DNA of 64,000 bases from Candidatus Marithrix sp. Canyon 246 (GTDB lineage: Bacteria > Pseudomonadota > Gammaproteobacteria > Beggiatoales > Beggiatoaceae): contig NZ_MCBX01000002.1 of NCBI RefSeq assembly GCF_001723685.1, positions 62,001 through 126,000 of the forward strand, written 5' to 3'. Both the position numbers and the translations under genes were made by a program. Of this stretch, positions 1 through 64,000 are shown piece after piece. The stretch's first letter is position 1; each line of letters starts with the position of its first letter. Below the pieces are notes generated by a model. It ran no database searches. It had not been told where the DNA came from and was given only the letters and a program-made list of their open reading frames with translations.

Positions 1-1221
1 TGCCGAATGCCAACGAATCATACGACTAGTTTTACGTCTCTCGTAAGCGCGACAAATAAATATATTCCATACCGCTTCAAAAGGATACAATAAAAATGGT
101 CGCCACCAATTAACCGTTAAACCAGCTACCAGAGCTAATATTGTCCAAGGTAGAATAGTGGTTAAAGCATAAGATTGCGTAATAATTGCAAAAACTACAT
201 AAGTACCACCACTACCTAAAATCCCAGCTAAAATACCTGCCCAAGTATTGGCAATCTTTGTTGCTAATACATAAGGAAATGCAAATAATAATATATAAAG
301 CATAGCATTTTCGATTCCGCCATGAACACCGATCAATATAGGATTACTAAAATAGTTTTTTAGCCAAGTAAATATAGTCAATAATAACAAGGCAGATACA
401 CCAATCAATAAAGCTGGCTTCCAACGCAAAGTTAGCAAAGCCCAAATAATCGTGATAGCAAATCCAAATAAAACAGCAATCATGCCATCATAAGCCATAA
501 CATACATATTAGTACTTAGCATTAAAGCGGCACGAGGAGCTAAAATACTAACTACAAAAGCGATGATAAAAATTGCAATTGCACTAACAAATATACCAAT
601 GGTAACACTGCCAATTTGATGATAATATTTCTGAGCATTAGTAGTTTTGTTGGTGTTGAGCATAATAGTAGCGGCACAACTAGCAGTAAAAATAGCTAAA
701 ATAATAGTATAAAAACTTCTGCTATCATGACTTTGAAATAGATTAATTGCATCAGTAGTATTTAATAATACAGCTATAGCGATATTTTCTACCATATTAA
801 AAACTACTAATTGCTCAAGCTGATAATCACCCATAGCCATTGGAATACTTAACAATAATCCTGCCATAGCTCCTGCAATAATGCCAAAAGCTACTGAAAT
901 CAGCATACTGCTTAAAAATCCACCAACAGCCACCAGAAATAAAGTATAGCAACTGATTAAAATTAATTTATCGCTAGGCGTAGATAATAACATCAGCACT
1001 ATTGCAACAATAGCAGTAATCCACACGCCCCATAAAGCATGACCTAAAATCAATAACTTCTGTAAATCATAATTTCGCCAATGCTGTAATTTTAAATTAG
1101 CTAAGGCAAAATTAGGGGCTAAATCAGAATCAATATTTGTGATATAGCGTCGCCAAGCTGAAGGTTTAAAAACTAACCAAAAAATGATTAAAAAACTATC
1201 TAACACTAAATTTTTTTTCAT
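1..1221 (-). CDS. Multi-span membrane protein, 3' end outside window
   Basis: An uninterrupted minus-strand frame runs from ATG at 1221 to the left edge, giving about 407 residues without a stop. After a short polar N terminus (MKKNLVLDSF, then an Arg/Trp-rich stretch) the protein is dominated by hydrophobic segments, roughly ten predicted membrane spans, ending in a cytoplasmic-looking basic stretch (RAYERRKTSR) at the edge. Its ATG overlaps the TGA of the upstream ATPase gene (ATGA), so the two are almost certainly co-translated. I do not recognise the family. The pairing suggests an ATPase-controlled membrane complex, but transport or sensing is speculation. Confidence 0.75.
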   Translation of the reverse strand, partial: MKKNLVLDSFLIIFWLVFKPSAWRRYITNIDSDLAPNFALANLKLQHWRNYDLQKLLILGHALWGVWITAIVAIVLMLLSTPSDKLILISCYTLFLVAVGGFLSSMLISVAFGIIAGAMAGLLLSIPMAMGDYQLEQLVVFNMVENIAIAVLLNTTDAINLFQSHDSRSFYTIILAIFTASCAATIMLNTNKTTNAQKYYHQIGSVTIGIFVSAIAIFIIAFVVSILAPRAALMLSTNMYVMAYDGMIAVLFGFAITIIWALLTLRWKPALLIGVSALLLLTIFTWLKNYFSNPILIGVHGGIENAMLYILLFAFPYVLATKIANTWAGILAGILGSGGTYVVFAIITQSYALTTILPWTILALVAGLTVNWWRPFLLYPFEAVWNIFICRAYERRKTSRMIRWHSA

Positions 1222-2066
1222 AATAAATAACGATAACGTTTTATAGCTTGTAAGGCTTCAAGCTTCCAAGCGTTATCTTTTTGACCCTCTTTTAAGGCTG
1301 TAAAACGTGAATGACAAATCATTTGTAATAAAAATGGCCATTTAGCACTTTTATTTATGATCCACTCAATATCTTTTTTATCAAAAATTTGCGGAATACT
1401 AGAGATAAAATCTAAAGCTTCATCTTCTGTAAATGGATTCAAATTCAAAAGATGTCCAAAAATATTAAAAAAAGGTGAGGGCTGACCATCATCTTGTAAC
1501 ATGTCTTCAGGAGCTTTGTGTGCGGTTAATACATAACCTAATTTGCCACCACAACCTAAAGAACGCATTCCCCACCAAAAATTATCATCTAAATCAGGAG
1601 AATCAAAACCCATTTTAATTTCGTCTAATAAAATGATTGTTGGAATATCTAAGTATTGATCTATTATGTCTGTAAAAGCAAATAAATCACATGGTTGAGG
1701 AGTAGGCAAGCCGATTTTGGATAAAATATGTTGTAACAAACTTTCTTGATAGCACATACGTGCATCTTGAAAATCTATATACACCCACTGATTTAGTGGT
1801 TTAATCCAATCATTACGCTGATTAGGGCGTAAATCTTTAGATGGAGTGTCAATGATACGGCTCAGATAATGTAATAAAGAAGTTTTACCGCTGCGTTTTA
1901 CGCCAATAATCCCGATATGTTGTAAAGGAGGAGATCTCCAAACATCAAAAATACGTTTTAATATCTGTTCACGTCCAAAAAATTGTCGAGGAGTCGTAAT
2001 CGGTAATCCTATTACAAAAGGATTATTATCTGTTTTAGTCGGTGCTAAAGATTCGGAGAAATTCAT
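1218..2066 (-). CDS. P-loop ATPase (archaeal-ATPase/AAA-like), coupled to membrane protein
   Basis: The protein has about 282 residues if it starts at ATG 2066 (MNFSESLAP). I prefer this over the longer frame to 2135, which would overlap the divergent gene. A GREQ motif precedes Walker A (GVKRSGKTS, residues about 55-63), and a Walker B-like LLDE lies at about 146-149. The layout resembles STAND/archaeal ATPase (PF01637-type) proteins, and the P-loop style matches the larger ATPase-nuclease at 51667-53400. No effector domain is visible. The stop overlaps the start of the downstream membrane protein, so the ATPase likely works with it. No strong Shine-Dalgarno is seen before 2066, so the start is uncertain. 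Confidence 0.75.
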   Translation of the reverse strand: MNFSESLAPTKTDNNPFVIGLPITTPRQFFGREQILKRIFDVWRSPPLQHIGIIGVKRSGKTSLLHYLSRIIDTPSKDLRPNQRNDWIKPLNQWVYIDFQDARMCYQESLLQHILSKIGLPTPQPCDLFAFTDIIDQYLDIPTIILLDEIKMGFDSPDLDDNFWWGMRSLGCGGKLGYVLTAHKAPEDMLQDDGQPSPFFNIFGHLLNLNPFTEDEALDFISSIPQIFDKKDIEWIINKSAKWPFLLQMICHSRFTALKEGQKDNAWKLEALQAIKRYRYLL

Positions 2067-2134
2067 GGATAAATTATTTATTTGTAATATAATGTTAATA
2101 GAAGTATATGAAAATTCACAATAGGAATAAAACA

Positions 2135-2830
2135 ATGTCCAGACTAATTATATTATTATTATTAACATTTGCTACTGTAAATGTTACACAAGCGGCTAAT
2201 ATGGTCGTGATTAATTCTAACGATACCAACTTATTTTCTAAGGGTAAGCTACTGAATACTGATATTTCACACAATATACCAGCGAAGGTAAAAATAACAG
2301 TTGTATTTGAAAGTGGTAGCGTCAAAACGGTGATTGGACCTTATTCACAGCCACTGAAAGACCCTTTAGCTGTTAATGATCCTAAATTAGTCATTACTTT
2401 AGCAAACTTTTTGAAAAATAAATCAATTTTTCGTTCTCGTGGAGAAGATCCTAGCTACCCTTGGTTAGTTGATGTAAATACTACTAAACGTTTTTATTGT
2501 ATTGCACCTGCATCTAATGTGATATTATCAAGACCACAAAGTGATAGCCAAAGTGCTAGTACTTTGTTAATTAAACATACTCGCACTGATAAAGTAGTAA
2601 TAGTTAGATGGCCAGCTCATAAGACGAGTTTAAATTGGCCTTCAAGCTTACCAGTGAGATATGGTGACACTTATAAAATAGAAGTGAAAACTCGTAGTAA
2701 TTCTTCAATAAAGAAATTGGTATTGCACCAATTACCTAACGGTTTACCTACGAATTCACATAAAGTTGTGTGGATGGTAGGTAGAGGTTGTATTCGAGAA
2801 GCTAGTCAATTGTTATCAAGATTGTGGTAA
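2135..2830 (+). CDS. Secreted protein of unknown function
   Basis: Starting at ATG 2135, preceded by AGGA eight bases upstream, the protein has 231 residues. It opens with a clean signal peptide (MSRLIILLLLTFATVNVTQA, cleavage after TQA). The mature part is beta-rich with no catalytic motif I can name. It contains a VKTVIGPYSQPL segment and a YKIEVKT segment, and its C terminus holds a single CIREA cysteine. It sits 7 bp before an L,D-transpeptidase lipoprotein, so the two are probably one envelope operon. An upstream in-frame ATG at 2108 would spoil the signal peptide and is less likely. Confidence 0.7.
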   Translation: MSRLIILLLLTFATVNVTQAANMVVINSNDTNLFSKGKLLNTDISHNIPAKVKITVVFESGSVKTVIGPYSQPLKDPLAVNDPKLVITLANFLKNKSIFRSRGEDPSYPWLVDVNTTKRFYCIAPASNVILSRPQSDSQSASTLLIKHTRTDKVVIVRWPAHKTSLNWPSSLPVRYGDTYKIEVKTRSNSSIKKLVLHQLPNGLPTNSHKVVWMVGRGCIREASQLLSRLW

Positions 2831-2837
2831 ATCATTT

Positions 2838-3536
2838 ATGAAATTAAAATTAATTATTCCAATAATATGTTTAAGTATTACTAGTAGTTGCACTAATAGT
2901 AATAATACTGAACAGGAACCAGTAAAAGTTGCTGCTGCTGCTGTGATTGTTAATACACCTGAACCTAAACCTGAACCAACTCCTCCAATAGTAGTAGCAA
3001 CAGCACCTGTTATGCCTGAACCTAAAACCGAACCATGTGAGAAAAGATCCTTTGATAATAAAATTACTGTAGATATATCAGAACAAAAATTACATTTGTA
3101 TTGTAATTATAGCAATGGCAAGCAAGAAGTAAAAACTTATCAAGTATCAACATCGAAATATGGAATAGGAAGTGCTGCTGGCAGCAATAAAACTCCATTA
3201 GGATTACATAGGATTAAAAATAAATTCGGCGATGGTGCGCCACAAAATACAATTTTTAAAGCGCGTCGTAACACAGGTAAAAAAGCAATAATAAATAAAC
3301 CCAACTCTGGTGATTTAGTTACAACTCGTATTATGTGGCTAACTGGTTTAGAACCGGGTAAAAATTCAGGGCGTGGAATAGATTCTTACCGACGTTATAT
3401 TTATATTCATGGCACCGGAGAAGAAAATAAAATTGGTCAAGTAGCGTCACATGGTTGTATCAGAATGTTTAATACAGATGTTATTGATTTATTTGATCGC
3501 GTTGATGAAGGTACTAAGGTTGAAATTATAAGATAG
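2838..3536 (+). CDS. L,D-transpeptidase (YkuD-type) lipoprotein
   Basis: The protein has 232 residues. The N terminus is a probable lipoprotein signal with Cys18 (SITSSC), followed by a Pro/Glu linker (PEPKPEPTPP) that could span the periplasm. The C-terminal half is the YkuD catalytic domain: His191 starts the conserved HxnSHGCxR signature, and the nucleophile is Cys207 in SHGCIRM. The family makes 3-3 peptidoglycan cross-links or attaches proteins to peptidoglycan; ErfK/YcfS-like and amidase-like relatives also exist. It follows the secreted protein at 2135 by 7 bp. A palindromic repeat four bases after the stop probably terminates the operon. Confidence 0.88.
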   Translation: MKLKLIIPIICLSITSSCTNSNNTEQEPVKVAAAAVIVNTPEPKPEPTPPIVVATAPVMPEPKTEPCEKRSFDNKITVDISEQKLHLYCNYSNGKQEVKTYQVSTSKYGIGSAAGSNKTPLGLHRIKNKFGDGAPQNTIFKARRNTGKKAIINKPNSGDLVTTRIMWLTGLEPGKNSGRGIDSYRRYIYIHGTGEENKIGQVASHGCIRMFNTDVIDLFDRVDEGTKVEIIR

Positions 3537-3540
3537 AAAA

Positions 3541-3573
3541 AAACCTGACAGGTTTTTAAAACCTGTCAGGTTT
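3541..3573. repeat. CCTGACAGG palindrome, full copy, between convergent genes
   Basis: The inverted arms are AAACCTGACAGGTTT and its reverse complement, separated by a few A/T bases. The copy lies between the convergent L,D-transpeptidase and DUF5615 genes, where it can act as a bidirectional terminator. It belongs to a family with seven full copies in this window. Confidence 0.9.
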
Positions 3574-3590
3574 ATATAATCGTGAAATTA

Positions 3591-3938
3591 TCATTTCAGT
3601 TTGTTGACACGAATTAACTTATTATCTAATGGTGCTTGTATAATTAATTGAGCTTGAATTCTATTAGCTAGTTCTAATGGATGTCGGTGATCTTCTCGAC
3701 ATACAATTATGCCAGCATGTTTAGTGACTATTTTATGTAACTTTATAAAGTCATACCTATTTTGAGTTATTACCGCTCGTTGTTGCTGAGTAGCATACGC
3801 CAATACTTGGGGATCAGAAATGCGTTGATTGGCTTGCCCAGCTTCATGAGCTGTTAATACATCATGATTTAATTTTCTTAGTTCCTCTACTACAGACTGA
3901 GGAAAATTTTCATCCGCATATAATCTAATTATCATCAT
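3591..3938 (-). CDS. DUF5615 PIN-like protein, putative toxin
   Basis: The protein has 115 residues. It begins MMIIRLYADENFP with the early acidic pair (Asp9/Glu10) typical of DUF5615/Mut7-C-like PIN-fold proteins, followed by VVEELRKLNHDV and a second acidic site in ITQNRYDF. The family is thought to be nucleases that act as toxins paired with DUF433 proteins. The start overlaps the end of the DUF433 gene by 14 bases, giving the usual coupled layout. The toxin role is inferred from family and pairing. Confidence 0.85.
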   Translation of the reverse strand: MMIIRLYADENFPQSVVEELRKLNHDVLTAHEAGQANQRISDPQVLAYATQQQRAVITQNRYDFIKLHKIVTKHAGIIVCREDHRHPLELANRIQAQLIIQAPLDNKLIRVNKLK

Positions 3939-4308
3939 TTTGAACGGCTATTGCTTGATTAATTTCGTTTTTATGGTCTTGATAATAATCCCATGCTGCT
4001 TTTAAATCCATTAAAGTTAAACTAGGATAATCTTTCAGTAATTCTTGATCTGTTGCACCTTGTGAATGAAGAGAGACTAGCATCCACACTGGAATACGAG
4101 TATCACGAATACAAGCATTACCTCCACACACATCTGGCGTATGTTGAATAAATGTTTCCGTTTTAGAAGCTTTTGGCGGTGATATTTCAGTCCAAAACAG
4201 TATGACTTCTTCTACAATTAGTTTTAATCTTTGTTGTTGCCTCTCTGAACTATTGATATAGGCTTGAGCCACTTTCTCATTTATATCTTGGAGTTGTAAT
4301 GTTGCCAT
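3925..4308 (-). CDS. DUF433 protein, putative antitoxin partner
   Basis: The protein has 127 residues. The C-terminal half carries the DUF433 signature: CGGNACIRDTRIPV, then a helix and YPSLTLMDLKAAWDYYQDH. The family is a winged-helix-like fold that commonly precedes DUF5615 PIN-like genes. The N-terminal half (AYINSSERQQQRLKLIVEE) is an extra helical extension. An AGGAT sequence precedes the ATG. The gene overlaps the DUF5615 gene downstream, so this is one bicistronic module, probably autoregulated; no operator can be proven. Confidence 0.85.
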   Translation of the reverse strand: MATLQLQDINEKVAQAYINSSERQQQRLKLIVEEVILFWTEISPPKASKTETFIQHTPDVCGGNACIRDTRIPVWMLVSLHSQGATDQELLKDYPSLTLMDLKAAWDYYQDHKNEINQAIAVQNDDN

Positions 4309-4391
4309 GTTAATTATCCTTTAATGCTTTATTTATCTCAACATTGTAACATAGTTTAAAACTAAGAATAGTATTCAAAAAAATATAAAAA

Positions 4392-4434
4392 AACGACATT
4401 AAGTCGTTAATTTATATCCAAAATATGATATAAT
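4392..4434 (+). promoter_or_regulatory. Hairpin plus candidate -10 box upstream of coiled-coil operon
   Basis: A 6-bp stem hairpin (AACGAC/GTCGTT, 4392-4408) is followed by a perfect TATAAT at 4429-4434, about 40 bases before the first coiled-coil start. No clear -35 hexamer is seen at the right distance. The placement fits a promoter or a terminator of the upstream region. Confidence 0.35.
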
Positions 4435-4474
4435 ATGCACATATCATTAATGCCTTTCATGGGAAGCTCATAAT

Positions 4475-5449
4475 ATGAATATAACCAATTCTGATCCACA
4501 AACTATTCAAGTTGCGTTTGCAAAATTACGTGCAGATTATCAGCTTGAATCTGCTAAAGTAGCAACCAAAGAAAATCTTGCAGCACGCCAACAAGATAAA
4601 ATCTTGGTAAAACAAGCCGCTGCTTATACAGCTGATAATATTTTTCAAGTCTTAGCTAAATTACAAGCAAATTTTGGTCAATCCATTGATGGATTGACCA
4701 AAGATATGACTACTGAAGCTGAAAAATTAACACAGATTTCTAAAGCTATTAAAGTCGAAAATCAGCGTTTAACTAGTTTGAACCATATCAAAATTGCGGC
4801 TGAAGCTTTAAATATTTTGCAACAACAACATCAACAAGCCTTACAATCCCTCGATAAAGATTATCTGCAACGCAATGAGTCTCTCGAACTCAAAATGACT
4901 CAACAACGCGATATTTGGCAACAACAACAGCAACAATTTGAGAACAGCAAAACCAAACAACATGGTCAGCAAGACCAAAGTCGGCATAATGAGGAAGAAG
5001 AATACGAATATAAGTTAAAACGTCAACACACAGAAACTAGTGATAATTATGAAAAACAGCAACGGGATTTAGAACATCAATTGGCTGAATCTGAGCGTTT
5101 GAAGGAAAAAGATTGGACTACACGTGAACAATTTCTGGAAAAACATCAAGCAGAGTTTGCCGAATCTCAAACTAAAGTTGAATCCATACCTAAAGAAATT
5201 GAAGAGGCTAGTAAGAAAGCTCGTGAGAAAGCGATTCGAGATAACACTAAATATGCCGAAACTCAAGCCACTCTTTTGCAAACTGAACAAGCATCCCAAC
5301 GTAAAAGTTTTGAATTAAGGATTGCATCTTTGAACCAGATAGTTGCCGAGCAAAAAACGCAAATTGCTCAGTTAAACGAACAATTAACTGCCGCCGCACA
5401 ACAAGTACAGCAATTGGCAATGACCGCAGTATCCAGTACAGGAGTTTAA
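4475..5449 (+). CDS. Coiled-coil protein, first of a paralogous pair
   Basis: The protein has 324 residues with no signal peptide and no membrane span. From about residue 60 to the end it is almost entirely helical heptad sequence, rich in Gln, Lys and Glu, with runs such as QQQQQQFENSK and an acidic EEEEYEYKLKR patch near the middle. The motif QTKVESIPKEIEEASKKA (about 230-247) is matched in the next gene, which starts four bases after this stop. The pair forms one operon behind a TATAAT-like box. I do not recognise the family. A structural or scaffold role is inferred from composition only. Confidence 0.8.
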   Translation: MNITNSDPQTIQVAFAKLRADYQLESAKVATKENLAARQQDKILVKQAAAYTADNIFQVLAKLQANFGQSIDGLTKDMTTEAEKLTQISKAIKVENQRLTSLNHIKIAAEALNILQQQHQQALQSLDKDYLQRNESLELKMTQQRDIWQQQQQQFENSKTKQHGQQDQSRHNEEEEYEYKLKRQHTETSDNYEKQQRDLEHQLAESERLKEKDWTTREQFLEKHQAEFAESQTKVESIPKEIEEASKKAREKAIRDNTKYAETQATLLQTEQASQRKSFELRIASLNQIVAEQKTQIAQLNEQLTAAAQQVQQLAMTAVSSTGV

Positions 5450-5452
5450 CCC

Positions 5453-6481
5453 ATGACTAAAAAAGTATCTATCAGAAATACTAAAACTGAGATTATTGAA
5501 GCTTATCAAGACTTAGAAACTGCTTATAAGGATTTGCAAAAGAAAAAAATTCCAAAAAACACTACTACACCACCTAAAGCAACACCACCAGTTGCTATGA
5601 CAACAGTAATTCAATCATTGGGTCAATTAAGTAAACAATTTAATACTGCTTTAAGTCAATTATCCAGTAATTTACTGATAGAAGCTTCACAATTAACTGA
5701 AGTATCTACTAAAGTAGAAACTGAAAATCGTCATTTAGAAACCTTATACGATTTAAAAATTACAGATCAAAGCTTAAATGACTTGCTCAAACAATATACG
5801 GAAAATGCTGAGCAATATCAACAAACACTGCAACAACAAGGTGAAACTTCAGAAAAAGCTTGGACAGAAAAAAACCAAACTTGGCAAACTGAAATCGAAG
5901 CTACCAAACAACACTTAAAAGAAGAGGAAGCTGCTTATCACAAACATCAACATCGCAATGAACAAGAATATAAATATGATTTAAGCTTACAACGAGATAC
6001 TAGCGAGGAAAAATATCAGAAACAACAGCAACAATTACAACAAGTTATTGCTGAAGCAGAACAACAACGTCAGCAAGTGTGGAAACAACGTGAAACTGCG
6101 CTAGCAGAACGTGAGCGGCAATTTAAAGACAATCAAACAAAAGTTGAAACTTTTCCAAAAGATTTGGAAGCCGCTATTAAAAAAGCCAAAGATCAAGGTA
6201 TTGGTATTGCACGTAATCAAACCAAAATTAAGACAGATTTAGCGGCTAAAGAGTTTGCAGGAGAAGAGCAGATTTATCAATTACAAATTCAGGCATTAGA
6301 AACTCAAGCAGCAGAACAAACTACCCAACTGAATAAACTTTCTAAACAACTGGAAGCCACTCAGAAACAAGCTCAAGAATTAGCAGTAAAAGCCATAGAA
6401 GGTGCATCTAGCCAAACATCCTTCCATGCCTTAAAAGAAATTGCCTTAGAACAAGCGAAAAATCACCCTAAAGCTAAATAA
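5453..6481 (+). CDS. Coiled-coil protein, second of a paralogous pair
   Basis: The protein has 342 residues and is a divergent tandem duplicate of the preceding gene. Both have a short variable N terminus, a helix with SQL/EAxxLTExS, an acidic Glu-rich segment followed by a Tyr-Lys-Tyr patch (QEYKYDLSLQRDT), the shared block QTKVETFPKDLEAAIKKA, and a long terminal coiled coil. This copy adds a Pro/Thr linker (TTTPPKATPPV) near residues 40-50 and a C-terminal extension ending in AKNHPKAK. The duplication and shared patches suggest the two may form a heteromeric filament or tether. The function is unknown. Confidence 0.8.
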   Translation: MTKKVSIRNTKTEIIEAYQDLETAYKDLQKKKIPKNTTTPPKATPPVAMTTVIQSLGQLSKQFNTALSQLSSNLLIEASQLTEVSTKVETENRHLETLYDLKITDQSLNDLLKQYTENAEQYQQTLQQQGETSEKAWTEKNQTWQTEIEATKQHLKEEEAAYHKHQHRNEQEYKYDLSLQRDTSEEKYQKQQQQLQQVIAEAEQQRQQVWKQRETALAERERQFKDNQTKVETFPKDLEAAIKKAKDQGIGIARNQTKIKTDLAAKEFAGEEQIYQLQIQALETQAAEQTTQLNKLSKQLEATQKQAQELAVKAIEGASSQTSFHALKEIALEQAKNHPKAK

Positions 6482-6494
6482 ATAGTAGCTGATA

Positions 6495-7751
6495 CTACTG
6501 TAATACAGAATTAACACAAGATTTAATTTTATTATGTAAGCTTAGATTGTCGGAAACTGGGCAACTTACTACTTTAAACTCAACCCGGCGATCAATCGCA
6601 TCTTGAGCATCATCAGTACCTGAACCAACAATATTTTGTGACCAAGCTTTAGCATCAGTTTTTGAGTTTGCCTTAACAAGCTTATAATATGGTTGCAATT
6701 TTTGTTGAATTGCTTTTGCACGATTTAAAGATAAATTGCAATTGTAGTCTAAGCCTCCACTACGGCTACTGTGCCCCACAATATGTAAACAAAGATTATT
6801 ATTATCCTCAAGGTATTGACCGATTTGACGTAACCAAATAGCATATTGGGCTTTCAGCTTGCTATCAAAAGTTACTTTATTCACTAAAAATATAAATTTA
6901 ATACCCAAGGAATTATATTCTTCAAAATTAAGTGCAACCATCTTTGCAAAAGCTTTTTCAGCAGCATCCCAATTTCCTAAATGAATGTTGGTTTGATATA
7001 AACCAATATATGCATTCATCATTTTATGTTTTTCAAACGATTGCAGTTTGCTAAATTGAGTATATAAAGCTAATGCTGTTTGGTAATCTTTATTTTCATA
7101 AGCAGTTTCCGCTTGAGTTATTAATGCACCCACTTTTAAAAAATTATTATAATTTTTAGGAACTTGTGCGTCAATATTAAGTTTTACTACTTGTTCAGCA
7201 ATACTGTGAGAATCTTGGACAATCATAGGGCTTTCTATTACCATGCGAAAATCCAGATCATAATTGGAAATCCAGACATCTGATTTTGCCACTACTTGAC
7301 CAGTATTTTTATGTATAACGGAGGATATAACATGATAGTAATTAATGTCTTGTTCACGGTATGGTTCATAAGTAAGTACACCATGCATGATATAGTCAGC
7401 TTGAATGCTATTTTCATGGATTAAGCGTTTGATACTGAATTTATCACCAAACTTTTTCTGAGTTTCGGTAAAAATAATAAACTCAATTTGCCGACTAACT
7501 TTTACAACTTGATGACTTGTGAGATCAATAAAGGGTTCGAATAGTATTTTTTTTTGATCAAAAATATCTAATATTCCTAGCTTATTTTTGATTTGAATTA
7601 GCAAGTGATTTGTTAATATAGGAATAGCGACTTCAAAACTAACGGGCAAGCCAGATGGTGGAGCAAGCTTTGTTGGCCTACATGAAACTAATAATGTAAT
7701 AGATAATCCTAATATAATCAAGGTCATGAATTGTTTAATATGATATAACAT
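6495..7751 (-). CDS. OmpA-family lipoprotein with TPR-like middle
   Basis: The protein has 418 residues. A lipoprotein signal ends in LLVSC (Cys24). The middle contains helical repeat sequence resembling TPRs (AYENKDYQTALALYTQF, then NAYIGLYQTNIHLGNWDAAEKAF). The C-terminal domain is OmpA-like: LCLHIVGHSSRSGG, NLSLNRAKAIQQKL and a final DRRVEFKVV, the signature of non-covalent peptidoglycan binding. It likely anchors the outer membrane to the wall. The gene is convergent with the coiled-coil operon, with a 13-bp gap. Confidence 0.87.
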   Translation of the reverse strand: MLYHIKQFMTLIILGLSITLLVSCRPTKLAPPSGLPVSFEVAIPILTNHLLIQIKNKLGILDIFDQKKILFEPFIDLTSHQVVKVSRQIEFIIFTETQKKFGDKFSIKRLIHENSIQADYIMHGVLTYEPYREQDINYYHVISSVIHKNTGQVVAKSDVWISNYDLDFRMVIESPMIVQDSHSIAEQVVKLNIDAQVPKNYNNFLKVGALITQAETAYENKDYQTALALYTQFSKLQSFEKHKMMNAYIGLYQTNIHLGNWDAAEKAFAKMVALNFEEYNSLGIKFIFLVNKVTFDSKLKAQYAIWLRQIGQYLEDNNNLCLHIVGHSSRSGGLDYNCNLSLNRAKAIQQKLQPYYKLVKANSKTDAKAWSQNIVGSGTDDAQDAIDRRVEFKVVSCPVSDNLSLHNKIKSCVNSVLQ

Positions 7752-7837
7752 AAAATATTCCTGTGTGATTACTAAAATAAATTATGCAATTTATATTCCA
7801 CTTTAGCCGCATTATCAAAGATATGGAGGGTAATAAC

Positions 7838-8578
7838 TTACAAGCCATGATAAGTAAAATCACCCCAAAATCCCTGACACAAACTCAACATAGCTATAGC
7901 AGCAGTTTCAGTACGAAGTATGCGTGATCCTAACCCAACATCTAAATAACCTGCTTCTATAGCGTATTGTATTTCTTCATCTGTCAAACCACCTTCAGCC
8001 CCAATTAATACAGTAATTTTTTTATCAATGTCTAATTTGGAAACGCTATTATTTGCTTTTGGGGCTAAAACTATACAATTTTCTAATTGTGTTTTATCAG
8101 CTAAATATGTTGTTAAAGTTTGGACTTGATCTAATATTGGCAGGCTATTTCTACCAGATTGCTCACAAGCACTGATAATAATTTTCTGCCACTGTTGTTC
8201 GCGTTTATGGATTTTATTTTTATCTATCGGCGGGCTACGTTTACTGATTAGTGGCACAATACGTGTCACTCCTAATTCCACAGCTTTTTGTATGGTATAA
8301 TTCATATGTTCTGGGCGAGAAATCGCCTGAACTAAGGTTAAATCTAGGCTAGATTCGCGTTCAATATCATGATATTCAAGTAATTGTAATTTTGCATGTT
8401 TTTTATCAACTACTATTAAACGCGCTGTATATTCTCCCCCTTCTCCATTAAATAATACTAATTCTGCCCCGACACGTAAGCGTAAAACATTGACCAGATA
8501 ATGAGCGGCATCTTTAGTTAGAACAATTTCTGCTTCTGCTTTTAAGGCTTGATTTATATATAAACGTGAAATTCTCAT
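7838..8578 (-). CDS. rsmE: 16S rRNA (uracil-1498-N3)-methyltransferase RsmE
   Basis: The protein has 246 residues, the normal RsmE length. The N terminus is the PUA-like domain (HYLVNVLRLRVGAELVLFNG). The C-terminal SPOUT domain carries SKRSPPIDK, ACEQSGRNSLP, the SAM loop LIGAEGGLTDEEI and the knot segment LGSRILRTETAAIAML. It methylates U1498 of 16S rRNA. It lies one base after the stop-side end of the decayed transporter at 8579, so its original promoter may be the transporter operon's or may lie inside that decayed region. Confidence 0.95.
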   Translation of the reverse strand: MRISRLYINQALKAEAEIVLTKDAAHYLVNVLRLRVGAELVLFNGEGGEYTARLIVVDKKHAKLQLLEYHDIERESSLDLTLVQAISRPEHMNYTIQKAVELGVTRIVPLISKRSPPIDKNKIHKREQQWQKIIISACEQSGRNSLPILDQVQTLTTYLADKTQLENCIVLAPKANNSVSKLDIDKKITVLIGAEGGLTDEEIQYAIEAGYLDVGLGSRILRTETAAIAMLSLCQGFWGDFTYHGL

Positions 8579-9312
8579 TTATAGTTTTTTATCCAACCAT
8601 TTAAAAATTAACATTAAAATAGCACCAAACACCACCATCAACAACGACGGCACTGCTGCTCGATCAAACAGCCCTAGGGTTAGTATCACTGTTGAATAAA
8701 TAAGGCTTAAATATTTATCTGACCATTCTTCATTGAAAATATCAACAGCCCAAATTACTAATTGTAACATTGGCATAGCAAATGACAGCATAAATACACT
8801 AAATACAAACAGGCTTATCAATGCACCGACTAATCCTGTGGCATGATAGACTTGTCGATTCGACATCTCAGATGAATAATATTTTGTCCCACCTCTGGCT
8901 TTTTTCTCAAAATAAATCAGAAAAAAAGCAATCAATACCAAAATGCTAGCTAATTGTGTCGCTACTTCGATAGATCTAAAATCACCCCAAGCAGAGTAAA
9001 TCGCAGTAGTAAAAGTATCATAATTAAATAATGAGACGACTCCAAAATCAGCCAGTGTCTCCATTAGTGTCACCAAAACACTTGCCACGGATTAGCACCC
9101 AATAGTTTTCCTGATTCAATCATGCTGAGTTTTTGACGCTTAAAAGACGCACGACTCATCATATAGACATAAGGGTAAAAAACCAGCACAAATGTCATAA
9201 TAATAGCCCAAGAACCTGCACGAATATCAAATAGGCACACACTGTGCCTAAGATGGTTACGCCAATACCTACACCAAGCAATAAAATCGTGGTTGATATA
9301 ATGTTTTTCCAA
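8579..9312 (-). pseudogene. Decayed Fe(III) ABC transporter permease (fbpB-like)
   Basis: Two overlapping frames together resemble an FbpB/SfuB permease. Near 9240-9312 a different frame reads ILLLGVGIGVTILGTVCAY. The frame at 9070-9312 then gives YPYVYMMSRASFKRQ and SGKLLGANPWQVFW. The frame at 8579-9088 gives LMETLADFGVVSLFNYDTFT, the typical permease loop, then membrane helices. The family's conserved C terminus (FDRAAVPSLLMVVFGAI) follows YLSLIYSTVILT directly, so a large in-frame internal deletion has removed most of the second half. At least two frameshifts and deletions make it non-functional. Confidence 0.8.
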
Positions 9313-9324
9313 TGAACTACCTAT

Positions 9325-9603
9325 AACGCGCCATTTGCATTAGAAACACCGCTTTAGCAGCAGATAACCATTCTAATAGTTTGATTGCGCCGGCTGGATT
9401 TTTTGCATGTTTAGTAACACCAGCATCTGATACTATGTATTAATTATACCTACATCACATTGATCAAACATAATTGCTCTCATAACATGAGAATCTCTTA
9501 AATGTTCCGGAATATTCTGGTTTAAAGTTTTACTAATAACTGGCTGAAATAGATTCTGTGAACCTGCATCTACTGTCATCAACATATCTGCATGAGTGTA
9601 TGC
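9325..9603 (-). pseudogene. Decayed Fe(III)-binding protein fragment (fbpA-like)
   Basis: The upstream part, fused in frame to the ATPase remnant, reads HADMLMTVDAGSQNLFQPV and NIPEHLRD, then jumps to FDQCDVGIINT. These are recognisable pieces of an FbpA/FutA-type periplasmic iron-binding protein with the intervening sequence lost. After a frameshift near 9433 the C-terminal signature GVTKHAKNPAGAIKLLEWLS continues to about 9325. The signal peptide and most of the ligand-binding lobes are missing. Confidence 0.75.
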
Positions 9604-9912
9604 TTCATCTAATAACAATAACTTAGGCGATGGTGCTAATGCACGAGCAAGAGCAACCCGTTGTTGTTCACCGCCTGATAATTGGTGTGGATATTTTTTT
9701 TCAATGCCCTCTAAATTAATCAGAGATAACAATTCCTTAACTTTTTGCCCAGTCATATGTGGAAACAAAGAATAATCTTGAAAAACCATACCAATTTGAC
9801 GATGCTCAGGCTGTACTTGATGTTTGCCAGAACGTGTAAGTGATTGACCATCTAAATTGACATTACCTTTAGTAGTAGAATCTAAACTTATCAATTCTAT
9901 CATATGATGCAA
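9604..9912 (-). pseudogene. Truncated Fe(III) ABC transporter ATPase (fbpC-like)
   Basis: About 103 residues of an FbpC-type ATPase remain: RQIGMVFQDYSLFPHMT (Q-loop), KYPHQLSGGEQQRVALARAL (signature) and LLLLDE (Walker B). Walker A is absent because the 5' end is lost, and the segment between the Q-loop and the signature is shortened. The Walker B residues run directly into FbpA-like sequence (AYTHADMLMTV), showing a deletion fusion. It cannot be a working ATPase. Confidence 0.8.
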
Positions 9913-9988
9913 TTGATAACAACACTTAGTTTTATTATGGAATCAGCTTAGAATAGTCATATGTTATAATTTAAAAAAATTGTTTGTC

Positions 9989-10003
9989 AGACCTGTCAGG
10001 TCT
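9989..10003. repeat. CCTGTCAGG half copy
   Basis: A single AGACCTGTCAGGTCT arm of the dispersed palindrome family lies 20 bases upstream of pabB. A partner arm is missing, so it is a half element. Confidence 0.8.
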
Positions 10004-10023
10004 TTAGGCCACAAAATATTACC

Positions 10024-10986
10024 ATGTCATACATATTAAAAAATACCCTAAATCAACTAGGAACACAAAAAACCCCGTTTTTATTTGTTATTGATTTTGA
10101 AGTAAAAAACTATTATATCGCGCCACTGGATCAATTAGATAATAACATTTACTTTAATATAGATAATTTTTCTAATATCAGTTCTAATAAAGAAATTAAT
10201 AAACATTATCAGCTTAAAAAAAACCCGATTAGTTTTATAAAGTATAAAGCTGCTTTTGAGGATGTGATTCAACAAATGAGGGCTGGTAATACTTATCTGC
10301 TCAATTTAACTTTTCCTACAGATATTGAAATTGATACATCATTATCAGATATTTTTCATGCTAGCCAAGCTCCATTTAAGTTATATTTTAAAGATAAATT
10401 TATTAGTTTTTCGCCTGAACGATTTATAAAAATAGAAGATAATATTATTAAAACTTATCCTATGAAGGGAACAATTGATGCTCAAATTCCTGATGCTCAT
10501 GCCAAAATTTTAAGTTCAGAAAAGGAAAAGGCAGAACATACTATGGTAGTAGATTTATTGAGAAATGATTTATCTATCGTAGCTAAAAAAGTAAAAGTCA
10601 ATAAATTTAGATATATAGACACTCTTAAAACTAATCATAAACAATTATTACAAGTCAGTTCAGAGATTGCTGGAGAATTAGAAAACGATTGGCATAATAA
10701 AATTGGTGATATTTTATTACCATTATTACCAGCCGGTTCAATATCAGGCACTCCAAAACGCAAAACTCTTGAAATCATTAAAACCGTAGAAAACTATAAT
10801 CGAGGATTTTTTAGTGGCGTATTTGGTTATTTTGATGGTAAAAAATTAGATAGCGCGATCATGATTCGTTTTATTGAAAATCATGGCAAGAAATTGATAT
10901 ATAAAAGTGGTGGCGGCATTACTATTGATAGCAATGCCGCTTATGAATATGCTGAAATGTTAGATAAAATTTATATTCCAGTTTAA
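10024..10986 (+). CDS. pabB: Aminodeoxychorismate synthase component I, short form
   Basis: The protein has 320 residues and is a chorismate-binding domain: QMRAGNTYLLNLTFPT, FSPERFIKIE, YPMKGTIDA, the EKEKAEHTMVVDLLRNDL block, LLPAGSISGTPK and the C-terminal IYKSGGGITIDSNAAYEY. These match PabB/TrpE catalytic motifs. It is much shorter than the roughly 450-residue enteric PabB because the N-terminal domain is reduced, a form I associate with Bacteroidetes and Campylobacterota; transfer is possible but untested. It would make 4-amino-4-deoxychorismate for folate. It is convergent with the rhodanese gene, 2 bp away. Confidence 0.88.
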   Translation: MSYILKNTLNQLGTQKTPFLFVIDFEVKNYYIAPLDQLDNNIYFNIDNFSNISSNKEINKHYQLKKNPISFIKYKAAFEDVIQQMRAGNTYLLNLTFPTDIEIDTSLSDIFHASQAPFKLYFKDKFISFSPERFIKIEDNIIKTYPMKGTIDAQIPDAHAKILSSEKEKAEHTMVVDLLRNDLSIVAKKVKVNKFRYIDTLKTNHKQLLQVSSEIAGELENDWHNKIGDILLPLLPAGSISGTPKRKTLEIIKTVENYNRGFFSGVFGYFDGKKLDSAIMIRFIENHGKKLIYKSGGGITIDSNAAYEYAEMLDKIYIPV

Positions 10987-10988
10987 TT

Positions 10989-11384
10989 CTAACATTGTTC
11001 CCAAGGCAAGCCGTCATAACGCCAACCATTTAAGTTACTACGCTGATTGTTCTTATCTAAATCGCCTTCAAAGCCTGTGTCAATATGAGAAACCTTAGTA
11101 AATTCTTTATTGATTAAAGCAATACCAGCATCCATAGAGCGTTGCCCACTACGGCAAATTAAAAGAATCTCAGTGTCTAACGGTTTAAGTTCTCTTACCA
11201 ATTGACAAAACTCAGGATTGACAGTCCAATCTGGTTCATCTATCCACGGTACTAAAATACTACCAATAGGATGACCCACAAATTTATATTCCGCATAAGA
11301 GCGCACATCTAAAAATAGAATATCTTTATTTTTTTGTAGTCTGTCATACCCCTGTTTAGGGCTTAAATCTATTAAATATGTCAT
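10989..11384 (-). CDS. Rhodanese-like sulfurtransferase
   Basis: The protein is a single 131-residue rhodanese domain. It has LFLDVRSYAEYKFVGHPIGS near the N terminus and an active-site loop ICRSGQRSMDAG with the catalytic Cys at about residue 90, then a C-terminal GWRYDGLPW motif found in single-domain bacterial rhodaneses. It probably carries persulfide sulfur in the cytoplasm. It lies 3 bp downstream of nadA and may share its transcript. Confidence 0.9.
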   Translation of the reverse strand: MTYLIDLSPKQGYDRLQKNKDILFLDVRSYAEYKFVGHPIGSILVPWIDEPDWTVNPEFCQLVRELKPLDTEILLICRSGQRSMDAGIALINKEFTKVSHIDTGFEGDLDKNNQRSNLNGWRYDGLPWEQC

Positions 11385-11387
11385 AGT

Positions 11388-12488
11388 TTAAACAGAAACT
11401 TCAAACATCCTTTCTAAAGCCAAACGCGCTTCAGCCGCTACATCTTCTGGCACTGTAATTTGATTTACCACATTACCTTCCATTAAGTTTTCCAATGTCC
11501 ATAAAAAATGTTGTGGATCTATCCGGTACATTGTTGAACATTTACAGGCAATTGGTGCCATATAATCTACAATTTTTCCTTCTGCCTTCGCCTGTCTTGC
11601 TAAGCGATCAACTAAATTTACTTCTGTTGCTACTAACCAGCGGCTACCTTTTGCAGATGCTGTAATCGTTTTAATTATATGATCAGTTGATCCCACTTCA
11701 TCCGATTTTTGACAGACTTCAAATGATGATTCTGGATGAGAAATTATTTTAGCGTCAGGGTATTTGGCGCGATATTGGTCAATATGGTCTGGTGAAAATT
11801 GCATATGAACTTCACAAAATCCATCCCATAAAATAATTTTCGCTGCCTTAATTTTTTCATGGCTTAAACCACCATAAGGTTTATCAAAATCCCATGTAAC
11901 TATTTGTTCTAATGGAATTCCCATTTTATAAGCGGTATTACGCCCTAAATGCTGATCTGGAAAAAAGAATACTTTTTCGCGCTGATTAAATGCCCAATCC
12001 AATACATTAGCTGCATTGGTAGAAGTACAAACAATGCCTCCATGACGACCACAAAAAGCCTTTAAATTCGCAGCAGAATTAATATAAGTTATTGGCGTAA
12101 TTGTTTGATCAGCGTCTAATATAGTGGATAATTCACTCCAAGCTTGTTCAACTTTTGGTAAATCTGCCATATCAGCCATAGAGCATCCAGCAGCTAAATC
12201 AGGCAAAATAGCTTTTTGTGTCGGTTTTGATAAAATATCAGCAACCTCAGCCATAAAATGCACACCACAAAAAATTATATATTCGGCTCCAGATTGAGCC
12301 GCTTTACGTGATAACTGTAAAGAATCTCCGGTAAAATCAGCAAATTGAAAAACTTCATCACGTTGATAATGATGACATAAAATTACTAAACGTTCACCAA
12401 GTGCCGCTTTTGCAGCTTTAATGCGTTGTTGACATTCAGCATCATTTAAAGAAATAAATTGTTTTATTGGAATTGTTACATTATTCAT
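11388..12488 (-). CDS. nadA: Quinolinate synthase A
   Basis: The protein has about 366 residues. NadA hallmarks are CHHYQRDEVFQFADFTGDSL, the Fe-S-ligand cysteines (IIFCGVHFMAEVA, GGIVCTSTNAANV and ACKCSTMYRI) and FFFPDQHLGRNTA. It condenses iminoaspartate with DHAP to quinolinate for NAD synthesis. Two in-frame ATGs exist. The second (12488, MNNVTIPIKQF) has the better spacing to the GAGGGGG ribosome-binding site, while the first (12494) is only three bases from it. That site lies in a hairpin arm (12499-12515). Typical family length is about 350. Confidence 0.95.
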   Translation of the reverse strand: MNNVTIPIKQFISLNDAECQQRIKAAKAALGERLVILCHHYQRDEVFQFADFTGDSLQLSRKAAQSGAEYIIFCGVHFMAEVADILSKPTQKAILPDLAAGCSMADMADLPKVEQAWSELSTILDADQTITPITYINSAANLKAFCGRHGGIVCTSTNAANVLDWAFNQREKVFFFPDQHLGRNTAYKMGIPLEQIVTWDFDKPYGGLSHEKIKAAKIILWDGFCEVHMQFSPDHIDQYRAKYPDAKIISHPESSFEVCQKSDEVGSTDHIIKTITASAKGSRWLVATEVNLVDRLARQAKAEGKIVDYMAPIACKCSTMYRIDPQHFLWTLENLMEGNVVNQITVPEDVAAEARLALERMFEVSV

Positions 12489-12498
12489 AGACATATTC

Positions 12499-12515
12499 CC
12501 CCTCTTTTAGAGGGG
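12499..12515 (-). promoter_or_regulatory. Hairpin burying the nadA ribosome-binding site
   Basis: A 7-bp perfect stem (CCCCTCT/AGAGGGG) with a 3-base loop lies between the thioredoxin stop and the nadA start. On the minus strand its second arm is the G-rich Shine-Dalgarno of nadA, so folding would hide it. It may instead be a weak attenuator. Seen directly; function is inferred. Confidence 0.5.
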
Positions 12516-12524
12516 TATTACCAT

Positions 12525-12896
12525 TTAAGCTGGATTTGTTTCTTGTTTCGCTAATTCTTCACGCACCATATTCATATCTAAGCCTTTAGCTTTTTCAATC
12601 ACCCCTTCTAAATCAGCTCCAGATAAAGCTCCTGCTTGTGAAAAAATGATTATTTGTTCTCTAAAAATCATTAATGTAGGAATAGAACGAATTTGAAAAT
12701 GACCCGCTAAAGCCTGTTGTTGTTCTGTATTAACCTTAGCAAATACAACATCTTGGTATTTATTAGATACTTCTTCATAAGTTGGTGCAAAAGATTTGCA
12801 GGGCCCACACCATTCAGCCCAAAAATCAATAATGATAACATCATTATTTTTTATAGTATCTTCAAAATTGCTTTGTGTTAATTCTATAGTAGCCAC
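12525..12896 (-). CDS. Thioredoxin-fold protein
   Basis: The protein has 123 residues and a complete thioredoxin domain: IDFWAEWCGPCKSFAPTYEE with the WCGPC active site at about residues 29-33, FAKVNTEQQQALA, and the cis-Pro loop IRSIPTLMIF. A short charged tail (MVREELAKQETNPA) extends past the usual end, as in thioredoxin family protein homologues distinct from TrxA. It reduces disulfides in the cytoplasm. It is upstream of nadA, whose product carries an oxygen-sensitive cluster. Confidence 0.9.
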   Translation of the reverse strand: MATIELTQSNFEDTIKNNDVIIIDFWAEWCGPCKSFAPTYEEVSNKYQDVVFAKVNTEQQQALAGHFQIRSIPTLMIFREQIIIFSQAGALSGADLEGVIEKAKGLDMNMVREELAKQETNPA

Positions 12897-12951
12897 ATAT
12901 AATCCTATGTAATAATATTATTAAAAGCTATATTATTACATAATTTCTCAT

Positions 12952-15279
12952 TTAACGTTCAAGAGTATAACGTATATCTGCGCCACTCTCGCTGCCAGTT
13001 TCAGTTTCTAAAGTGAAATTATCGGTGAGTGAATAACGTACTTTAAACAATTGGCTACCAGTAAATAAACCAATCCCATAACTAATATATAAATTTGGGT
13101 TTAAATATTTACCTATTACAAAAGCGGTTTCATCAATGCTACCTTCTGAAGTAATCATCGCATCGTCTAAGCCTAAACTGTGTGCAAGCTTAGTGGTTAA
13201 TGATTCACTTTCATCAATTTGCATCGCAATTGCAGCAGCAAATAAACTCGCACCTTCTTTATCTGAAGTGTCTATTAATGGTTTGCCTAGCATTAAATAA
13301 GATAAAATATTACTTTGATCAAAGCTTGGTTCAGAAAACAAGTGAATTTGTGGTGACTTAGCATTACCTTGGATTTTTATTCCTGCTCTTACATTTATGT
13401 CTCCACGTCTTCTAATCCGTCGAGAAGTTGTAATGTCTAAACTAGGATTATTAACTGGATCATTGGAAAAAATAATTCTTCCTTCATCAACTGTTAAATT
13501 TTGCCCATAAGCTTTATAACTTCCACTAATTACTTTTATTTCACCATTAGCAATGGTAGCTTTACCGGGTACTTGTTTAGAAATTAAATTACCATTCAAA
13601 CGAGCTTTTACGCCATAGCCGCTAAAGCGAACATTATTACCTAAAATCATTTTGATTTTACTAGATACTGCAAGTTTTTTTTCTACAGCTTTAGGCGTAT
13701 TGTTAGAGTTGACAATTATGACATCTTCAGAAAGACTGATAACATCATTGCTGGCTTTAGGGGGAGTAAACATTGCTGTTGGAATTAGAACTCTACCAGT
13801 AATGTTAAGCTTTTCCGGTTTGATTGATATTTTTAAATTAGGTGATGCTAATACCCATGCTTCAGGTATATTTGCTACTTCAAAACTATGAGCTTTAATA
13901 TTTAAATTACCTTGCCATTTTAAAAATGAATCAAATTTTATATTACCGCCTACTAATAATTTCCCCGGTCCTGATTTTATATTACCTTTTATAAATAACT
14001 TATTACTACCATAGCCGCGAACATTAAAATTTACTTTTTTAAATTTTAAACCTAAATCAGGTAATTCAGTAGTAAGATTTTTGCACTTTAATTGTCCATA
14101 AATTTTTGGCTTGCTTACTGTTCCTTGCAATTGTAAATTCATTTTAATCCTACCTTTAGTGTTATCTAGTTTTGGTATCACACTAGATATTACCGCTAAT
14201 TCGCTCAGATTAGCTTTTATTCTACCTCTTATGACTTGGCTGTCATTTATAGGTAGTTTATTAAAGTCTGGTAATTTAATTTTTATTTGTAATCCACTTT
14301 TTTTCAATAGACGCAATGTTAATTGACTGTTTAAACCGTATTTATCAATTTTTAAGTTTAAATTACCACCTCTATGGGAAAATTCTTTATATTCATCTTC
14401 TGAAATTTGAGTTTTAATATAACCAGATGATAGTTGTAACTTCATAGCTGATTTTAGATCACCATTGGGTAGTAAATCAGTTATTAATTTACCATTAATA
14501 TTACCTGTTATATCAGTTAATGGCAGCAAACTAGCAATCATATTGAAAGGTAGATGATCAATTTGGATCTGTAATTTACTATTGTGATGTTTTTTCCAAT
14601 CTAATTGGAAACATAATTTAGCTTTTTGGAAATTGTGCAAACAATTACGAGCGATCTGTACCTCTTCCGCAGAAAATTTAACCTCACTAGTTTTTTGTAA
14701 TTGCCAAATTCCTAATTTATCTGTAATAATTCTCAGTTTTTTTAACTTGCCTTGCCAACTACTATTATTTTTATTAATTTTTCCTTGTAAGTATGCAAAA
14801 ACACTTTGCTTATCAGTGAAGTTGAAATTAACTGATAAATCATTAGGTGTTAATTTAACCGCTAATTTATCGGTAAATAAATCAGCAGTTATCTTAGGAG
14901 TTGTTAATACATCTTTGATTGTACCAGTTAGATTAACAATAACAGGCTGAATAATAGTAATCTTAAACTTTAAATTTTGTAGATTACCACTAAACTGCCC
15001 TTTTCCTGCGATAGAATTTTTTGCAGACCAATTAATATTCATTGCAAGCGCATGTGGTGGTTTTACTCCTAAATAACCATCCACCACTGCATTAAATTTC
15101 GGAGATTGAATTTGAAGATATTCTAAGGAAATATTGTCACTATCACTAGATTGTTGCTGTTGTATGAATTTTAGAATTAAATTCTGAAATGAATGAACTT
15201 CTGTGATTAATATACAATTAATGAAAATAGAAGATATGACGATTTGAAAAAATCTAATTTTCCTTATGCGTTTTCTCAA
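12952..15279 (-). CDS. tamB: TamB-like translocation/assembly module protein, short
   Basis: The protein has 775 residues. A basic, hydrophobic N terminus (RKIRFFQIVISSIFINCIL) looks like a signal anchor. It is followed by repetitive beta-strand sequence with alternating LxGxIK patterns, and then the conserved TamB/DUF490 C terminus (ISGSYKAYGQNLTVDEGRII, YLMLGKPL, LGLDDAMI, and LNPNLYISYGIGLF). TamB forms an inner-to-outer membrane lipid or protein conduit with TamA. Usual length is about 1200-1300, so about 500 residues of the N-terminal part are missing. The start lies inside the end of the ProQ-like gene (26-bp overlap). Confidence 0.85.
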   Translation of the reverse strand: MRKRIRKIRFFQIVISSIFINCILITEVHSFQNLILKFIQQQQSSDSDNISLEYLQIQSPKFNAVVDGYLGVKPPHALAMNINWSAKNSIAGKGQFSGNLQNLKFKITIIQPVIVNLTGTIKDVLTTPKITADLFTDKLAVKLTPNDLSVNFNFTDKQSVFAYLQGKINKNNSSWQGKLKKLRIITDKLGIWQLQKTSEVKFSAEEVQIARNCLHNFQKAKLCFQLDWKKHHNSKLQIQIDHLPFNMIASLLPLTDITGNINGKLITDLLPNGDLKSAMKLQLSSGYIKTQISEDEYKEFSHRGGNLNLKIDKYGLNSQLTLRLLKKSGLQIKIKLPDFNKLPINDSQVIRGRIKANLSELAVISSVIPKLDNTKGRIKMNLQLQGTVSKPKIYGQLKCKNLTTELPDLGLKFKKVNFNVRGYGSNKLFIKGNIKSGPGKLLVGGNIKFDSFLKWQGNLNIKAHSFEVANIPEAWVLASPNLKISIKPEKLNITGRVLIPTAMFTPPKASNDVISLSEDVIIVNSNNTPKAVEKKLAVSSKIKMILGNNVRFSGYGVKARLNGNLISKQVPGKATIANGEIKVISGSYKAYGQNLTVDEGRIIFSNDPVNNPSLDITTSRRIRRRGDINVRAGIKIQGNAKSPQIHLFSEPSFDQSNILSYLMLGKPLIDTSDKEGASLFAAAIAMQIDESESLTTKLAHSLGLDDAMITSEGSIDETAFVIGKYLNPNLYISYGIGLFTGSQLFKVRYSLTDNFTLETETGSESGADIRYTLER

Positions 15280-16120
15280 AAATTTGAACTCCCGGTGTTA
15301 ATAATTCAAAACCACCCTTTATGTTAGTACCTATAGTACCTCTAATGTTTGCTATCCAAGCTGGATAATTACGAGATGCTTGTTGTAGTTTTTTCCAAGT
15401 TCTAGGACGTATAGTAATCTTTACAGTTTTACCTTGGGTATCAATTATAAATTCTTCCCAGCCATTTCTAAGGGTTTTTGAACCTTGAGGTAGATCGTTG
15501 ATTTTTATACAAACTTCTAACTTAGCCTTTATTAATTCTTCTGCTTTTGGTCGTTTAAGCCTCTTTTCTTTGGCATGAGTTTTATTTTGCTTGGGTTCGC
15601 GCATGGAAGTGATTCCCATGAGTCTGGCTTCTGCATCTTGTTTATGTTGTTCAGATACTTCTCCACAAGAGTTGCCTTCCAAATCAAGACGTATCTTATG
15701 GGCAATTAAAGATTTGCAATAATCAATATTTTGTGTATAAATAGCTAATCCAGCTGATATTTCTTCTCTAGGATATTCATAATTTAAAGCTTTATAAATT
15801 TTTTTATGAATATACTTTTGTAATGGGCGTATGTTTTCGGCTTCTTTAAAAAATGTTTTAGGGAATTTTTCAAATAAAAATTCTAGCATTGTTACATCTT
15901 TTTTTTCTGAATCTGTTTTTTCGGAACAAACAGTTGGTTGTGATTCTAACCATTCCATTGCTTCATTAACATTGTTGCCAATTAAATTGGGTTCAGTATC
16001 TTTGTTAAGATACCAGCCATGTTTACCACTACTACGAACATATTCGCAATAAGCTTCATCACCGTATAGTGATGTAGCGATTTCATTTAAGTCAGATTTA
16101 GTAATCCGTTTTTTAGTCAT
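15254..16120 (-). CDS. ProQ/FinO-domain RNA-binding protein
   Basis: The protein has 288 residues. After a 60-residue N-terminal segment (SLYGDEAYCEYVRSSGKHGW), residues about 75-170 form a ProQ/FinO domain: EFLFEKFPKTFF, NIRPLQKYIHKKI, REEISAGLAIYTQNIDYCKSL and LDLEGNSCGEVSEQHKQDA. A basic linker (KNKTHAKEKRLKRPKAEEL) leads to a C-terminal beta domain (IIDTQGKTVKITIRPRTWKK). The family binds structured RNAs and 3' ends. It sits between tamA and tamB, which normally adjoin, and overlaps the tamB start. The C-terminal domain is unlike E. coli ProQ's Tudor-like domain. Confidence 0.85.
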   Translation of the reverse strand: MTKKRITKSDLNEIATSLYGDEAYCEYVRSSGKHGWYLNKDTEPNLIGNNVNEAMEWLESQPTVCSEKTDSEKKDVTMLEFLFEKFPKTFFKEAENIRPLQKYIHKKIYKALNYEYPREEISAGLAIYTQNIDYCKSLIAHKIRLDLEGNSCGEVSEQHKQDAEARLMGITSMREPKQNKTHAKEKRLKRPKAEELIKAKLEVCIKINDLPQGSKTLRNGWEEFIIDTQGKTVKITIRPRTWKKLQQASRNYPAWIANIRGTIGTNIKGGFELLTPGVQIFEKTHKEN

Positions 16121-16187
16121 AATTTTACAAATTAATAATAATGATGATGATAATGAATATTACTTACCTAATAGTCATTAATTTCAA

Positions 16188-16220
16188 AGACCTGACAGGT
16201 TTTTAAAACCTGTCAGGTCT
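16188..16220. repeat. CCTGACAGG palindrome, full copy (GA/TC variant)
   Basis: Arms AGACCTGACAGGT and ACCTGTCAGGTCT. This copy has G and C where others have A and T at the second and penultimate positions, a compensated change that keeps pairing. It lies between tamA and the ProQ-like gene. Confidence 0.9.
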
Positions 16221-16242
16221 GGTATTCTACGTAAAAAAATAA

Positions 16243-17970
16243 TTACAAATCTGGTCCGATTGTAATATGTAAACGTAATGGGAAGCCTTCTTCTTCAAGA
16301 GCTGTTGCTACATCAAAACGAATTAAGCCAACTGGTGAACGCCAACGAACTCCTAATCCTATTCCGTGTTTAATAGGATCTGAAAAATCATTGAAGGCAT
16401 TACCCACATCATAAAAAGCAGCTAGATAATATTTATCTAGTATCTGATATTCATATTCTATACTGCCTATAAATAAATTTTTACCACCTATAACAATACC
16501 TTCGGTATTTTTAGGTCCTAAACTTTGGTAATCATAGCCTCTGATGCTACGATCACCTCCTGCAAAAAAGCGTATTGAAGGTGGTAAGTCATTAAATTCA
16601 CCCCTAACTAATGAAACAAAACTGTAGGCAAATTGCCCTCTGGTTATGATTCTTCCTTTGTTAAATAAAGGGTGAATTAATTTTCCGTCTAAACGAAATT
16701 GTAAGAAAGATGTATTTGATCCTATATTATTTATAGCACCTAATACATCCATCGTAAGTTTATGCCCTTGCCGAGTATAAATACGATCATCAGCATTTAT
16801 ATAAGACCAATTAATGCTTGGTATTAGTAATTTAGCATGTCCACTATCGCTACCAATAGTATATGTTTCATCATGATATTTTATACCAATAATTTTATTT
16901 TTATGGTTTTTATTAACTCCCAAGGCAAATATTTTACTATCACTAGCTCTGATATGTTCATTTTTATAAAGTGCTGTTATAGAAAACAATTCATCTTGAT
17001 GCCAAGCTTTAGGTACCGTATAACTAGCGATTGCACTTTCACCAATTTCTGCTTGTGTTGCCTTGATAGAAAATTTATGCCCATATCTATTTAAGTAACG
17101 TCGTTTCCATTCTAAACTGCCTCTTGCTCCAGTATTGGTTCCATAACCTAAACCAATTGCATATTTGTGTTTTTTGCGTATTCCTAATTTAACTTTGATC
17201 GGCAGACGCTGATTTTCTGTTGTTGCTAAACGTAGAATATCTACATCTACTTTATCAAAGTAGCCGCTGTACATTAAGGCATTTTTAAAGGCTAAAAATT
17301 TACTACTAGTATAAAAATCACCGGTTTTAAAAGTTACATATCGTTGTAATAGCGATTCATCAAACCAATCTTTTGGAAATATAACTTTACCAAAGCGATA
17401 ACGTTTTTTGCTATCAAAAATTAATGATATTTCAGCACTATAAGTTTGTTTATCTACGCGAATTTCATGTTTCTGAAATTTTGCATGAAAATAGCCGCGT
17501 TCTTCTGCGAGCTGACGTAATAACTGTTTAGCTTGTTTGTATTTAAGATGTTTAAATATTTCGCCAACAGCAAGAGGAAATTTTAGTTGCTGAAAATTTT
17601 TATCGTTGTTTGCTGCACCTAGTATTTGTATATCTAATTTGGTGATTGTTATCGTTTTACCTAATTTTATAATATAAGTAGCCCGCCATATTTTAGGCTG
17701 TAGTCGTTTTAATTTCGCTCTAACAGTTACATGATAATAACCAAACGCTTGTAAGGCGCGTTTAATTTCTTTCTTGGCTCTTTTATGTAAACCTTTAATA
17801 CGACCTGTTGACAGTTGTGGATGTTTTTGTCCTATACTTAAATAACCACGTATATTGTCTAGCAGTAATGGATTTTTGATACCAATGATATTAAGCTGTA
17901 CTGCATGAGGAGTCGCATACAGATTTGAAATAAAGCTAATCGGCAATAATAACGCTATTATGATTCTCAT
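16243..17970 (-). CDS. tamA: TamA, BamA-family outer membrane assembly factor
   Basis: The protein has 575 residues, the expected TamA length. A signal peptide ([16 protein letters not shown]) precedes three POTRA domains ([20 protein letters not shown], then [15 protein letters not shown] and [14 protein letters not shown]). The C-terminal 16-strand barrel carries the surface-antigen motifs [20 protein letters not shown] and [10 protein letters not shown] and ends IGPDL. With TamB it forms the translocation and assembly module. Its ATG overlaps the end of gltX by 35 bases. It belongs to a gltX-tamA-proQ-tamB string. Confidence 0.93.
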
Positions 17971-19363
17971 TCATGAATGCTAAAGCTTGTTTGATACGAA
18001 CTATGCTACGATTTTTACCAATTAAATGAACAGTGGCATCAATTGATGGAGATATTGTACCACCAGTTACTGCAACTCGTAATGGTTGTGCTATTTTACC
18101 TAGTTTTAGTTCATATTTTGCTGCAACTTTATGAATCAAGACATGAATTGCATCAGCTTGCCATGTATTCATTTGTTCAAATTCTGTGCATAGATTAGCC
18201 AGCGCATCATAAATAGCAGGCTTTAAATGTTTTTTGGCGGCTTTTTCATTTAATTCCACTGTATCAGTAAAGAAAAAGCGGCTATTTTCTGCCATTTCTT
18301 TCAAAGTTTTTGCGCGTTCAGCTTGTAGCTTAATAACTTCAGTTAAATTTGGACCATTTTTAGTATCAATATCTAATTGCTGGCAATGAAACTGCAAATG
18401 TTCTACCAATTCTTCAGCGGCAGTAGTTTTAATGTATTGTTGATTTAACCATAGTAATTTATCAGGATTAAAAGTTGAGGCGGCACTATTAACAGATTTT
18501 AGATCAAATAGTTCTATCATTTCTGTTAGAGAAAATATTTCTTGATCGCCATGTGACCAACCTAAACGTACCAAATAATTTAATAATGCTTGTGGTAAAT
18601 AACCCTCATCTCTATAATTCATGACATTGACAGCACCATGCCGTTTAGATAAGCGTTGCCCATCACTACCTAAAATCATTGGAACATGAGCATATTGTGG
18701 TACTTTAGCTCCTAAGGCTTTTAAGATGTTGATTTGACGAGGAGTATTGTTTAAATGATCATCCCCACGAATTACATGCGTAATACCCATTTCTGAATCA
18801 TCAACAACTACTGTCAAATTATAAGTTGGAGTAGCATCAGAACGTGCAATGATTAAATCATCTAGTTCTTTATTTTGAACTATAACATCACCTTTAATTA
18901 AATCCTTAATAATAACCTCACCTTCTTGAGGATTTTTAAAACGAATAACAGGTTTAACGCCAGTATTTAATATTGTGTCAATATTACGACAATGACCATC
19001 ATAACGAGGTTTTTCTTTATTAGCCATTTGTTTAGTACGTAATTTATCTATACGTTCCTTAGAACAATAACAATAATAAGCTTGACCAGTTGCTAATAAT
19101 TGATCAATTGCATCATTGTAACTATCAAATCGTTTGGTTTGATAAAATGGACCAAGATCATGCTTTAATCCTAACCATTTCATACCATCAAGAATCGCAT
19201 CTACAGAAGCTTGTGTTGAACGTTCACGATCAGTATCTTCAATACGTAATACAAATTCTCCTTTATGTTGACGTGCATATAACCATGAAAATAAAGCGGT
19301 ACGAATACCACCGATATGTAAATAGCCTGTTGGGCTAGGTGCAAAACGAGTACAGATTGTCAT
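17936..19363 (-). CDS. gltX: Glutamyl-tRNA synthetase
   Basis: The protein has 475 residues, a class I synthetase. HIGH appears as YLHIGG at residues 14-19 and KMSKS as [10 protein letters not shown] near residue 240. The zinc-knuckle pattern CYCS...YDGHC is present near 100-127, as in GlnS-distinct bacterial GluRS. It charges tRNA-Glu, or tRNA-Gln in species lacking GlnRS. It is the 5' gene of the gltX-tamA-proQ-tamB-trx-nadA-rhodanese series and is divergent from the pilin-like gene at 19415. Confidence 0.97.
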
Positions 19364-19414
19364 TTTTTAAAAACGTTGTTAAAATATTGGAATTTCAATT
19401 TAGTATATCACCTT

Positions 19415-19849
19415 ATGACAACTCGACAAAAAGCAATAAGTTTAATTGAGTTAATAATAGTTATTATAATAATCGGCATTATAGCTGCTATGAGTATTCC
19501 TGTTTACAAAGATTATCTGCAAAAAGCTAAAGTACATGAAGCTAGAATTTTATTTATTGATTTTAAAAAGTCAATAGAAAATTTCATCGAAGATAAAAAT
19601 GATTTTCCGCCTTCATTAGAAGCATTAAGTGATTTTTCTACTAAAGCTTATTATGTTACCAAGGTAAAATATACTCATGATGACAATCCAAAAATTGTAA
19701 TGACTTTAGATGGATTTATAGATCCAGAAAATACCATTGCATGGATATGGGTTAAACAAGGAGTATGGTCATGTCGTCATACAGACACTGATGCCACTAC
19801 AATTAAATTAAAATATCTTCCTAAATTATGTCAAACATTAAAAAAGTAG
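19415..19849 (+). CDS. Type IV pilin-like protein with unusual cleavage site
   Basis: Starting at ATG 19415 ([13 protein letters not shown]) the protein has 144 residues. A class III leader is followed by a long hydrophobic helix with Glu at mature position 5 ([19 protein letters not shown]), characteristic of type IV pilins and pseudopilins. The residue before the cleavage site is Ala rather than the canonical Gly, and the mature protein would begin with Ile. The globular part has one Cys pair (WSCRH and KLCQT) near the C terminus, as in D-regions. The gene overlaps argG by 22 bp. A pilin or pseudopilin role is likely, with no other pilus genes nearby. Confidence 0.8.
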
Positions 19850-21030
19850 TTTTAGCCTATTCCGGCGGTTTAGATACTTCCATTATTTTAAAATGGTTGC
19901 AAGATGAATATCAATGTGAAGTAGTTACATTTACTGCGGATATTGGTCAAGGCGAAGAGGTTGAACCAGCGCGTGCTAAAGCGGAAGCTTTTGGTATAAA
20001 AGAAATTTATATTGAAGATTTACGTGAAGAGTTTGTGCGTGATTATGTTTATCCAATGTTTCGCGCTAATACGATTTATGAGGGTGAATATTTATTAGGT
20101 ACTTCAATTGCTCGCCCATTAATTGCAAAACGTTTAGTTGAAATAGCTACTGAAACTGGTGCTGATGCGATTTCACATGGTGCTACTGGTAAGGGTAATG
20201 ATCAGGTGCGGTTTGAGTTGGGTGCTTATGCTTTAAAACCAGATGTTCATATTATTGCTCCTTGGCGTGAATGGGATTTGAATTCACGTGAAAAGCTGTT
20301 AGCTTATGCTGAAAAACATAATATACCAGTAGAAATGAAACGTGGTAAAAAATCTCCATATTCAATGGATGCTAATTTATTACATATATCTTATGAGGGC
20401 GGTATTCTTGAAGATCCTTGGGCTGAGCCAGAACAAGATATGTGGCGTTGGAGCGTTTCTCCTGAAAATGCACCAGATAAAGCTACAGAATTAGAGCTAG
20501 AGTTTGAAAAAGGCGATATTGTAGCAATTGATGGTGAAAAAATGACACCAGCTCAAGTATTGGCTTACTTAAATAAGCTTGCTGGTGCAAATGCTGTTGG
20601 CAGACTTGATATTGTTGAAAATCGCTATGTAGGTATGAAATCACGTGGTTGTTATGAAACACCCGGTGGCACTGTGATGTTAAAAGCTCATCGCGCTATT
20701 GAGTCTTTAACTTTAGATCGTGAAGTTGCGCATTTAAAAGATGAACTAATGCCTCGTTATGCGACTTTAGTGTATAACGGTTACTGGTGGAGTCCAGAGC
20801 GTAAGTTATTACAGGAAATGATTGATTCATCACAACAAACTGTCAATGGAAAAGTTAGAATCAAACTCTATAAAGGTAATGTTATAGTGGTTGGGCGTGT
20901 TTCAGAAACCGATAGTTTATTTGATGCTAAGATTGCAACCTTTGAAGATGATGAAGGTGCTTATAACCAAAAAGATGCTGAAGGATTTATTAAGTTGAAT
21001 GCTTTACGTTTGCGGATTGCGGCAGGGTAA
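19828..21030 (+). CDS. argG: Argininosuccinate synthase
   Basis: The protein has 400 residues, full length for the type I ArgG family. The N terminus has the PP-loop ([16 protein letters not shown]). [19 protein letters not shown]-like and [20 protein letters not shown] motifs follow. It joins citrulline and aspartate in arginine synthesis. It starts inside the pilin-like gene. A palindromic repeat five bases after the stop likely terminates it. A partial copy of this gene lies at 21299-21444. Confidence 0.97.
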
Positions 21031-21035
21031 ATAAT

Positions 21036-21068
21036 AAACCTGACAGGTTTTAAAAACCTGTCAGGTTT
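21036..21068. repeat. CCTGACAGG palindrome, full copy, after argG
   Basis: AAACCTGACAGGTTT and its reverse complement with a short A-rich loop, starting five bases after the argG stop. The position fits a terminator. Confidence 0.9.
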
Positions 21069-21088
21069 GAGAGCCATGTAGTTCATGG

Positions 21089-21141
21089 GCAACACTGTTG
21101 GTCGGTTCCGTAAACTTCACTGACCCTACAGCGCAGCGGAA
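21089..21141 (+). repeat. Left inverted repeat of a debris patch
   Basis: Begins GCAACACTGTTGGTCGGTT and ends in TACAGCGCAGCGGAA. The reverse complement of 21450-21483 begins GCAACACTCTTGGTCGGTT and ends TACAGCGGAA. The outer 19 bases match with one mismatch, and this arm carries about 19 extra bases in the middle. Confidence 0.8.
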
Positions 21142-21200
21142 TAATAAATCATGTTCAAAACATGATTAGCCAAGATATATTCGTGGTACTAAACACTACT

Positions 21201-21308
21201 ATGAAAATGAACTTCATACAACAAATCAAAATAGAAAATTACAAATGCTTCAACAATTTCAAAGCTGACAGTTTCAAAAGAGTCAATCTATTATATAATG
21301 GATGCTAA
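21201..21308 (+). pseudogene. Truncated start of an AAA/OLD-type ATPase
   Basis: A 35-codon frame reads [19 protein letters not shown] and then [11 protein letters not shown], the standard N terminus of SMC/OLD-like AAA_15 ATPases (IxIENxKCFxxF, xRVNLxxG). In intact proteins the Walker A loop follows at once. Here the sequence switches at 21299 into argG-derived sequence and stops. It is a remnant only. Confidence 0.75.
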
Positions 21309-21444
21309 TTTATTACATATATCTTATGAGGGCGGTATTCTTGAAGATCCTTGGGCTGAGCCAGAACAAGATATGTGGCGTTGGAGCGTTTATCCTGAAA
21401 ATGCACCGGATAAAGCCACACGGTTGCGGATTGCGGCAGGGTAA
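21299..21444 (+). pseudogene. Duplicated fragment of argG with internal deletion
   Basis: Bases 21299-21420 repeat argG positions about 20369-20490 with few substitutions (for example TCTCCTG becomes TATCCTG). The next 24 bases match the last 24 bases of argG including its TAA. About 520 bp of argG between these pieces are absent. It is a dead fragment inside the inverted-repeat patch. Confidence 0.92.
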
Positions 21445-21449
21445 ATTAG

Positions 21450-21483
21450 TTCCGCTGTACTAAAAACCGACCAAGAGTGTTGC
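21450..21483 (-). repeat. Right inverted repeat of a debris patch
   Basis: Partner of 21089-21141. It directly abuts the stop codon of the persulfide dioxygenase gene, so the insertion boundary is exact at this side. Confidence 0.8.
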
Positions 21484-22245
21484 TTATCCTTGATCACCCA
21501 TATTATTAACAATATCACATGGACCCTGATATTGTGCTGGCACATTGGCTGGACATTTGCCACACATTTGATTACCCGGCACTGCAAAGTCAATTTTTCT
21601 TGGATATGGCAAATTGAGATTATTCATAATTTCTATGAATTCTGCTTCAGTTTTGCCGCTTAGACGAGGGTTACGTTGTTTTTCTTGACCAATAGTTGAT
21701 ATTTGTCGCTTTTCATAATCATGACCCGGATAAACTAGGGTTTCATCTGCTAAAGTAAAAAACTTTTGTGTAATACTATGATAAAGAGCTTGTGGATCAC
21801 CTGATTGAAAATCAGTACGACCACAAGCTTCAATCAATAACGCATCTCCTGAAAACAGTAATTTTTGTGTACCATCATCAACTAAATAAGCGTGATGTGT
21901 ATCAGTATGACCGGGGGTATATAAAGGCTGAATTTCTATACTGCCAACACGAAAAGTTACACCTTCTTTGATTCCTAAATCTGCACACTCTAATTGATCC
22001 ATTTCTGGAACCACAATTTTACTATTTGCCAATTCTCTCATTTTACGCGCACCGGTTAGATGATCGGCGTGAATATGAGTTTCTAAGGTATAACTAGGCT
22101 TTAAATCAAGTTTCTGTAACAATTCCAGATCGCGTTCTACTGTGTCTATCACAGGATCAATCAGTATTGCCTCTCCAGTTTCTTCGCAAGCTAATAGATA
22201 AGTATATGTACAAGAATCTGCTTCAATCAGTTGTTTAAATAACAT
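21484..22245 (-). CDS. Metallo-beta-lactamase persulfide dioxygenase-like protein
   Basis: The protein has 253 residues from ATG 22245, which has AGGA seven bases upstream; a start at 22269 would overlap the dndE end. The MBL core is complete: ETHIHADHLTGARKM, YTPGHTDTHHAYL, LFSGDALLIEACGRTDF and LVYPGHDYEKRQ. The GRTDFQ motif is typical of ETHE1/SDO enzymes that oxidise glutathione persulfide to sulfite. A C-terminal CGKCP pair lies beyond the core. It sits in an operon after a methyltransferase and dndE. The function is supported by motifs but not proven. Confidence 0.87.
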   Translation of the reverse strand: MLFKQLIEADSCTYTYLLACEETGEAILIDPVIDTVERDLELLQKLDLKPSYTLETHIHADHLTGARKMRELANSKIVVPEMDQLECADLGIKEGVTFRVGSIEIQPLYTPGHTDTHHAYLVDDGTQKLLFSGDALLIEACGRTDFQSGDPQALYHSITQKFFTLADETLVYPGHDYEKRQISTIGQEKQRNPRLSGKTEAEFIEIMNNLNLPYPRKIDFAVPGNQMCGKCPANVPAQYQGPCDIVNNMGDQG

Positions 22246-22249
22246 TTTT

Positions 22250-22636
22250 TTAGTTCCTATTGTCAACACTTAAAGTCAACATATCAGCAATATTATTTAC
22301 ATTAGAGTTATTAACCAAATAAGCTATACCTCTATGTAAGTGTAATTTAAATTGTTCATTTAAATTTTTTTCAGATAGTTTAAAACCATCTTGTTTACAA
22401 CGTTGTATTAGTAAAGCTGAATATAAATCAGCATTTTTACCTGCAAAAATTTTCCAAGTCATTTCAACAGAACTATTCAATTTCAATTTTTTTTCTTCTG
22501 GTGGAATTGAAGCTTCTTTTAAAGAAAGACAAAAACCCCATCTACATAATACATTCCAATTAGTAATACCAGTTTTACGTTTTAAAACGACTAATTGATT
22601 TTTAGCTCGTTCAGATAGTTTTACTGTTTCAATCAT
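22250..22636 (-). CDS. dndE: DndE-family protein, solitary
   Basis: The protein has 128 residues, normal for DndE. It matches the DndE pattern: KLSERAKNQLVVLKRKTGI, NWNVLCRWGFCLSLKE, SVEMTWKIFAGKNADLYSAL and QFKLHLHRGIAYL. DndE is the small nicked-DNA-binding component of the Dnd phosphorothioation complex and normally neighbours dndBCD. None of those is in this window. Here it is between an isoprenylcysteine-methyltransferase-like gene and the persulfide dioxygenase, with 6-bp and 4-bp gaps. It is either an orphan remnant or a repurposed DNA-binding protein. Confidence 0.82.
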   Translation of the reverse strand: MIETVKLSERAKNQLVVLKRKTGITNWNVLCRWGFCLSLKEASIPPEEKKLKLNSSVEMTWKIFAGKNADLYSALLIQRCKQDGFKLSEKNLNEQFKLHLHRGIAYLVNNSNVNNIADMLTLSVDNRN

Positions 22637-22642
22637 ATTATT

Positions 22643-23098
22643 TTAAATCCAAGCGCGTACACAACGTTTATAAGCTAAATAAGTTTCACCAAACTTTTTT
22701 TCTAACACTTCTTCTTCTGGCTTTATTTGTTGTATATTCAAAGTTATAACAAAGAATGGTAGAATAAAAAATGCTATTAAGCCCCCTAAATAAATTGCCC
22801 AACCAATTAACATTGTTAATAATCCTAAATACATGGGATTACGACTAAAACGGTACATTCCCCTAATTACCAATTCACTAGCATTTTCAGGTTTTATCGG
22901 ATTAGGTGTGGTGCGCACTAGAAGAAACAAAGTTAAAGACCATAAATCTAATAAAATGGCAATTGCAATTAATCCTAATCCTAGCAGTTGCCAAGTTTCT
23001 GGGAAAATTTGCACAATTGGCATATATTTATCAAGTAACCACATTATTGTGGCAAAAAACAGCATATATATAGGTGGAGGGATAATTAGTTTTAACAT
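22643..23098 (-). CDS. Isoprenylcysteine methyltransferase-family membrane protein
   Basis: The protein has 151 residues with about four membrane helices. The C-terminal signature (YRFSRNPMYLGLL and later PEEEVLEKKFGETYLAYKRC) matches the ICMT/PEMT-like family of bacterial membrane methyltransferases. The substrate is unknown; bacterial members act on small lipids or remain uncharacterised. It is the first gene of a three-gene operon with dndE and the persulfide dioxygenase, divergent from tpiA. Confidence 0.85.
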   Translation of the reverse strand: MLKLIIPPPIYMLFFATIMWLLDKYMPIVQIFPETWQLLGLGLIAIAILLDLWSLTLFLLVRTTPNPIKPENASELVIRGMYRFSRNPMYLGLLTMLIGWAIYLGGLIAFFILPFFVITLNIQQIKPEEEVLEKKFGETYLAYKRCVRAWI

Positions 23099-23110
23099 AA
23101 TATATTGTGG

Positions 23111-23116
23111 TATAAT
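23111..23116 (+). promoter_or_regulatory. Candidate -10 box for tpiA
   Basis: TATAAT lies 50 bases before the tpiA ATG in the divergent tpiA/methyltransferase gap. No convincing -35 hexamer was found 17 bases upstream. Confidence 0.3.
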
Positions 23117-23165
23117 ACTATAAAATTAACACAAATTAAATTAATAACAAGGATAAATTAAAAAT

Positions 23166-23915
23166 ATGCGTCAATCGCTAGTTGTTGGTAATTGGAAAAT
23201 GAATGGCTCTATTCAAAGTAACCAATCTTTATTAGAAGCCTTAAAAGCAGGAATGTCAACTGTCAAAAACTCTGAAGTTGCTGTATGTCCACCTTTTATT
23301 TACTTGCAACAAGTAAGTGAAATATTAAAAGACACTGCAATTGGCTGGGGTGGTCAAACTCTATCTGAACAAGATTCAGGCGCGTTTACTGGTGAAGTTT
23401 CTGCTAATATGTTGCTTGATTTCCATTCTAAATATGTGATTGTTGGTCACTCAGAACGACGTAGCTTATATGCTGAAAGTGACCAATTAGTAGCCGAAAA
23501 ATTTGCTAAAGCACAAGCGGCTGGTTTAATACCAATTTTATGTGTCGGTGAATTATTAGAACAACGTGAAGCTGGTGAAACTGAAAATGTGGTAAAACGA
23601 CAATTAGATGCAGTCGTAAATTCACAAGGCATAGCAGCTTTAAGCAACTCAGTAATTGCGTATGAACCAGTATGGGCAATTGGCACTGGCAAAACTGCAA
23701 GCCCAGCACAAGCTCAAGATGTTCATGCTTTTATTCGTCAACAAATTGCAGCACAAGATGTTAATGTTGCAGAAAAAGTCCAAATACTATATGGTGGTAG
23801 TGTAAAAGCTAACAATGCTGCTGAATTATTTGCGATGCAAGATATTGACGGTGGTTTAATAGGCGGTGCATCCTTACAAGCAGAAGATTTTTTAACAATT
23901 TGCCAAGCTGGCTAA
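23166..23915 (+). CDS. tpiA: Triosephosphate isomerase
   Basis: The protein has 249 residues. Catalytic residues are visible: Lys in VGNWKMNGS, His in IVGHSERRS, Glu in AYEPVWAIGTG, and the phosphate-binding loop LYGGSVKANN plus IDGGLIGGASL. It interconverts dihydroxyacetone phosphate and glyceraldehyde-3-phosphate. AAGGAT precedes the ATG. It is followed 21 bp later by secG, the usual gammaproteobacterial tpiA-secG-tRNA-Leu order. Confidence 0.97.
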   Translation: MRQSLVVGNWKMNGSIQSNQSLLEALKAGMSTVKNSEVAVCPPFIYLQQVSEILKDTAIGWGGQTLSEQDSGAFTGEVSANMLLDFHSKYVIVGHSERRSLYAESDQLVAEKFAKAQAAGLIPILCVGELLEQREAGETENVVKRQLDAVVNSQGIAALSNSVIAYEPVWAIGTGKTASPAQAQDVHAFIRQQIAAQDVNVAEKVQILYGGSVKANNAAELFAMQDIDGGLIGGASLQAEDFLTICQAG

Positions 23916-23936
23916 AAAAATTTTATTGATAAAAAA

Positions 23937-24281
23937 ATGTTTCATGATATACTAGTAGTAGTTCATCTTATAATTTGTTTCGGATTAATTGGATTAGTAT
24001 TAATCCAACATGGAAAAGGTGCAGATGCTGGAGCTGCCTTCGGTGGCGGCGGCGGTGGTGGTGCATCAGGTACAGTATTTGGTAGTCAAGGTTCGGGATC
24101 ATTTTTAACTCGTACCACTGCTATTTTAGCAGCATCATTTTTTGTTACATGTTTGGTTTTAGCTTATTTTTCTATGCAGAAAATAACGCCTAAAAGTATT
24201 GTGGAAACACAACCAATTGTGACAGAACAACAGAAGCCATCAGTTTCTACAGATGATGAGACTCCAATAGTTCCAGAATAA
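23937..24281 (+). CDS. secG: Preprotein translocase subunit SecG
   Basis: The protein has 114 residues with two membrane helices: ILVVVHLIICFGLIGLVLIQ and TAILAASFFVTCLVLAYF. Between them lies the SecG loop HGKGADAGAAFGGGGGGG, then TVFGSQGSGSFLTR. It supports SecYE. A Ser/Thr/Pro-rich tail follows the second helix. It precedes tRNA-Leu directly, as in E. coli. Confidence 0.95.
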   Translation: MFHDILVVVHLIICFGLIGLVLIQHGKGADAGAAFGGGGGGGASGTVFGSQGSGSFLTRTTAILAASFFVTCLVLAYFSMQKITPKSIVETQPIVTEQQKPSVSTDDETPIVPE

Positions 24282-24289
24282 AGATTTAA

Positions 24290-24371
24290 GCCGATGTGGT
24301 GGAATTGGTAGACACGCTATCTTGAGGGGGTAGTGGCGCGAGCCGTGCCAGTTCGAGTCTGGCCATCGGCA
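24290..24371 (+). tRNA. leuU: tRNA-Leu (anticodon GAG)
   Basis: The 7-bp acceptor stem pairs GCCGATG with CATCGGC. Other features are GGTGGAATTGGTAGAC for the D arm, an anticodon stem CTATC/GGTAG with the 7-base loop TTGAGGG (anticodon GAG), a long variable arm and the TTCGAGTC T loop. CCA is not encoded. The position after secG matches E. coli leuU. The gene is 82 bases before CCA addition. Confidence 0.95.
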
Positions 24372-24374
24372 AAC

Positions 24375-24821
24375 TTATGTTTTTATTGATAAAACCAAAG
24401 CATCCTCTCTTTCTTGATCTCCATTCGGATAATATCCTTTACGTAGCCCAACCTGTTTAAAACCAATTTTTTTATAAAGGCTAATTGCCGCTATATTCGA
24501 TGGGCGTACTTCTAAAAAGACGCTTTTTGTGAATTGAGTAAATTGCAATAAATGTTCTAGCATTTTTCGCCCATAGCCATAAGTTTGTTGTCTGGGATGA
24601 ATGCATAGGTTTAAAATTTGCGCCTCATCCAACACTCTTATCATTAAACCATAACCTACAATTGTTTGATTTACTTCTAAAACTTCTGCCTGATAACCTG
24701 CTTTTAAGCAATCCTGAAATGTTTGTAATCGCCAAGGAAAAGGATATGCTGCTGTTTCAATTTCTAATACAGTTGCTAAATCGGCAATTGTCATTGGGCG
24801 TATATAAATATTTCTCATCAT
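24375..24821 (-). CDS. rimI: Ribosomal-protein alanine N-acetyltransferase RimI
   Basis: The protein has 148 residues and a GNAT fold: RPMTIADLATVLEIETAAYP, a RQQTYGYGRKMLEHLL acetyl-CoA loop (in place of Q/RxxGxG/A), FLEVRPSNIAAISLYKKIGF and GLRKGYYPNGDQEREDALVL, all signature RimI segments. It acetylates the N terminus of ribosomal protein S18. It overlaps the next minus-strand gene by four bases and converges on tRNA-Leu. Confidence 0.93.
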   Translation of the reverse strand: MMRNIYIRPMTIADLATVLEIETAAYPFPWRLQTFQDCLKAGYQAEVLEVNQTIVGYGLMIRVLDEAQILNLCIHPRQQTYGYGRKMLEHLLQFTQFTKSVFLEVRPSNIAAISLYKKIGFKQVGLRKGYYPNGDQEREDALVLSIKT

Positions 24822-25288
24822 TGCTTTGTAAAAATTTTAGCAATTAATTGCAAATCTTGCCAAGCATTAGCCTTTTCAGTTGGGCGATGTAATAAATATT
24901 TTGGATGATAAGTTACTATTAAAGGAATTTTTTCATCTCCATATTCAAATACTTGACTACGTAATTGAGTGATTAAAGTATCTGTTTTTAATAGTTCATG
25001 AGCTGCAATTCTACCTAATGCTACAATTAATGTAGGTTTTATTGAGGCAATTTGTTCTAAAAAATTATCACAAATATAAGCTATATTAATAGACTCTCTT
25101 TTGAAATCAATAGCGTATAACATTGCATCAAATATTTTGTCTGCCTTTTCATTTTCCTTTGGAGCTTCAGCAATAAACATTAAATTAGCAGGAGGTGGAG
25201 TTGGATCTGGTATATTCCGCCGTACCCATACTTGAATACCCATCGCATTCAAGTATTGAGCATGAAGTGATTCTTGATTATTCACCAT
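24818..25288 (-). CDS. Uracil-DNA glycosylase-like protein, catalytically doubtful
   Basis: The protein has 156 residues. The fold resembles family-4-type UDGs: LMFIAEAPKENEKADKIFDAM, INIAYICDNFLEQIASIKP, TLIVALGRIAAHELL and the C-terminal IVTYHPKYLLHRP. The usual GEAPG becomes AEAPK, and the N-terminal cysteine ligands of the Fe-S cluster are missing, so activity is doubtful. It precedes rimI, an arrangement seen in other gammaproteobacteria where the gene is annotated as UDG-like. It overlaps bamB by 11 bases. Confidence 0.78.
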   Translation of the reverse strand: MVNNQESLHAQYLNAMGIQVWVRRNIPDPTPPPANLMFIAEAPKENEKADKIFDAMLYAIDFKRESINIAYICDNFLEQIASIKPTLIVALGRIAAHELLKTDTLITQLRSQVFEYGDEKIPLIVTYHPKYLLHRPTEKANAWQDLQLIAKIFTKQ

Positions 25289-26438
25289 ACACTTCTTGTA
25301 ATGCCACTATTTTGCCATCACTACTTATAGCTACTAAGGTTTCATCTAATACCATTGGCGCAACCTTGATACTAGCATTATCAATTTGATGGCGAATCAC
25401 AAATTTGCCATCTTCACGTTTCATCCAATGTAAATAACCCTCTAAATCTCCAACCACTACATAATCATTGATTAGTGCTGGAGCTGTTATAGCACGAGCT
25501 TTTAATTTTTCTTGTTTCCATGCAAATTCTCCTGAAAACCTATCCATTGCAGCAACATAACTATTACTGTCACTGATATAAAGATAATCTGAATCTATAT
25601 CTAAACCAGTATAAGAGGATGATTTCTTTTCCCATACCAATCTTCCTTTCACTAAATCAATAGCTACGGTACGCCCTTGATAACTGGTTACATAAACTAT
25701 GTCTTTATATAAGATAGGATCAGCGTCAATATCAACTATTCTGTCTAATTCGGTACGCCCACTTGGTGTGGCAATTTGAGTTTCCCATAATACTCTGCCG
25801 GTTTTTAATTCTAAAACTGCCATTTTGCCATCATCAAAACCAGCAATGATAAAACGCCCGGTTAATATTGGTGAACTGGTTCCACGTAAGCTTAGTAATG
25901 GAACTCGTGGGCGTTCATAAATCCAAAGACGTTTTCCTGTTTGGCTATTTAGAGCAGATATTTTGCCATCAATAGTACGTATTATGACCACACCTTGTTT
26001 TATACGAGGTGTTGCTAATACTTCACTAGAAACATTAGTATGCCATTGCTTAGTACCATCTATTTCTGATAATGCAATTACATCACCTTTATTGCTGCCA
26101 ATTACAACTAAATCTTCACCTACTCCTGCACCTGCTGAAATAGGTATATCTAATTTTATTTTCCAAATTGATTTTCCATCTGTAAAATTAAATACACGTA
26201 CATGTCCCTTTGGGGATGTAGTAAATAAATTACCATTTTTTAGGTTTGGCTTTAGCTTTAAAAAGTATTTATCAGTTCCCGCACCAGTATTAGCTGTCCA
26301 TATAGTTTTTAGCTGTAAACTGGGAGCAAATTTAACTAAAGGTGCAGGTGGTTCACTATTATCTTTACTTTTAAACCAACCACAGCCATTTAGTAGTAGC
26401 AATAATAAAACTAAAACTAGTTTAGTTGGTACTGTCAT
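25278..26438 (-). CDS. bamB: Outer membrane assembly lipoprotein BamB
   Basis: The protein has 386 residues from ATG 26438 (MTVPTKLVLVLLLLLLNGC); a start at 26453 is possible. The lipobox LLNGC gives Cys19. The mature protein is an eight-bladed PQQ-like propeller with repeats such as GNLFTTSPKGHVRVFNFTDG, LSEIDGTKQWHTNV, LNSQTGKRLWIYERPR and ALVNDYVVVGDLEGYLHW-like blades. BamB is a scaffold in BamABCDE. The start lies inside a 69-bp duplication at the end of yfgM (17-bp overlap). Confidence 0.94.
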   Translation of the reverse strand: MTVPTKLVLVLLLLLLNGCGWFKSKDNSEPPAPLVKFAPSLQLKTIWTANTGAGTDKYFLKLKPNLKNGNLFTTSPKGHVRVFNFTDGKSIWKIKLDIPISAGAGVGEDLVVIGSNKGDVIALSEIDGTKQWHTNVSSEVLATPRIKQGVVIIRTIDGKISALNSQTGKRLWIYERPRVPLLSLRGTSSPILTGRFIIAGFDDGKMAVLELKTGRVLWETQIATPSGRTELDRIVDIDADPILYKDIVYVTSYQGRTVAIDLVKGRLVWEKKSSSYTGLDIDSDYLYISDSNSYVAAMDRFSGEFAWKQEKLKARAITAPALINDYVVVGDLEGYLHWMKREDGKFVIRHQIDNASIKVAPMVLDETLVAISSDGKIVALQEVYGE

Positions 26439-27192
26439 TGCCGTAATCATCAACAGTTTTGGGTAAAGGTATAGAATTAGGAATTGCTACCTTAATTGTA
26501 CTGTCATTGCCGTAATCGTCAACAGTTTTAGGTAAAGTTATAGAGTTAGGAATTGCTGCCTTAACTTGTACTTTATTGCCTAAATTATCTAATTTCATTT
26601 GCACAATTTGACTAGTAATGTCAGCTTTTAAAGCTTCTCCGTAAGCAATCCGTGCTTTATCAGTTTCATTTTCTATTACTGCAATATCACCATTTAATTC
26701 TGCATAAGCACTTTTAAATTTACCTGCTTCAATATTGGTGATTAATTTTTTTGCCTCGGCTACTTTTTGTTCTGATAAAAATAATTTCGCTTTATGTAAG
26801 CGAGCAATGTGTTGTAATTCCTCTAATTTTATATCTTGATCAAGTATCCATTGTAAACGTATATGAGCACTGGCTAAATCTTTTTTTATTATATCTTGAC
26901 GTGCCATATTCAAAGCAGCCAAAATCGCATAAGGGCTATCACTGTGATCAGTTAATAGTTTGGCGGTGATATTTTCTGCATTTTCTAATTCCTCATTTGA
27001 AACTGAAGTTTGCATACTTTCATATAAGCGCGAGGCTAATTGCCCTTGTTGATCTGTATAAGTATTATACCAACGCCAGCCAAATAATAAACCTACTCCT
27101 ACCAGCACTCCAATAAAAATTGAGCTACCATTGTCTTTCCACCATTTTTTAATTGCTTCTAATTGTTCTTGTTCAGTTTCGTAGTGTGCCAC
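26422..27192 (-). CDS. yfgM: YfgM-type tetratricopeptide protein
   Basis: The protein has 256 residues. The N terminus has EQEQLEAIKKWWKDNGSS and one membrane helix, followed by TPR-like periplasmic sequence, the YfgM/DUF2133 layout. YfgM is an ancillary SecYEG/PpiD partner. The order hisS-yfgM-bamB is conserved in gammaproteobacteria. The C terminus has a tandem 23-residue repeat: IPNSITLPKTVDDYGNDST occurs twice with Pro/Thr and Val/Ala differences. This tail is not part of the family core. Confidence 0.9.
   Translation of the reverse strand: MAHYETEQEQLEAIKKWWKDNGSSIFIGVLVGVGLLFGWRWYNTYTDQQGQLASRLYESMQTSVSNEELENAENITAKLLTDHSDSPYAILAALNMARQDIIKKDLASAHIRLQWILDQDIKLEELQHIARLHKAKLFLSEQKVAEAKKLITNIEAGKFKSAYAELNGDIAVIENETDKARIAYGEALKADITSQIVQMKLDNLGNKVQVKAAIPNSITLPKTVDDYGNDSTIKVAIPNSIPLPKTVDDYGNDSTN
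26431..26568. repeat. 69-bp direct duplication spanning the yfgM/bamB junction
   Basis: Two copies (26431-26499 and 26500-26568) start ACTGTCATTGCCGTAAT and differ at a handful of bases. The period is exactly 23 codons, so the yfgM frame is kept. The downstream copy carries the bamB start. Confidence 0.9.
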
Positions 27193-27194
27193 TC

Positions 27195-28472
27195 TTATTC
27201 CTTTATTAATTGTTTTAAATTATCTGCTAATTCAGATATTGATAATAATGTTTGTTCTGATTTTTTACGTAGATTCTTTATTGCAATTTGCTGTTTATGA
27301 AGTTCATCTTCACCAAGTATTAACGCGAATTTAGCAGCACTTTTATCAGCGCGTTTAAATTGAGCTTTAAAACTACCACCACCGCAATTAGTGATTAAAC
27401 GTAGTTCTGGTAAGGCTGTGCGTAAAGATTCTGCTAAGGCAAAACCTTGCTGTTGCACTGTTTCGTTACCTACCATGATCATATAGATATGAGGATTAAT
27501 ATCGCTTAATTGCAACTTAGATTCTAATAATAATACCAGCCGTTCTAAGCCCATTGCAAAACCAACAGCAGGAGTTGAACGCCCACCAATTTGTTCTACT
27601 AGAGTATCATAACGCCCACCTGCACATATAGTGCCTTGTGCGCCTAATTCTTGTGTTACCCATTCAAATACGGTGCGATTATAATAATCTAAACCACGTA
27701 CTAGTTGGGGATTAATACGATAATTAATACCTGTTTGATCAAGAATATTCTTTAATTGCTGAAAATGTGTTTGTGATTCTTTGTCAAGATGATCTAATAA
27801 TTGTGGTGCTGATTGTATCAAATTTTGCATTTGAGGATTCTTACTATCCAAGATTCGCAAAGGATTTGTGTTTAAGCGGCGTTTACTGTCTTCATCTAAT
27901 TGACTTTCGTTAGCTAAAAAATAATCTACTAATTTATTTCGATAAACTGCTCTTGCTTCAGCACTACCAAGAGAGTTAATTTGTAATTCTAAATTATCAA
28001 GCCCTAATTTTTGCCAAAAACGCGCTGTCATTAAAATTATTTCAGCGTCAATATCAGCACCGGTTAAGCCATAAGCTTCTACACCAAGTTGATTAAATTG
28101 TCGATATCGACCTTTTTGCGGACGTTCATGACGAAACATTGGACCGATATACCATAATCTTTGTATTTGATTATAAAATAATCCATTTTGAATGCCGGCT
28201 CTGACACAACTAGCAGTTCCTTCAGGGCGTAATGTGAGATTATCAGAATTACGATCTACAAAGCTGAACATTTCTTTTTCAACAATATCAGTAACTTCCC
28301 CGATAGAACGACTAAATAATTCAGTTGCTTCTAATATGGGCATCCGAATTTCTTGATAACCGTAACTTTCTAATACTTGATGAAGTGTATGTTCTATATG
28401 TTGCCAAATCGGTGTTTGTGCTGGGAGAATGTCATTCATTCCCCTGATAGCTTGAATTTTTTTTTTAGACAT
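27195..28472 (-). CDS. hisS: Histidyl-tRNA synthetase
   Basis: The protein has 425 residues, a class II synthetase: [13 protein letters not shown] at the N terminus, [13 protein letters not shown] (motif 2), the His-binding [15 protein letters not shown] and [14 protein letters not shown], and [16 protein letters not shown] (motif 3). It is the first gene of the conserved hisS-yfgM-bamB block. A repeat element at 28535-28631 lies upstream. Confidence 0.97.
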
Positions 28473-28534
28473 AAATTATTATTAATTACCTGAATGTGCC
28501 CTCAATTTTATGTAAAATCGTATTTGTAGTATTT

Positions 28535-28631
28535 GTAGGGTGGGTAGAGCGAAAGCGATACGAAGTCAGCGAAGCGAAACCCACCAAGGTAGCTAAAATG
28601 GTGGGTTTCGCTTTCGCTCTACCCACCCTAC
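28535..28631. repeat. REP-like palindrome pair (GTAGGGTGGGTAGAGCG family)
   Basis: Forward arm 28535-28585 (GTAGGGTGGGTAGAGCGAA ... GCGAAACCCACC) and reverse arm 28600-28631 (GGTGGGTTTCGC ... ACCCACCCTAC). The forward arm contains an inserted CGATACGAAGTCAGCGAAGC module, also found at 45017-45036. It matches copies flanking the RAYT gene at 36826. Confidence 0.88.
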
Positions 28632-28669
28632 ATGAAAGATTGTGACATCAAACTAAGATCATATTCGCA

Positions 28670-29350
28670 CTACCTTCTTAATATCGCAATCCATCGCCAT
28701 AAGCTGAGTAGGCTAACTAATGAACTAGCAACATAAGTTAAAGCACAGGCGGTGAGAATTTTACGTGCTGCTTTTTGATCAATTTCATTAATATATTGAC
28801 CTTTTTCTAATATTGGTAAAGCGCGATTAAAGCTAGCATCCAATTCTACTGGTAATGTTATTAAATGAACTAATACTGAAGCCCCTAAACTGGCAATACC
28901 ACCTAAAAACATCAAAACACCAGCGGCAGGAATACGCGCAATTAAAGCAATAACAGGAATCAGCATCATTAAACCGGCACCAACTTTTTCAGCAATTTGC
29001 GCAATACGCACTAACTTGGTGCGATTATGTAAAGCCTTATAACCACTATAATCTTGAATAGCATGTCCAACTTCATGAGCCGCTGTAGCAACTGCGGTTA
29101 AAGATTTACCATGAAAATTATCTGAACTTAAACGTACAACTTTCTCTATAGGATCATAATGATCCCCAGCTTCAGTAATCTCAACTTTAACAGCCATATT
29201 AAATTGTTTTAATAAATGTTGAGCTAATTCACCGCCAGTGCCGGGGAAATCATCACGATGTCGGCTATACTTTTTTAGAACTCTTTTAGCCCAAAACTGG
29301 GGACCATAAATGATTACCAATAATAGTAATAATAATATTATTATCATCAT
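28670..29350 (-). CDS. YugP-type neutral zinc metallopeptidase
   Basis: The protein has 226 residues. An N-terminal membrane helix (IIILLLLLLVIIYGPQF) precedes the zinc site HEVGH in TAAHEVGHAIQDYSGYKAL and a downstream Glu (PVELDASFNRALP), the DUF-type YugP/Zn-protease pattern; two further hydrophobic segments follow. The family is an uncharacterised membrane protease. It follows the PD-(D/E)XK-like gene by 3 bp in the metX-metW transcript. Confidence 0.88.
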   Translation of the reverse strand: MMIIILLLLLLVIIYGPQFWAKRVLKKYSRHRDDFPGTGGELAQHLLKQFNMAVKVEITEAGDHYDPIEKVVRLSSDNFHGKSLTAVATAAHEVGHAIQDYSGYKALHNRTKLVRIAQIAEKVGAGLMMLIPVIALIARIPAAGVLMFLGGIASLGASVLVHLITLPVELDASFNRALPILEKGQYINEIDQKAARKILTACALTYVASSLVSLLSLWRWIAILRR

Positions 29351-29353
29351 ATT

Positions 29354-29968
29354 TTATTGTAATATACCAATCATAATTGCAAATATGGCTTCAATATCTT
29401 CTGGTACACGATATGTATGTATATCTCTAATAATTTGTTTTTCTTTTCTATTTAAAATACCAAAACGCCACAATTCCCCAATACTTACCGCGCCATATAA
29501 ATTTTGTGATTTATTGTCATCTTGATATTTATCCATCGCAATCAATTCAACTATAAGTTGATTAAATCCTTTTTCCATATCACCTTTTTTAGCTTCAATG
29601 ACAATAACTTCTTGTTCTGAAGAGATTATATAATCTAATAAACCACCTAATCTATCATCAATATTTATTGGATATTCTACATTTATTCTTGCTTTTACAT
29701 GAGAAATTATTTCCCATAATAATGGTGCTATCATAAAATCCCTTTTTGCCATTTCCGAATTTAAGGTGATTTTTGGTAGATTTTTATAAAAACTATCTTG
29801 TAAAGCTTCTATTTTTGTTATATCAATATTTTTTGCTAGATTAAAATCAATAGCTTGAGTATGAAACTGATAAGCAAATTCAGCAGCTATTTCTTCAGGT
29901 GGATTATTAAACTCAAAATAATCACTAAATGTATATTTTTTGCCTTCTTTAAAATTTAACTTAGTCAT
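29354..29968 (-). CDS. PD-(D/E)XK nuclease-like protein of unknown role
   Basis: The protein has 204 residues. The central segment DDRLGGLLDYIISSEQ followed by EVIVIEAKKGDMEKGFNQLI gives a nuclease-like Asp ... Glu-x-Lys arrangement on a beta strand and helix, close to a restriction-type fold. The rest (FAYQFHTQAIDFNLA, SIGELWRFGIL) is not diagnostic. It overlaps the metW end by 8 bp. The function is unknown and the nuclease call rests on the motif only. Confidence 0.6.
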   Translation of the reverse strand: MTKLNFKEGKKYTFSDYFEFNNPPEEIAAEFAYQFHTQAIDFNLAKNIDITKIEALQDSFYKNLPKITLNSEMAKRDFMIAPLLWEIISHVKARINVEYPINIDDRLGGLLDYIISSEQEVIVIEAKKGDMEKGFNQLIVELIAMDKYQDDNKSQNLYGAVSIGELWRFGILNRKEKQIIRDIHTYRVPEDIEAIFAIMIGILQ

Positions 29969-30569
29969 AATGCTTACTACGAAACCGATAAACTGCTATT
30001 TCTCCTAATAAATTAGGCATTAAACTCATCAACCAACTAGTATGGTGTTTAGTATCTACTACTGCCCGTTGTAACACTTCAATATCTAAAGTATCACAAA
30101 GTTTCTCAAAATCATGTACAGTGCATAAACGAATATTTTCACCATTATACCAATCTTCTGGTAAAGCCCTAGTTTTAGGCATTAAACCATTAAAAAACAA
30201 TGATTTTCTAACTTTCCAATGTCCAAAATTAGGAAAAGTAACAATCCCTTGTTTTCCAACTCGTAACATTTCCTTCAATAACAAATCAGGGCGATGAATA
30301 GTTTGTAAAGCCTGTGTCATAACCACATAATCAAAACTATTTTCATTAAAATCCGATAAACCTTGATTTAAATCAGTATCAATAACATTGACACCTTTCT
30401 CAATACACAATTCAAGATTATCATCATCAATTTCTAAACCATAACCAGTAATGTTGCGACTATCAGTTAAATGAGCCAACAAAGTTCCATCACCACAACC
30501 TAAATCTAAAACATGTGAACCTTCAGTAATCCATTCACTCATCAATGCCAAATCAATACGCAAATCCAT
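29961..30569 (-). CDS. metW: Methionine biosynthesis protein MetW
   Basis: The protein has 202 residues. SAM-type motif I is HVLDLGCGDGTLLAHL, followed by GYGLEIDDDNLELCI, DYVVMTQALQTIHRPD and KQGIVTFPNFGHWK, typical of MetW. MetW partners MetX in homoserine acylation in many proteobacteria. The partner metX is upstream on the same strand, but a HigBA toxin-antitoxin pair lies between them. Confidence 0.93.
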   Translation of the reverse strand: MDLRIDLALMSEWITEGSHVLDLGCGDGTLLAHLTDSRNITGYGLEIDDDNLELCIEKGVNVIDTDLNQGLSDFNENSFDYVVMTQALQTIHRPDLLLKEMLRVGKQGIVTFPNFGHWKVRKSLFFNGLMPKTRALPEDWYNGENIRLCTVHDFEKLCDTLDIEVLQRAVVDTKHHTSWLMSLMPNLLGEIAVYRFRSKHYD

Positions 30570-30584
30570 ATTTACTTATCCATT

Positions 30585-30989
30585 TTACAAAAATACGGCT
30601 GGTGATACATGAAAACGCTGACTAAGACTTTTAATTTGAATGACATTTAATTGAAATTGACCAATTAATATATTCAATATATCTTTTTGATTACCAATTT
30701 CAGGTAAATCATATGCTGTTAAACCATGTTCTTCCATTAAAAATCGTAAAACTTCATGTGCAGGAGCATCCGCTACTGGATAATGTTCTTCTTCATAAAC
30801 TTCTATTAAAGTACTTAAAGTTTCCAACAAACCAGCCAATATATGTGTTTCATCATCACCAACAACATTAAGTAATTCATCAAGTAAATTAAGCATACGT
30901 TGATATTCTATCTTAGAATGTGGAATAGATAATACATCTTCCACAGAGTGCCAATGATTTACTGTTTTTGCCAGCAAGGGAGTCATCAT
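30585..30989 (-). CDS. higA: HigA-type antitoxin
   Basis: The protein has 134 residues. It begins TPLLAKTVNHWHSVEDVLS, and its C-terminal half is a Xre-like HTH with HEVLRFLMEEHGLTAYDL, IGNQKDILNILIG and LSQRFHVSPAVFL, the pattern of HigA antitoxins encoded after HigB (long form with N-terminal extension). It presumably neutralises the upstream toxin and represses transcription. It lies inside metX-metW. No operator was mapped. Confidence 0.85.
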   Translation of the reverse strand: MMTPLLAKTVNHWHSVEDVLSIPHSKIEYQRMLNLLDELLNVVGDDETHILAGLLETLSTLIEVYEEEHYPVADAPAHEVLRFLMEEHGLTAYDLPEIGNQKDILNILIGQFQLNVIQIKSLSQRFHVSPAVFL

Positions 30990-31002
30990 ATTTACCTTTT
31001 AA

Positions 31003-31308
31003 TCAACTTGTCTTTTTGCATTCATTTTTCCACCCACCTACATCATATTCTGAATGTGTGAGTATATGTCTAATATATAATCTTTGTTTATTATAATGAA
31101 TTGCAGCAATTAATCTAACTTTATTACCTCCAATATTAAACACAACACATCTCCCCACTAAATCTGCGCTAGGAAAGCTAAGACGTAATTCATTAAAATT
31201 CTGAAAATCATTATTTTTTATTAATTTATACCATGCTTCTAAAGCATTTTTTGTTTCAGGATACTTTTTTATAAAATAATTCAATCTTGCTCGTTTAATT
31301 ATACGCAC
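31003..31308 (-). CDS. higB: HigB-type mRNA interferase toxin
   Basis: The protein has 101 residues. The HigB_toxin pattern is clear: ALEAWYKLIKNNDFQNFNEL, SADLVGRCVVFNIGGNKVRL, AAIHYNKQRLYIRHILTH and YDVGGWKNECK. The start is GTG at 31308. The GGAGGA ribosome-binding site lies within the last codons of metX (gap one base), so translation is coupled to metX. RelE-like toxins cleave ribosome-bound mRNA. Confidence 0.87.
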   Translation of the reverse strand: MRIIKRARLNYFIKKYPETKNALEAWYKLIKNNDFQNFNELRLSFPSADLVGRCVVFNIGGNKVRLIAAIHYNKQRLYIRHILTHSEYDVGGWKNECKKTS

Positions 31309-31309
31309 T

Positions 31310-32449
31310 TCATTCCTCCGCCACTCGCTGCATATAAGTCTTAAACACTCGCATATAATGAGGAATCGGCATTAAAAAAGCATCATGCCCTTGATCGGCT
31401 GTAATCTGAGCATAACTAACTTGTTTCTTATTATCTAATAAGGCTTTTACCATTTCACGCGAACGAGCTGGAGCAAATCGCCAATCAGTAGTAAAGGAAA
31501 TCACTAAAAATTTTGCTAAAACTTTGGCTAGTGCCGCTGATAGATTATTGTTATGTTCGCTAGCTGGATCAAAATAATCTAAAGTTTTGGTCATTAATAA
31601 ATAAGTATTTGCATCAAAACGATCTACAAAAGATCGCCCTTGATAACGTAAATAACTTTCAACTTGAAATTCTACATCAAAGCCAAAATTTAATTTACCT
31701 TCACGTAATTCTCGTCCAAATTTATTGCGCATTGCATCATCAGATAAATAAGTAATATGCCCTAACATTCTGGCTAACATTAAACCTTGACGAGGCACTG
31801 CATCATATTGATAATAATGACCTTCATGAAAATCAGGATCATTCAAAATTGCTTGACGTGCAACTTCATTAAATGCAATATTTTGTGCGGTTAATTTTGG
31901 AGCAGCGGCAATTACAATGCAATGACGTAAATTTTTAGGATAATCTATTGCCCATTGCAAAGCTTGCATTCCACCTAAACTACCACCGATCACCGCTGCC
32001 CACTGTGAAATACCTAATACATCAGCAAGACGCGCCTGAGTTTTTACCCAATCACGCACAGTTAAAATGGGAAATTCTGGACCATAAGGCTTAGCAGTTT
32101 CAGGGTTAATAGTATTAGGACCAGTTGAACCCTTACAACCACCTAAATTATTTAATGAAACCACAAAAAAAATATTAGTATCAATTGGTTTACCCGGTCC
32201 AATGCAAGTATCCCACCATCCGGGCTTTTTATCTTGCATAGTATAATAACCTGCGGCATGATGATCGCCGCTTAAAGCATGACAAATCAACACTGCATTA
32301 GATGCTTGTTTGTTTAATTCACCATAAGTTTCATATACTAGTTCATAACTTGGCAAAGTACGCCCACAATCTAATGCTAATGGTGTTGTAAATTTCTCAG
32401 TTTGTACTGTAACTAACCCTACATTATCAGGTGCTAACATATCAGGCAT
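31310..32449 (-). CDS. metX: Homoserine O-acyltransferase MetX
   Basis: The protein has 379 residues, alpha/beta-hydrolase fold. [12 protein letters not shown] and the nucleophile elbow [12 protein letters not shown] (catalytic Ser near 165) are conserved, with Asp in [12 protein letters not shown] and His in QGHDAFLM. It acylates homoserine in methionine synthesis. It is the first methionine gene of the transcript and is coupled to higB. A secreted hypothetical gene lies 4 bp upstream. Confidence 0.94.
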
Positions 32450-32453
32450 GATA

Positions 32454-33167
32454 TTAATAACGTCGTCTTTGTCTCATTTGTTGTTCGCTAATCATTCTAT
32501 AACCACTAGGCACATTAAAGCTATTAGCTGACACAGTTATATTAGTTTTAACACTAACAATTTCATGTAAAACCCTGCTGCCCCTTCTACCCATAATGAC
32601 TTGCATCTTCATAGATATACCTAATGCTTTCATTTGTCCTCTTAATTTTTGATGTCCTCTAATGCAAGGTGGCATAGGCATTCCTTGAACTTTTCTGGAG
32701 TTTTCCATTTTAAACATGGTATTAATATATCTTTTAAAATCAGTTACTTTAGCTAATTTTTTAGAAAAATAATATTTAGAACAAGTTCTACCATCAACTT
32801 TAAGAACATATTTAGTAGTGGAATAACCAGCAATTAATCTATTACTACGTTTTTTGATTAATTTAGCAGTTATAGGATTTTGTGCTCGAAAATTATGCGT
32901 TGGAATTTCAGGCGGTTTGCCAATAATATCCAGATTTACAATCCGTCTTTTACGAGCATCAACTATATACATTTTGCCCTTATCCATGTCAATCACACTA
33001 TAATTATTAGGATTTCCGGTATTTAGGCGCACCATTGAGCCATCAATAATAATCGTTTCAATCTTAGCTTCGATATTACGACGCTCAACTTGAGTTGCTG
33101 CTAAACTGGCATTACAAATACCAACACTGCTAACACCAATAATTATTAGGTTTTGTAATTTAGTCAT
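32454..33167 (-). CDS. Secreted protein (DUF4412-like), unknown
   Basis: The protein has 237 residues. It has a probable signal peptide ([19 protein letters not shown]). Beta-rich mature part with [20 protein letters not shown] and [18 protein letters not shown] resembles DUF4412-type periplasmic proteins, though I cannot confirm the family. Two cysteines (RTCSKY, PPCIRG) could pair. It is in line with metX, 4 bp away, but the functions look unrelated. Confidence 0.7.
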
Positions 33168-33287
33168 TCAATATTCTCCTATGTCGTATCATAAAGATCA
33201 AATTTTACTCTTTCAGCAGAAATTTATCTATAGTTTATGGATTGTTTTTCGCATAGTCACTTTTATTTTCATTACCATTAAATAGCA

Positions 33288-34445
33288 ATGATCCGAATTC
33301 ACGCATTAAAATTATCATTTCTTTTTATTTTTTGTTGTTATCTAACTCCAGTTGTATATGCTCAATGTAGTTTACAATATCTAGTTAAAGTGATTCCAGT
33401 TATATCAATAAAAGGCGAAGTACAAAGAATAGCCTCTGTTGCAATTTCACCTGATGGCAATTACCTGCTGTCAGCGGGGAAAGATAAAATAATTTGGTTA
33501 TGGAGTCTGCAAACTGGAAGACTTATCAGAAAGTTTTTCGGGCATCGCGATATTATTAGTTCTGTTAATTTTTCGTCAGATGGTAAATATGCCATTTCAG
33601 GTAGTCGTGATAGAACCATACGCTTATGGAATGTTAAGACCGGTAAGTTATTAAATACTTATACTGGGCATCGTGGTTTTGTAAGTTCAGTTCAGTTTTA
33701 TTCTTATGATCGTTATATTGTTTCAAGTGCTTATGATAGAACCATAGGCTTGTGGAATAAGCGTAGTAAAAAAATGATATATAAATTCAAAAAAGGTAGT
33801 TGGGTATTATCTTTAGATATTTCTCCAGATCAACGTTTTATGATTGCTGGTAATCGAGATCGAAAAATGCGTTTATGGAATTTAAGCACTGGTAAAGTGA
33901 AACGTACTTTTAAAGCTTATTCTTATTTCATTTCTGTAGCCTTTTCTCCTAATGGAAAATATATTGTTTCTGGGCATTCAAGTCGTAGTGTCAGATTGTG
34001 GAATGTTAAAACTGGCAAAATGTTACATAATTTTCATGGACATAAAAATTCGGTTTTTTCAGTAGATATTTCTCCCGATAATAATCAGATTGTTTCTGCT
34101 AGTTGGGATAAAACTGTACGTGTTTGGGATATTAAAAGTCGTAGATTATCAAGGATTTTTAGAGGGCATATGGACGATGTTTATTCTGTTAAGTTTAGTT
34201 CAAATGGTAAACGGATTATTTCAGCAGGAGATGATGGAATTTTTATATGGGATACTAAAACTGGTTCCCAAATTGCTCACTTGATATCTTTTAAAGATGG
34301 TGAATGGATCACAATCACTCCTAATGGAGCTTTTATAGCTTCTGGCAAAGGGGCAAGAAAGATTCTAATAGCTAATCGTCAAGTACGTAATGATAATGAT
34401 TATCATTGTCCTGAAGTAGTAAAAAAATCACTTACTGAGGAATGA
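33288..34445 (+). CDS. Secreted WD40 beta-propeller protein
   Basis: The protein has 385 residues. A signal peptide (KLSFLFIFCCYLTPVVYA) is followed by about seven WD40 repeats, each with the GH ... D...IRLWNVKTGK pattern, for example SRDRTIRLWNVKTGKLL, DNNQIVSASWDKTVRVWDI and FRGHMDDVYSVKFS. The C terminus (GEWITITPNGAFIASGKGA) is the DGEWI closing motif of such proteins. A periplasmic or secreted propeller is unusual in bacteria. It precedes the TonB-dependent receptor by 10 bp, so it may be its envelope partner. Confidence 0.88.
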   Translation: MIRIHALKLSFLFIFCCYLTPVVYAQCSLQYLVKVIPVISIKGEVQRIASVAISPDGNYLLSAGKDKIIWLWSLQTGRLIRKFFGHRDIISSVNFSSDGKYAISGSRDRTIRLWNVKTGKLLNTYTGHRGFVSSVQFYSYDRYIVSSAYDRTIGLWNKRSKKMIYKFKKGSWVLSLDISPDQRFMIAGNRDRKMRLWNLSTGKVKRTFKAYSYFISVAFSPNGKYIVSGHSSRSVRLWNVKTGKMLHNFHGHKNSVFSVDISPDNNQIVSASWDKTVRVWDIKSRRLSRIFRGHMDDVYSVKFSSNGKRIISAGDDGIFIWDTKTGSQIAHLISFKDGEWITITPNGAFIASGKGARKILIANRQVRNDNDYHCPEVVKKSLTEE

Positions 34446-34455
34446 ATGTCAAAGT

Positions 34456-36474
34456 ATGAAAATCAATCATATATTAATAATATTTATATCTTTAATTATT
34501 TATCATAGTAATTCTGTGGCATGTAATGCTAGTTATGATAATGAATTAGGTTGGTTGCAAGAAGTTGAGGTAGCGTCTGGATATAATGAACCATTAACAG
34601 AAGTGCCTGTACCTGTGACTGTAATTAATAGCAAAATGATAACAAATATTGGTGCTAAAACTCTGAAAGATGTGTTAGTAACTTATGTACCGGGTATTAC
34701 TTTTGTGCAAGATCAAAATGAAGTAAATGTTGCAGGGCGGGGGGTGTACGGCTCTTCACAACAAAAGATGTTAATTTTGTTAAATGGTCATCGTCTGAAT
34801 TCACGTGCTTATTCTATGGCCAATCCAGATTATAGTATAAGTTTAGATAAAGTAAAATGTATTGAAGTGCTTAGAGCGCCGGGATCATCTTTATATGGTA
34901 ATGTTGCTTTAAGCGCGGTTATTAATATTATTACTAAAAAAGCTAGTGATGTGAATGGTGTACAAGTTAGTGCTGGCTTTGGTAATTATGGGCAAAAAAA
35001 ATTCAGTTTTCTTTTAGGTAGTGATTTTGAAAATGAAAACAATGATTTACTTTTATGGGGTAGTTGGTATCAGAGTGATGGTGAACAAAAGGCTTCTGCT
35101 ATTTTAGATGGATTTAAAGATAAGGGAGCTTATGATGTTGGTATTAATTTAAAATTAGCTAATTTTAATTTTTTAGCAACTCAACGTTATGCTAAATATA
35201 TAGAGCCATTTTCAGGTGGTGGAAAAACTGGTGAAGCTTATAATTATAATGATTATCAGAGCTTAGCTGGAAATGGACCCGGTTTAGGATCAAATTCCTC
35301 ACATATAGGTATAGATTATAATAATGACTATTTAAAATTACAACTTTATTATGATGAAAATGATGTCAACGCACATCTAATCACCAATCCACAATTACAA
35401 AAACATACCTTAGCGGGTTGGTCAGAACGTTCATCAGGAATCATTGCACAAATAAATAAATCATATAATATCTTTGGTAAAGAAGGTACATGGATGATAG
35501 GGATTCAAGAAGATAGAATGGAGTTATATGATAGTGAACTTGTTAGTGGAATCGGAGGTGGATGGTTTCCAAAAACACGTCCATTATTAGAAGTTGGAAA
35601 AGAAAATATATCTTCTGTATTTAGCCAAATAAAACATCAATTTAGTGAGCAATTAATAGCTAATATTGGAATACGCTTTGATCATAAACAGCGTTATGAA
35701 GATGATGATTTAAATGCAATATCTCCTCGCCTAGCTTTGGTATATATACCAAATAATAATTTTGATATAAAATTATCTTATTCAAAAGCCTTTGTAGATG
35801 CGCCATATTGGTATAGATATAATACACTAGCTAGTTATCGCGGCGCACAATCTTTACAGCCAGAACATATGGAATCTTATCAATTTACACCATCTTTAAA
35901 ATTAGCAGGTGGCAAAGTTCTGAGTCGTTTAAATCTATTTTATAATAAATTCACAGATTTTATTTGGAGAAATAATAATGCCGCTGCTAATGAAGCGGTG
36001 TATCAAAATGCTGGCTTTTTAAAAGTTTGGGGTATAGAAAATGAAACTAGTTATCAAGAAAGAGCTTATAATATAGCATTTAATTTTACTTACCAAGCCG
36101 CTCATGATGCTGAAAACTATAATATATCGGGTAACGAAATTGCAAATATCCCAAATTGGACAGGGAATTTAGTGTTTAATATTAATCCATTAAAATTAAC
36201 TAATTTCAATCAAGATAGTTTTTCTTCTGATTTATGGTTTAATTTTACAGCAAGATATATTGGTCAACAATTTTCATCAAAAGATAATCAAGTTGATGAT
36301 GTGCTATTATTTAATAGCGGCTTTCGTTGGCAATGGCAAGATATATTTTTAGATGCACGAGTCTATAATTTATTAGATGAAGATTATTATCAAGGTGGAA
36401 GTGTGACACATCCATATCCTCAAGCCGGGCGGTGGTTTATGTTTACTGTTGGGTATCAAGGGGAATTTTTATAA
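34456..36474 (+). CDS. TonB-dependent outer membrane receptor
   Basis: The protein has 672 residues. Signal peptide (HILIIFISLIIYHSNSVA), then a plug domain with VPVPVTVINSKMITNIGAKT, LVTYVPGITF and LRAPGSSLYGNVALSAVINI. The beta barrel contains SPRLALVYIPNNNFDIKLSYSK-like strands and ends with a Phe-rich FTVGYQGEF. The ligand could be a siderophore, cobalamin or catecholate compound; CirA-like plug sequence is not decisive. It shares a transcript with the secreted WD40 gene. Confidence 0.93.
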   Translation: MKINHILIIFISLIIYHSNSVACNASYDNELGWLQEVEVASGYNEPLTEVPVPVTVINSKMITNIGAKTLKDVLVTYVPGITFVQDQNEVNVAGRGVYGSSQQKMLILLNGHRLNSRAYSMANPDYSISLDKVKCIEVLRAPGSSLYGNVALSAVINIITKKASDVNGVQVSAGFGNYGQKKFSFLLGSDFENENNDLLLWGSWYQSDGEQKASAILDGFKDKGAYDVGINLKLANFNFLATQRYAKYIEPFSGGGKTGEAYNYNDYQSLAGNGPGLGSNSSHIGIDYNNDYLKLQLYYDENDVNAHLITNPQLQKHTLAGWSERSSGIIAQINKSYNIFGKEGTWMIGIQEDRMELYDSELVSGIGGGWFPKTRPLLEVGKENISSVFSQIKHQFSEQLIANIGIRFDHKQRYEDDDLNAISPRLALVYIPNNNFDIKLSYSKAFVDAPYWYRYNTLASYRGAQSLQPEHMESYQFTPSLKLAGGKVLSRLNLFYNKFTDFIWRNNNAAANEAVYQNAGFLKVWGIENETSYQERAYNIAFNFTYQAAHDAENYNISGNEIANIPNWTGNLVFNINPLKLTNFNQDSFSSDLWFNFTARYIGQQFSSKDNQVDDVLLFNSGFRWQWQDIFLDARVYNLLDEDYYQGGSVTHPYPQAGRWFMFTVGYQGEFL

Positions 36475-36480
36475 TATTTA

Positions 36481-36618
36481 ATGTATGGTGGGTTTTGTGA
36501 CGTGGTGGGGTTTTTTGGCGTGGTGGGTTTTGTGACGTGGTGGGTTTTTTGGCGTGGTGGGTTTTTTGGCGTGGTGGGTTTTGTGACGTGGTGGGTTTCG
36601 CTCTCGCTCTACCCACCC
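36481..36618. repeat. Tandem G/T-rich motifs ending in a REP arm
   Basis: About seven copies of GTGGTGGGTTTTGTGAC or its variant with TTTTTGGC, period about 18-20 bases, end in GGTGGGTTTCGCTCTCGCTC and ACCCACCCTAC. This looks like an amplified partial REP half-site. The long reading frame translating this block is an artefact. Confidence 0.85.
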
Positions 36619-36652
36619 TACAAAACTACAAAACAAAACAAAAATTATAAAC

Positions 36653-36800
36653 GTAGGGTGGGTAGAGCGAGAGCGAAACCCACCATTTAGCACAACAAAA
36701 ATTATAAACGTAGGGTGGGTAGAGCGAGAGCGAAACCCACCATTTAGCACAACAAAAATTATAAGCGTAGGGTGGGTAGAGCGAGAGCGAAACCCACCAT
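36653..36800. repeat. Three direct copies of the REP arm (57-bp period)
   Basis: Copies begin at 36653, 36710 and 36767. Each has GTAGGGTGGGTAGAGCGAG and GCGAAACCCACCATTTAG followed by an A/T-rich linker. They lie immediately before the RAYT gene, in the arrangement of REP elements and their transposase. Confidence 0.92.
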
Positions 36801-36825
36801 TTAGTAGATAAGGATAAAATAAATT

Positions 36826-37362
36826 ATGTCCAATTATCGTCGTGTTCGTATTGAAAGTGGATGTTATTTTTTTACTGTTGTTCTTGCTAATCGGAAATCT
36901 CGTTTATTGGTTGAAAATATCGAATATTTACGACAAGCCTTTCGTGAAGTGATGAGAGCGCATCCTTTTAATATTGATGCTATTGTTATTTTACCTGATC
37001 ATCTCCATTGCATTTTCACTTTACCAATTAATGATGATAATTATTCAATGCGTTGGCGACAAATTAAATCAGCATTTTCTCGTAAATTACCTTGTATCGA
37101 ACCACGTTCTGCCAGTCGTATAAAACATGGTGAACGAGGTATTTGGCAACGACGTTTTTGGGAACATGTGATTCGTGATGAACAAGATTATTGTCAACAT
37201 GTGGATTACATCCATTATAATCCTGTAAAGCATGGGTATGTTCAACAGGTTATAGATTGGAAATATTCATCTTTTCACCGTGCTGTTAATTGTGGAATTT
37301 ATCCATATAATTGGGGTGGTGAAGGAGTTAATGAAAAAATTAATGGTGAATATTTGGAATAA
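36826..37362 (+). CDS. REP-associated tyrosine transposase (RAYT)
   Basis: The protein has 178 residues, within the RAYT range. It is a Y1_Tnp HUH nuclease: RRVRIESGCYFFTVVLANR at the start, DHLHCIF (His-Leu-His, residues about 59-62), IKSAFSRKL, and YIHYNPVKHGYV carrying the active Tyr near 130. GIWQRRFWEHVIRDEQDYC is a RAYT signature. RAYTs act on REP palindromes, and the gene sits directly between clusters of one palindrome family. It has no transposon ends of its own visible. Confidence 0.9.
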   Translation: MSNYRRVRIESGCYFFTVVLANRKSRLLVENIEYLRQAFREVMRAHPFNIDAIVILPDHLHCIFTLPINDDNYSMRWRQIKSAFSRKLPCIEPRSASRIKHGERGIWQRRFWEHVIRDEQDYCQHVDYIHYNPVKHGYVQQVIDWKYSSFHRAVNCGIYPYNWGGEGVNEKINGEYLE

Positions 37363-37369
37363 GTGACAT

Positions 37370-37451
37370 GGTGGGTTTCGCTATCGCTCTACCCACCCTA
37401 CGCTTGTAAGTTTTATTTGGTAGGGTGGGTAGAGCGATAGCGAAACCCACC
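37370..37451. repeat. REP-family palindrome pair after the RAYT gene
   Basis: Reverse arm 37370-37401 (GGTGGGTTTCGCTATCGC, ACCCACCCTAC) and forward arm 37420-37451. The pair faces each other across an 18-base spacer. It ends 28 bp before znuC. Its translation forms a spurious N-terminal extension on znuC. Confidence 0.92.
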
Positions 37452-37478
37452 ATTTCGACATTATGGTTTTTTTGTTTT

Positions 37479-38168
37479 ATGTTTTCTAATAACATATTAG
37501 TTAAAGTACAGAATATTTCTGTACGATTTCAAGGAAATGATATTTTAGATAATATTTCTCTTGATGTTGAGCGTGGTAGAATTGTTACTCTAATTGGTCC
37601 AAATGGTGCCGGTAAATCGACGCTAGTACGTATAGTTTTAGGTTTATTAAAGCCCAATTCTGGAAGTGTATTTCGGCAAAGTGGAATACGTGTTGGTTAT
37701 ATGCCACAGCATTTGAGCATTGATCATAGTTTACCAATTACTGTGCTGGGTTTTCTGCGTTTAAGCAGGGTTAAAACTGATATTCAACAAGTTGTTTTTG
37801 AGGTAGGTATTAGTCATTTGTTAGATCGTCCAATTCAAAAAATTTCTGGTGGCGAAATGCAGCGGGTATTATTAGCACGCGCTTTGTTACGTGAACCAGA
37901 TTTGTTGGTATTAGATGAGCCAATTCAAGGGGTTGATATTTCTGGGCAATCTGAATTATATGAATTAATTAGTAAAATTCGTCAGCAACGGGGTTGTGGA
38001 ATTTTAATGGTTTCACATGATTTACATTTGGTAATGGCGGCTACTGATTATGTAGTTTGTTTAAATAAACATCTTTGTTGTTCTGGGCATCCAGAAGTTG
38101 TTACTAAAGATCCTGCTTATTTAAAATTGTTTGGTACAGCTATTTATACACATAAACATAAGAGTTAA
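37479..38168 (+). CDS. znuC: Zinc ABC transporter ATPase ZnuC-like
   Basis: The protein has 229 residues from ATG 37479 ([11 protein letters not shown]); the in-frame extension to 37425 is translated repeat. ABC motifs: Walker [12 protein letters not shown]-loop YMPQH, signature [16 protein letters not shown], Walker B LLVLDEP. The Q-loop [12 protein letters not shown] matches ZnuC/MntB-type metal uptake ATPases. Zinc or manganese would be the substrate; no binding protein gene is present here. It overlaps no gene but precedes znuB by 1 bp. Confidence 0.9.
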
Positions 38169-38169
38169 T

Positions 38170-38955
38170 ATGGATGATTTTTTGTGGCGAGCCTTGTTAG
38201 GTGGTGTAGGTATCGCCTTGATTGCTGGACCATTAGGCTGTTTTATTGTTTGGCGACGTATGGCTTATTTTGGCGATACTTTAGCCCATTCTGCTTTATT
38301 AGGAATCGCGCTTGGGTTCTTAATGAATTTCAATTTAATGTTCAGTACTTTAATAGTTTGTGTGGTGATTGCTGTGTTATTAGTGATATTAAGATCACAA
38401 AAAGGCTTAGCAAATGATACTTTATTAGGAATTTTAGCACATAGCACTTTATCTTTAGGTTTAGTAGCATTAGCATTTTTACAAAATGATGGTTTAAGAA
38501 TTGATTTATATGGTTATCTATTTGGTGACTTGTTAGCTGTAACACGTTCAGATTTATATTGGATTTATGGTGGTGGTAGTTTGATATTGTTAAGCTTGAT
38601 CAGAGTTTGGCAATCTTTGTTATCAATCACTTTGCATGAAGAATTAGCTCAAGTAGAAGCTGTACCTGTGGTTTGGATTCATTTGTTATTTATGTTAATG
38701 GTTGCTTTAGTTATAGCTATCGCTATGAAAATAGTAGGTATTTTATTGATAACATCACTATTAATTATTCCAGCGGCTACTGCACGTAATTTTGCTCGTA
38801 CTCCTGAACAAATGGCTTTTTTAGCTATTTTTATTGGTAGCTTAGCAGTTATAGGAGGTTTGTATATGTCATGGCATTGGGATATTCCTACTGGACCATC
38901 TGTGGTTTTGAGTGCTAGTTGTTTGTTTATTATAAGTTTAATTAGTGTGCGTTAG
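38170..38955 (+). CDS. znuB: Zinc ABC transporter permease ZnuB-like
   Basis: The protein has 261 residues from ATG 38170 (MDDFLWRALLGGV). ABC-3 type permease with about eight helices: GPLGCFIVWRRMAYFGDTLA, HSALLGIALG, LGILAHSTLSLGLV and MKIVGILLITSLLIIPAATA, all typical of ZnuB. It overlaps the panC end tail to tail by 18 bp. Confidence 0.93.
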   Translation: MDDFLWRALLGGVGIALIAGPLGCFIVWRRMAYFGDTLAHSALLGIALGFLMNFNLMFSTLIVCVVIAVLLVILRSQKGLANDTLLGILAHSTLSLGLVALAFLQNDGLRIDLYGYLFGDLLAVTRSDLYWIYGGGSLILLSLIRVWQSLLSITLHEELAQVEAVPVVWIHLLFMLMVALVIAIAMKIVGILLITSLLIIPAATARNFARTPEQMAFLAIFIGSLAVIGGLYMSWHWDIPTGPSVVLSASCLFIISLISVR

Positions 38956-39834
38956 TACAAAACTATCAATTAATCGAATACCATCTACAAAAAAAGCAAT
39001 ATACAAAATAACATCTTGATCACTTAGAATTTCTAAATGATCAATTTTAACCGATTTTTCTTCAGCTATTAATGCTTTAATTGTATCTAATACTAAATTA
39101 TAATCTGACTCACCAGATTTTATTAATTGTTCACCATGCCTGAGTGCATGATGAACTTTTAAAGCAGCATCGCGCTGTGGTTTTGATAATAAACTATTTC
39201 TTGAACTAAAAGCTAAACCATCATTATCTCGTAAAGTTGGCACAGCTACTACTCCTATCTCAGGAAAATATAACTTAGCCATAGTTTTTAATATGGCTAA
39301 TTGTTGAATATCTTTTTCACCAAAATAGGCGCGATGAGGAGATAAAATCTCAAACAATTTATAAACAATTGTAGCGGCACCATCAAACACCCAAGGATGT
39401 AATTTACCATCTAAGTGATAAACCAAATTCGCAGGCACCCTAACCACATTATCTATTCCATTATTTTGGGCTTCAATAACAAAACTATCGCGTTGCTTAA
39501 ATTCATCTGCTTGAAATTTCGCAAAATTTTTCATATTTGGAAAAATTTCATCTACCGATGGATGAAAAATCATATCAACATTAGTTTGATGAGCAACAAT
39601 TTTATCTTGCTCAAAATCACTAGGATATGCCAAGAATTGTGGTTGCCGAAATTGCATAGGATTTAAGAAAATACTTAATACAGTAACATCATTTTCCTTA
39701 TTTGCCTGCTCTATAAGAGACTGATGCCCCTTATGCAAACCACCCAAAGTTGGCACCAAACCAATTTGTTTTCCATCAACATAAGATTGAGCCTCAGCAA
39801 TAGATTCTATAATTTCCAGCTCAACCTCCACCAA
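38938..39834 (-). CDS. panC: Pantoate-beta-alanine ligase
   Basis: About 290 residues. PanC motifs: IGLVPTLGGLHKGHQSLIE, FLNPMQF, FGEKDIQQL and RDNDGLAFSSRN. It joins pantoate and beta-alanine for CoA. The start is unclear: the frame opens with TTG (39834) and GTG inside thiS, and no ATG exists near the expected LEIIESIAEA. The GGAGGT in the last thiS codons favours a start at CTG (39819) or ATT a little downstream. It overlaps the thiS stop region. Confidence 0.9.
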   Translation of the reverse strand: MVEVELEIIESIAEAQSYVDGKQIGLVPTLGGLHKGHQSLIEQANKENDVTVLSIFLNPMQFRQPQFLAYPSDFEQDKIVAHQTNVDMIFHPSVDEIFPNMKNFAKFQADEFKQRDSFVIEAQNNGIDNVVRVPANLVYHLDGKLHPWVFDGAATIVYKLFEILSPHRAYFGEKDIQQLAILKTMAKLYFPEIGVVAVPTLRDNDGLAFSSRNSLLSKPQRDAALKVHHALRHGEQLIKSGESDYNLVLDTIKALIAEEKSVKIDHLEILSDQDVILYIAFFVDGIRLIDSFVLTHTN

Positions 39835-40021
39835 TAGCTTGCACTATTTCAACCTTATCTTGATTTTTTAATTGAAATTGCTCAAATTGACTGCGTGGAA
39901 TAATATCTAAATTAACCTCTACTGCAAAACGTTTCTTTTCTAAACCTAAATCTTGAATTAAATTAGAAATAGTTAAATTATCAGCAACTGATTTTAATTC
40001 ACTGTTTAAATATATTTCCAT
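39821..40021 (-). CDS. thiS: ThiS sulfur carrier
   Basis: The protein has 66 residues of beta-grasp fold, ending VQAIGGG with the C-terminal Gly-Gly used for thiocarboxylate formation. ISNLIQDLGLEKKRFAVEVN and IIPRSQF are typical ThiS positions. It is followed by panC instead of thiG, which is unusual. It lies 6 bp downstream of proS. Confidence 0.9.
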   Translation of the reverse strand: MEIYLNSELKSVADNLTISNLIQDLGLEKKRFAVEVNLDIIPRSQFEQFQLKNQDKVEIVQAIGGG

Positions 40022-40027
40022 TTTAAA

Positions 40028-41281
40028 TTATCCAACTATAAATTCAATAATTTTATCTATAGGGATATTCTGACTTTTCTCATCAAGCCGCCCTTTATAT
40101 TCAACTTCAGATTTATCTAAACCACGATCACCAATTACAATGCGATGAGGAATTCCCATCAATTCAGCATTAGCAAACATGACTCCGGGGCGTTCTTTAC
40201 GATCATCAAATAAAACATCTATGCCAGCAGCTTGTAATTTATTATATAAATCTTCAGCAGCGTCGCGTAATCGTTGAGATTTATGCATATTCATTGGCAA
40301 TAACGCTACAGAAAATGGTGCTATTGCTTCAGGCCATATAATACCATTTTTATCATGGTTTTGTTCAATTGTAGCCGCTACTAAACGCGATACACCAATA
40401 CCATAACAGCCCATAATCAAAGTAGTTGACTTACCAGCTTCATCAAGCACAGAAGCTCCCATTGCCTTAGCATATTTATCACCTAATTGGAAAATATGCC
40501 CCACTTCAATACCACGAGCTATATCTAATACAGATTTACCATCTGGGCTAGGATCACCAACTTTAACATCACCTGCCACTTCTACATTAGCCGCATAATC
40601 ACCTGTGGTGCTATAAGCAATTGCATCTTCTCCAGACTCTGCTAACACATGAAATTCATGAGAACGACTACCACCGATATTACCATTATCTGCTAATACA
40701 GCACGAAATTTCAGCCCTAAACGATTGAAAATTTTAGTATAAGTTTCATACATCAACTCATAAGTTTCATCTAAAGAACTTTGCTCCAAATGAAAAGAGT
40801 AAGAATCCTTCATTAAAAATTCACGCCCGCGCATAATCCCAAACCTAGGGCGAATTTCATCACGAAACTTAGTTTGAATTTGATACAAATTAACCGGTAA
40901 TTGTTTATAACTTCTAATTTCATTACGAATTAAATTAGTAATAATCTCCTCATGAGTTGGACCATAACAAAACTCACGATCATGACGATCCTTAAAACGT
41001 AATAATTCTGGACCATATTGATCCCAACGTCCTGATTGTTGCCATAATTCTGCTGGCTGCACTGCTGGCATTAATATCTCTTGTGCGCCAGATTTATTCA
41101 TTTCATCACGTACAATATTTTCAACTTTACGTAATACACGCAATCCAAGCGGCAACCAAGTATATAAACCAGCAGCCAATCTACGTATCATACCTGCTCT
41201 CAGCATCAGTTGATGACTAATTACTTCAGCATCAGCAGGGTTTTCTTTTAAAGTTGCAAGTAAAAAGCGGCTAATTCGCAT
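40028..41281 (-). CDS. proS: Prolyl-tRNA synthetase lacking the editing insertion
   Basis: The protein has 417 residues, against about 570 for standard gammaproteobacterial ProRS. The catalytic motifs are intact: [42 protein letters not shown], then [16 protein letters not shown] and the anticodon-binding [11 protein letters not shown] with [12 protein letters not shown]. Between [16 protein letters not shown] and [12 protein letters not shown] only about 20 residues remain where the INS (YbaK-like) editing domain of about 180 residues belongs. It would charge tRNA-Pro without this post-transfer editing. Confidence 0.95.
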
Positions 41282-41284
41282 AAT

Positions 41285-42127
41285 TTATTTATATTTTCTA
41301 GCAGAAGGAACATTCACATAAACAGTATCACGATTAGGCGCATTGAGCTTGATTCTGGAACTCATTCGCCCACGTAAATAATCTATATATAGATCCTTTC
41401 CGAGGGGATACAACATTGACATTGAATGCCCTTCATCAATTAACCAACCGCTTTTAAAAGTTGAACCTTCTCTATGCCCAGCAGCAAAATATTTTAGGGT
41501 TAAATAAATCATTGCCACTACTTTTTTACCATCATGAATAATGATATTTTGCATTTGGAAAGTTTTATTTGATGAAGGTGTTAATTTATTATTACGAATA
41601 AAATTTTTATTTAGTTTACCAAAAGGAGCTAAACCATAATAATTACTAACATTGTAGCTAGTAGAAGCAATTATAAATTGCCAGAAATTCATATTGATTT
41701 CACCGGGTGTAAATCCATATTCTGCTAATTTTTGTCTTCTACCATTTTTTTTAACATAAGCATCAGCAACGTACCATTTAAAATCTCTATGCTTTTCAAA
41801 TTTTACATATAAAATATTACGGGTATTTTTATTAATGATAAATTGTTGCATTCCAACATCATGTCTATTATTCCAATTAATACGATTGGTTTTAATATAC
41901 TTTTTCAAAGTTTTATACCAACGAGAACGTTTAAATCTTCGTGTTGATATTTTGTCTAAATATCTAGTATTGCGTTTACTAAACGCTTTATCTAAAAAGA
42001 ATAGTGTTTGAGAACGATGTGCTATATCTCCCTTTCTGATTTTATCAATTTTATTGCCACTGCCAAAGGCAAATGAGTTAATTGAGATTATTAATGAGAG
42101 TAATGTCAGGATAATTTTAATTTTCAT
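41285..42127 (-). CDS. Secreted protein of unknown function
   Basis: The protein has 280 residues with a signal peptide (IILTLLSLIISINSFA). Basic, Arg/Lys-rich mature part (RYLDKISTRRFKRSRWYKTL) and Tyr/Phe-rich beta-like sequence (YLTLKYFAAGHREG, LYPLGKDLYIDYLRG). No known motif. A GGGGG-containing hairpin at 42137-42151 lies before the start. It is three bp upstream of proS on the same strand and third in a row of small secreted genes. Confidence 0.65.
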   Translation of the reverse strand: MKIKIILTLLSLIISINSFAFGSGNKIDKIRKGDIAHRSQTLFFLDKAFSKRNTRYLDKISTRRFKRSRWYKTLKKYIKTNRINWNNRHDVGMQQFIINKNTRNILYVKFEKHRDFKWYVADAYVKKNGRRQKLAEYGFTPGEINMNFWQFIIASTSYNVSNYYGLAPFGKLNKNFIRNNKLTPSSNKTFQMQNIIIHDGKKVVAMIYLTLKYFAAGHREGSTFKSGWLIDEGHSMSMLYPLGKDLYIDYLRGRMSSRIKLNAPNRDTVYVNVPSARKYK

Positions 42128-42176
42128 AAATATATTCCCCCATATAGGGGGAGAGATTAGTTAAAATGGAAGGATA

Positions 42177-42890
42177 TTAGAAGTCTGAAGATGCGCCTTC
42201 ACATTCTTCAGGTGCCCATCTACAGCGCATTTGTTTATAATCTTCTAATCTCATAGTTTGCTTTAATTCAGCAGTGATGGCTTTTACTTTAAAATCCCAT
42301 GCTGCAACATTGTTATCATATTTAAATACCATATGAAATACTTTTTTAGTAGCATCAGAATAACATTCTGAATTTGCATCTTTACAACCTATAAAAATTT
42401 GCCACATAGCAACACTAAAATCAAACTTTTTCTTACCATTTTCATAGTATTCTTCAATATCCCCTAAAGAGAAATATTTTTTATCAAACAATAATTTAAC
42501 AGTAGTATAATACTTTCTTGACATACCAGCTAAACGAGTTAAATAATCGCCAACAGTTTCAGTTTGACTTACTTGTCTGCTTAAACTAGTTGTTTGTACA
42601 ATAGCGTTACGGTTCACAAAAAATCTAGCAATAGTTTCTTGAACTAAATTATCTTTTTTAAATTGAGGAGTTTTATGTGAGGCAACTTTTTCAAAATTAT
42701 TTTGAATGGTAATTGCCATAGTATCAACTTCTATCAAAAATTTTTCGGCTATTTCACTAGAAGTACCTAATTGTTGTCCAATTCTATCTAACAATCGTTG
42801 ATAAATAGCGTCATTAGCTAGACTGACAGAGGGGGTAAAATTTAAAATCAGTAATAAACTGATAAGACTTAACCGTAATGCATTCGTCAT
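42177..42890 (-). CDS. Secreted protein of unknown function
   Basis: The protein has 237 residues from ATG 42890, preceded by AAGAAG; a longer frame to 42956 would lack a proper signal and overlap the neighbour. Signal peptide (LSLISLLLILNFTPSVSLA). The mature part is helical with a cysteine-rich region (FIGCKDANSECYSDATK and RCRWAPEECEGA). The cysteine spacing suggests disulfides. Function unknown; MlaC-like length but no shared motif that I can see. Confidence 0.65.
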   Translation of the reverse strand: MTNALRLSLISLLLILNFTPSVSLANDAIYQRLLDRIGQQLGTSSEIAEKFLIEVDTMAITIQNNFEKVASHKTPQFKKDNLVQETIARFFVNRNAIVQTTSLSRQVSQTETVGDYLTRLAGMSRKYYTTVKLLFDKKYFSLGDIEEYYENGKKKFDFSVAMWQIFIGCKDANSECYSDATKKVFHMVFKYDNNVAAWDFKVKAITAELKQTMRLEDYKQMRCRWAPEECEGASSDF

Positions 42891-42939
42891 AATAATCTTC
42901 TTTATATAAATATTATTAGTTATTGTTATAATATGTAGC

Positions 42940-43143
42940 TTAGCGATCCATTTCACCGGCTGACCATCTGCTTTTACGAGCTTCTGTTTCAGGATCAGAT
43001 ATTGGTTCTACATCAGGCATTAGTTCTGGTTCTTCTACAACATCAGGTATTGGGTCTGGTTTTTTAGGAGTTTTTGCACAAGCATTGATCATAGTTGCCA
43101 TTACAGCAAGTAAAATAATATTAAGTAAACGATTTTTCATCAT
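42940..43143 (-). CDS. Small proline-rich lipoprotein
   Basis: The protein has 67 residues. Lipoprotein signal with lipobox MINAC (Cys22) and an acidic Pro-rich tail (PIPDVVEEPELMPDVEPIS), ending in SRWSAGEMDR. It could tether to the membrane a partner encoded just downstream (42177-42890). Function unknown. Confidence 0.65.
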   Translation of the reverse strand: MMKNRLLNIILLAVMATMINACAKTPKKPDPIPDVVEEPELMPDVEPISDPETEARKSRWSAGEMDR

Positions 43144-43239
43144 TTATTACCTTCATTTATAAAATGTTTAAATATTAATTTTATTTCTATAGTGTATAAG
43201 TGTCAAGAACTATTTTGTATCTTGTTTGATTTATACTTG

Positions 43240-43270
43240 TATTGTTGATTATATCTTATAATCAACAATA
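43240..43270 (-). terminator. Hairpin after the WGR gene
   Basis: A perfect 14-bp stem (TATTGTTGATTATA with its reverse complement) and a 3-base loop lies 27 bases past the stop of the WGR gene. There is no strong T-run, so termination is likely but not certain. Confidence 0.5.
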
Positions 43271-43296
43271 TTTCATGCATCAAACTTGTCAGGGTA

Positions 43297-44721
43297 TCAT
43301 GGCACAAACCGACGAATATTACCATAAACCCGATAAAATCCACCACGCGCCGCTTCTCGAATTTCATCTACTATAAATAATGCTTCTTCTTCACGCAAAT
43401 TTCGCGGAAATTGAACATTCCATTCAGGATTATATTCTTCTAATAATACTCGTACTCGTAATTTGCCTTTAATATTTAGACATTTTACAATTACGCCTTG
43501 AGTTGGATCAGATGTCGTTTCTAACTCTTTAGTTTTGGAAACTGCAATTGGTTTTGGTGCCTTAATGCTTTTGCTTTTAGGAATTATACCAGTTTCAGCG
43601 GCTTTAATCGCTTCAGCACTCGCGTCAATACAAGCTAAACTTCCATTAGTTGTTACTATATAAACTCGTTCATTCAGATATTGCATCGAATAGGCAGAAC
43701 CACAACTAGTACCTAATTTCCACAATCTATCTCCAGCTTTATTAAAACAATATATTGATGAATAACAATCACCTGCAAATACATATTCTCCATCTTCTGA
43801 TGCAGCGCAAGAATATACAGCGGCATCACATGAATATATTTGTTCAACTTTTCCAGTTTTTTTAGTTAAAGCATATACTTTTTTAGTTCCTGTGCCTGCA
43901 TAAACTGCCAATTTTTCTTGCCAGCCAAACAGAACCTGCTTTGCATCTTTAGTATGCCAAAACATTTTTCCTGATTCAGAATAACTAGTTACGCCGCCAC
44001 TATGCCCATGATAAACTCTGTCATCATCACAACGAACCATCCAGCCACTACTGCCTTGACTTTTTTTCTGCCACAAAGTTTCATCTTCATGATTAGCAGT
44101 CATGATAGTGCCACCTGCATCAGCAACACCAAGCAAACCGTTATGAATATCAAGCCAATAAATATCAACATTTTCAGATATTTGATATGCGACACGCGGT
44201 AATTTACCAGTCAGATCATATACACAACCATCATCACAACCAGCATAAACCCAAAGCGTATCAGCAACAATACATTTCACTCCATCCGGCAAACGATATT
44301 GATTTATAACTTCAGCTTCGTGATTTAATACAAACACACTACCATCTTGATTACCAATCCAACAATAATCCTCATTAATAAATATGCCAAAGGCAGAAGC
44401 ACCAGAATTAAACTTCCATAAAACAGGAGCTGGTTTAGCTTTTGATTTTTGACTATTAATTTGTCGTCTAGTAATTGGACGTTTTTTACGCTCGCCCATT
44501 ACCGCAGATTCATAGCCTTTTTTGCGTTTAGCCTTAATTTGTTTCTGAGCTTCAGCATTTGCTTTTTCTTGAGTAGGATAATTTTTAGTACTAGCTCGTC
44601 CATCAGTACCAATTCTACCATAACGAATAGTTACATCATTACCATTGATGGTGACTTCATAGAACTTATGTGAGACTCCATCATCTTCTGACAATTCTAA
44701 ATAAATTTTTTCGTTTGACAT
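43297..44721 (-). CDS. WGR-domain protein with PQQ-like beta propeller
   Basis: The protein has 474 residues. Residues about 1-75 form a WGR domain: SHKFYEVTINGNDVTIRYGR, IGTDGRASTKNYPTQEKA and AEAQKQIKAKRKKGY. A basic linker leads to repeats of a PQQ-like propeller (ICNQDGSVFVLNHEAE-type blades, DDGCVYDLTGKLPRVAYQIS, GTKKVYALTKKTGKVEQIYS, GDRLWKLGTSCGSAYSMQYL). A C-terminal piece ends FYRVYGNIRRFVP. WGR domains bind nucleic acids and regulate in PARP-like proteins; cytoplasmic location is likely (no signal). Partial copies of its 3' end are scattered downstream at 46456 to 47291. Confidence 0.88.
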   Translation of the reverse strand: MSNEKIYLELSEDDGVSHKFYEVTINGNDVTIRYGRIGTDGRASTKNYPTQEKANAEAQKQIKAKRKKGYESAVMGERKKRPITRRQINSQKSKAKPAPVLWKFNSGASAFGIFINEDYCWIGNQDGSVFVLNHEAEVINQYRLPDGVKCIVADTLWVYAGCDDGCVYDLTGKLPRVAYQISENVDIYWLDIHNGLLGVADAGGTIMTANHEDETLWQKKSQGSSGWMVRCDDDRVYHGHSGGVTSYSESGKMFWHTKDAKQVLFGWQEKLAVYAGTGTKKVYALTKKTGKVEQIYSCDAAVYSCAASEDGEYVFAGDCYSSIYCFNKAGDRLWKLGTSCGSAYSMQYLNERVYIVTTNGSLACIDASAEAIKAAETGIIPKSKSIKAPKPIAVSKTKELETTSDPTQGVIVKCLNIKGKLRVRVLLEEYNPEWNVQFPRNLREEEALFIVDEIREAARGGFYRVYGNIRRFVP

Positions 44722-44735
44722 ATATAGTGTTGTAT

Positions 44736-44853
44736 AAACCTGACAGGTTTGTTAGTTTAAGTTAATTTTTCCGTCGTATGCGACTAGACATTCCAAACCA
44801 AAGCCCCAAAATACCTATAAATAAAACTACATGGATTGCATATAAGCAGGGAT
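44736..44853 (-). pseudogene. Half palindrome plus a copy of the gldG 3' end
   Basis: 44736-44750 is an AAACCTGACAGGTTT half element. 44745-44822 then matches the last 70-odd bases of the GldG-like gene at 47969 (reverse-read LGLWFGMSSR, ending RKN). An extra 30 bases up to 44853 are shared with the copy at 46305-46415. It has no upstream reading frame. Non-functional. Confidence 0.85.
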
Positions 44854-44988
44854 GTAATTTAAGGGGTTTTATCCTTGTAGTTAATTGTACTATGATTTAT
44901 TCTGCAAGTTCATAATAATTACGTTCTATTTTAACATATTCACAGAGTCTCATCTCTGTGCTTGTATCACACATCAATGTTACATTAT

Positions 44989-45070
44989 AGTACAACGAAT
45001 TAAGAAATAAACGAAACGATACGAAGTCAGCGAAGCTAAGTAATTAGTTTGTTTCTTAATTCGTTGTACT
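44989..45070. repeat. 82-bp palindromic MITE-like element
   Basis: Arms AGTACAACGAATTAAGAAAT (44989-45012, with AAAC) and the near-perfect reverse complement at 45047-45070 (one mismatch over 24 bases). The loop includes CGATACGAAGTCAGCGAAGC, also seen at 28556-28575. It directly precedes the LamG gene. Confidence 0.8.
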
Positions 45071-45143
45071 TATATATGTGAGTATGTTAAAATATTTATG
45101 CATATCTACTTATATGCTTTTTTTTATTTTTAAAGGAGAAACT

Positions 45144-46272
45144 TTGTTGAAAAGGTATAATTTTATTAAGACTATGGTCTTATTCGCTACATTAAGTGGC
45201 AATGCTTTGGCTGATTTGAATGATGGGCTGGTTGCGTACTATCCTTTTAATGGCGATGCGAAGGATGCTTCGGGGAATGAAAATGATGGAACGGTTAATG
45301 GCGCGACACTGACTGAGGATCGGTTTGGAAAGAAAGAAAGAAAGTGCTTATAGTTTTGATAAATACAAGGAACTTATTAAACTCCCACATACTATATTAG
45401 ATGGTTTAACTGAATTCACCTTTTCTATTCATTTAAAATTGTTTGATAATTCAAAAGCAATGGGTATTTTGTCTGGAGCAAATTCAAATAGTGATAATGA
45501 AGCATTATTGTTTTTTGATGAATTAACCTTGAGTCCACACATTAAAGGACCTAGACTTGAGACATCAGCAACAATAAATTCAAATAAATGGACTCATATT
45601 GCTTGGGTTCATTCTGGAAGTAGTGGTAAGACAATAATTTATGTTAATGGTATTCCTGGAAAAGCTGTTGTTACAAACAAACTTGGAGCCGTTAAAATTT
45701 CTCCTAATGGATTGTGGCTTGGAAATGATCAAGATAGTGTTGGCGGAAGCTGGGATGCCAGTCAACAATTTTTAGGAATCATGGATGATATTAGTTTCTA
45801 CAATCGCATTCTTTCCGAATCAGAAATCCAACAACTTTATAAACCCATAGAAGATGAAAAGCCACCAGTAGAAATTTCTTCAAAAGCGACTTACTATTCA
45901 AAAAATAAAACATTATATTTAGAAAGTATATTGGTTCCGTTTATAGACGAATTTTCAGGTGAAGAAACTGATATAAAAGGAATATTTGACGCTCAATTAA
46001 AAGAAAAAAATAGATTTGAATTTGAATTAATTGTTTCAAGTATAACTTTCAATGAAATGTTTGAAGCAGAACAAACTAGCGGCTATATATTATATAATCA
46101 TAAAAAAAGATCAGTCAAGATACCTTGCTTTAAAGTTATGACCATTGCCAACTTTGGTAATGGGATTGAAGGTAAGCCTATATATTATAAGAATGTACTT
46201 CTGAAACAGCGGCATGTTGCTGATCTTATATTTTATGCTGAAGATATGACTAAAGTTGATAGTTGTAATTAA
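45144..46272 (+). pseudogene. LamG-domain secreted protein, frameshifted at (AAAG)4
   Basis: Start TTG 45144 or 45147 with AGGAGA upstream gives a signal peptide (KRYNFIKTMVLFATLSGNALA) and the LamG opening LNDGLVAYYPFNGDAKDASG. At 45329-45344 four AAAG copies shift the frame so that the protein ends just after GKKERKCL. With three copies it would read FGKKESAYSFD and continue into the second frame (to 46272), with LamG strands TEFTFSIHLKLF and DGISFYNRILSESEIQQLY-like DDISFYNR. Most likely slipped-strand phase-variable rather than dead. LamG domains bind carbohydrates or matrix. Confidence 0.82.
45329..45344 (+). repeat. (AAAG)4 tetranucleotide tract in the LamG gene
   Basis: Exactly four AAAG copies are present. 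Three copies would restore the frame. The tract lies within the coding region about 190 bases after the start. Confidence 0.95.
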
Positions 46273-46279
46273 TATGTAT

Positions 46280-46312
46280 AAACCTGACAGGTTTTAAAAA
46301 CCTGTCAGGTTT
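46280..46312. repeat. CCTGACAGG palindrome, full copy
   Basis: AAACCTGACAGGTTT with its reverse complement, eight bases after the LamG stop, followed by another copy of the gldG 3' end. Confidence 0.9.
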
Positions 46313-46415
46313 GTTGTTTGAGTTAATTTTTCCGTCGTCTGCGACTAGACATTCCAAACCAAAGCCACAAAAAACCTATAAATAAAACTACATGGATTGC
46401 ATATAAGCAGGGATG
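46305..46415 (-). pseudogene. Second copy of the gldG 3' end with extension
   Basis: Matches 44745-44853, including the ATAAATAAAACTACATGG extension and reading of LGLWFGMSSR. One of three copies of this junction; the intact gene end is at 47969. Confidence 0.85.
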
Positions 46416-46447
46416 GTGCGACATGTTTATATGCAATCCATGTAGTT
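46386..46447. repeat. 20-bp perfect inverted repeat
   Basis: AACTACATGGATTGCATATA (46386-46405) pairs with its reverse complement at 46428-46447 across a 22-base spacer. Probably the end of a rearrangement that inverted part of the gldG-end repeat. Confidence 0.85.
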
Positions 46448-46455
46448 AGTGACTC

Positions 46456-46494
46456 AGGCATAAACCGACGAATATTTTTGCCTTTAATATTTTT
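46456..46494 (-). pseudogene. Deleted copy of the WGR gene 3' end
   Basis: ATAAACCGACGAATATT followed directly by TTTGCCTTTAATATTT; in the WGR gene these are at about 43305-43322 and 43459-43474, so the middle is deleted in this copy. Confidence 0.7.
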
Positions 46495-46540
46495 CTATAG
46501 TATATTACTAGAAAGAATTATTTTCTATTGTTGTTATATT

Positions 46541-46794
46541 ATGAATATAAGATTAAATCAAGAATATGTAAATTTTATTTGCAATAAAACCAAGATAAAA
46601 TGGGAGATAAATTATTTGCTGCTATATTAAAGAAATTTCAAGAATATAAATCAAATATGCCGCTGATTGATGTCTTAAACAAATTAGAAAAATTTGAAGA
46701 TGATATAATAGAAGCGATAAATTTATCAATAACTACCTATTTGAAAATGAAAAAAATATATATTCAAATGTTAAATGCTACTGGTGTTTGCTGA
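46541..46794 (+). other. Two short overlapping frames, unknown
   Basis: A 30-codon frame at 46541 (MNIRLNQEYVNFICNKTK) and a 64-codon frame at 46600 (KLFAAILKKFQEYKSNM, LNKLEKFEDDIIEAINLS) look like the broken halves of a helical protein. I recognise no domain. Neither has a convincing ribosome-binding site. The codon pattern is coding-like but weak. Confidence 0.35.
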
Positions 46795-46867
46795 TGGCAA
46801 ATTCAAGTTTTATACTGAACTTGAGAATAAACTTATTCAATAATAATATATTTTGAAGCAGCTATCA

Positions 46868-46889
46868 TGGTATAAACCGACGAATATTA
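46868..46889 (-). pseudogene. Piece of a WGR gene 3' end
   Basis: TATCATGG and ATAAACCGACGAATATTAC match 43289-43321 nearly exactly. It borders the HepT-like remnant on its downstream side, as if the insertion fell into a WGR-end copy. Confidence 0.7.
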
Positions 46890-47265
46890 CTAAACATCTG
46901 TTAAAATTTCTGCAAATGGCTTATTTAAAAAGTCTAAAATAAATTGATATTCTTGTTTTGCTATAATCGCAAATACAATTGTTTCTGAAACATTCATATA
47001 TTCATGAACAATTGTATTTCTAAAACCAATGGTTTTTTGCCATTTTTCAATATCATTAATTATATCAAGTTGCCCTAACAATTCAAATACATCATAAGCT
47101 GAAACTGGGAGCTTCATCTAAAATATCTTGATGCAAACGGCACATTTTTTCCGTTTCAGCTTGACCAAATTCGCTTATAAAATAAATTTAATTCTAATAA
47201 GCCATCGCCTTTTAGGATAATGATGCGCTTTGTAAGTCAACTATATCTATTTTGTCAAGATTAAT
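46890..47265 (-). pseudogene. Decayed MntA/HepT toxin-antitoxin module
   Basis: 46890-47117 reads LPVSAYDVFELLGQLDII, and FRNTIVHEYMNV gives the HepT RNase motif (RxxxxHxY) with a normal C-terminal end, so HepT is short at the N terminus. Upstream, broken frames at about 47200-47265 read DKIDIVDLQSASLS and IILKGDGLLELN, resembling the C-terminal segment of MntA nucleotidyltransferases. Frameshifts and stops separate the pieces. Confidence 0.6.
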
Positions 47266-47291
47266 GAATCCACCACGCGCTGCTTCTCTAT
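47262..47291 (-). pseudogene. Another piece of a WGR gene 3' end
   Basis: ATCCACCACGCGCTGCTTCT is near-identical to 43343-43366 of the WGR gene. With 46868-46889 it brackets the MntA/HepT remnant. Confidence 0.7.
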
Positions 47292-47488
47292 TTCCGATTT
47301 TCCATAGCCATATGACTAATTTCTTCAATACTTTTATCAATCCATAATTTTTCTTGCCATTTTGTATAATCAAATGGTTCTCTAAGTATCAAACTAATGA
47401 AACGCTCAACTTTAACCTCTCCTAAAGAAGTAAACTGAGCTTCAATACCTTGTAATTTTATTTCATTATCTGTTATCGCTGTGATCAT
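47288..47488 (-). CDS. Small partner of the PIN protein, putative antitoxin
   Basis: The protein has 66 residues: EIKLQGIEAQFTSLGEVKVERF and PFDYTKWQEKLWIDKSIEEI. No recognisable DNA-binding fold. The gene overlaps the upstream PIN gene by four bases (ATGA-type), so a toxin-antitoxin pair with toxin first is plausible. The ends read naturally, so the gene appears intact. Confidence 0.6.
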   Translation of the reverse strand: MITAITDNEIKLQGIEAQFTSLGEVKVERFISLILREPFDYTKWQEKLWIDKSIEEISHMAMENRK

Positions 47489-47901
47489 TTCTCTAACACC
47501 TTAATGTAATCAATAGGACCTAATGCTCTAATTATGTTACTTCTTTTAATACCAGAAAGTAATTTATCATCTGCTTTGCCTTCTATAGCTGATGCAACAT
47601 GTAATGCATCTTTAGTTTTGATACCAAAGCTTAATAATTTTTTTGCATTAGCTAAAACATTTGGAGTTTCAATTACATCAATAATTGCCAAATTTCTCCA
47701 TTTTGCAATAGCTCTCCTTCTTTCGGAGTGTGGATTCTTAGAATTTTCAAAATCCAAAATATAAGACCAAACTAATTCTAAAATATTATTTTTTATTTGA
47801 TCTTGAATATAGAGTTTTGCTTCTGTTTCAAGTCTTATGCGAATTTGACTTTGATTATCAAAGGGTCTATTAAACATGCAATTATCAAGATATATTCTCA
47901 T
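47485..47901 (-). CDS. PIN-domain protein, putative toxin
   Basis: The protein has 138 residues. PIN acidic residues: YLDNCMFNRPFD near the start (Asp5), ELVWSYILDFENSKNP in the middle and KTKDALHVASAIEGKADD with Asp near 100. The NRPFDNQSQ pattern is typical of PIN proteins in filamentous sulfur bacteria and cyanobacteria. It would be an RNase toxin. It overlaps the 66-residue gene. Confidence 0.8.
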   Translation of the reverse strand: MRIYLDNCMFNRPFDNQSQIRIRLETEAKLYIQDQIKNNILELVWSYILDFENSKNPHSERRRAIAKWRNLAIIDVIETPNVLANAKKLLSFGIKTKDALHVASAIEGKADDKLLSGIKRSNIIRALGPIDYIKVLEK

Positions 47902-47924
47902 AACTATCCATAAACAAATAGTAT

Positions 47925-47957
47925 AAACCTGACAGGTTTTAAAAACCTGTCAGGTTT
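47925..47957. repeat. CCTGACAGG palindrome, full copy
   Basis: Lies 24 bases after the PIN gene start and 12 bases before the gldG stop region; on the minus strand it follows the GldG-like gene and fits a terminator. Confidence 0.9.
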
Positions 47958-47968
47958 GTTAGTTTAAG

Positions 47969-49780
47969 TTAATTTTTCCGTCGTCTGCGACTAGACATTC
48001 CAAACCAAAGCCCCAAAAAACCTATCAATATTGGCATTAATCCAATATTAAAAAACATCATTTGAGTTTCTAAGCGTTCTATGTCTTTTTGTAGTGCATG
48101 TTGTACATTACGCAGTTCTTTTCTGATTTTTATCTTTTGTTGACGGAAGCGTTCTATTTCTTGTTGTTGTTGAATATTTAACATTAGTTCGTTGCCGCCT
48201 TGTTTATCGCTTTGCAAGCTATTCAGTTTTTGTTCTGCTTGTTCTAATCTTGCTTGCAATTGTTTTTCTTTTTCACGGAAACGAATTTCTGCATATTGTT
48301 GAATTTGTGCTACTTTAATAAATGGACGAGTAGAGCTTCCACGATTGCGTACACTGATTAAGTCTGTGCTGCCGCTTAGATTATCTAAGGCATTAGAAAC
48401 AAAAGTTGCATTGGCTGCATGAGGCATTGCTAATCTTTGCCCAAATAAATTTTGCACTCTTACCCAGAATTTATCTTCTAATAAATCTGTATCAGCTACT
48501 ACAATCACGTTAATCTCTGCTTCTTTTACAGAATCCTTATTATCAGGAAATGCAGTTTTAGCTTTACCAATTACTCGTGCCGCTAAAGTAAATTTACCTT
48601 CTTGTTTGAAATCTCGCGCTAAATCTTCTGGTTGAGAAAACATACCTAGTTTTTTAACATCTATCTTCATAGCTATATTACTAGTTTCGATTAACGGTAT
48701 AATTTTAGTTGCAACATCACCTTTTTTAACAATAGCTCCCGGTGTAGCAAGTATCATATTATCAAGTTTCGCGGTGATAATATCGCTTTGATTAAAATTA
48801 TGTTTAGCATTTAAATCCATCCATACCGGGTATGTTACCACTATCGCACTATTACCCTTTTGCATTTGCACTTTCTTAGCAGCGCGAAGATCACCTATGA
48901 CTTTTTCGGCTACTATTTCAATTCCCCAAGCATCAAATAACTTGTTTAAATCAGAATTACGTGAAGCCTGCATAGCCGCTAAAGGATTTTTAGGATCAGT
49001 TGGTGGCTTATAAGCTTCAGAATAAGGATCAGCAAATACAATTGCCTTACCACCTTTCAGCACAAATTGATCAATCGCATATAAAGTATCATCACTTAAA
49101 TCTTTAGGATGCACTAACATTAAGACATCAACATCTTCATCAATCTCAGTTTTAAGTTTTCTAATTTCAAATAATTGACTTAAATGATCAACAATCATCC
49201 AAGAAGAATCTCTATCAGCTTGAATTGGCAAACTACTCATTAAACCTACTACAGTTTTCTTAGTATTATTGAGTTGATAAATCAGCTGAGTTAAATCATA
49301 TTCTAAAAATTCTTCACGATTTGGAGAGAAAAATGCAATGACTTTTTCATCATCAGTTGAATTAGTGGCAGCTAAACCAAAATAAAATTTAGTATTGCTA
49401 TTATCTACAGGCACACCTTGTATTCCATAGCCTTCTGCACTATCCTCAGCTTCAGAAAAAGGTTCAGGATCAATTATATGTAAATTGATATTATTTCCTG
49501 CTAAGCGTTGATATTCTTCTAATAGTTCTCGCACTCGCAAAGTATAATGACTGATAGCCGGCAAACCGCTAGCAAGCTTTTTAGACAGATAAAAACGTAA
49601 AGTGATAGGTTCTTCTAAACTAGCTAAAATATTCTTAGTACCTTGTGACAAAGTATAAAGTTTATTATCGGTTAAATCTAAGCGAGCCGATGTTAAAGTA
49701 GTATTACTGATAATATTGACAGCTAATAATAATGCAATTGCCATCAAGAAGCCGCTAGTAGTAAGTATTTTTTTATTCAT
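47969..49780 (-). CDS. GldG-family ABC transporter auxiliary protein
   Basis: The protein has 603 residues. N-terminal helix (GFLMAIALLLAVNIISNTT), a large periplasmic ABC_transp_aux/GldG domain (VLMLVHPKDLSDDTLYAIDQ, LKGGKAIVFADPYSEA), a coiled coil at about 490-570 (RFREKEKQLQARLEQAEQKL) and a C-terminal helix (MFFNIGLMPILIGFLGLWFG). GldG partners the ATPase and permease of a GldA/F-like exporter. Its 3' end is duplicated twice nearby. Confidence 0.9.
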   Translation of the reverse strand: MNKKILTTSGFLMAIALLLAVNIISNTTLTSARLDLTDNKLYTLSQGTKNILASLEEPITLRFYLSKKLASGLPAISHYTLRVRELLEEYQRLAGNNINLHIIDPEPFSEAEDSAEGYGIQGVPVDNSNTKFYFGLAATNSTDDEKVIAFFSPNREEFLEYDLTQLIYQLNNTKKTVVGLMSSLPIQADRDSSWMIVDHLSQLFEIRKLKTEIDEDVDVLMLVHPKDLSDDTLYAIDQFVLKGGKAIVFADPYSEAYKPPTDPKNPLAAMQASRNSDLNKLFDAWGIEIVAEKVIGDLRAAKKVQMQKGNSAIVVTYPVWMDLNAKHNFNQSDIITAKLDNMILATPGAIVKKGDVATKIIPLIETSNIAMKIDVKKLGMFSQPEDLARDFKQEGKFTLAARVIGKAKTAFPDNKDSVKEAEINVIVVADTDLLEDKFWVRVQNLFGQRLAMPHAANATFVSNALDNLSGSTDLISVRNRGSSTRPFIKVAQIQQYAEIRFREKEKQLQARLEQAEQKLNSLQSDKQGGNELMLNIQQQQEIERFRQQKIKIRKELRNVQHALQKDIERLETQMMFFNIGLMPILIGFLGLWFGMSSRRRRKN

Positions 49781-49784
49781 AATA

Positions 49785-50522
49785 TTAATCAGCCTTTTTC
49801 ATTTCAATTAAAATAGCAGTACAAAACAACCAAAACACTATTAAAGATAAGAAATAAATAATATCTCGTAAATCAATTACACCTTTAATAATAGAATAAA
49901 AATGAGTCAAAAAGCTAAATGAACTGATAGTTTCGACTATTATTTGAGGTGCCCAACTAAAGAAATCTAATACCATTGGAAAGCCGCTGAGAATAAAAAC
50001 TAAACAAACTACTACTGTAATCACAAAGGCAATAACTTGATTTTTAGTAAGCGCGGAGATACTGGAACCAATAGCCAAAAAAGCACCAGCCATCAACAAA
50101 CTACCTAAATAACCAGCAGCAATAACAGCATTATCAGGTTCACCTAAATAATTAACCGTAATCCACATTGGAAATGTAAGAAATAACGCAATAGCGGTAA
50201 ATGCCCAAGCGGCTAAAAACTTGCTTACAACTGCCTCACCAATCGTAACAGGCAAAGTTAATAACAATTCTATACTACCGCTTTTACGTTCCTCAGCCCA
50301 TAAACGCATAGTTAAAGCAGGAATCAGAAATAAATATAACCAAGGATGAAAAGTAAAGAAAGTAGATAAATCAGCTTGCCCTAAAGCAAAGAAATTGCCC
50401 AAATAAAAAGTAAAAATACCACTTAAAAACAAGAAAATAACGATAAAAACATAAGCAATTGGAGTAGCGAAATAACTACTCAATTCTCGTTTAAATAAAA
50501 CTGAAATTTGACTAAAACGCAT
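49785..50522 (-). CDS. ABC-2 type permease (GldF-like)
   Basis: The protein has 245 residues with about six helices (ELSSYFATPIAYVFIVIFLF at the N terminus, then SGIFTFYLGNFF, TMRLWAEERKSGSIELLLTL). LRLWAEERKSGSIELLLTLP is the common signature of ABC-2 permeases next to GldG. It lies 4 bp upstream of the GldG gene and 11 bp downstream of the ATPase gene. Confidence 0.92.
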   Translation of the reverse strand: MRFSQISVLFKRELSSYFATPIAYVFIVIFLFLSGIFTFYLGNFFALGQADLSTFFTFHPWLYLFLIPALTMRLWAEERKSGSIELLLTLPVTIGEAVVSKFLAAWAFTAIALFLTFPMWITVNYLGEPDNAVIAAGYLGSLLMAGAFLAIGSSISALTKNQVIAFVITVVVCLVFILSGFPMVLDFFSWAPQIIVETISSFSFLTHFYSIIKGVIDLRDIIYFLSLIVFWLFCTAILIEMKKAD

Positions 50523-50533
50523 TAAATTAACCC

Positions 50534-51478
50534 TTAAACTCCTGTTGTAATTGTTCTAAAGACATCATCTAAACGCCCTTTATTGACAAACATTTCCTCA
50601 ACTTCCCAGTTTTGTTGATGAATATGTTGACTAATTTCAGCAATGATAGAACGATTCGCTTCAGGAAAAACTTGATAAGTTAATAAGCCGCTATCAGCGG
50701 CACTCAAAGCTTCTAATTTATAGACACCAGAAACTGCTAATAAGGATTTACGTAACTCACTAGCCTGATCAGCGGCTGCTCTGACACTAATAGTAATAGA
50801 ATTATGATTATCAGACTTAGCTTCTAACTCAGTTGGCGTACCATCAGCGACAATTTTGCCATTAGCAATAATGATAGCGCGATTACAAACCGCATGAACT
50901 TCCTCAAGAATATGAGTAGAAAGAATAATAACTTTCTCTTTAGCCATATTTTGGATAAGGTTACGAACCTCATGTTTTTGATTAGGATCCAATCCATCAG
51001 TAGGTTCATCTAAAATCAACACATCAGGATCATGTAAAATAGCCTGCGCCAAACCAACGCGGCGTTTAAAACCTTTAGAAAGAGTATCAATAGACTGATA
51101 AACTACTTTATCTAAATTAATTCTTTGAATAGTATCATCAATTCTACGAGACTTATCTCGACCTTTAAAACCGCGAATCTGCGCGATAAAGTCTAAAAAA
51201 GCCATTGTAGTCATATCAGGATAAGCTGGTGCGCCTTCAGGCAAATAACCCAAGCGTTGCTTAACTTTAATAGGATCATTAACAATATCATCACCATCAA
51301 TAGAGACACTACCACTAGTAGGAGTTAAAAACCCAGTAATCATCTTCATAGTAGTGGATTTACCGGCACCATTAGGTCCCAAAAACCCTAAAACTTCACC
51401 CTGATTCACCTGAAAGCTTATATCATCCACAGCCATCAAGGAACCAAATTCCTTATATAAATTTTTAATATTAACCAT
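50534..51478 (-). CDS. ABC transporter ATPase of the GldA/GldF-like system
   Basis: The protein has 314 residues. Walker [15 protein letters not shown], the signature LSKGFKRRVGLAQAIL, Walker B VLILDEPTDGLDP and H-loop LSTHILEEVHAV, followed by a C-terminal domain about 80 residues long. ABC-2-exporter ATPases with this layout drive GldFG or NosFY-type complexes. A DUF4340 gene that often ends this operon is absent. Confidence 0.93.
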   Translation of the reverse strand: MVNIKNLYKEFGSLMAVDDISFQVNQGEVLGFLGPNGAGKSTTMKMITGFLTPTSGSVSIDGDDIVNDPIKVKQRLGYLPEGAPAYPDMTTMAFLDFIAQIRGFKGRDKSRRIDDTIQRINLDKVVYQSIDTLSKGFKRRVGLAQAILHDPDVLILDEPTDGLDPNQKHEVRNLIQNMAKEKVIILSTHILEEVHAVCNRAIIIANGKIVADGTPTELEAKSDNHNSITISVRAAADQASELRKSLLAVSGVYKLEALSAADSGLLTYQVFPEANRSIIAEISQHIHQQNWEVEEMFVNKGRLDDVFRTITTGV

Positions 51479-51558
51479 ATATTATAATTAATGTGATTAT
51501 TGAAAGTATATTATATAGGAATTTTATTGGTGGGTTCAAATACTTCTTCCTCTATAAT

Positions 51559-51648
51559 CTAATTTTTTTTCGCTATTTCTACTAGAATTAGTACAACTAA
51601 TACACCTAATACCAGTAATCTTATGTTATCATTCAAATAATTATTCAC
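51559..51648 (-). CDS. Possible 29-residue single-span membrane peptide
   Basis: GTG 51648 with TTAGG about eight bases upstream opens VNNYLNDNIRLLVLGVL, then LVEIAKKN and TAG. A hydrophobic core and positive C terminus look like a small membrane peptide. It lies divergent to the ATPase-nuclease gene. Too short to be sure. Confidence 0.3.
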   Translation of the reverse strand: MNNYLNDNIRLLVLGVLVVLILVEIAKKN

Positions 51649-51666
51649 AATAAATACCTAAAAACC

Positions 51667-53400
51667 ATGCAATATCCCTTAACTGAAAAAATAGGCGAAC
51701 CAGAATTATTAGTTGGGCGAGAAAAGGAATTTAAACACTTCGGCAAATGGATAAAAAACATACCCAAAAGACTATCCAAATCCAGAGTAATCATAGCCAG
51801 AAGGAAAAGCGGCAAAACTAGCTTTGTACAACGAATTTTCAACCAATTATGGACAGAAAATAAAGAAGTGATACCATTTTATTTTGACTTTGGTGAGAGT
51901 AAAATGTGGTATCCAAATTTAGCGATTGATTATTATCGTGCTTTTGCTTCACAATATATTTCTTTTATTACTCGAAACCCAGAATTGGTAATACATCATT
52001 TATCTTTGAAGCAAATAAGAGAATTTGGTATAAATAAATCAATTACACCTATAGTTGATGATGTCAATTTTATAATTGAAAATAGAGAAGTTGAAGGTAG
52101 TCATGAATTAATGTGGAAAACTGCTTGTACTGCACCACATCGTTATGCTTCAGTTCTTAATACTAAATTTTTAGTGATTTTAGATGAATTTCAAAATATT
52201 ACTAAATATATCTATCGAGATGAAAAATGCAAAGAAGAAGCTGATGAAACTCTAGCCGGCAGTTATCATTCTCTTGCCGAATCAAAAGTTGCTCCAATGT
52301 TGGTAACTGGTTCCTATGCTGGCTGGCTATTAAAAGTCATTAGTAAATATTTAGAAGCTGGAAGACTAAGTCAAATCCGTTTTTCTCCTTATTTAACTGA
52401 AGATGAAGGTTTAGAAGCAGTTTATAAATATGCTTCATTTTATGAAGAACCGATTACTAATGACACTGCTATGCAAATTAATAAATTGTGTATGGCTGAT
52501 CCATTTTTTATATCTTGTGTAATTCTCAGCGATTACGAAGAAAAAGATTTAACTACTGCTGAAGGGGTAGCAGATACTGTTGATTATGAACTTTCAGAAG
52601 AAAATGCTGAAATGTACTTAACTTGGGGAGAATATATTCATCATACTGTAAATGAAGTAAATGATCAAAATGCAAAAAATATTTTATTGTTTTTGAGTAA
52701 ACATAATGATAAATATCTTACACCCAAAGATTTGAAAGAAAAATTAGGCTTAAATTTAGAAATTAATGAAATTCATAAGCAATTAATTGTTTTAAAAGAA
52801 GCTGATTTGATTCATAGGGCTGTTTCTAACATTCATTTTAGAGGCTTGCAAGATGGTACGCTAAATTTAATTTTACGTAAGAGTTTTGAAGAAGAAATCA
52901 AAGGATTTCCATCTAATTTTAAACAAGAATTTGCTGATCAAATTGCTGAATTAAAGAAGGAAAATAAACAACTACAAGGCAAGCTCAATTATTTCTCTGG
53001 TAAAATGGCTGAAAATATGTTAGCCACTGCTTTAAGAAATAAAAAACGTTTTAGTCTATCTAAATTTTTTAAGAATGTTAAAGATAATACCGCTTTAAAT
53101 ATTCAAAAAGTTAAGGAAAGAGTTCACATTCAGCGTGAAGATGGCAAAAATATGGAACTTGATATTGTTGCCGAATCTTCATGTGGTAGAATGGTTTTAG
53201 TTGAAGTGAAAAAAACTAAGACCAAAATGGGTTTAAATAAGATTGAAGATTTTCAAGATAAAGTTGAGGTTTATAAAACTCTTTTTCCTGATGCTATTGT
53301 TTTAGCAGCTTATTTATCTTTGGGTGGTTTTACTGATGAGGCTGGTGATTTTTGTTTGCAACATGGAATTGGAGTGGCTGAGATAATTCAAGAATTGTAG
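51667..53400 (+). CDS. AAA ATPase fused to PD-(D/E)XK nuclease-like domain
   Basis: The protein has 577 residues. GREKEFKHF and Walker A ARRKSGKTSF (about 44-53) and Walker B VILDEFQNI (about 169-177) mark an archaeal-type ATPase (PF01637-like). A winged-helix-like segment follows at about 340-400 and a coiled coil IAELKKENKQLQGKL near 430. The C terminus carries MELDIVAESS and LVEVKKTKTKMG (about 497-520), a D ... ExK nuclease signature like DUF234. A phage-defence or mobile-element maintenance function is plausible. No signal peptide. Confidence 0.85.
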   Translation: MQYPLTEKIGEPELLVGREKEFKHFGKWIKNIPKRLSKSRVIIARRKSGKTSFVQRIFNQLWTENKEVIPFYFDFGESKMWYPNLAIDYYRAFASQYISFITRNPELVIHHLSLKQIREFGINKSITPIVDDVNFIIENREVEGSHELMWKTACTAPHRYASVLNTKFLVILDEFQNITKYIYRDEKCKEEADETLAGSYHSLAESKVAPMLVTGSYAGWLLKVISKYLEAGRLSQIRFSPYLTEDEGLEAVYKYASFYEEPITNDTAMQINKLCMADPFFISCVILSDYEEKDLTTAEGVADTVDYELSEENAEMYLTWGEYIHHTVNEVNDQNAKNILLFLSKHNDKYLTPKDLKEKLGLNLEINEIHKQLIVLKEADLIHRAVSNIHFRGLQDGTLNLILRKSFEEEIKGFPSNFKQEFADQIAELKKENKQLQGKLNYFSGKMAENMLATALRNKKRFSLSKFFKNVKDNTALNIQKVKERVHIQREDGKNMELDIVAESSCGRMVLVEVKKTKTKMGLNKIEDFQDKVEVYKTLFPDAIVLAAYLSLGGFTDEAGDFCLQHGIGVAEIIQEL

Positions 53401-53410
53401 TTAGTGAAGT

Positions 53411-53425
53411 AAACCTGACAGGTTT
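53411..53425. repeat. CCTGACAGG half copy
   Basis: AAACCTGACAGGTTT alone, 10 bases after the ATPase-nuclease stop; partner arm missing. Confidence 0.85.
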
Positions 53426-53439
53426 GTTCAACTAATTAT

Positions 53440-53805
53440 TTAGGCAAAGCAAACAATCTTTGTTCTGTTCCATCAGGATAAGTAATCATAACATCATTGC
53501 TATCTGGGATTTCTGTTACTTTATAATCTAAACGCCCTTTAATTTTTTGACCATCAATTTCAAATTTTCCTAGAGTTCTTTTGTTTCATCCATAACTAAT
53601 TGACACTCAGTGTCACTACCATCACAGGCACCTTCCCAATGACTAAACTCATAACATTCTGAATTTGGTATAGCTGTAATAGTTACACTATTACCAATAG
53701 TATATTATTTTTTGTCAGGTGTTGGTGTTTGTGTTGGTGTGGGTGGTAATGGATTAACTGTAATACTAAGACTTTGTTCATCACTGAGATTTGAATTATT
53801 TAGAT
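53440..53805 (-). pseudogene. Remnant 3' portion of a large secreted repeat protein
   Basis: Broken minus-strand frames read NNSNLSDEQSLSITVNP, a Thr/Pro linker (PLPPTPTQTPTPDKK), an InlB-like repeat (YEFSHWEGACDGSDTECQLV) and a final KFEIDGQKIKGRLDY, VMITYPDGTEQRLFALPK. Stops and frameshifts separate these. The InlB-like repeat matches those of the protein at 55858-59922. Confidence 0.75.
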
Positions 53806-53832
53806 TCTAAAAACCGTTCAATCACAATATCA

Positions 53833-54081
53833 TTAAGTAATCATATCAGTTATTGTTTTTGTCGGAATAAAAAGCGTGAGAGATTGGGCTGTTAATTCAT
53901 GAAAACCGTATTGAAAGTAAAATTTTTTTACTCTCTCATGTTTAGCATCAACTACCAAACCAAATATACCAATTTCTTTAGAAATATTGACACAACGTTT
54001 AAAAGCATCCATAACAAGCCATTCCCCTAATCCTTTTCCCTGCACAGTTTTATCAACTGCAAGCCTGTTTCTAGTACCCAC
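53833..54081 (-). pseudogene. N-terminally truncated GNAT toxin (TacT-like)
   Basis: 82 residues starting GTG right after the antitoxin stop. It keeps RNRLAVDKTVQGKGLGEWLV (acetyl-CoA loop) and KKFYFQYGFHELTAQSLTLF (C-terminal GNAT part with the Tyr), but lacks the first 80 or so residues of a TacT toxin. Probably inactive. Confidence 0.78.
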
Positions 54082-54348
54082 TCACAATTTACGCATAGCC
54101 ATTTTCGCCTTTTCAGTTGGTTCGGGTGGGTTGTCGAGCAGTGCTATAAAACGATCACGCTCCTCATTGGATAGTTTCAAGTTTTCATGTTCTAAAATTA
54201 CTTGTTTGGCATTATCATAAGCAAGATTAATAAGGTAAGCATTAACTGACATCATATTTAATTGCGCGGCTCGAACAATAACTTCTTTAAAGTCTGGATT
54301 CATTTTTAGGTTAATGCTTGCCTGCTGGTTATAAGATATTGTACTCAT
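54082..54348 (-). CDS. DUF1778 antitoxin (TacA-like)
   Basis: The protein has 88 residues: NLKMNPDFKEVIVRAAQL, SVNAYLINLAYDNAKQVI and LSNEERDRFIALLDNPPEP, the DUF1778 ribbon-helix-helix pattern with its C-terminal TacT-wrapping helix. It appears intact, while its toxin is truncated. The module interrupts remnants of the large secreted gene family. Confidence 0.87.
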   Translation of the reverse strand: MSTISYNQQASINLKMNPDFKEVIVRAAQLNMMSVNAYLINLAYDNAKQVILEHENLKLSNEERDRFIALLDNPPEPTEKAKMAMRKL

Positions 54349-54397
54349 AGTTTATTTCCATGTTAAAAATTTAATATATATGTCAAGTTTAAACTAC

Positions 54398-55804
54398 CTA
54401 TTCAGATTCTAAAAACCCTTCTACCACTAAAAACAAATCAGTTCTATCAATCCAGCCTTGTTTCTCTGGATCAAAAAAATCTCCAAGTGCATTGCCCATT
54501 TCAGCTTCATCTACTTTTCCATCTGCTCCTGCTATTAAATCAACCATATTTAATTTTCCTTTTTTAATCACTATACGTAATGTTTTTACTTTGCCAGTAG
54601 CATCTTCTAGTTTAATTATATCTTCACTTTGCTTTTCTAAGGCAGTAAAAGTTACGCGATCACCTTCTCCTTTAACTGTCCAACTATAAGGAGGAGTGCC
54701 CAGATACATTAGCCGCTGTATAAGTTAATTTGCCTTTATTTTCTTTAACATCTCCACTTTTAGCTGTTACTGTATATTTACCATAGCCGCCACTAATATT
54801 TAATTCGGCTTCTTGATTGCGTTTTAAAAATAACTCTAGTGGCGTTATTGCTAGTATTGATTGAACAGTAACACTAATATTAGTATTCTGGTTTTCTTTA
54901 TCTTTAATAGTTAAATTATAATCACCTGCTATTGATGGTGCTGTATAGTAAAAATTACCATCATCTTCAATGTGTGTGCCAGAACTAGCTGAAATAGTAT
55001 AAGGTTTGCCTCCACCAGTAATGTAAAACTGTTGCTCTTCATCAGGATTTAAAATTAATTCAGTAGGTGAAGCAATTAAATCACCACCAACATTAATGAC
55101 TGCTCTTTTTACATCTCCTTGTTGATCAACTACACTGATTTCATAAACACCTTTAGCTTCTGAAGCAGTGTAAGTTACCTCTGTGCCTTGTGTTTTATCC
55201 AGTTTACCTGCTGTTACTTGCCATGTATAAGGTGCTAAACCACTAGCAATTGTAAATACTTGAGTAGTCTGAACATCTAAATCAATCCTTGACTAATTTT
55301 GACATTTAGCGTCACTTTAGTTTGATCTTGATCAGTTACAGTGATAGTATCATTATTAGCCTTACGTGCTGCTATATAATTCCAACGCCCAGAATTACCA
55401 TTAACGCGCCCTTTTTCAGCGGTTACTGTATAAGGAGCTACACCGCCACTAATATTAAAGTTATTAGAACTTCCAGCTCTTAAACTCAAACTTTCTGGTG
55501 AAGTTTCTAAAGCTAAAGCTGAATTAACAAATACAGCCACTTGAGATTGTAAATCATCACTACTTTTCCATTTAGCGGCTTGAGTTTTATCTTGCTTAGA
55601 TAAATCAGCTAACCAAACTTGCAATGAAAGAGCTTGTTGTGCGCCAATAGGTAATTCACGATTGCCACTATTGCCAGCAACTGAAAAACTTATGTTTTTT
55701 CCGGGTTTAACCGAAACTTGATTAGGGGTAATACTGAGACTATTAGCAGATAAGGAATAAATGGTGGAAAACACCAATAAGAAAGAGAGGAGATATTTTT
55801 TCAT
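54398..55804 (-). pseudogene. Secreted repeat protein broken by two frameshifts
   Basis: Starts at 55804 with a signal peptide (YLLSFLLVFSTIYSLSANS) and an Ig-like repeat. Near 55277 the frame ends after KISQGLI, and sequence in another frame continues DLDVQTTQVFTIASGLAPYTW through repeats ending TYTAANVSGHSS near 54715. A further shift enters the frame starting near 54709 (YSWTVKGEGDRVTF) ending in AGADGKVDEAEMG and FLVVEGFLESE. If these are real, the product is truncated; assembly errors would restore one protein of about 470 residues. Confidence 0.78.
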
Positions 55805-55817
55805 AGATAGATATTTT

Positions 55818-55850
55818 AGACCTGACAGGTTTTAAAAACCTGTCAGGTCT
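55818..55850. repeat. CCTGACAGG palindrome, full copy (GA/TC variant)
   Basis: Arms AGACCTGACAGGT and its complement, with a T-run on the plus-strand side, between the repeat-protein genes. Confidence 0.9.
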
Positions 55851-55857
55851 TTTTTCC

Positions 55858-58800
55858 TTATTTAACTAAAACACTATAAGGCTGTGTAGCATTAAACAAT
55901 AAACCCTTTAACACATCAGTTCCAACAGCCGCATATCCAACATAAAACACCATTTGATGACCACTATATTCTGATAATGGACCATTATATACATCCTTTA
56001 CAACAACTTCAACTTTTTCACCAGCTGCGGCGGTTTTATAAACCGGAAATTCCTGACTTAGATCAGAACGCACCAACTTTTGCTGAGTTGAGGTTTTAAA
56101 CAATATTACAGGTTGTTCTTCTAAGCCAACCCATAATATAGCAGCATAAACTTTATACTGTTGACCATCATTAGGCATTTCTAAGCTGAAACTAGCTTCT
56201 ATATTAGAAGCAGCATCTACTAAAATTTCTTTTTCATGACGCTCAATACCATCAACAATAATATTGCTATTAATTGAACCCATGTCATTTCTTGGTTTGC
56301 CAGATGGTAAATCAATTACATCAGCTTTAACAATTACCTTGACTTGCCCTTGTACATCGCGCCCATCTCTTACCGTAATATTATAACTTCCGGGTTGATC
56401 AGGTGCTATATAAGCAACTCGTGTTCCTTTGGTGCTGGATAAAGTTCCTGCTTCTGCATTCCAAGCATAGGGTGAGGTGCCGCCAGCAACAGTTATATTT
56501 AGAATCTCATTGCGAGATAAAAATGCGCGTTCTGGTGTTAAACCTAAGTTATTATGAATTATATCTACTATTGCTAAACCTGTATCACCAGCAGCATCTG
56601 TAACTATCACTTCATGGCGACCAACCTTGGTAAATTTACCAGTCCAAATACGTCCAATTTTACCATCTGACCAAGTATAAGGCTCAGTTCCTCTAGCAGC
56701 AGATATTTTTACAGTTTCACCAATTGCTACCACAGTTTTAATAGGTGTAATAATTAAATTACCTATAACTTGTATTCTAATTTTAGCGGCTTGTGATAGC
56801 GCATCTGTTACTGTGACTTCGCAAACACCATTACGTTGAGGTGCAGTATATCCAACTAAAGTACCAGAAGTTTTAGTTAAATCACCACATTCTGCAACCC
56901 AAGTAAAAGGTGCTTGACCACCTGCAATTTGTAATTGAGCACTTTCTCCAATAGCTAAGAGTTTTTCTGTTGGTGAAGCACTCAAACCTTTTATAACTCG
57001 TATTAATGGAGTTACTGATTTATCTTGGGCATCTTTACAAGTTACAGTAAATTCACCTTCTTGAGCTGGTGGTTGATAATTGACTTCGGCACCTTCAGGT
57101 GGATTAATGGTTCCAGCTTCTACTTCCCAACGGAAAGGTTCAGCACCACCCATTGCACGAAATGTGATTGGACTTTTATCACCTAAAATCATTGTAGTTA
57201 AATGAGGGCTACAAGCTAGTTCATTAATCACTTTAACTGGTACTTCAGTTTCATTGCCTTTATTATCAGTAACTGTGATTGTTTGTTCTCCAGATGCTTT
57301 TGGAGCAATATAAGTTACTGTTTTACCTTGAGTTGAACTTAAAGTGCCAGCAGTTACTGTCCAATTATAATTAGGTACTCCACCTTTCACTGTTAGACGA
57401 ATGTCTTCTCCTAAAGATAATATTAATGGATTTTCCACTGTACCTGATGGTGTAACTGTTGGTTTGGTATCAGGAACTATATTAATTTGAGCTGATAGTT
57501 CGCCTGCAATTGCATCTTTCACTGTTAATGTAACGGTACCGGGATTCTCAGGTGCAGTAAAATTATAGTTTGCTATCCCATTAGCATCAGGGCTGATTGA
57601 TTGAGAAAAACCAAGGCTGGTTGTTACTAAATATGGTGGTTTACCGCCTGTAATAGCAAATGCTTGTATTTTCTTAATTTTTAAATTAGGAACATATTGT
57701 GGAGATAAACTGAGCTGTGAATAAACTTCAATAGTAACTTGATCAGTTTGACCACTCTGATCTGTTAAAGTTACTTGATAGTTTCCGAGAACATTAGCAG
57801 AAAAATCTACCATCTCACCAGTAGTTGCAGTTAGTTGTCCACCTGTATTTGACCAACTATATGGCTGTACTCCACCCTTAGCACGTAATCTAGGTTTTCC
57901 GTCTGTATAAATTGGAATAATTTCTTCTGTTGGAATAATATTGAGTTCATCTGTTATACATTCAGCAATGATATTTTTATCTTCTGTCATAGTAATGCTG
58001 ATATTTGGATTAGAACCACTAGCATCACCTCTCCATTCAACAAAATTAAAGTCTTGATTTGCTACCGCGCTTAATTCAACTGTGCTGCCACAATTATAAA
58101 GTTGATTATGAGGATTAAGGATAACTTGACAATTTCTGACATCTACTGTTAAGCTGAAAGTTTCAGGTTCAAACTCTGCCATAACTGAGGTATTTTCTTT
58201 TAATGTAATTTCGCAAGTTGGCATATTACCGCTACATGCACCGTGCCATTGTTTGAATTTATTACAATTTTTAGGTTCAGCAGTCAATATAACTTCTTGA
58301 TCATAAAAATACTTGTCAGATTCAGGTGAAACTGATACAGAACCATTGCCATTAGGAGTAACTAACAATGTTACCTCTGTTGGTTCAAAAATAGCCTTAA
58401 TCTCTTTATTACTATTCATTGTGACAGAAAAAGGATTACTACTGCCACTAATATCGCCATCCCATCGCGCAAATTCATAACCTTCATCGGGTGTAGCAGT
58501 TAATTTAACTTCTTCATCACAAGCATAACTTGATTTAGCTGGATCAGAAATTATTTTACCTTTTCCAGCTGGAATTAGTTTTAAACTAAAATCACCCTTA
58601 ACAAAATTGGCTGAAATGGTTTTATTATTATCCATTATAAGTGTGCAATTAGAATCATTGCCGCTACAATCACCACCGCTCCAGCCTGTAAAGCTATAAC
58701 AATGTTCTGGTTGGGCTGTTAAAGTAACTTCTTCATCTTTTTCAAATACTCTTTTACTTGGTGAAATAATACCTCCATTTAAAGACGGATCAATAGTGAT

Positions 58801-59922
58801 TTTACAACACTCAATTTTTTCAAAAACAGCAGTTACTGTTTTATCTTTATCCATAGTAATAGTGATTGGGTTTTCATCACCGCTATCAATTTCATCTATT
58901 TCCCAACGTACAAAGTTATAACCTTCATCAGCTCTTGCTTCTAATGTAACTTCAGTATCACATTCATAAGGTTCAGCGGGTGATCTTACTATTCTACCTT
59001 CACCTATGACATTAGTTGTTAATGTGCAAATAGGTGGTGGAATAATAATAATTGGTGGTGGATCAATTAGTTTAAGCCCTTTTGGTGGAGTAGCGCGTTT
59101 GAATAAATTATCTCCCCAACATTCAACACTATTATCGGTTTTTTTGGCACAACTATGATCTGAACCAACACTGATTTCCTTAAACGTTCCAATTGGTGGT
59201 GTTTTTTTACCAGTTTTACCCCAACAAACTATACTGTTATCAGTTGTTCTAATTGCGCACGCATGATTTTGACCAACACTTAATTTGGAAAATTCACCAC
59301 TTGGTGCTGAAGTTTGATCTTCATCATTTTTACCCCAACAATCTAATGTTCCATCAGTTTTTATACCACAAGTAAATTGATAACCTGCTCTTACTAGAGA
59401 AAATGTGCCGCTTGGAGGAATTGTTTCACGATTAGTATTTTCTCCCCAACACTGAATAGTATTAGTAGTAGTTACACCACAACTATGGTTATAACCAGCA
59501 CTTACTTGTGAAAACTTACCGTTAGGAGGATTCATTTTTCCTGTTGTTAGTATATCATTACCCCAACAAATAACAGTATTATCAAATTTGATCGTACAAC
59601 TATGAACATTGCCGCTACTTATTTCTAAAAATTTACCTGTTTGCGCAGTTGCTTGTCCAAAATCATCTCTACCCCAACAAGTCATTATTCCATCATTTTT
59701 AAGGGCACAACTATGATATTTACCTACACTAACTTTGGCAAAATTATTGTCACTAGGTGAGGCACTTTGACCAAAATCATTTTTACCCCAGCAACTTATA
59801 GTCTGATCATCTTTTACAGCACAATTATGCTGCTCGCTGCTACTTAATATTTCTGCTGAAGTATTTGTTGTTACCAACAGTGCAAAAATTGCACTTAGAT
59901 AGCATTTAAAGTCTAGTTTCAT
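55858..59922 (-). CDS. Giant secreted RCC1/InlB/Ig-like repeat protein
   Basis: The protein has 1354 residues. Signal peptide (CYLSAIFALLVTTNTSAE) is followed by seven RCC1-like repeats to about residue 280, each with HSC and CWG (for example HNCAVKDDQTISCWGKNDFG). About five InlB-like repeats follow (EGYNFVRWEIDE, CYSFTGWSGGDCSGNDSNC). Then about seven Ig-like units have the pattern APYTW ... VTYTAP ... VTVTD (residues about 640-1200) and a unique C-terminal domain ends in QPYSVLVK. Cysteine pairs suggest an oxidised extracellular protein, probably adhesive. No sorting motif was seen. Confidence 0.87.
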   Translation of the reverse strand: MKLDFKCYLSAIFALLVTTNTSAEILSSSEQHNCAVKDDQTISCWGKNDFGQSASPSDNNFAKVSVGKYHSCALKNDGIMTCWGRDDFGQATAQTGKFLEISSGNVHSCTIKFDNTVICWGNDILTTGKMNPPNGKFSQVSAGYNHSCGVTTTNTIQCWGENTNRETIPPSGTFSLVRAGYQFTCGIKTDGTLDCWGKNDEDQTSAPSGEFSKLSVGQNHACAIRTTDNSIVCWGKTGKKTPPIGTFKEISVGSDHSCAKKTDNSVECWGDNLFKRATPPKGLKLIDPPPIIIIPPPICTLTTNVIGEGRIVRSPAEPYECDTEVTLEARADEGYNFVRWEIDEIDSGDENPITITMDKDKTVTAVFEKIECCKITIDPSLNGGIISPSKRVFEKDEEVTLTAQPEHCYSFTGWSGGDCSGNDSNCTLIMDNNKTISANFVKGDFSLKLIPAGKGKIISDPAKSSYACDEEVKLTATPDEGYEFARWDGDISGSSNPFSVTMNSNKEIKAIFEPTEVTLLVTPNGNGSVSVSPESDKYFYDQEVILTAEPKNCNKFKQWHGACSGNMPTCEITLKENTSVMAEFEPETFSLTVDVRNCQVILNPHNQLYNCGSTVELSAVANQDFNFVEWRGDASGSNPNISITMTEDKNIIAECITDELNIIPTEEIIPIYTDGKPRLRAKGGVQPYSWSNTGGQLTATTGEMVDFSANVLGNYQVTLTDQSGQTDQVTIEVYSQLSLSPQYVPNLKIKKIQAFAITGGKPPYLVTTSLGFSQSISPDANGIANYNFTAPENPGTVTLTVKDAIAGELSAQINIVPDTKPTVTPSGTVENPLILSLGEDIRLTVKGGVPNYNWTVTAGTLSSTQGKTVTYIAPKASGEQTITVTDNKGNETEVPVKVINELACSPHLTTMILGDKSPITFRAMGGAEPFRWEVEAGTINPPEGAEVNYQPPAQEGEFTVTCKDAQDKSVTPLIRVIKGLSASPTEKLLAIGESAQLQIAGGQAPFTWVAECGDLTKTSGTLVGYTAPQRNGVCEVTVTDALSQAAKIRIQVIGNLIITPIKTVVAIGETVKISAARGTEPYTWSDGKIGRIWTGKFTKVGRHEVIVTDAAGDTGLAIVDIIHNNLGLTPERAFLSRNEILNITVAGGTSPYAWNAEAGTLSSTKGTRVAYIAPDQPGSYNITVRDGRDVQGQVKVIVKADVIDLPSGKPRNDMGSINSNIIVDGIERHEKEILVDAASNIEASFSLEMPNDGQQYKVYAAILWVGLEEQPVILFKTSTQQKLVRSDLSQEFPVYKTAAAGEKVEVVVKDVYNGPLSEYSGHQMVFYVGYAAVGTDVLKGLLFNATQPYSVLVK

Positions 59923-59935
59923 CCTTATTTCTCCG

Positions 59936-60478
59936 TTAATTTAACAGATCTAATGGAGCATAAACTCTAACTTCTAGTTCAATTAGATCTTGAGTTACTT
60001 CATCATACACTTGGATTTTATGTAATCCAGCTACATTTCCAGCTTCAACCTTTAATATACTACTATCTTTGTGTAAATTCAAATAGTCGTTAGGTTCTAG
60101 TTGCCATTTACCGCTGCCACCAATAATCATAAAATTAGTTTTATCATTTATAGGGATATTACGAATACTAGGAGATGCTTCTAATGGACGTAGCACATTA
60201 ATATTTACTTGTATAGTTTGACCAGCGCGATCAAAAAAGCGTACATAATCTTGCATATAGCGTCGCGGGGCACGATAAATAAAGACATTTTCATCTTTAC
60301 TTCTTCTTACATCACCAGTTTTACTTTGCCAAAAAATAGGTGTTAAACCACCTGTTACTGTAAAGTAGTGAGTTTGATGAGGTTTACTCCAAATTTCTTT
60401 GGGCGTGACTGTTAATGCTTGAGCAGAAGTTGTGGAACAAAATAAGATTAATATTAATAATGAAATTATGTTATTCAT
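59936..60478 (-). CDS. Short secreted protein with two Ig-like repeats
   Basis: The protein has 180 residues with a signal peptide (IISLLILILFCSTTSAQA). Two units of the same repeat type are present (HYFTVTGGLTPIFWQSKTGD, IGGSGKWQLEPNDYLN). It lies 13 bp upstream of the giant gene's start and 197 bp downstream of the next repeat gene. Possibly a small partner of the giants. No other domains. Confidence 0.8.
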   Translation of the reverse strand: MNNIISLLILILFCSTTSAQALTVTPKEIWSKPHQTHYFTVTGGLTPIFWQSKTGDVRRSKDENVFIYRAPRRYMQDYVRFFDRAGQTIQVNINVLRPLEASPSIRNIPINDKTNFMIIGGSGKWQLEPNDYLNLHKDSSILKVEAGNVAGLHKIQVYDEVTQDLIELEVRVYAPLDLLN

Positions 60479-60571
60479 AGTTTTTTTTTATAAAGGAATG
60501 ATAGGTAAAAAAAAAGCAGAATCAAGTATTCAGAGGAACATCTTCCCTAAACCTCAACTCTGCTATTTAAG

Positions 60572-60597
60572 TTATCCTCTCCATTAGGAGAGGATAA
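60572..60597. terminator. 11-bp stem hairpin between repeat-protein genes
   Basis: TTATCCTCTCC (60572-60582) pairs with GGAGAGGATAA (60587-60597) across ATTA. It lies between the stop of the window-edge repeat gene (60675) and the next start (60478). No T-run; terminator or processing site. Confidence 0.45.
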
Positions 60598-60624
60598 TAG
60601 TAATACTAAATACTTTCAACTATC

Positions 60625-60657
60625 AGACCTGTCAGGTTTTCAAAACCTGACAGGTCT
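60625..60657. repeat. CCTGACAGG palindrome, full copy (opposite arm order)
   Basis: AGACCTGTCAGGTTTTC and its partner AAAACCTGACAGGTCT, 18 bases after the stop of the window-edge gene. The same palindrome family with arms in the other order. Confidence 0.9.
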
Positions 60658-60674
60658 TTAGACCAAAAGTATTG

Positions 60675-63600
60675 TTATTGTTGAATACCAACTTGATTCA
60701 CAATAATGTTAGCTTCAACGTGCATATATAATTGGCGTTTATCAATAGTGACACCATTTAATGCTTGACCATTAAAGTAGTGTTCTATTGCTAACTCTGC
60801 TTCTTCATCAGAAATGATGCCATCACCATTTAAATCACCGGGCAAACTACCTACAACAATAATGGCTTGTGTACTATCACCATTTTGATCACGGCAAATA
60901 ACTTTATATTGAGTACCTAGTTCTACATCAGTACGTGGGCGTACTACAATATAGTCATCACCTTTCTGAAGTTCTTGTAGATCGGCAAGTGCCCAATCGC
61001 ATTTACCAGCACCACCTAATTGAGTGAAACGTACAGCCACAGATTCGCCCTTATACACTGGATGTGATATAGGTGAAATCATTAAAGGTTGGAACACAGT
61101 CACAGTAGCTTTGCCTTCCAGACCATTTACATCTTCCACCACTACTTCATAAGTACCAGCAGTTTCAGGTGCTGTTATATTAACAATCTCAGTTGTGATA
61201 TAATTATCATCTTCACCTTCTCTGATAGGATTACCATTAAAAGTCCATACATAAGGTGCTGCACCTCGATTAACCATTAAGGTACGAGTTTCACCCGGTG
61301 ACATTGTGATTATTGATGGTGAAATAGTAGGCGTAGAGGGTTCTACAACAGCCTGAATCACAACTTTTTGATCTGAACTATCAGTTACTGTTATATCATA
61401 AGTACCAACACGTTTTGGAGAAGTATAAGTTCCTTTACCGGTATCCTTATCAATTTTTACTTCACCGCTTGCTGCCTCTGCAAAGTAGCCACCAGTACCA
61501 CCTATAACACTAAAAGTAGTTTTAGCATTTCTATCTAAATAGATAGTTTTTTTACTGGCTTTCAATCCTACTTCAACAAAAACGCTGACTGTTACTGATT
61601 GACCTGAATTATCACTAAATGTAATTGTAACATTTTCATCAGCATTCATTTGAGCTGAACTAAATGTAAAGTCTCCAGTTTCGCTAGTAGGGTTTATTGT
61701 ACCTTTTTCACTCACAGCAGTATAAGGTCCTACACCACTAACTACACGAAAAGTGGTAGTTTCATTACGTTTCATATAACGCACATTAGGTGTTACTTGA
61801 AGAGGTTGTGTTACATATACTTTAACTTCAATCTTATTATCCTTACGATCACGGATATTAATTACATCTTCACCCATTATATTAGGTGCAGTATAATAAT
61901 TATAACCAGCATCCTCAGTACGTACATCTTTCATTTCACCTTTACCAGCTTGCCATTCAAAGGCAGGTACACCACCAGTTACAGCAACACGTTTAGTTGC
62001 TCCCGGTTTCAAGTAAATCTCCTGTTTAGTAGCACGTAGTGGTATATCTACATATATAATAGCCTGATATTTTTTACCTTCATTATCAGTAACTGTTACA
62101 GTAACTGTTTCAGAGACTTGAGGTGCTTCATAAGTAACACGATTACCACTTGTAGTTACCTTACCTGCTGTTGTATTCCATTGATAAGGTGCTGTACCAC
62201 CAACTACATCAAATGCTACTGTACCACCTTTATCTAACCAAGCAAATGCAGGACTAATCACAGGTATATTCTTAACTTCAACAGTAACTGAGGCTTGATT
62301 GCCATTAGCATCTTTAGCAGTAACTACATAAGTACCTAAACCTGATGGTGCGGTATAATTACCTTTATCATCAATTTTACCTTGTGTAACAATCCATTCA
62401 ATTGTACCACTACCACCAAATACCGTAAATTGTTTAGTACCATTAGGTGACAATATTGCTTTTTCAGGTGTAATCACCATAGTGCCACTGACTTTGATCT
62501 TAACTTGACCAGTAACACCTTGATTATCTGAAACAATTAAACTAACTTCACCAGCACTACTACCAGCAGTAAAGCGCACACTGTCGCCAGTATTACTATC
62601 TAAGAATCCTTCACCTATTACATTCCAACTATAAGGTGATTCGCCACCAGTAACACTAAAGCTGCTACTACCACCAGCACTAACTTGAGCTTCAGTAGGA
62701 GTTACAATTAATTTAGAACCTACTATAACAGTAGCTTCTACGCTACGACCACTCTTATAGTCTATTGCTGTAATAGTATAGCTACCGCCGCTTGGAGGTG
62801 CAGTGAAAGTACCATTACTATCAATAAAACCACCAGATGCACTCCAGCTTATACCACCTATATTATTAGCAATTGTAAAAGTTTGTGTATCGCTGGGATT
62901 TATAGTTACTTGTTTTGGTGTAATGGATAAAACACCTACTGTTGATAACACATTAACATTAACTGTTGCAGTATTGCCTTTATCATCCGCTACTGTAACT
63001 TCATCAGTACCAGCTAAGTTTGGTGCTGTATAAGTTATACTAGCACCTTTATTAGGTGAAACAGTACCATTTTTAACAGTCCAAGTATAATTTCCACTAC
63101 CACCTTGTGCAGTAAAGGTTTTAGTTTGTCCAACTTGCACCGCAGCAACAGATGGAGTTACCCGTACACCGAGTACACCTGTAGTACCAATTACTTGAAC
63201 ACTTACTGTTGCTTCGTTACCAGCAGTATCTCTAATTGTAATAGTATCTGCGCCTATAGAATTTGGTGCAGTATAAGTAACATTTCCACCAGTGCTAGGA
63301 GATAAAGTACCTTTTGTAGCACTCCAAGTATAACTACCATTACCACCAGTTGCTGTTAATGTTGTAGTACTATTAACATCTACACTTATAGTAGATGGTG
63401 TTACTATAATACCTTCTGCAACTTGTACACATAGTTTTGCAATTGCACCACTGGCATCATGTACAGTAACTTCATAAAGTCCGATATTTGACTCAGGTGT
63501 AAAGCTAATTTTGCTGCCACTAGTAGAAGATAAGCTACCAAAGTTAGCTTCCCATTTATAAGGAGCTGTACCACTAACAATTTCAAAATCAGCAATTTCA

Positions 63601-64000
63601 TTACGTTGAATACGAGCGCAATGTGGTGTTACTATTAAAGGAGTACCAGAATTTAGAATAAGTGAAGCTGAAGCTCCGCTGCCATCTTTTACTAAGATAT
63701 GATAAGTTCCCGGTACGCTAGCAGCTTTATATTTAACTGTATTTGCTGTTGGATTATCAACATCTCCACCAATTGTAGTCCATTGATAAGAACCATCACC
63801 ACCAGATATTGTAAACTCTGTTTCAGAATCAGGTTGAATTGTTACATTTGGACCGTTAGGACTAATTTTTAATTGCCCGTTATTGGTAAAAGAAACAGTT
63901 TGAGTACGTCCAGCAGCATCTGTCAGTGTTGCTTTAATTGTTGCAGGATCAGCACCTAAAGTTATTTCAACATTTTCATTGTTATTACCAGAAGCTTGGA
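60675..64000 (-). CDS. Giant Ig-like repeat protein, N terminus outside window
   Basis: The frame is open from the stop at 60675 to the right edge (about 1108 codons). The in-frame GTG at 63140 is internal, since upstream codons read VTYTAPNSIGADTITIRDT and more repeats without a stop. About a dozen Ig-like units with APYSW ... FTAP or YTAP ... VTVTD patterns are visible (for example FSVTGGESPYSWNVIGEG). The C terminus has a dockerin-like EF-hand (GDLNGDGIISDEEAELAI) and a short tail MHVEANIIVNQVGIQQ. A secreted adhesin or S-layer-like role is inferred; the 5' end is not seen. Confidence 0.88.
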   Translation of the reverse strand, partial: QASGNNNENVEITLGADPATIKATLTDAAGRTQTVSFTNNGQLKISPNGPNVTIQPDSETEFTISGGDGSYQWTTIGGDVDNPTANTVKYKAASVPGTYHILVKDGSGASASLILNSGTPLIVTPHCARIQRNEIADFEIVSGTAPYKWEANFGSLSSTSGSKISFTPESNIGLYEVTVHDASGAIAKLCVQVAEGIIVTPSTISVDVNSTTTLTATGGNGSYTWSATKGTLSPSTGGNVTYTAPNSIGADTITIRDTAGNEATVSVQVIGTTGVLGVRVTPSVAAVQVGQTKTFTAQGGSGNYTWTVKNGTVSPNKGASITYTAPNLAGTDEVTVADDKGNTATVNVNVLSTVGVLSITPKQVTINPSDTQTFTIANNIGGISWSASGGFIDSNGTFTAPPSGGSYTITAIDYKSGRSVEATVIVGSKLIVTPTEAQVSAGGSSSFSVTGGESPYSWNVIGEGFLDSNTGDSVRFTAGSSAGEVSLIVSDNQGVTGQVKIKVSGTMVITPEKAILSPNGTKQFTVFGGSGTIEWIVTQGKIDDKGNYTAPSGLGTYVVTAKDANGNQASVTVEVKNIPVISPAFAWLDKGGTVAFDVVGGTAPYQWNTTAGKVTTSGNRVTYEAPQVSETVTVTVTDNEGKKYQAIIYVDIPLRATKQEIYLKPGATKRVAVTGGVPAFEWQAGKGEMKDVRTEDAGYNYYTAPNIMGEDVINIRDRKDNKIEVKVYVTQPLQVTPNVRYMKRNETTTFRVVSGVGPYTAVSEKGTINPTSETGDFTFSSAQMNADENVTITFSDNSGQSVTVSVFVEVGLKASKKTIYLDRNAKTTFSVIGGTGGYFAEAASGEVKIDKDTGKGTYTSPKRVGTYDITVTDSSDQKVVIQAVVEPSTPTISPSIITMSPGETRTLMVNRGAAPYVWTFNGNPIREGEDDNYITTEIVNITAPETAGTYEVVVEDVNGLEGKATVTVFQPLMISPISHPVYKGESVAVRFTQLGGAGKCDWALADLQELQKGDDYIVVRPRTDVELGTQYKVICRDQNGDSTQAIIVVGSLPGDLNGDGIISDEEAELAIEHYFNGQALNGVTIDKRQLYMHVEANIIVNQVGIQQ

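Follow-up and report, generated by a model that had tools for sequence, protein, structure and literature searches.

The locus is very probably a REPtron: a RAYT gene that occupies one position in two congeners, the source genome (G000) and G001, amid clustered REP hairpins that bear the GTAG tag and are cognate to it. It belongs to a 64,000-nucleotide stretch of the Candidatus Marithrix sp. Canyon 246 genome, called here the window, and is a typical REPtron with a lineage-specific expansion, an arrangement of a known kind. The protein family, the catalytic residues, the hairpin, its dispersal, two RAYT/REP pairings in one genome, the co-divergence of RAYTs with REPs and the presence or absence of REP pairs (REPINs) at individual sites are all observed here.

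The RAYT-A gene (36826 - 37362, plus strand) encodes a 178-residue HUH/Y1 single-strand DNA transposase, identified by profile and PDB matches. The protein scores 29.1 bits against the Pfam Y1_Tnp model PF01797 (cut-off 23) and 205.4 bits against the curated NCBIfam RAYT model NF047646 (cut-off 80). Its sole match among PDB sequences at an E value of 0.001 or better is TnpArep, 4ER8 (E 1.2e-50). The HLH motif at residues 59 - 61 and the catalytic Tyr128 align with the E. coli protein, in agreement with the preliminary description, which had placed an HUH transposase at 36826. Asn132 is likely to be a metal ligand by analogy with N119 of the E. coli protein (PMC6006769). The reading frame and the catalytic residues are intact. 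The gene is preceded by that of a TonB-dependent receptor and followed by znuC/znuB-like genes.

On published features (PMC8266576, PMC6006769), RAYT-A is classed with the E. coli type, group 2 or subclass 2.2. This class is described as having a C-terminal extension of about 20 residues, a short insertion before beta-4 and a REP with an irregular stem. The subclass 2.2 features found here are a retained C-terminal tail, extra residues ahead of the W-Q region (13 more than in E. coli) and an irregular zone in the fold of the cognate REP, REP-A.

REP-A was recognized through the 17-mer GTAGGGTGGGTAGAGCG. The complete element has 33 nucleotides, GTAGGGTGGGTAGAGCGnnnGCGAAACCCACC(A), laid out as GTAG-GGTGGGT-n14-ACCCACC, and the hairpin comprises the whole of it. 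Folded as single-stranded DNA, it forms a 7-bp stem directly after GTAG, followed inward by an irregular zone and a further GC stem of 2 bp, with an energy of -8.1 kcal/mol (z -5.1). The repeats had been described as palindromes; this holds for the full element as a hairpin, but the 17-mer alone is no palindrome.

Members of the REP-A family lie on both sides of the gene, at 36589 - 36799 and 37369 - 37452. The three direct upstream copies with a 57-bp period that had been reported were found on the plus strand at 36653 - 36685, 36710 - 36742 and 36767 - 36799, the last of them 26 nucleotides ahead of the RAYT-A start codon. The earlier upstream inventory missed two further features: an inverted fourth copy (36589 - 36621, minus strand) and a tandem array of 17-bp half-REPs (36486 - 36598, no strand assigned; unit TGGTGGGTTTTGTGACG, 6.6 copies), the last unit of which runs into the inverted copy. 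The facing pair downstream was likewise recovered, at 37369 - 37401 (minus) and 37420 - 37452 (plus), and is a TT dimer with GTAG inside. The second pair noted at 28535 is also present (28535 - 28631), with a long-loop REP-A on the plus strand (28535 - 28586) as its left half and a minus-strand copy (28599 - 28631) as its right half. Its arrangement is different from that of the downstream pair: it is an HH dimer, or REPIN, with GTAG outside.

The chance that these are accidental palindromes, or common terminators that happen to adjoin a transposase unrelated to them, is practically negligible. The repeats are indeed hairpins and lie partly between genes. Chance palindromes are ruled out, however, by the number of 17-mers in the window, eight, all exact with up to three mismatches allowed, against none in 100 shuffles. 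A GTAG-bearing consensus of 33 nucleotides also holds genome-wide, and the reversed control gave no matches. A role as mere terminators was considered and set aside, since the GTAG tag, the copy number and the co-divergence fit REPs.

The preliminary description suggested a genome-wide count of the palindrome, and this count bears out its dispersal. In the source assembly (3.24 Mb, 44 contigs) there are 99 matches to the 17-mer with at most two mismatches, compared to none for the reversed control, and 68 exact matches to the full pattern. The 99 matches fall into 51 clusters (gaps of up to 250 bp), which consist of 21 HH pairs, seven TT pairs, one same-strand pair, 15 singles and seven groups of three to six copies. 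These counts are lower bounds, since many matches are at contig ends: REP-A lies within about 250 bases of the ends of C5, C6, C9, C11, C14, C15, C20, C26, C27, C37 and C42, and the assembly seems to break at the repeats. In a comparison of 21 clusters (11 from G000 and 10 from G001) with mechanically called open reading frames of at least 100 residues, 12 had no overlap, one had 10% and eight overlapped; the frames involved may be spurious, and the overlap count is weak.

Some of the dispersed copies are themselves locally repeated. A module of three REPs is present in two copies 1.83 kb apart, at C40:42349-42466 and C40:44182-44299 of G000. Away from any RAYT match, locus L072 (positions 419 - 778; C11:151618-151977 of G000) contains five direct REP-A copies, mostly with a 70-bp period, and one inverted copy.

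A second RAYT above the cut-off, RAYT-B, is present in the same genome at C6:47923 (L066:1421-1891). It has 157 residues and is 64% identical to RAYT-A. Directly downstream of it is REP-B, GTAGGTTGGGCTGA...AGCCCAAC, which differs from REP-A. Exact full REP-B elements number 44 in G000 and 64 in G001, and they are present in 14 of 95 genomes, three of these outside the family. A REP-B REPIN stands just before RAYT-B in G001 and is absent from G000. The possibility that RAYT-A is a multi-copy insertion sequence of the autonomous IS200/IS605 type was rejected, for the gene is single-copy and its next relative, RAYT-B, has another REP. RAYT-B has no C-terminal tail, the part of the E. coli RAYT that contacts GTAG (PMC8266576), but is nonetheless accompanied by a GTAG REP family of its own, in which the stem is a plain 8 bp.

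The mechanism proposed for the REPtron has several steps. The RAYT would bind the REP in its folded, single-stranded state, would read GTAG and stem bases, and would cut near the hairpin through Tyr128. It would then move or copy REP pairs (REPINs) to other intergenic sites, and the local array would be built by repeated events together with slippage or recombination. Of the RAYT-driven spread claimed earlier, the identity of the RAYT, its possession of its own REPs and their dispersal (99 matches, 68 full elements) stand as observations, but the drive itself is a step that we infer, as are cleavage, transposition and the role of RAYT-A, rather than of a relative, as the maker of the present copies.

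In the congener G001 the RAYT occupies the corresponding position, with a protein 93% identical and flanking DNA about 93% identical. G001 contains neither the 57-bp nor the 17-bp array upstream of the gene, but a single palindrome without GTAG instead, and the upstream array of G000 lies between the arms that form this one palindrome. The downstream TT pair is common to both, with an additional 17-bp half-REP unit beside it in G001. Of the 95 genomes, 45 were searched for the half-REP motif; two of them, G000 and G001, contain it, and at the RAYT-A locus only. Its unit is upstream of the RAYT in G000 (window 36486 - 36598) and downstream in G001 (C9:521184-521210).

The 57-bp and 17-bp arrays look like products of slippage or recombination and need no transposase, and the array beside RAYT-A could have grown in this way. 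It is possible, if unlikely, that the RAYT spread REPs once and is now domesticated or idle, the array having grown by replication slippage at hairpins and unequal recombination. The near identity of the tandem 57-bp and 17-bp units and the position of the upstream array between the arms of the single G001 palindrome agree with this, as does the persistence of REP-A where a close RAYT survives only as fragments. Slippage, however, leaves the 51 separate clusters and the sites occupied in one congener only unexplained. The reading frame and catalytic residues are intact, and the tight match between residue 2 of RAYTs and a REP base, described below, argues for selection on recognition.

The presence or absence of REPINs was examined in 12 REP-A clusters of G001, which hold 22 of its 27 REP-A matches. 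Eight have flanks that match a REP-A cluster locus of G000 and four do not. Two of the eight, L189 and L190, match the same locus, L079, so that at most one of them is orthologous. At four locus pairs (L191/L210, L070/L211, L073/L212 and L097/L213) a REP-A REPIN is present in one congener only and both flanks align; for L070/L211 and L073/L212 the MAFFT alignments are poor at the junction and the statement rests on the BLAST ends. Two more pairs, L193/L215 and L086/L214, align on one flank only and were left out of the clean sites. The clean sites appear to fit the movement of REP pairs as a unit, a comparison in which gain and loss are not distinguished.

Several of the compared sites have features of their own. 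At L097/L213 the REPIN, present only in G000, lies between the copies of a direct repeat (30-odd nucleotides) that is single in G001; this resembles either an extended target duplication or a local tandem duplication. At L186/L209, G001 has a REP-A REPIN where G000 holds the 5' part of a REP-B unit; the right-hand remainder of that unit is common to both genomes, the junction is complex, and this is the sole site with a REP as target. Both flanks of another G001 site, L195, align at 69 - 75% to a REP-A-free part of the window (59581 - 61325), which is an ortholog or a paralog. The flanks of the 28535 pair were sought in G001 and gave no alignment there.

Among 95 genomes the exact full REP-A is present in 16, all of them in the family of the window (16 of 42, against 0 of 53 others). 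The looser 17-mer, with at most two mismatches, is found in 40 of the 95, with 0 - 8 matches each outside the family. A RAYT at least 70% identical to RAYT-A accompanies 16 - 148 full REP-A copies in G000, G001, G002, G034 and G017. In G020 and G033 the RAYT matches are 73 - 74% identical and hold stops, and exact full REP-A elements number 0 and 1, respectively; at L107, taken as the G033 locus, the REP head differs at one stem base. A partial RAYT match with 51% identity is found in G026 (13 full REP-A) and a RAYT with 59% identity in G031 (11). A Fisher test of RAYT against REP-A over the 42 family genomes gave p 0.0085 (table 5, 2, 6, 29), at thresholds (RAYT at least 70% identical, at least five full REP-A) picked after the counts were known.

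The preliminary description expected the palindrome only alongside this RAYT. The confinement of exact REP-A to the family agrees with this, but G035 and G032, with 60 and 32 full copies, contain only fragments of a close RAYT. The same description held that abundance of the palindrome in genomes lacking any related RAYT would speak against it, and such a situation was found in part: G036 and G037 (five full REP-A each) gave no match to the RAYT-A protein at E 1e-10, so that four genomes have REP-A and no intact close RAYT, but the family model places two intact, distant RAYTs in G032, scoring about 100 bits, and a single one in G037. Four of the six genomes G035, G032, G026, G031, G036 and G037 are congeners of G002 or G017. 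Because G035, G032, G036 and G037 are fragmented assemblies from the window's family, and two of them are congeners of close-RAYT carriers, RAYT loss or an assembly gap is in our judgement a better fit than RAYT-independent spread.

A GTAG hairpin lies within 350 nucleotides of 86 of 95 RAYT genes, mostly from proteobacteria, compared to 74 of 1037 control placements, all of which were drawn from loci at least 6 kb long. After the addition of ten loci and the re-reading of one, the count is 96 of 105, with hairpins on both sides in 59. These additions come from 14 loci with a stop on the strand first read, ten of which were read on the other strand while L124, L135, L136 and L171 were left out. 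L039 and L106 are the same contig; both are in the hairpin counts (95 and 105), not in the non-redundant sets. The distances between REP stems follow those between RAYTs (Mantel r 0.491, N 91, 0 of 2000 permutations), also when pairs above 95% identity are removed (r 0.485, N 87, 0 of 5000). L036, which is the same as the window, and L041, L042 and L056, with internal stops, were left out of these pairs. Co-evolution of RAYTs and REPs as such is already known (PMC2817692).

It is highly improbable that the REPs were spread by something else, such as recombination, another Y1 transposase or RNA-mediated copying, and that the RAYT is merely situated among them. The source genome does contain three weaker matches to the RAYT model, and REP-A is present without an intact close RAYT in G035 and in G032, the latter with its two distant intact RAYTs. 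Against such a spreader stand the two RAYTs of one genome, each with its own REP family, as well as RAYT/REP co-divergence across 87 non-redundant pairs and the residue-to-base rule given below.

The REPtron can be compared with several known systems. RAYT genes are reported from about a quarter of bacterial species (PMC8266576), and one third of the detected RAYTs lie directly in a BIME (Nunvar 2010, PMC2817692). HH, TT and HT dimers and repeat-specific REPtrons have been described (PMC3733652). A close likeness is to E. coli TnpArep/RAYT with its Y/Z REPs (group 2, subclass 2.2; 4ER8), which shares with RAYT-A the HUH motif and Tyr, the W-Q-x-R-F-W-E-H region and the C-terminal tail. The Y/Z REPs, like REP-A, have a GTAG tag and a stem with an irregular zone and an inner stem (PMC8266576), and the E. 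coli rayT also lies in REP arrays (PMC2817692). The E. coli enzyme cuts single-stranded REP at CT (Corneloup 2021, PMC8266576). The present system differs in the 13 additional residues ahead of the W-Q region, in the stem sequence of REP-A and in the 17-bp half-REP array; the E. coli RAYT, moreover, breaks the residue-2 rule (S with C).

The RAYTs of Stenotrophomonas and Pseudomonas (group 3, subclass 2.5) are similar in being flanked by cognate REPs, in having several RAYT/REP families per genome, in their inverted REP doublets and in co-divergence (PMC2817692, PMC3686654). Group 3 REPs, however, are short near-perfect palindromes (PMC8266576), whereas REP-A combines a stem of 7 bp with an irregular zone, and its arms are 14 nucleotides apart. 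Marinomonas MWYL1 has two REPtrons in its genome, Ma and Mb, with REPs near the gene, as here, but one is of group 2 and the other of group 3 (PMC8266576), whereas the present pair of RAYTs is 64% identical, though RAYT-B has no tail. A literature search for REP or RAYT in Beggiatoa or Thiomargarita returned no paper on the subject by title among the matches listed.

The locus supplies a pair of RAYTs that are related to each other and go with separate REP families within a single genome, and there is also, at L043, a RAYT 68% identical with T in place of S at residue 2 and a REP head that differs at stem base 2 only. In the screen of the 87 non-redundant pairs, RAYT columns were compared with stem bases after removal of overall distance (640 tests, sd 0.087). 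The three top correlations were 0.54 for residue 97 with stem base 6, 0.535 for residue 2 with stem base 2 and 0.48 for residue 97 with stem base 3; the next was 0.355. Some N-terminal gaps in the screen came from clipped matches, and start codons were re-read for both the discovery and the hold-out sets. The codon for residue 2 of RAYT-A, a Ser, is at 36829 - 36831 (plus strand).

The rule for residue 2 assigns G at stem base 2 of the REP to S or P, A to T, T to a deletion and C to V or R. The rules were fixed before the hold-out loci were fetched. The sample comprised 186 RAYTs (105 in the discovery set and 81 read from 88 hold-out loci), of which 149 have a GTAG hairpin (loop up to 20, within 350 nucleotides). 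There are 144 non-redundant pairs, eight of them without a residue-2 class, leaving 136 callable, and 124 of these follow the rule; E. coli is among the 12 exceptions. In the discovery set (89 pairs) the agreement is 33/34 for P-G, 15/17 for S-G, 17/17 for T-A, 10/11 for deletion-T and 5/5 for V/R-C. In the hold-out (55 pairs) it is 14/17, 15/18, 5/5, 6/8 and, for V-C, 4/4, in total 44 of 52 callable, compared to 29 of 52 if G is always chosen; the rule is correct for 15 of the 23 non-G pairs. Some hold-out RAYTs share genomes with the discovery set, so the two are sets of separate genes and not separate organisms throughout. The rule gives 101 of 110 with upstream REPs only and 95 of 105 with REPs after the stop codon only. 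The search for upstream REPs ended at the start codon, so that an overlap with codon 2 would be invisible in it; the downstream count is independent of this.

Shared descent, simulated as inheritance along the tree, does not account for the rule. Residue class and stem base 2 have a mutual information of 1.157 bits. Base evolution was simulated 1000 times along a RAYT tree from which the rule columns had been removed; the mean was 0.10 and the largest value 0.39, so none reached the observed one. For the control stems the observed value was reached in 22 (stem 3), 585 (stem 5), 1 (stem 6) and 29 (stem 7) simulations of 1000; thus the residue-2 classes carry some signal for stems 3, 6 and 7, but the information is far lower (0.03 - 0.24 bits for the control stems). 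Of 37 closest disjoint pairs whose members belong to different classes and are at least 55% identical, 35 have unlike bases at stem position 2, with 33 matching the rule exactly; in this identity range, 4 of 27 same-class pairs have unlike bases there. Pairs of stems with base 2 as their single difference number 324, and in 270 of them the class changes as well; when the single difference lies at another base, it does so in 30 of 866. Such pairs have sequences in common and are therefore non-independent. An independent-pairs tree test found 1 - 3 pairs on starred branches in the output listed, where 0.05 is unreachable, and speaks neither for nor against the rule. The residue-2 rule is a correlation in aligned sequences, one that is strong after correction for descent.

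Residue 97 behaves in a comparable way. In the hold-out, Ser97 (codon 97, window 37114 - 37116) occurs with G at stem 6 in 25 of 27 cases and with T at stem 3 in 22 of 27. Val97 occurs with A at stem 6 in 26 of 26 cases of the discovery set, and the hold-out has one Val case. Ser97 of RAYT-A sits in a stretch that is absent from the E. coli protein. Stem bases T11 and G32 are important for the E. coli enzyme (PMC8266576); in the numbering used here, T11 corresponds to stem position 7, and position 3 is the partner of G32.

Ser, Pro, Thr and Val at position 2 allow removal of the initiator Met. Residue 2 is mostly one of these four and is therefore perhaps the mature N-terminus of the protein. 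It is fairly likely that the residue after the initiator Met specifies pair 2 of the REP stem and that Ser97, a residue of the inserted loop ahead of the W-Q region, follows stem 6 and perhaps stem 3, in which case a single-residue change should re-target the RAYT; this is proposed from sequence covariation. The residue-2 rule was not found in the excerpts of PMC8266576, PMC6006769, PMC3686654 and PMC2817692, nor in the titles among the matches listed, and the 2012 structure paper (doi 10.1093/nar/gks741) may bear on it.

The way in which a RAYT selects its cognate REP is understood only in part. Taken by itself the locus is ordinary, and the residue-2 rule is the part that deserves the attention of specialists. 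It predicts the outcome of single-residue swaps, making both the specificity of RAYTs and the birth of REP families testable with short DNA oligonucleotides. If the rule is true, a residue change that re-targets a RAYT from one REP family to another would be one step in the emergence of new RAYT/REP families.
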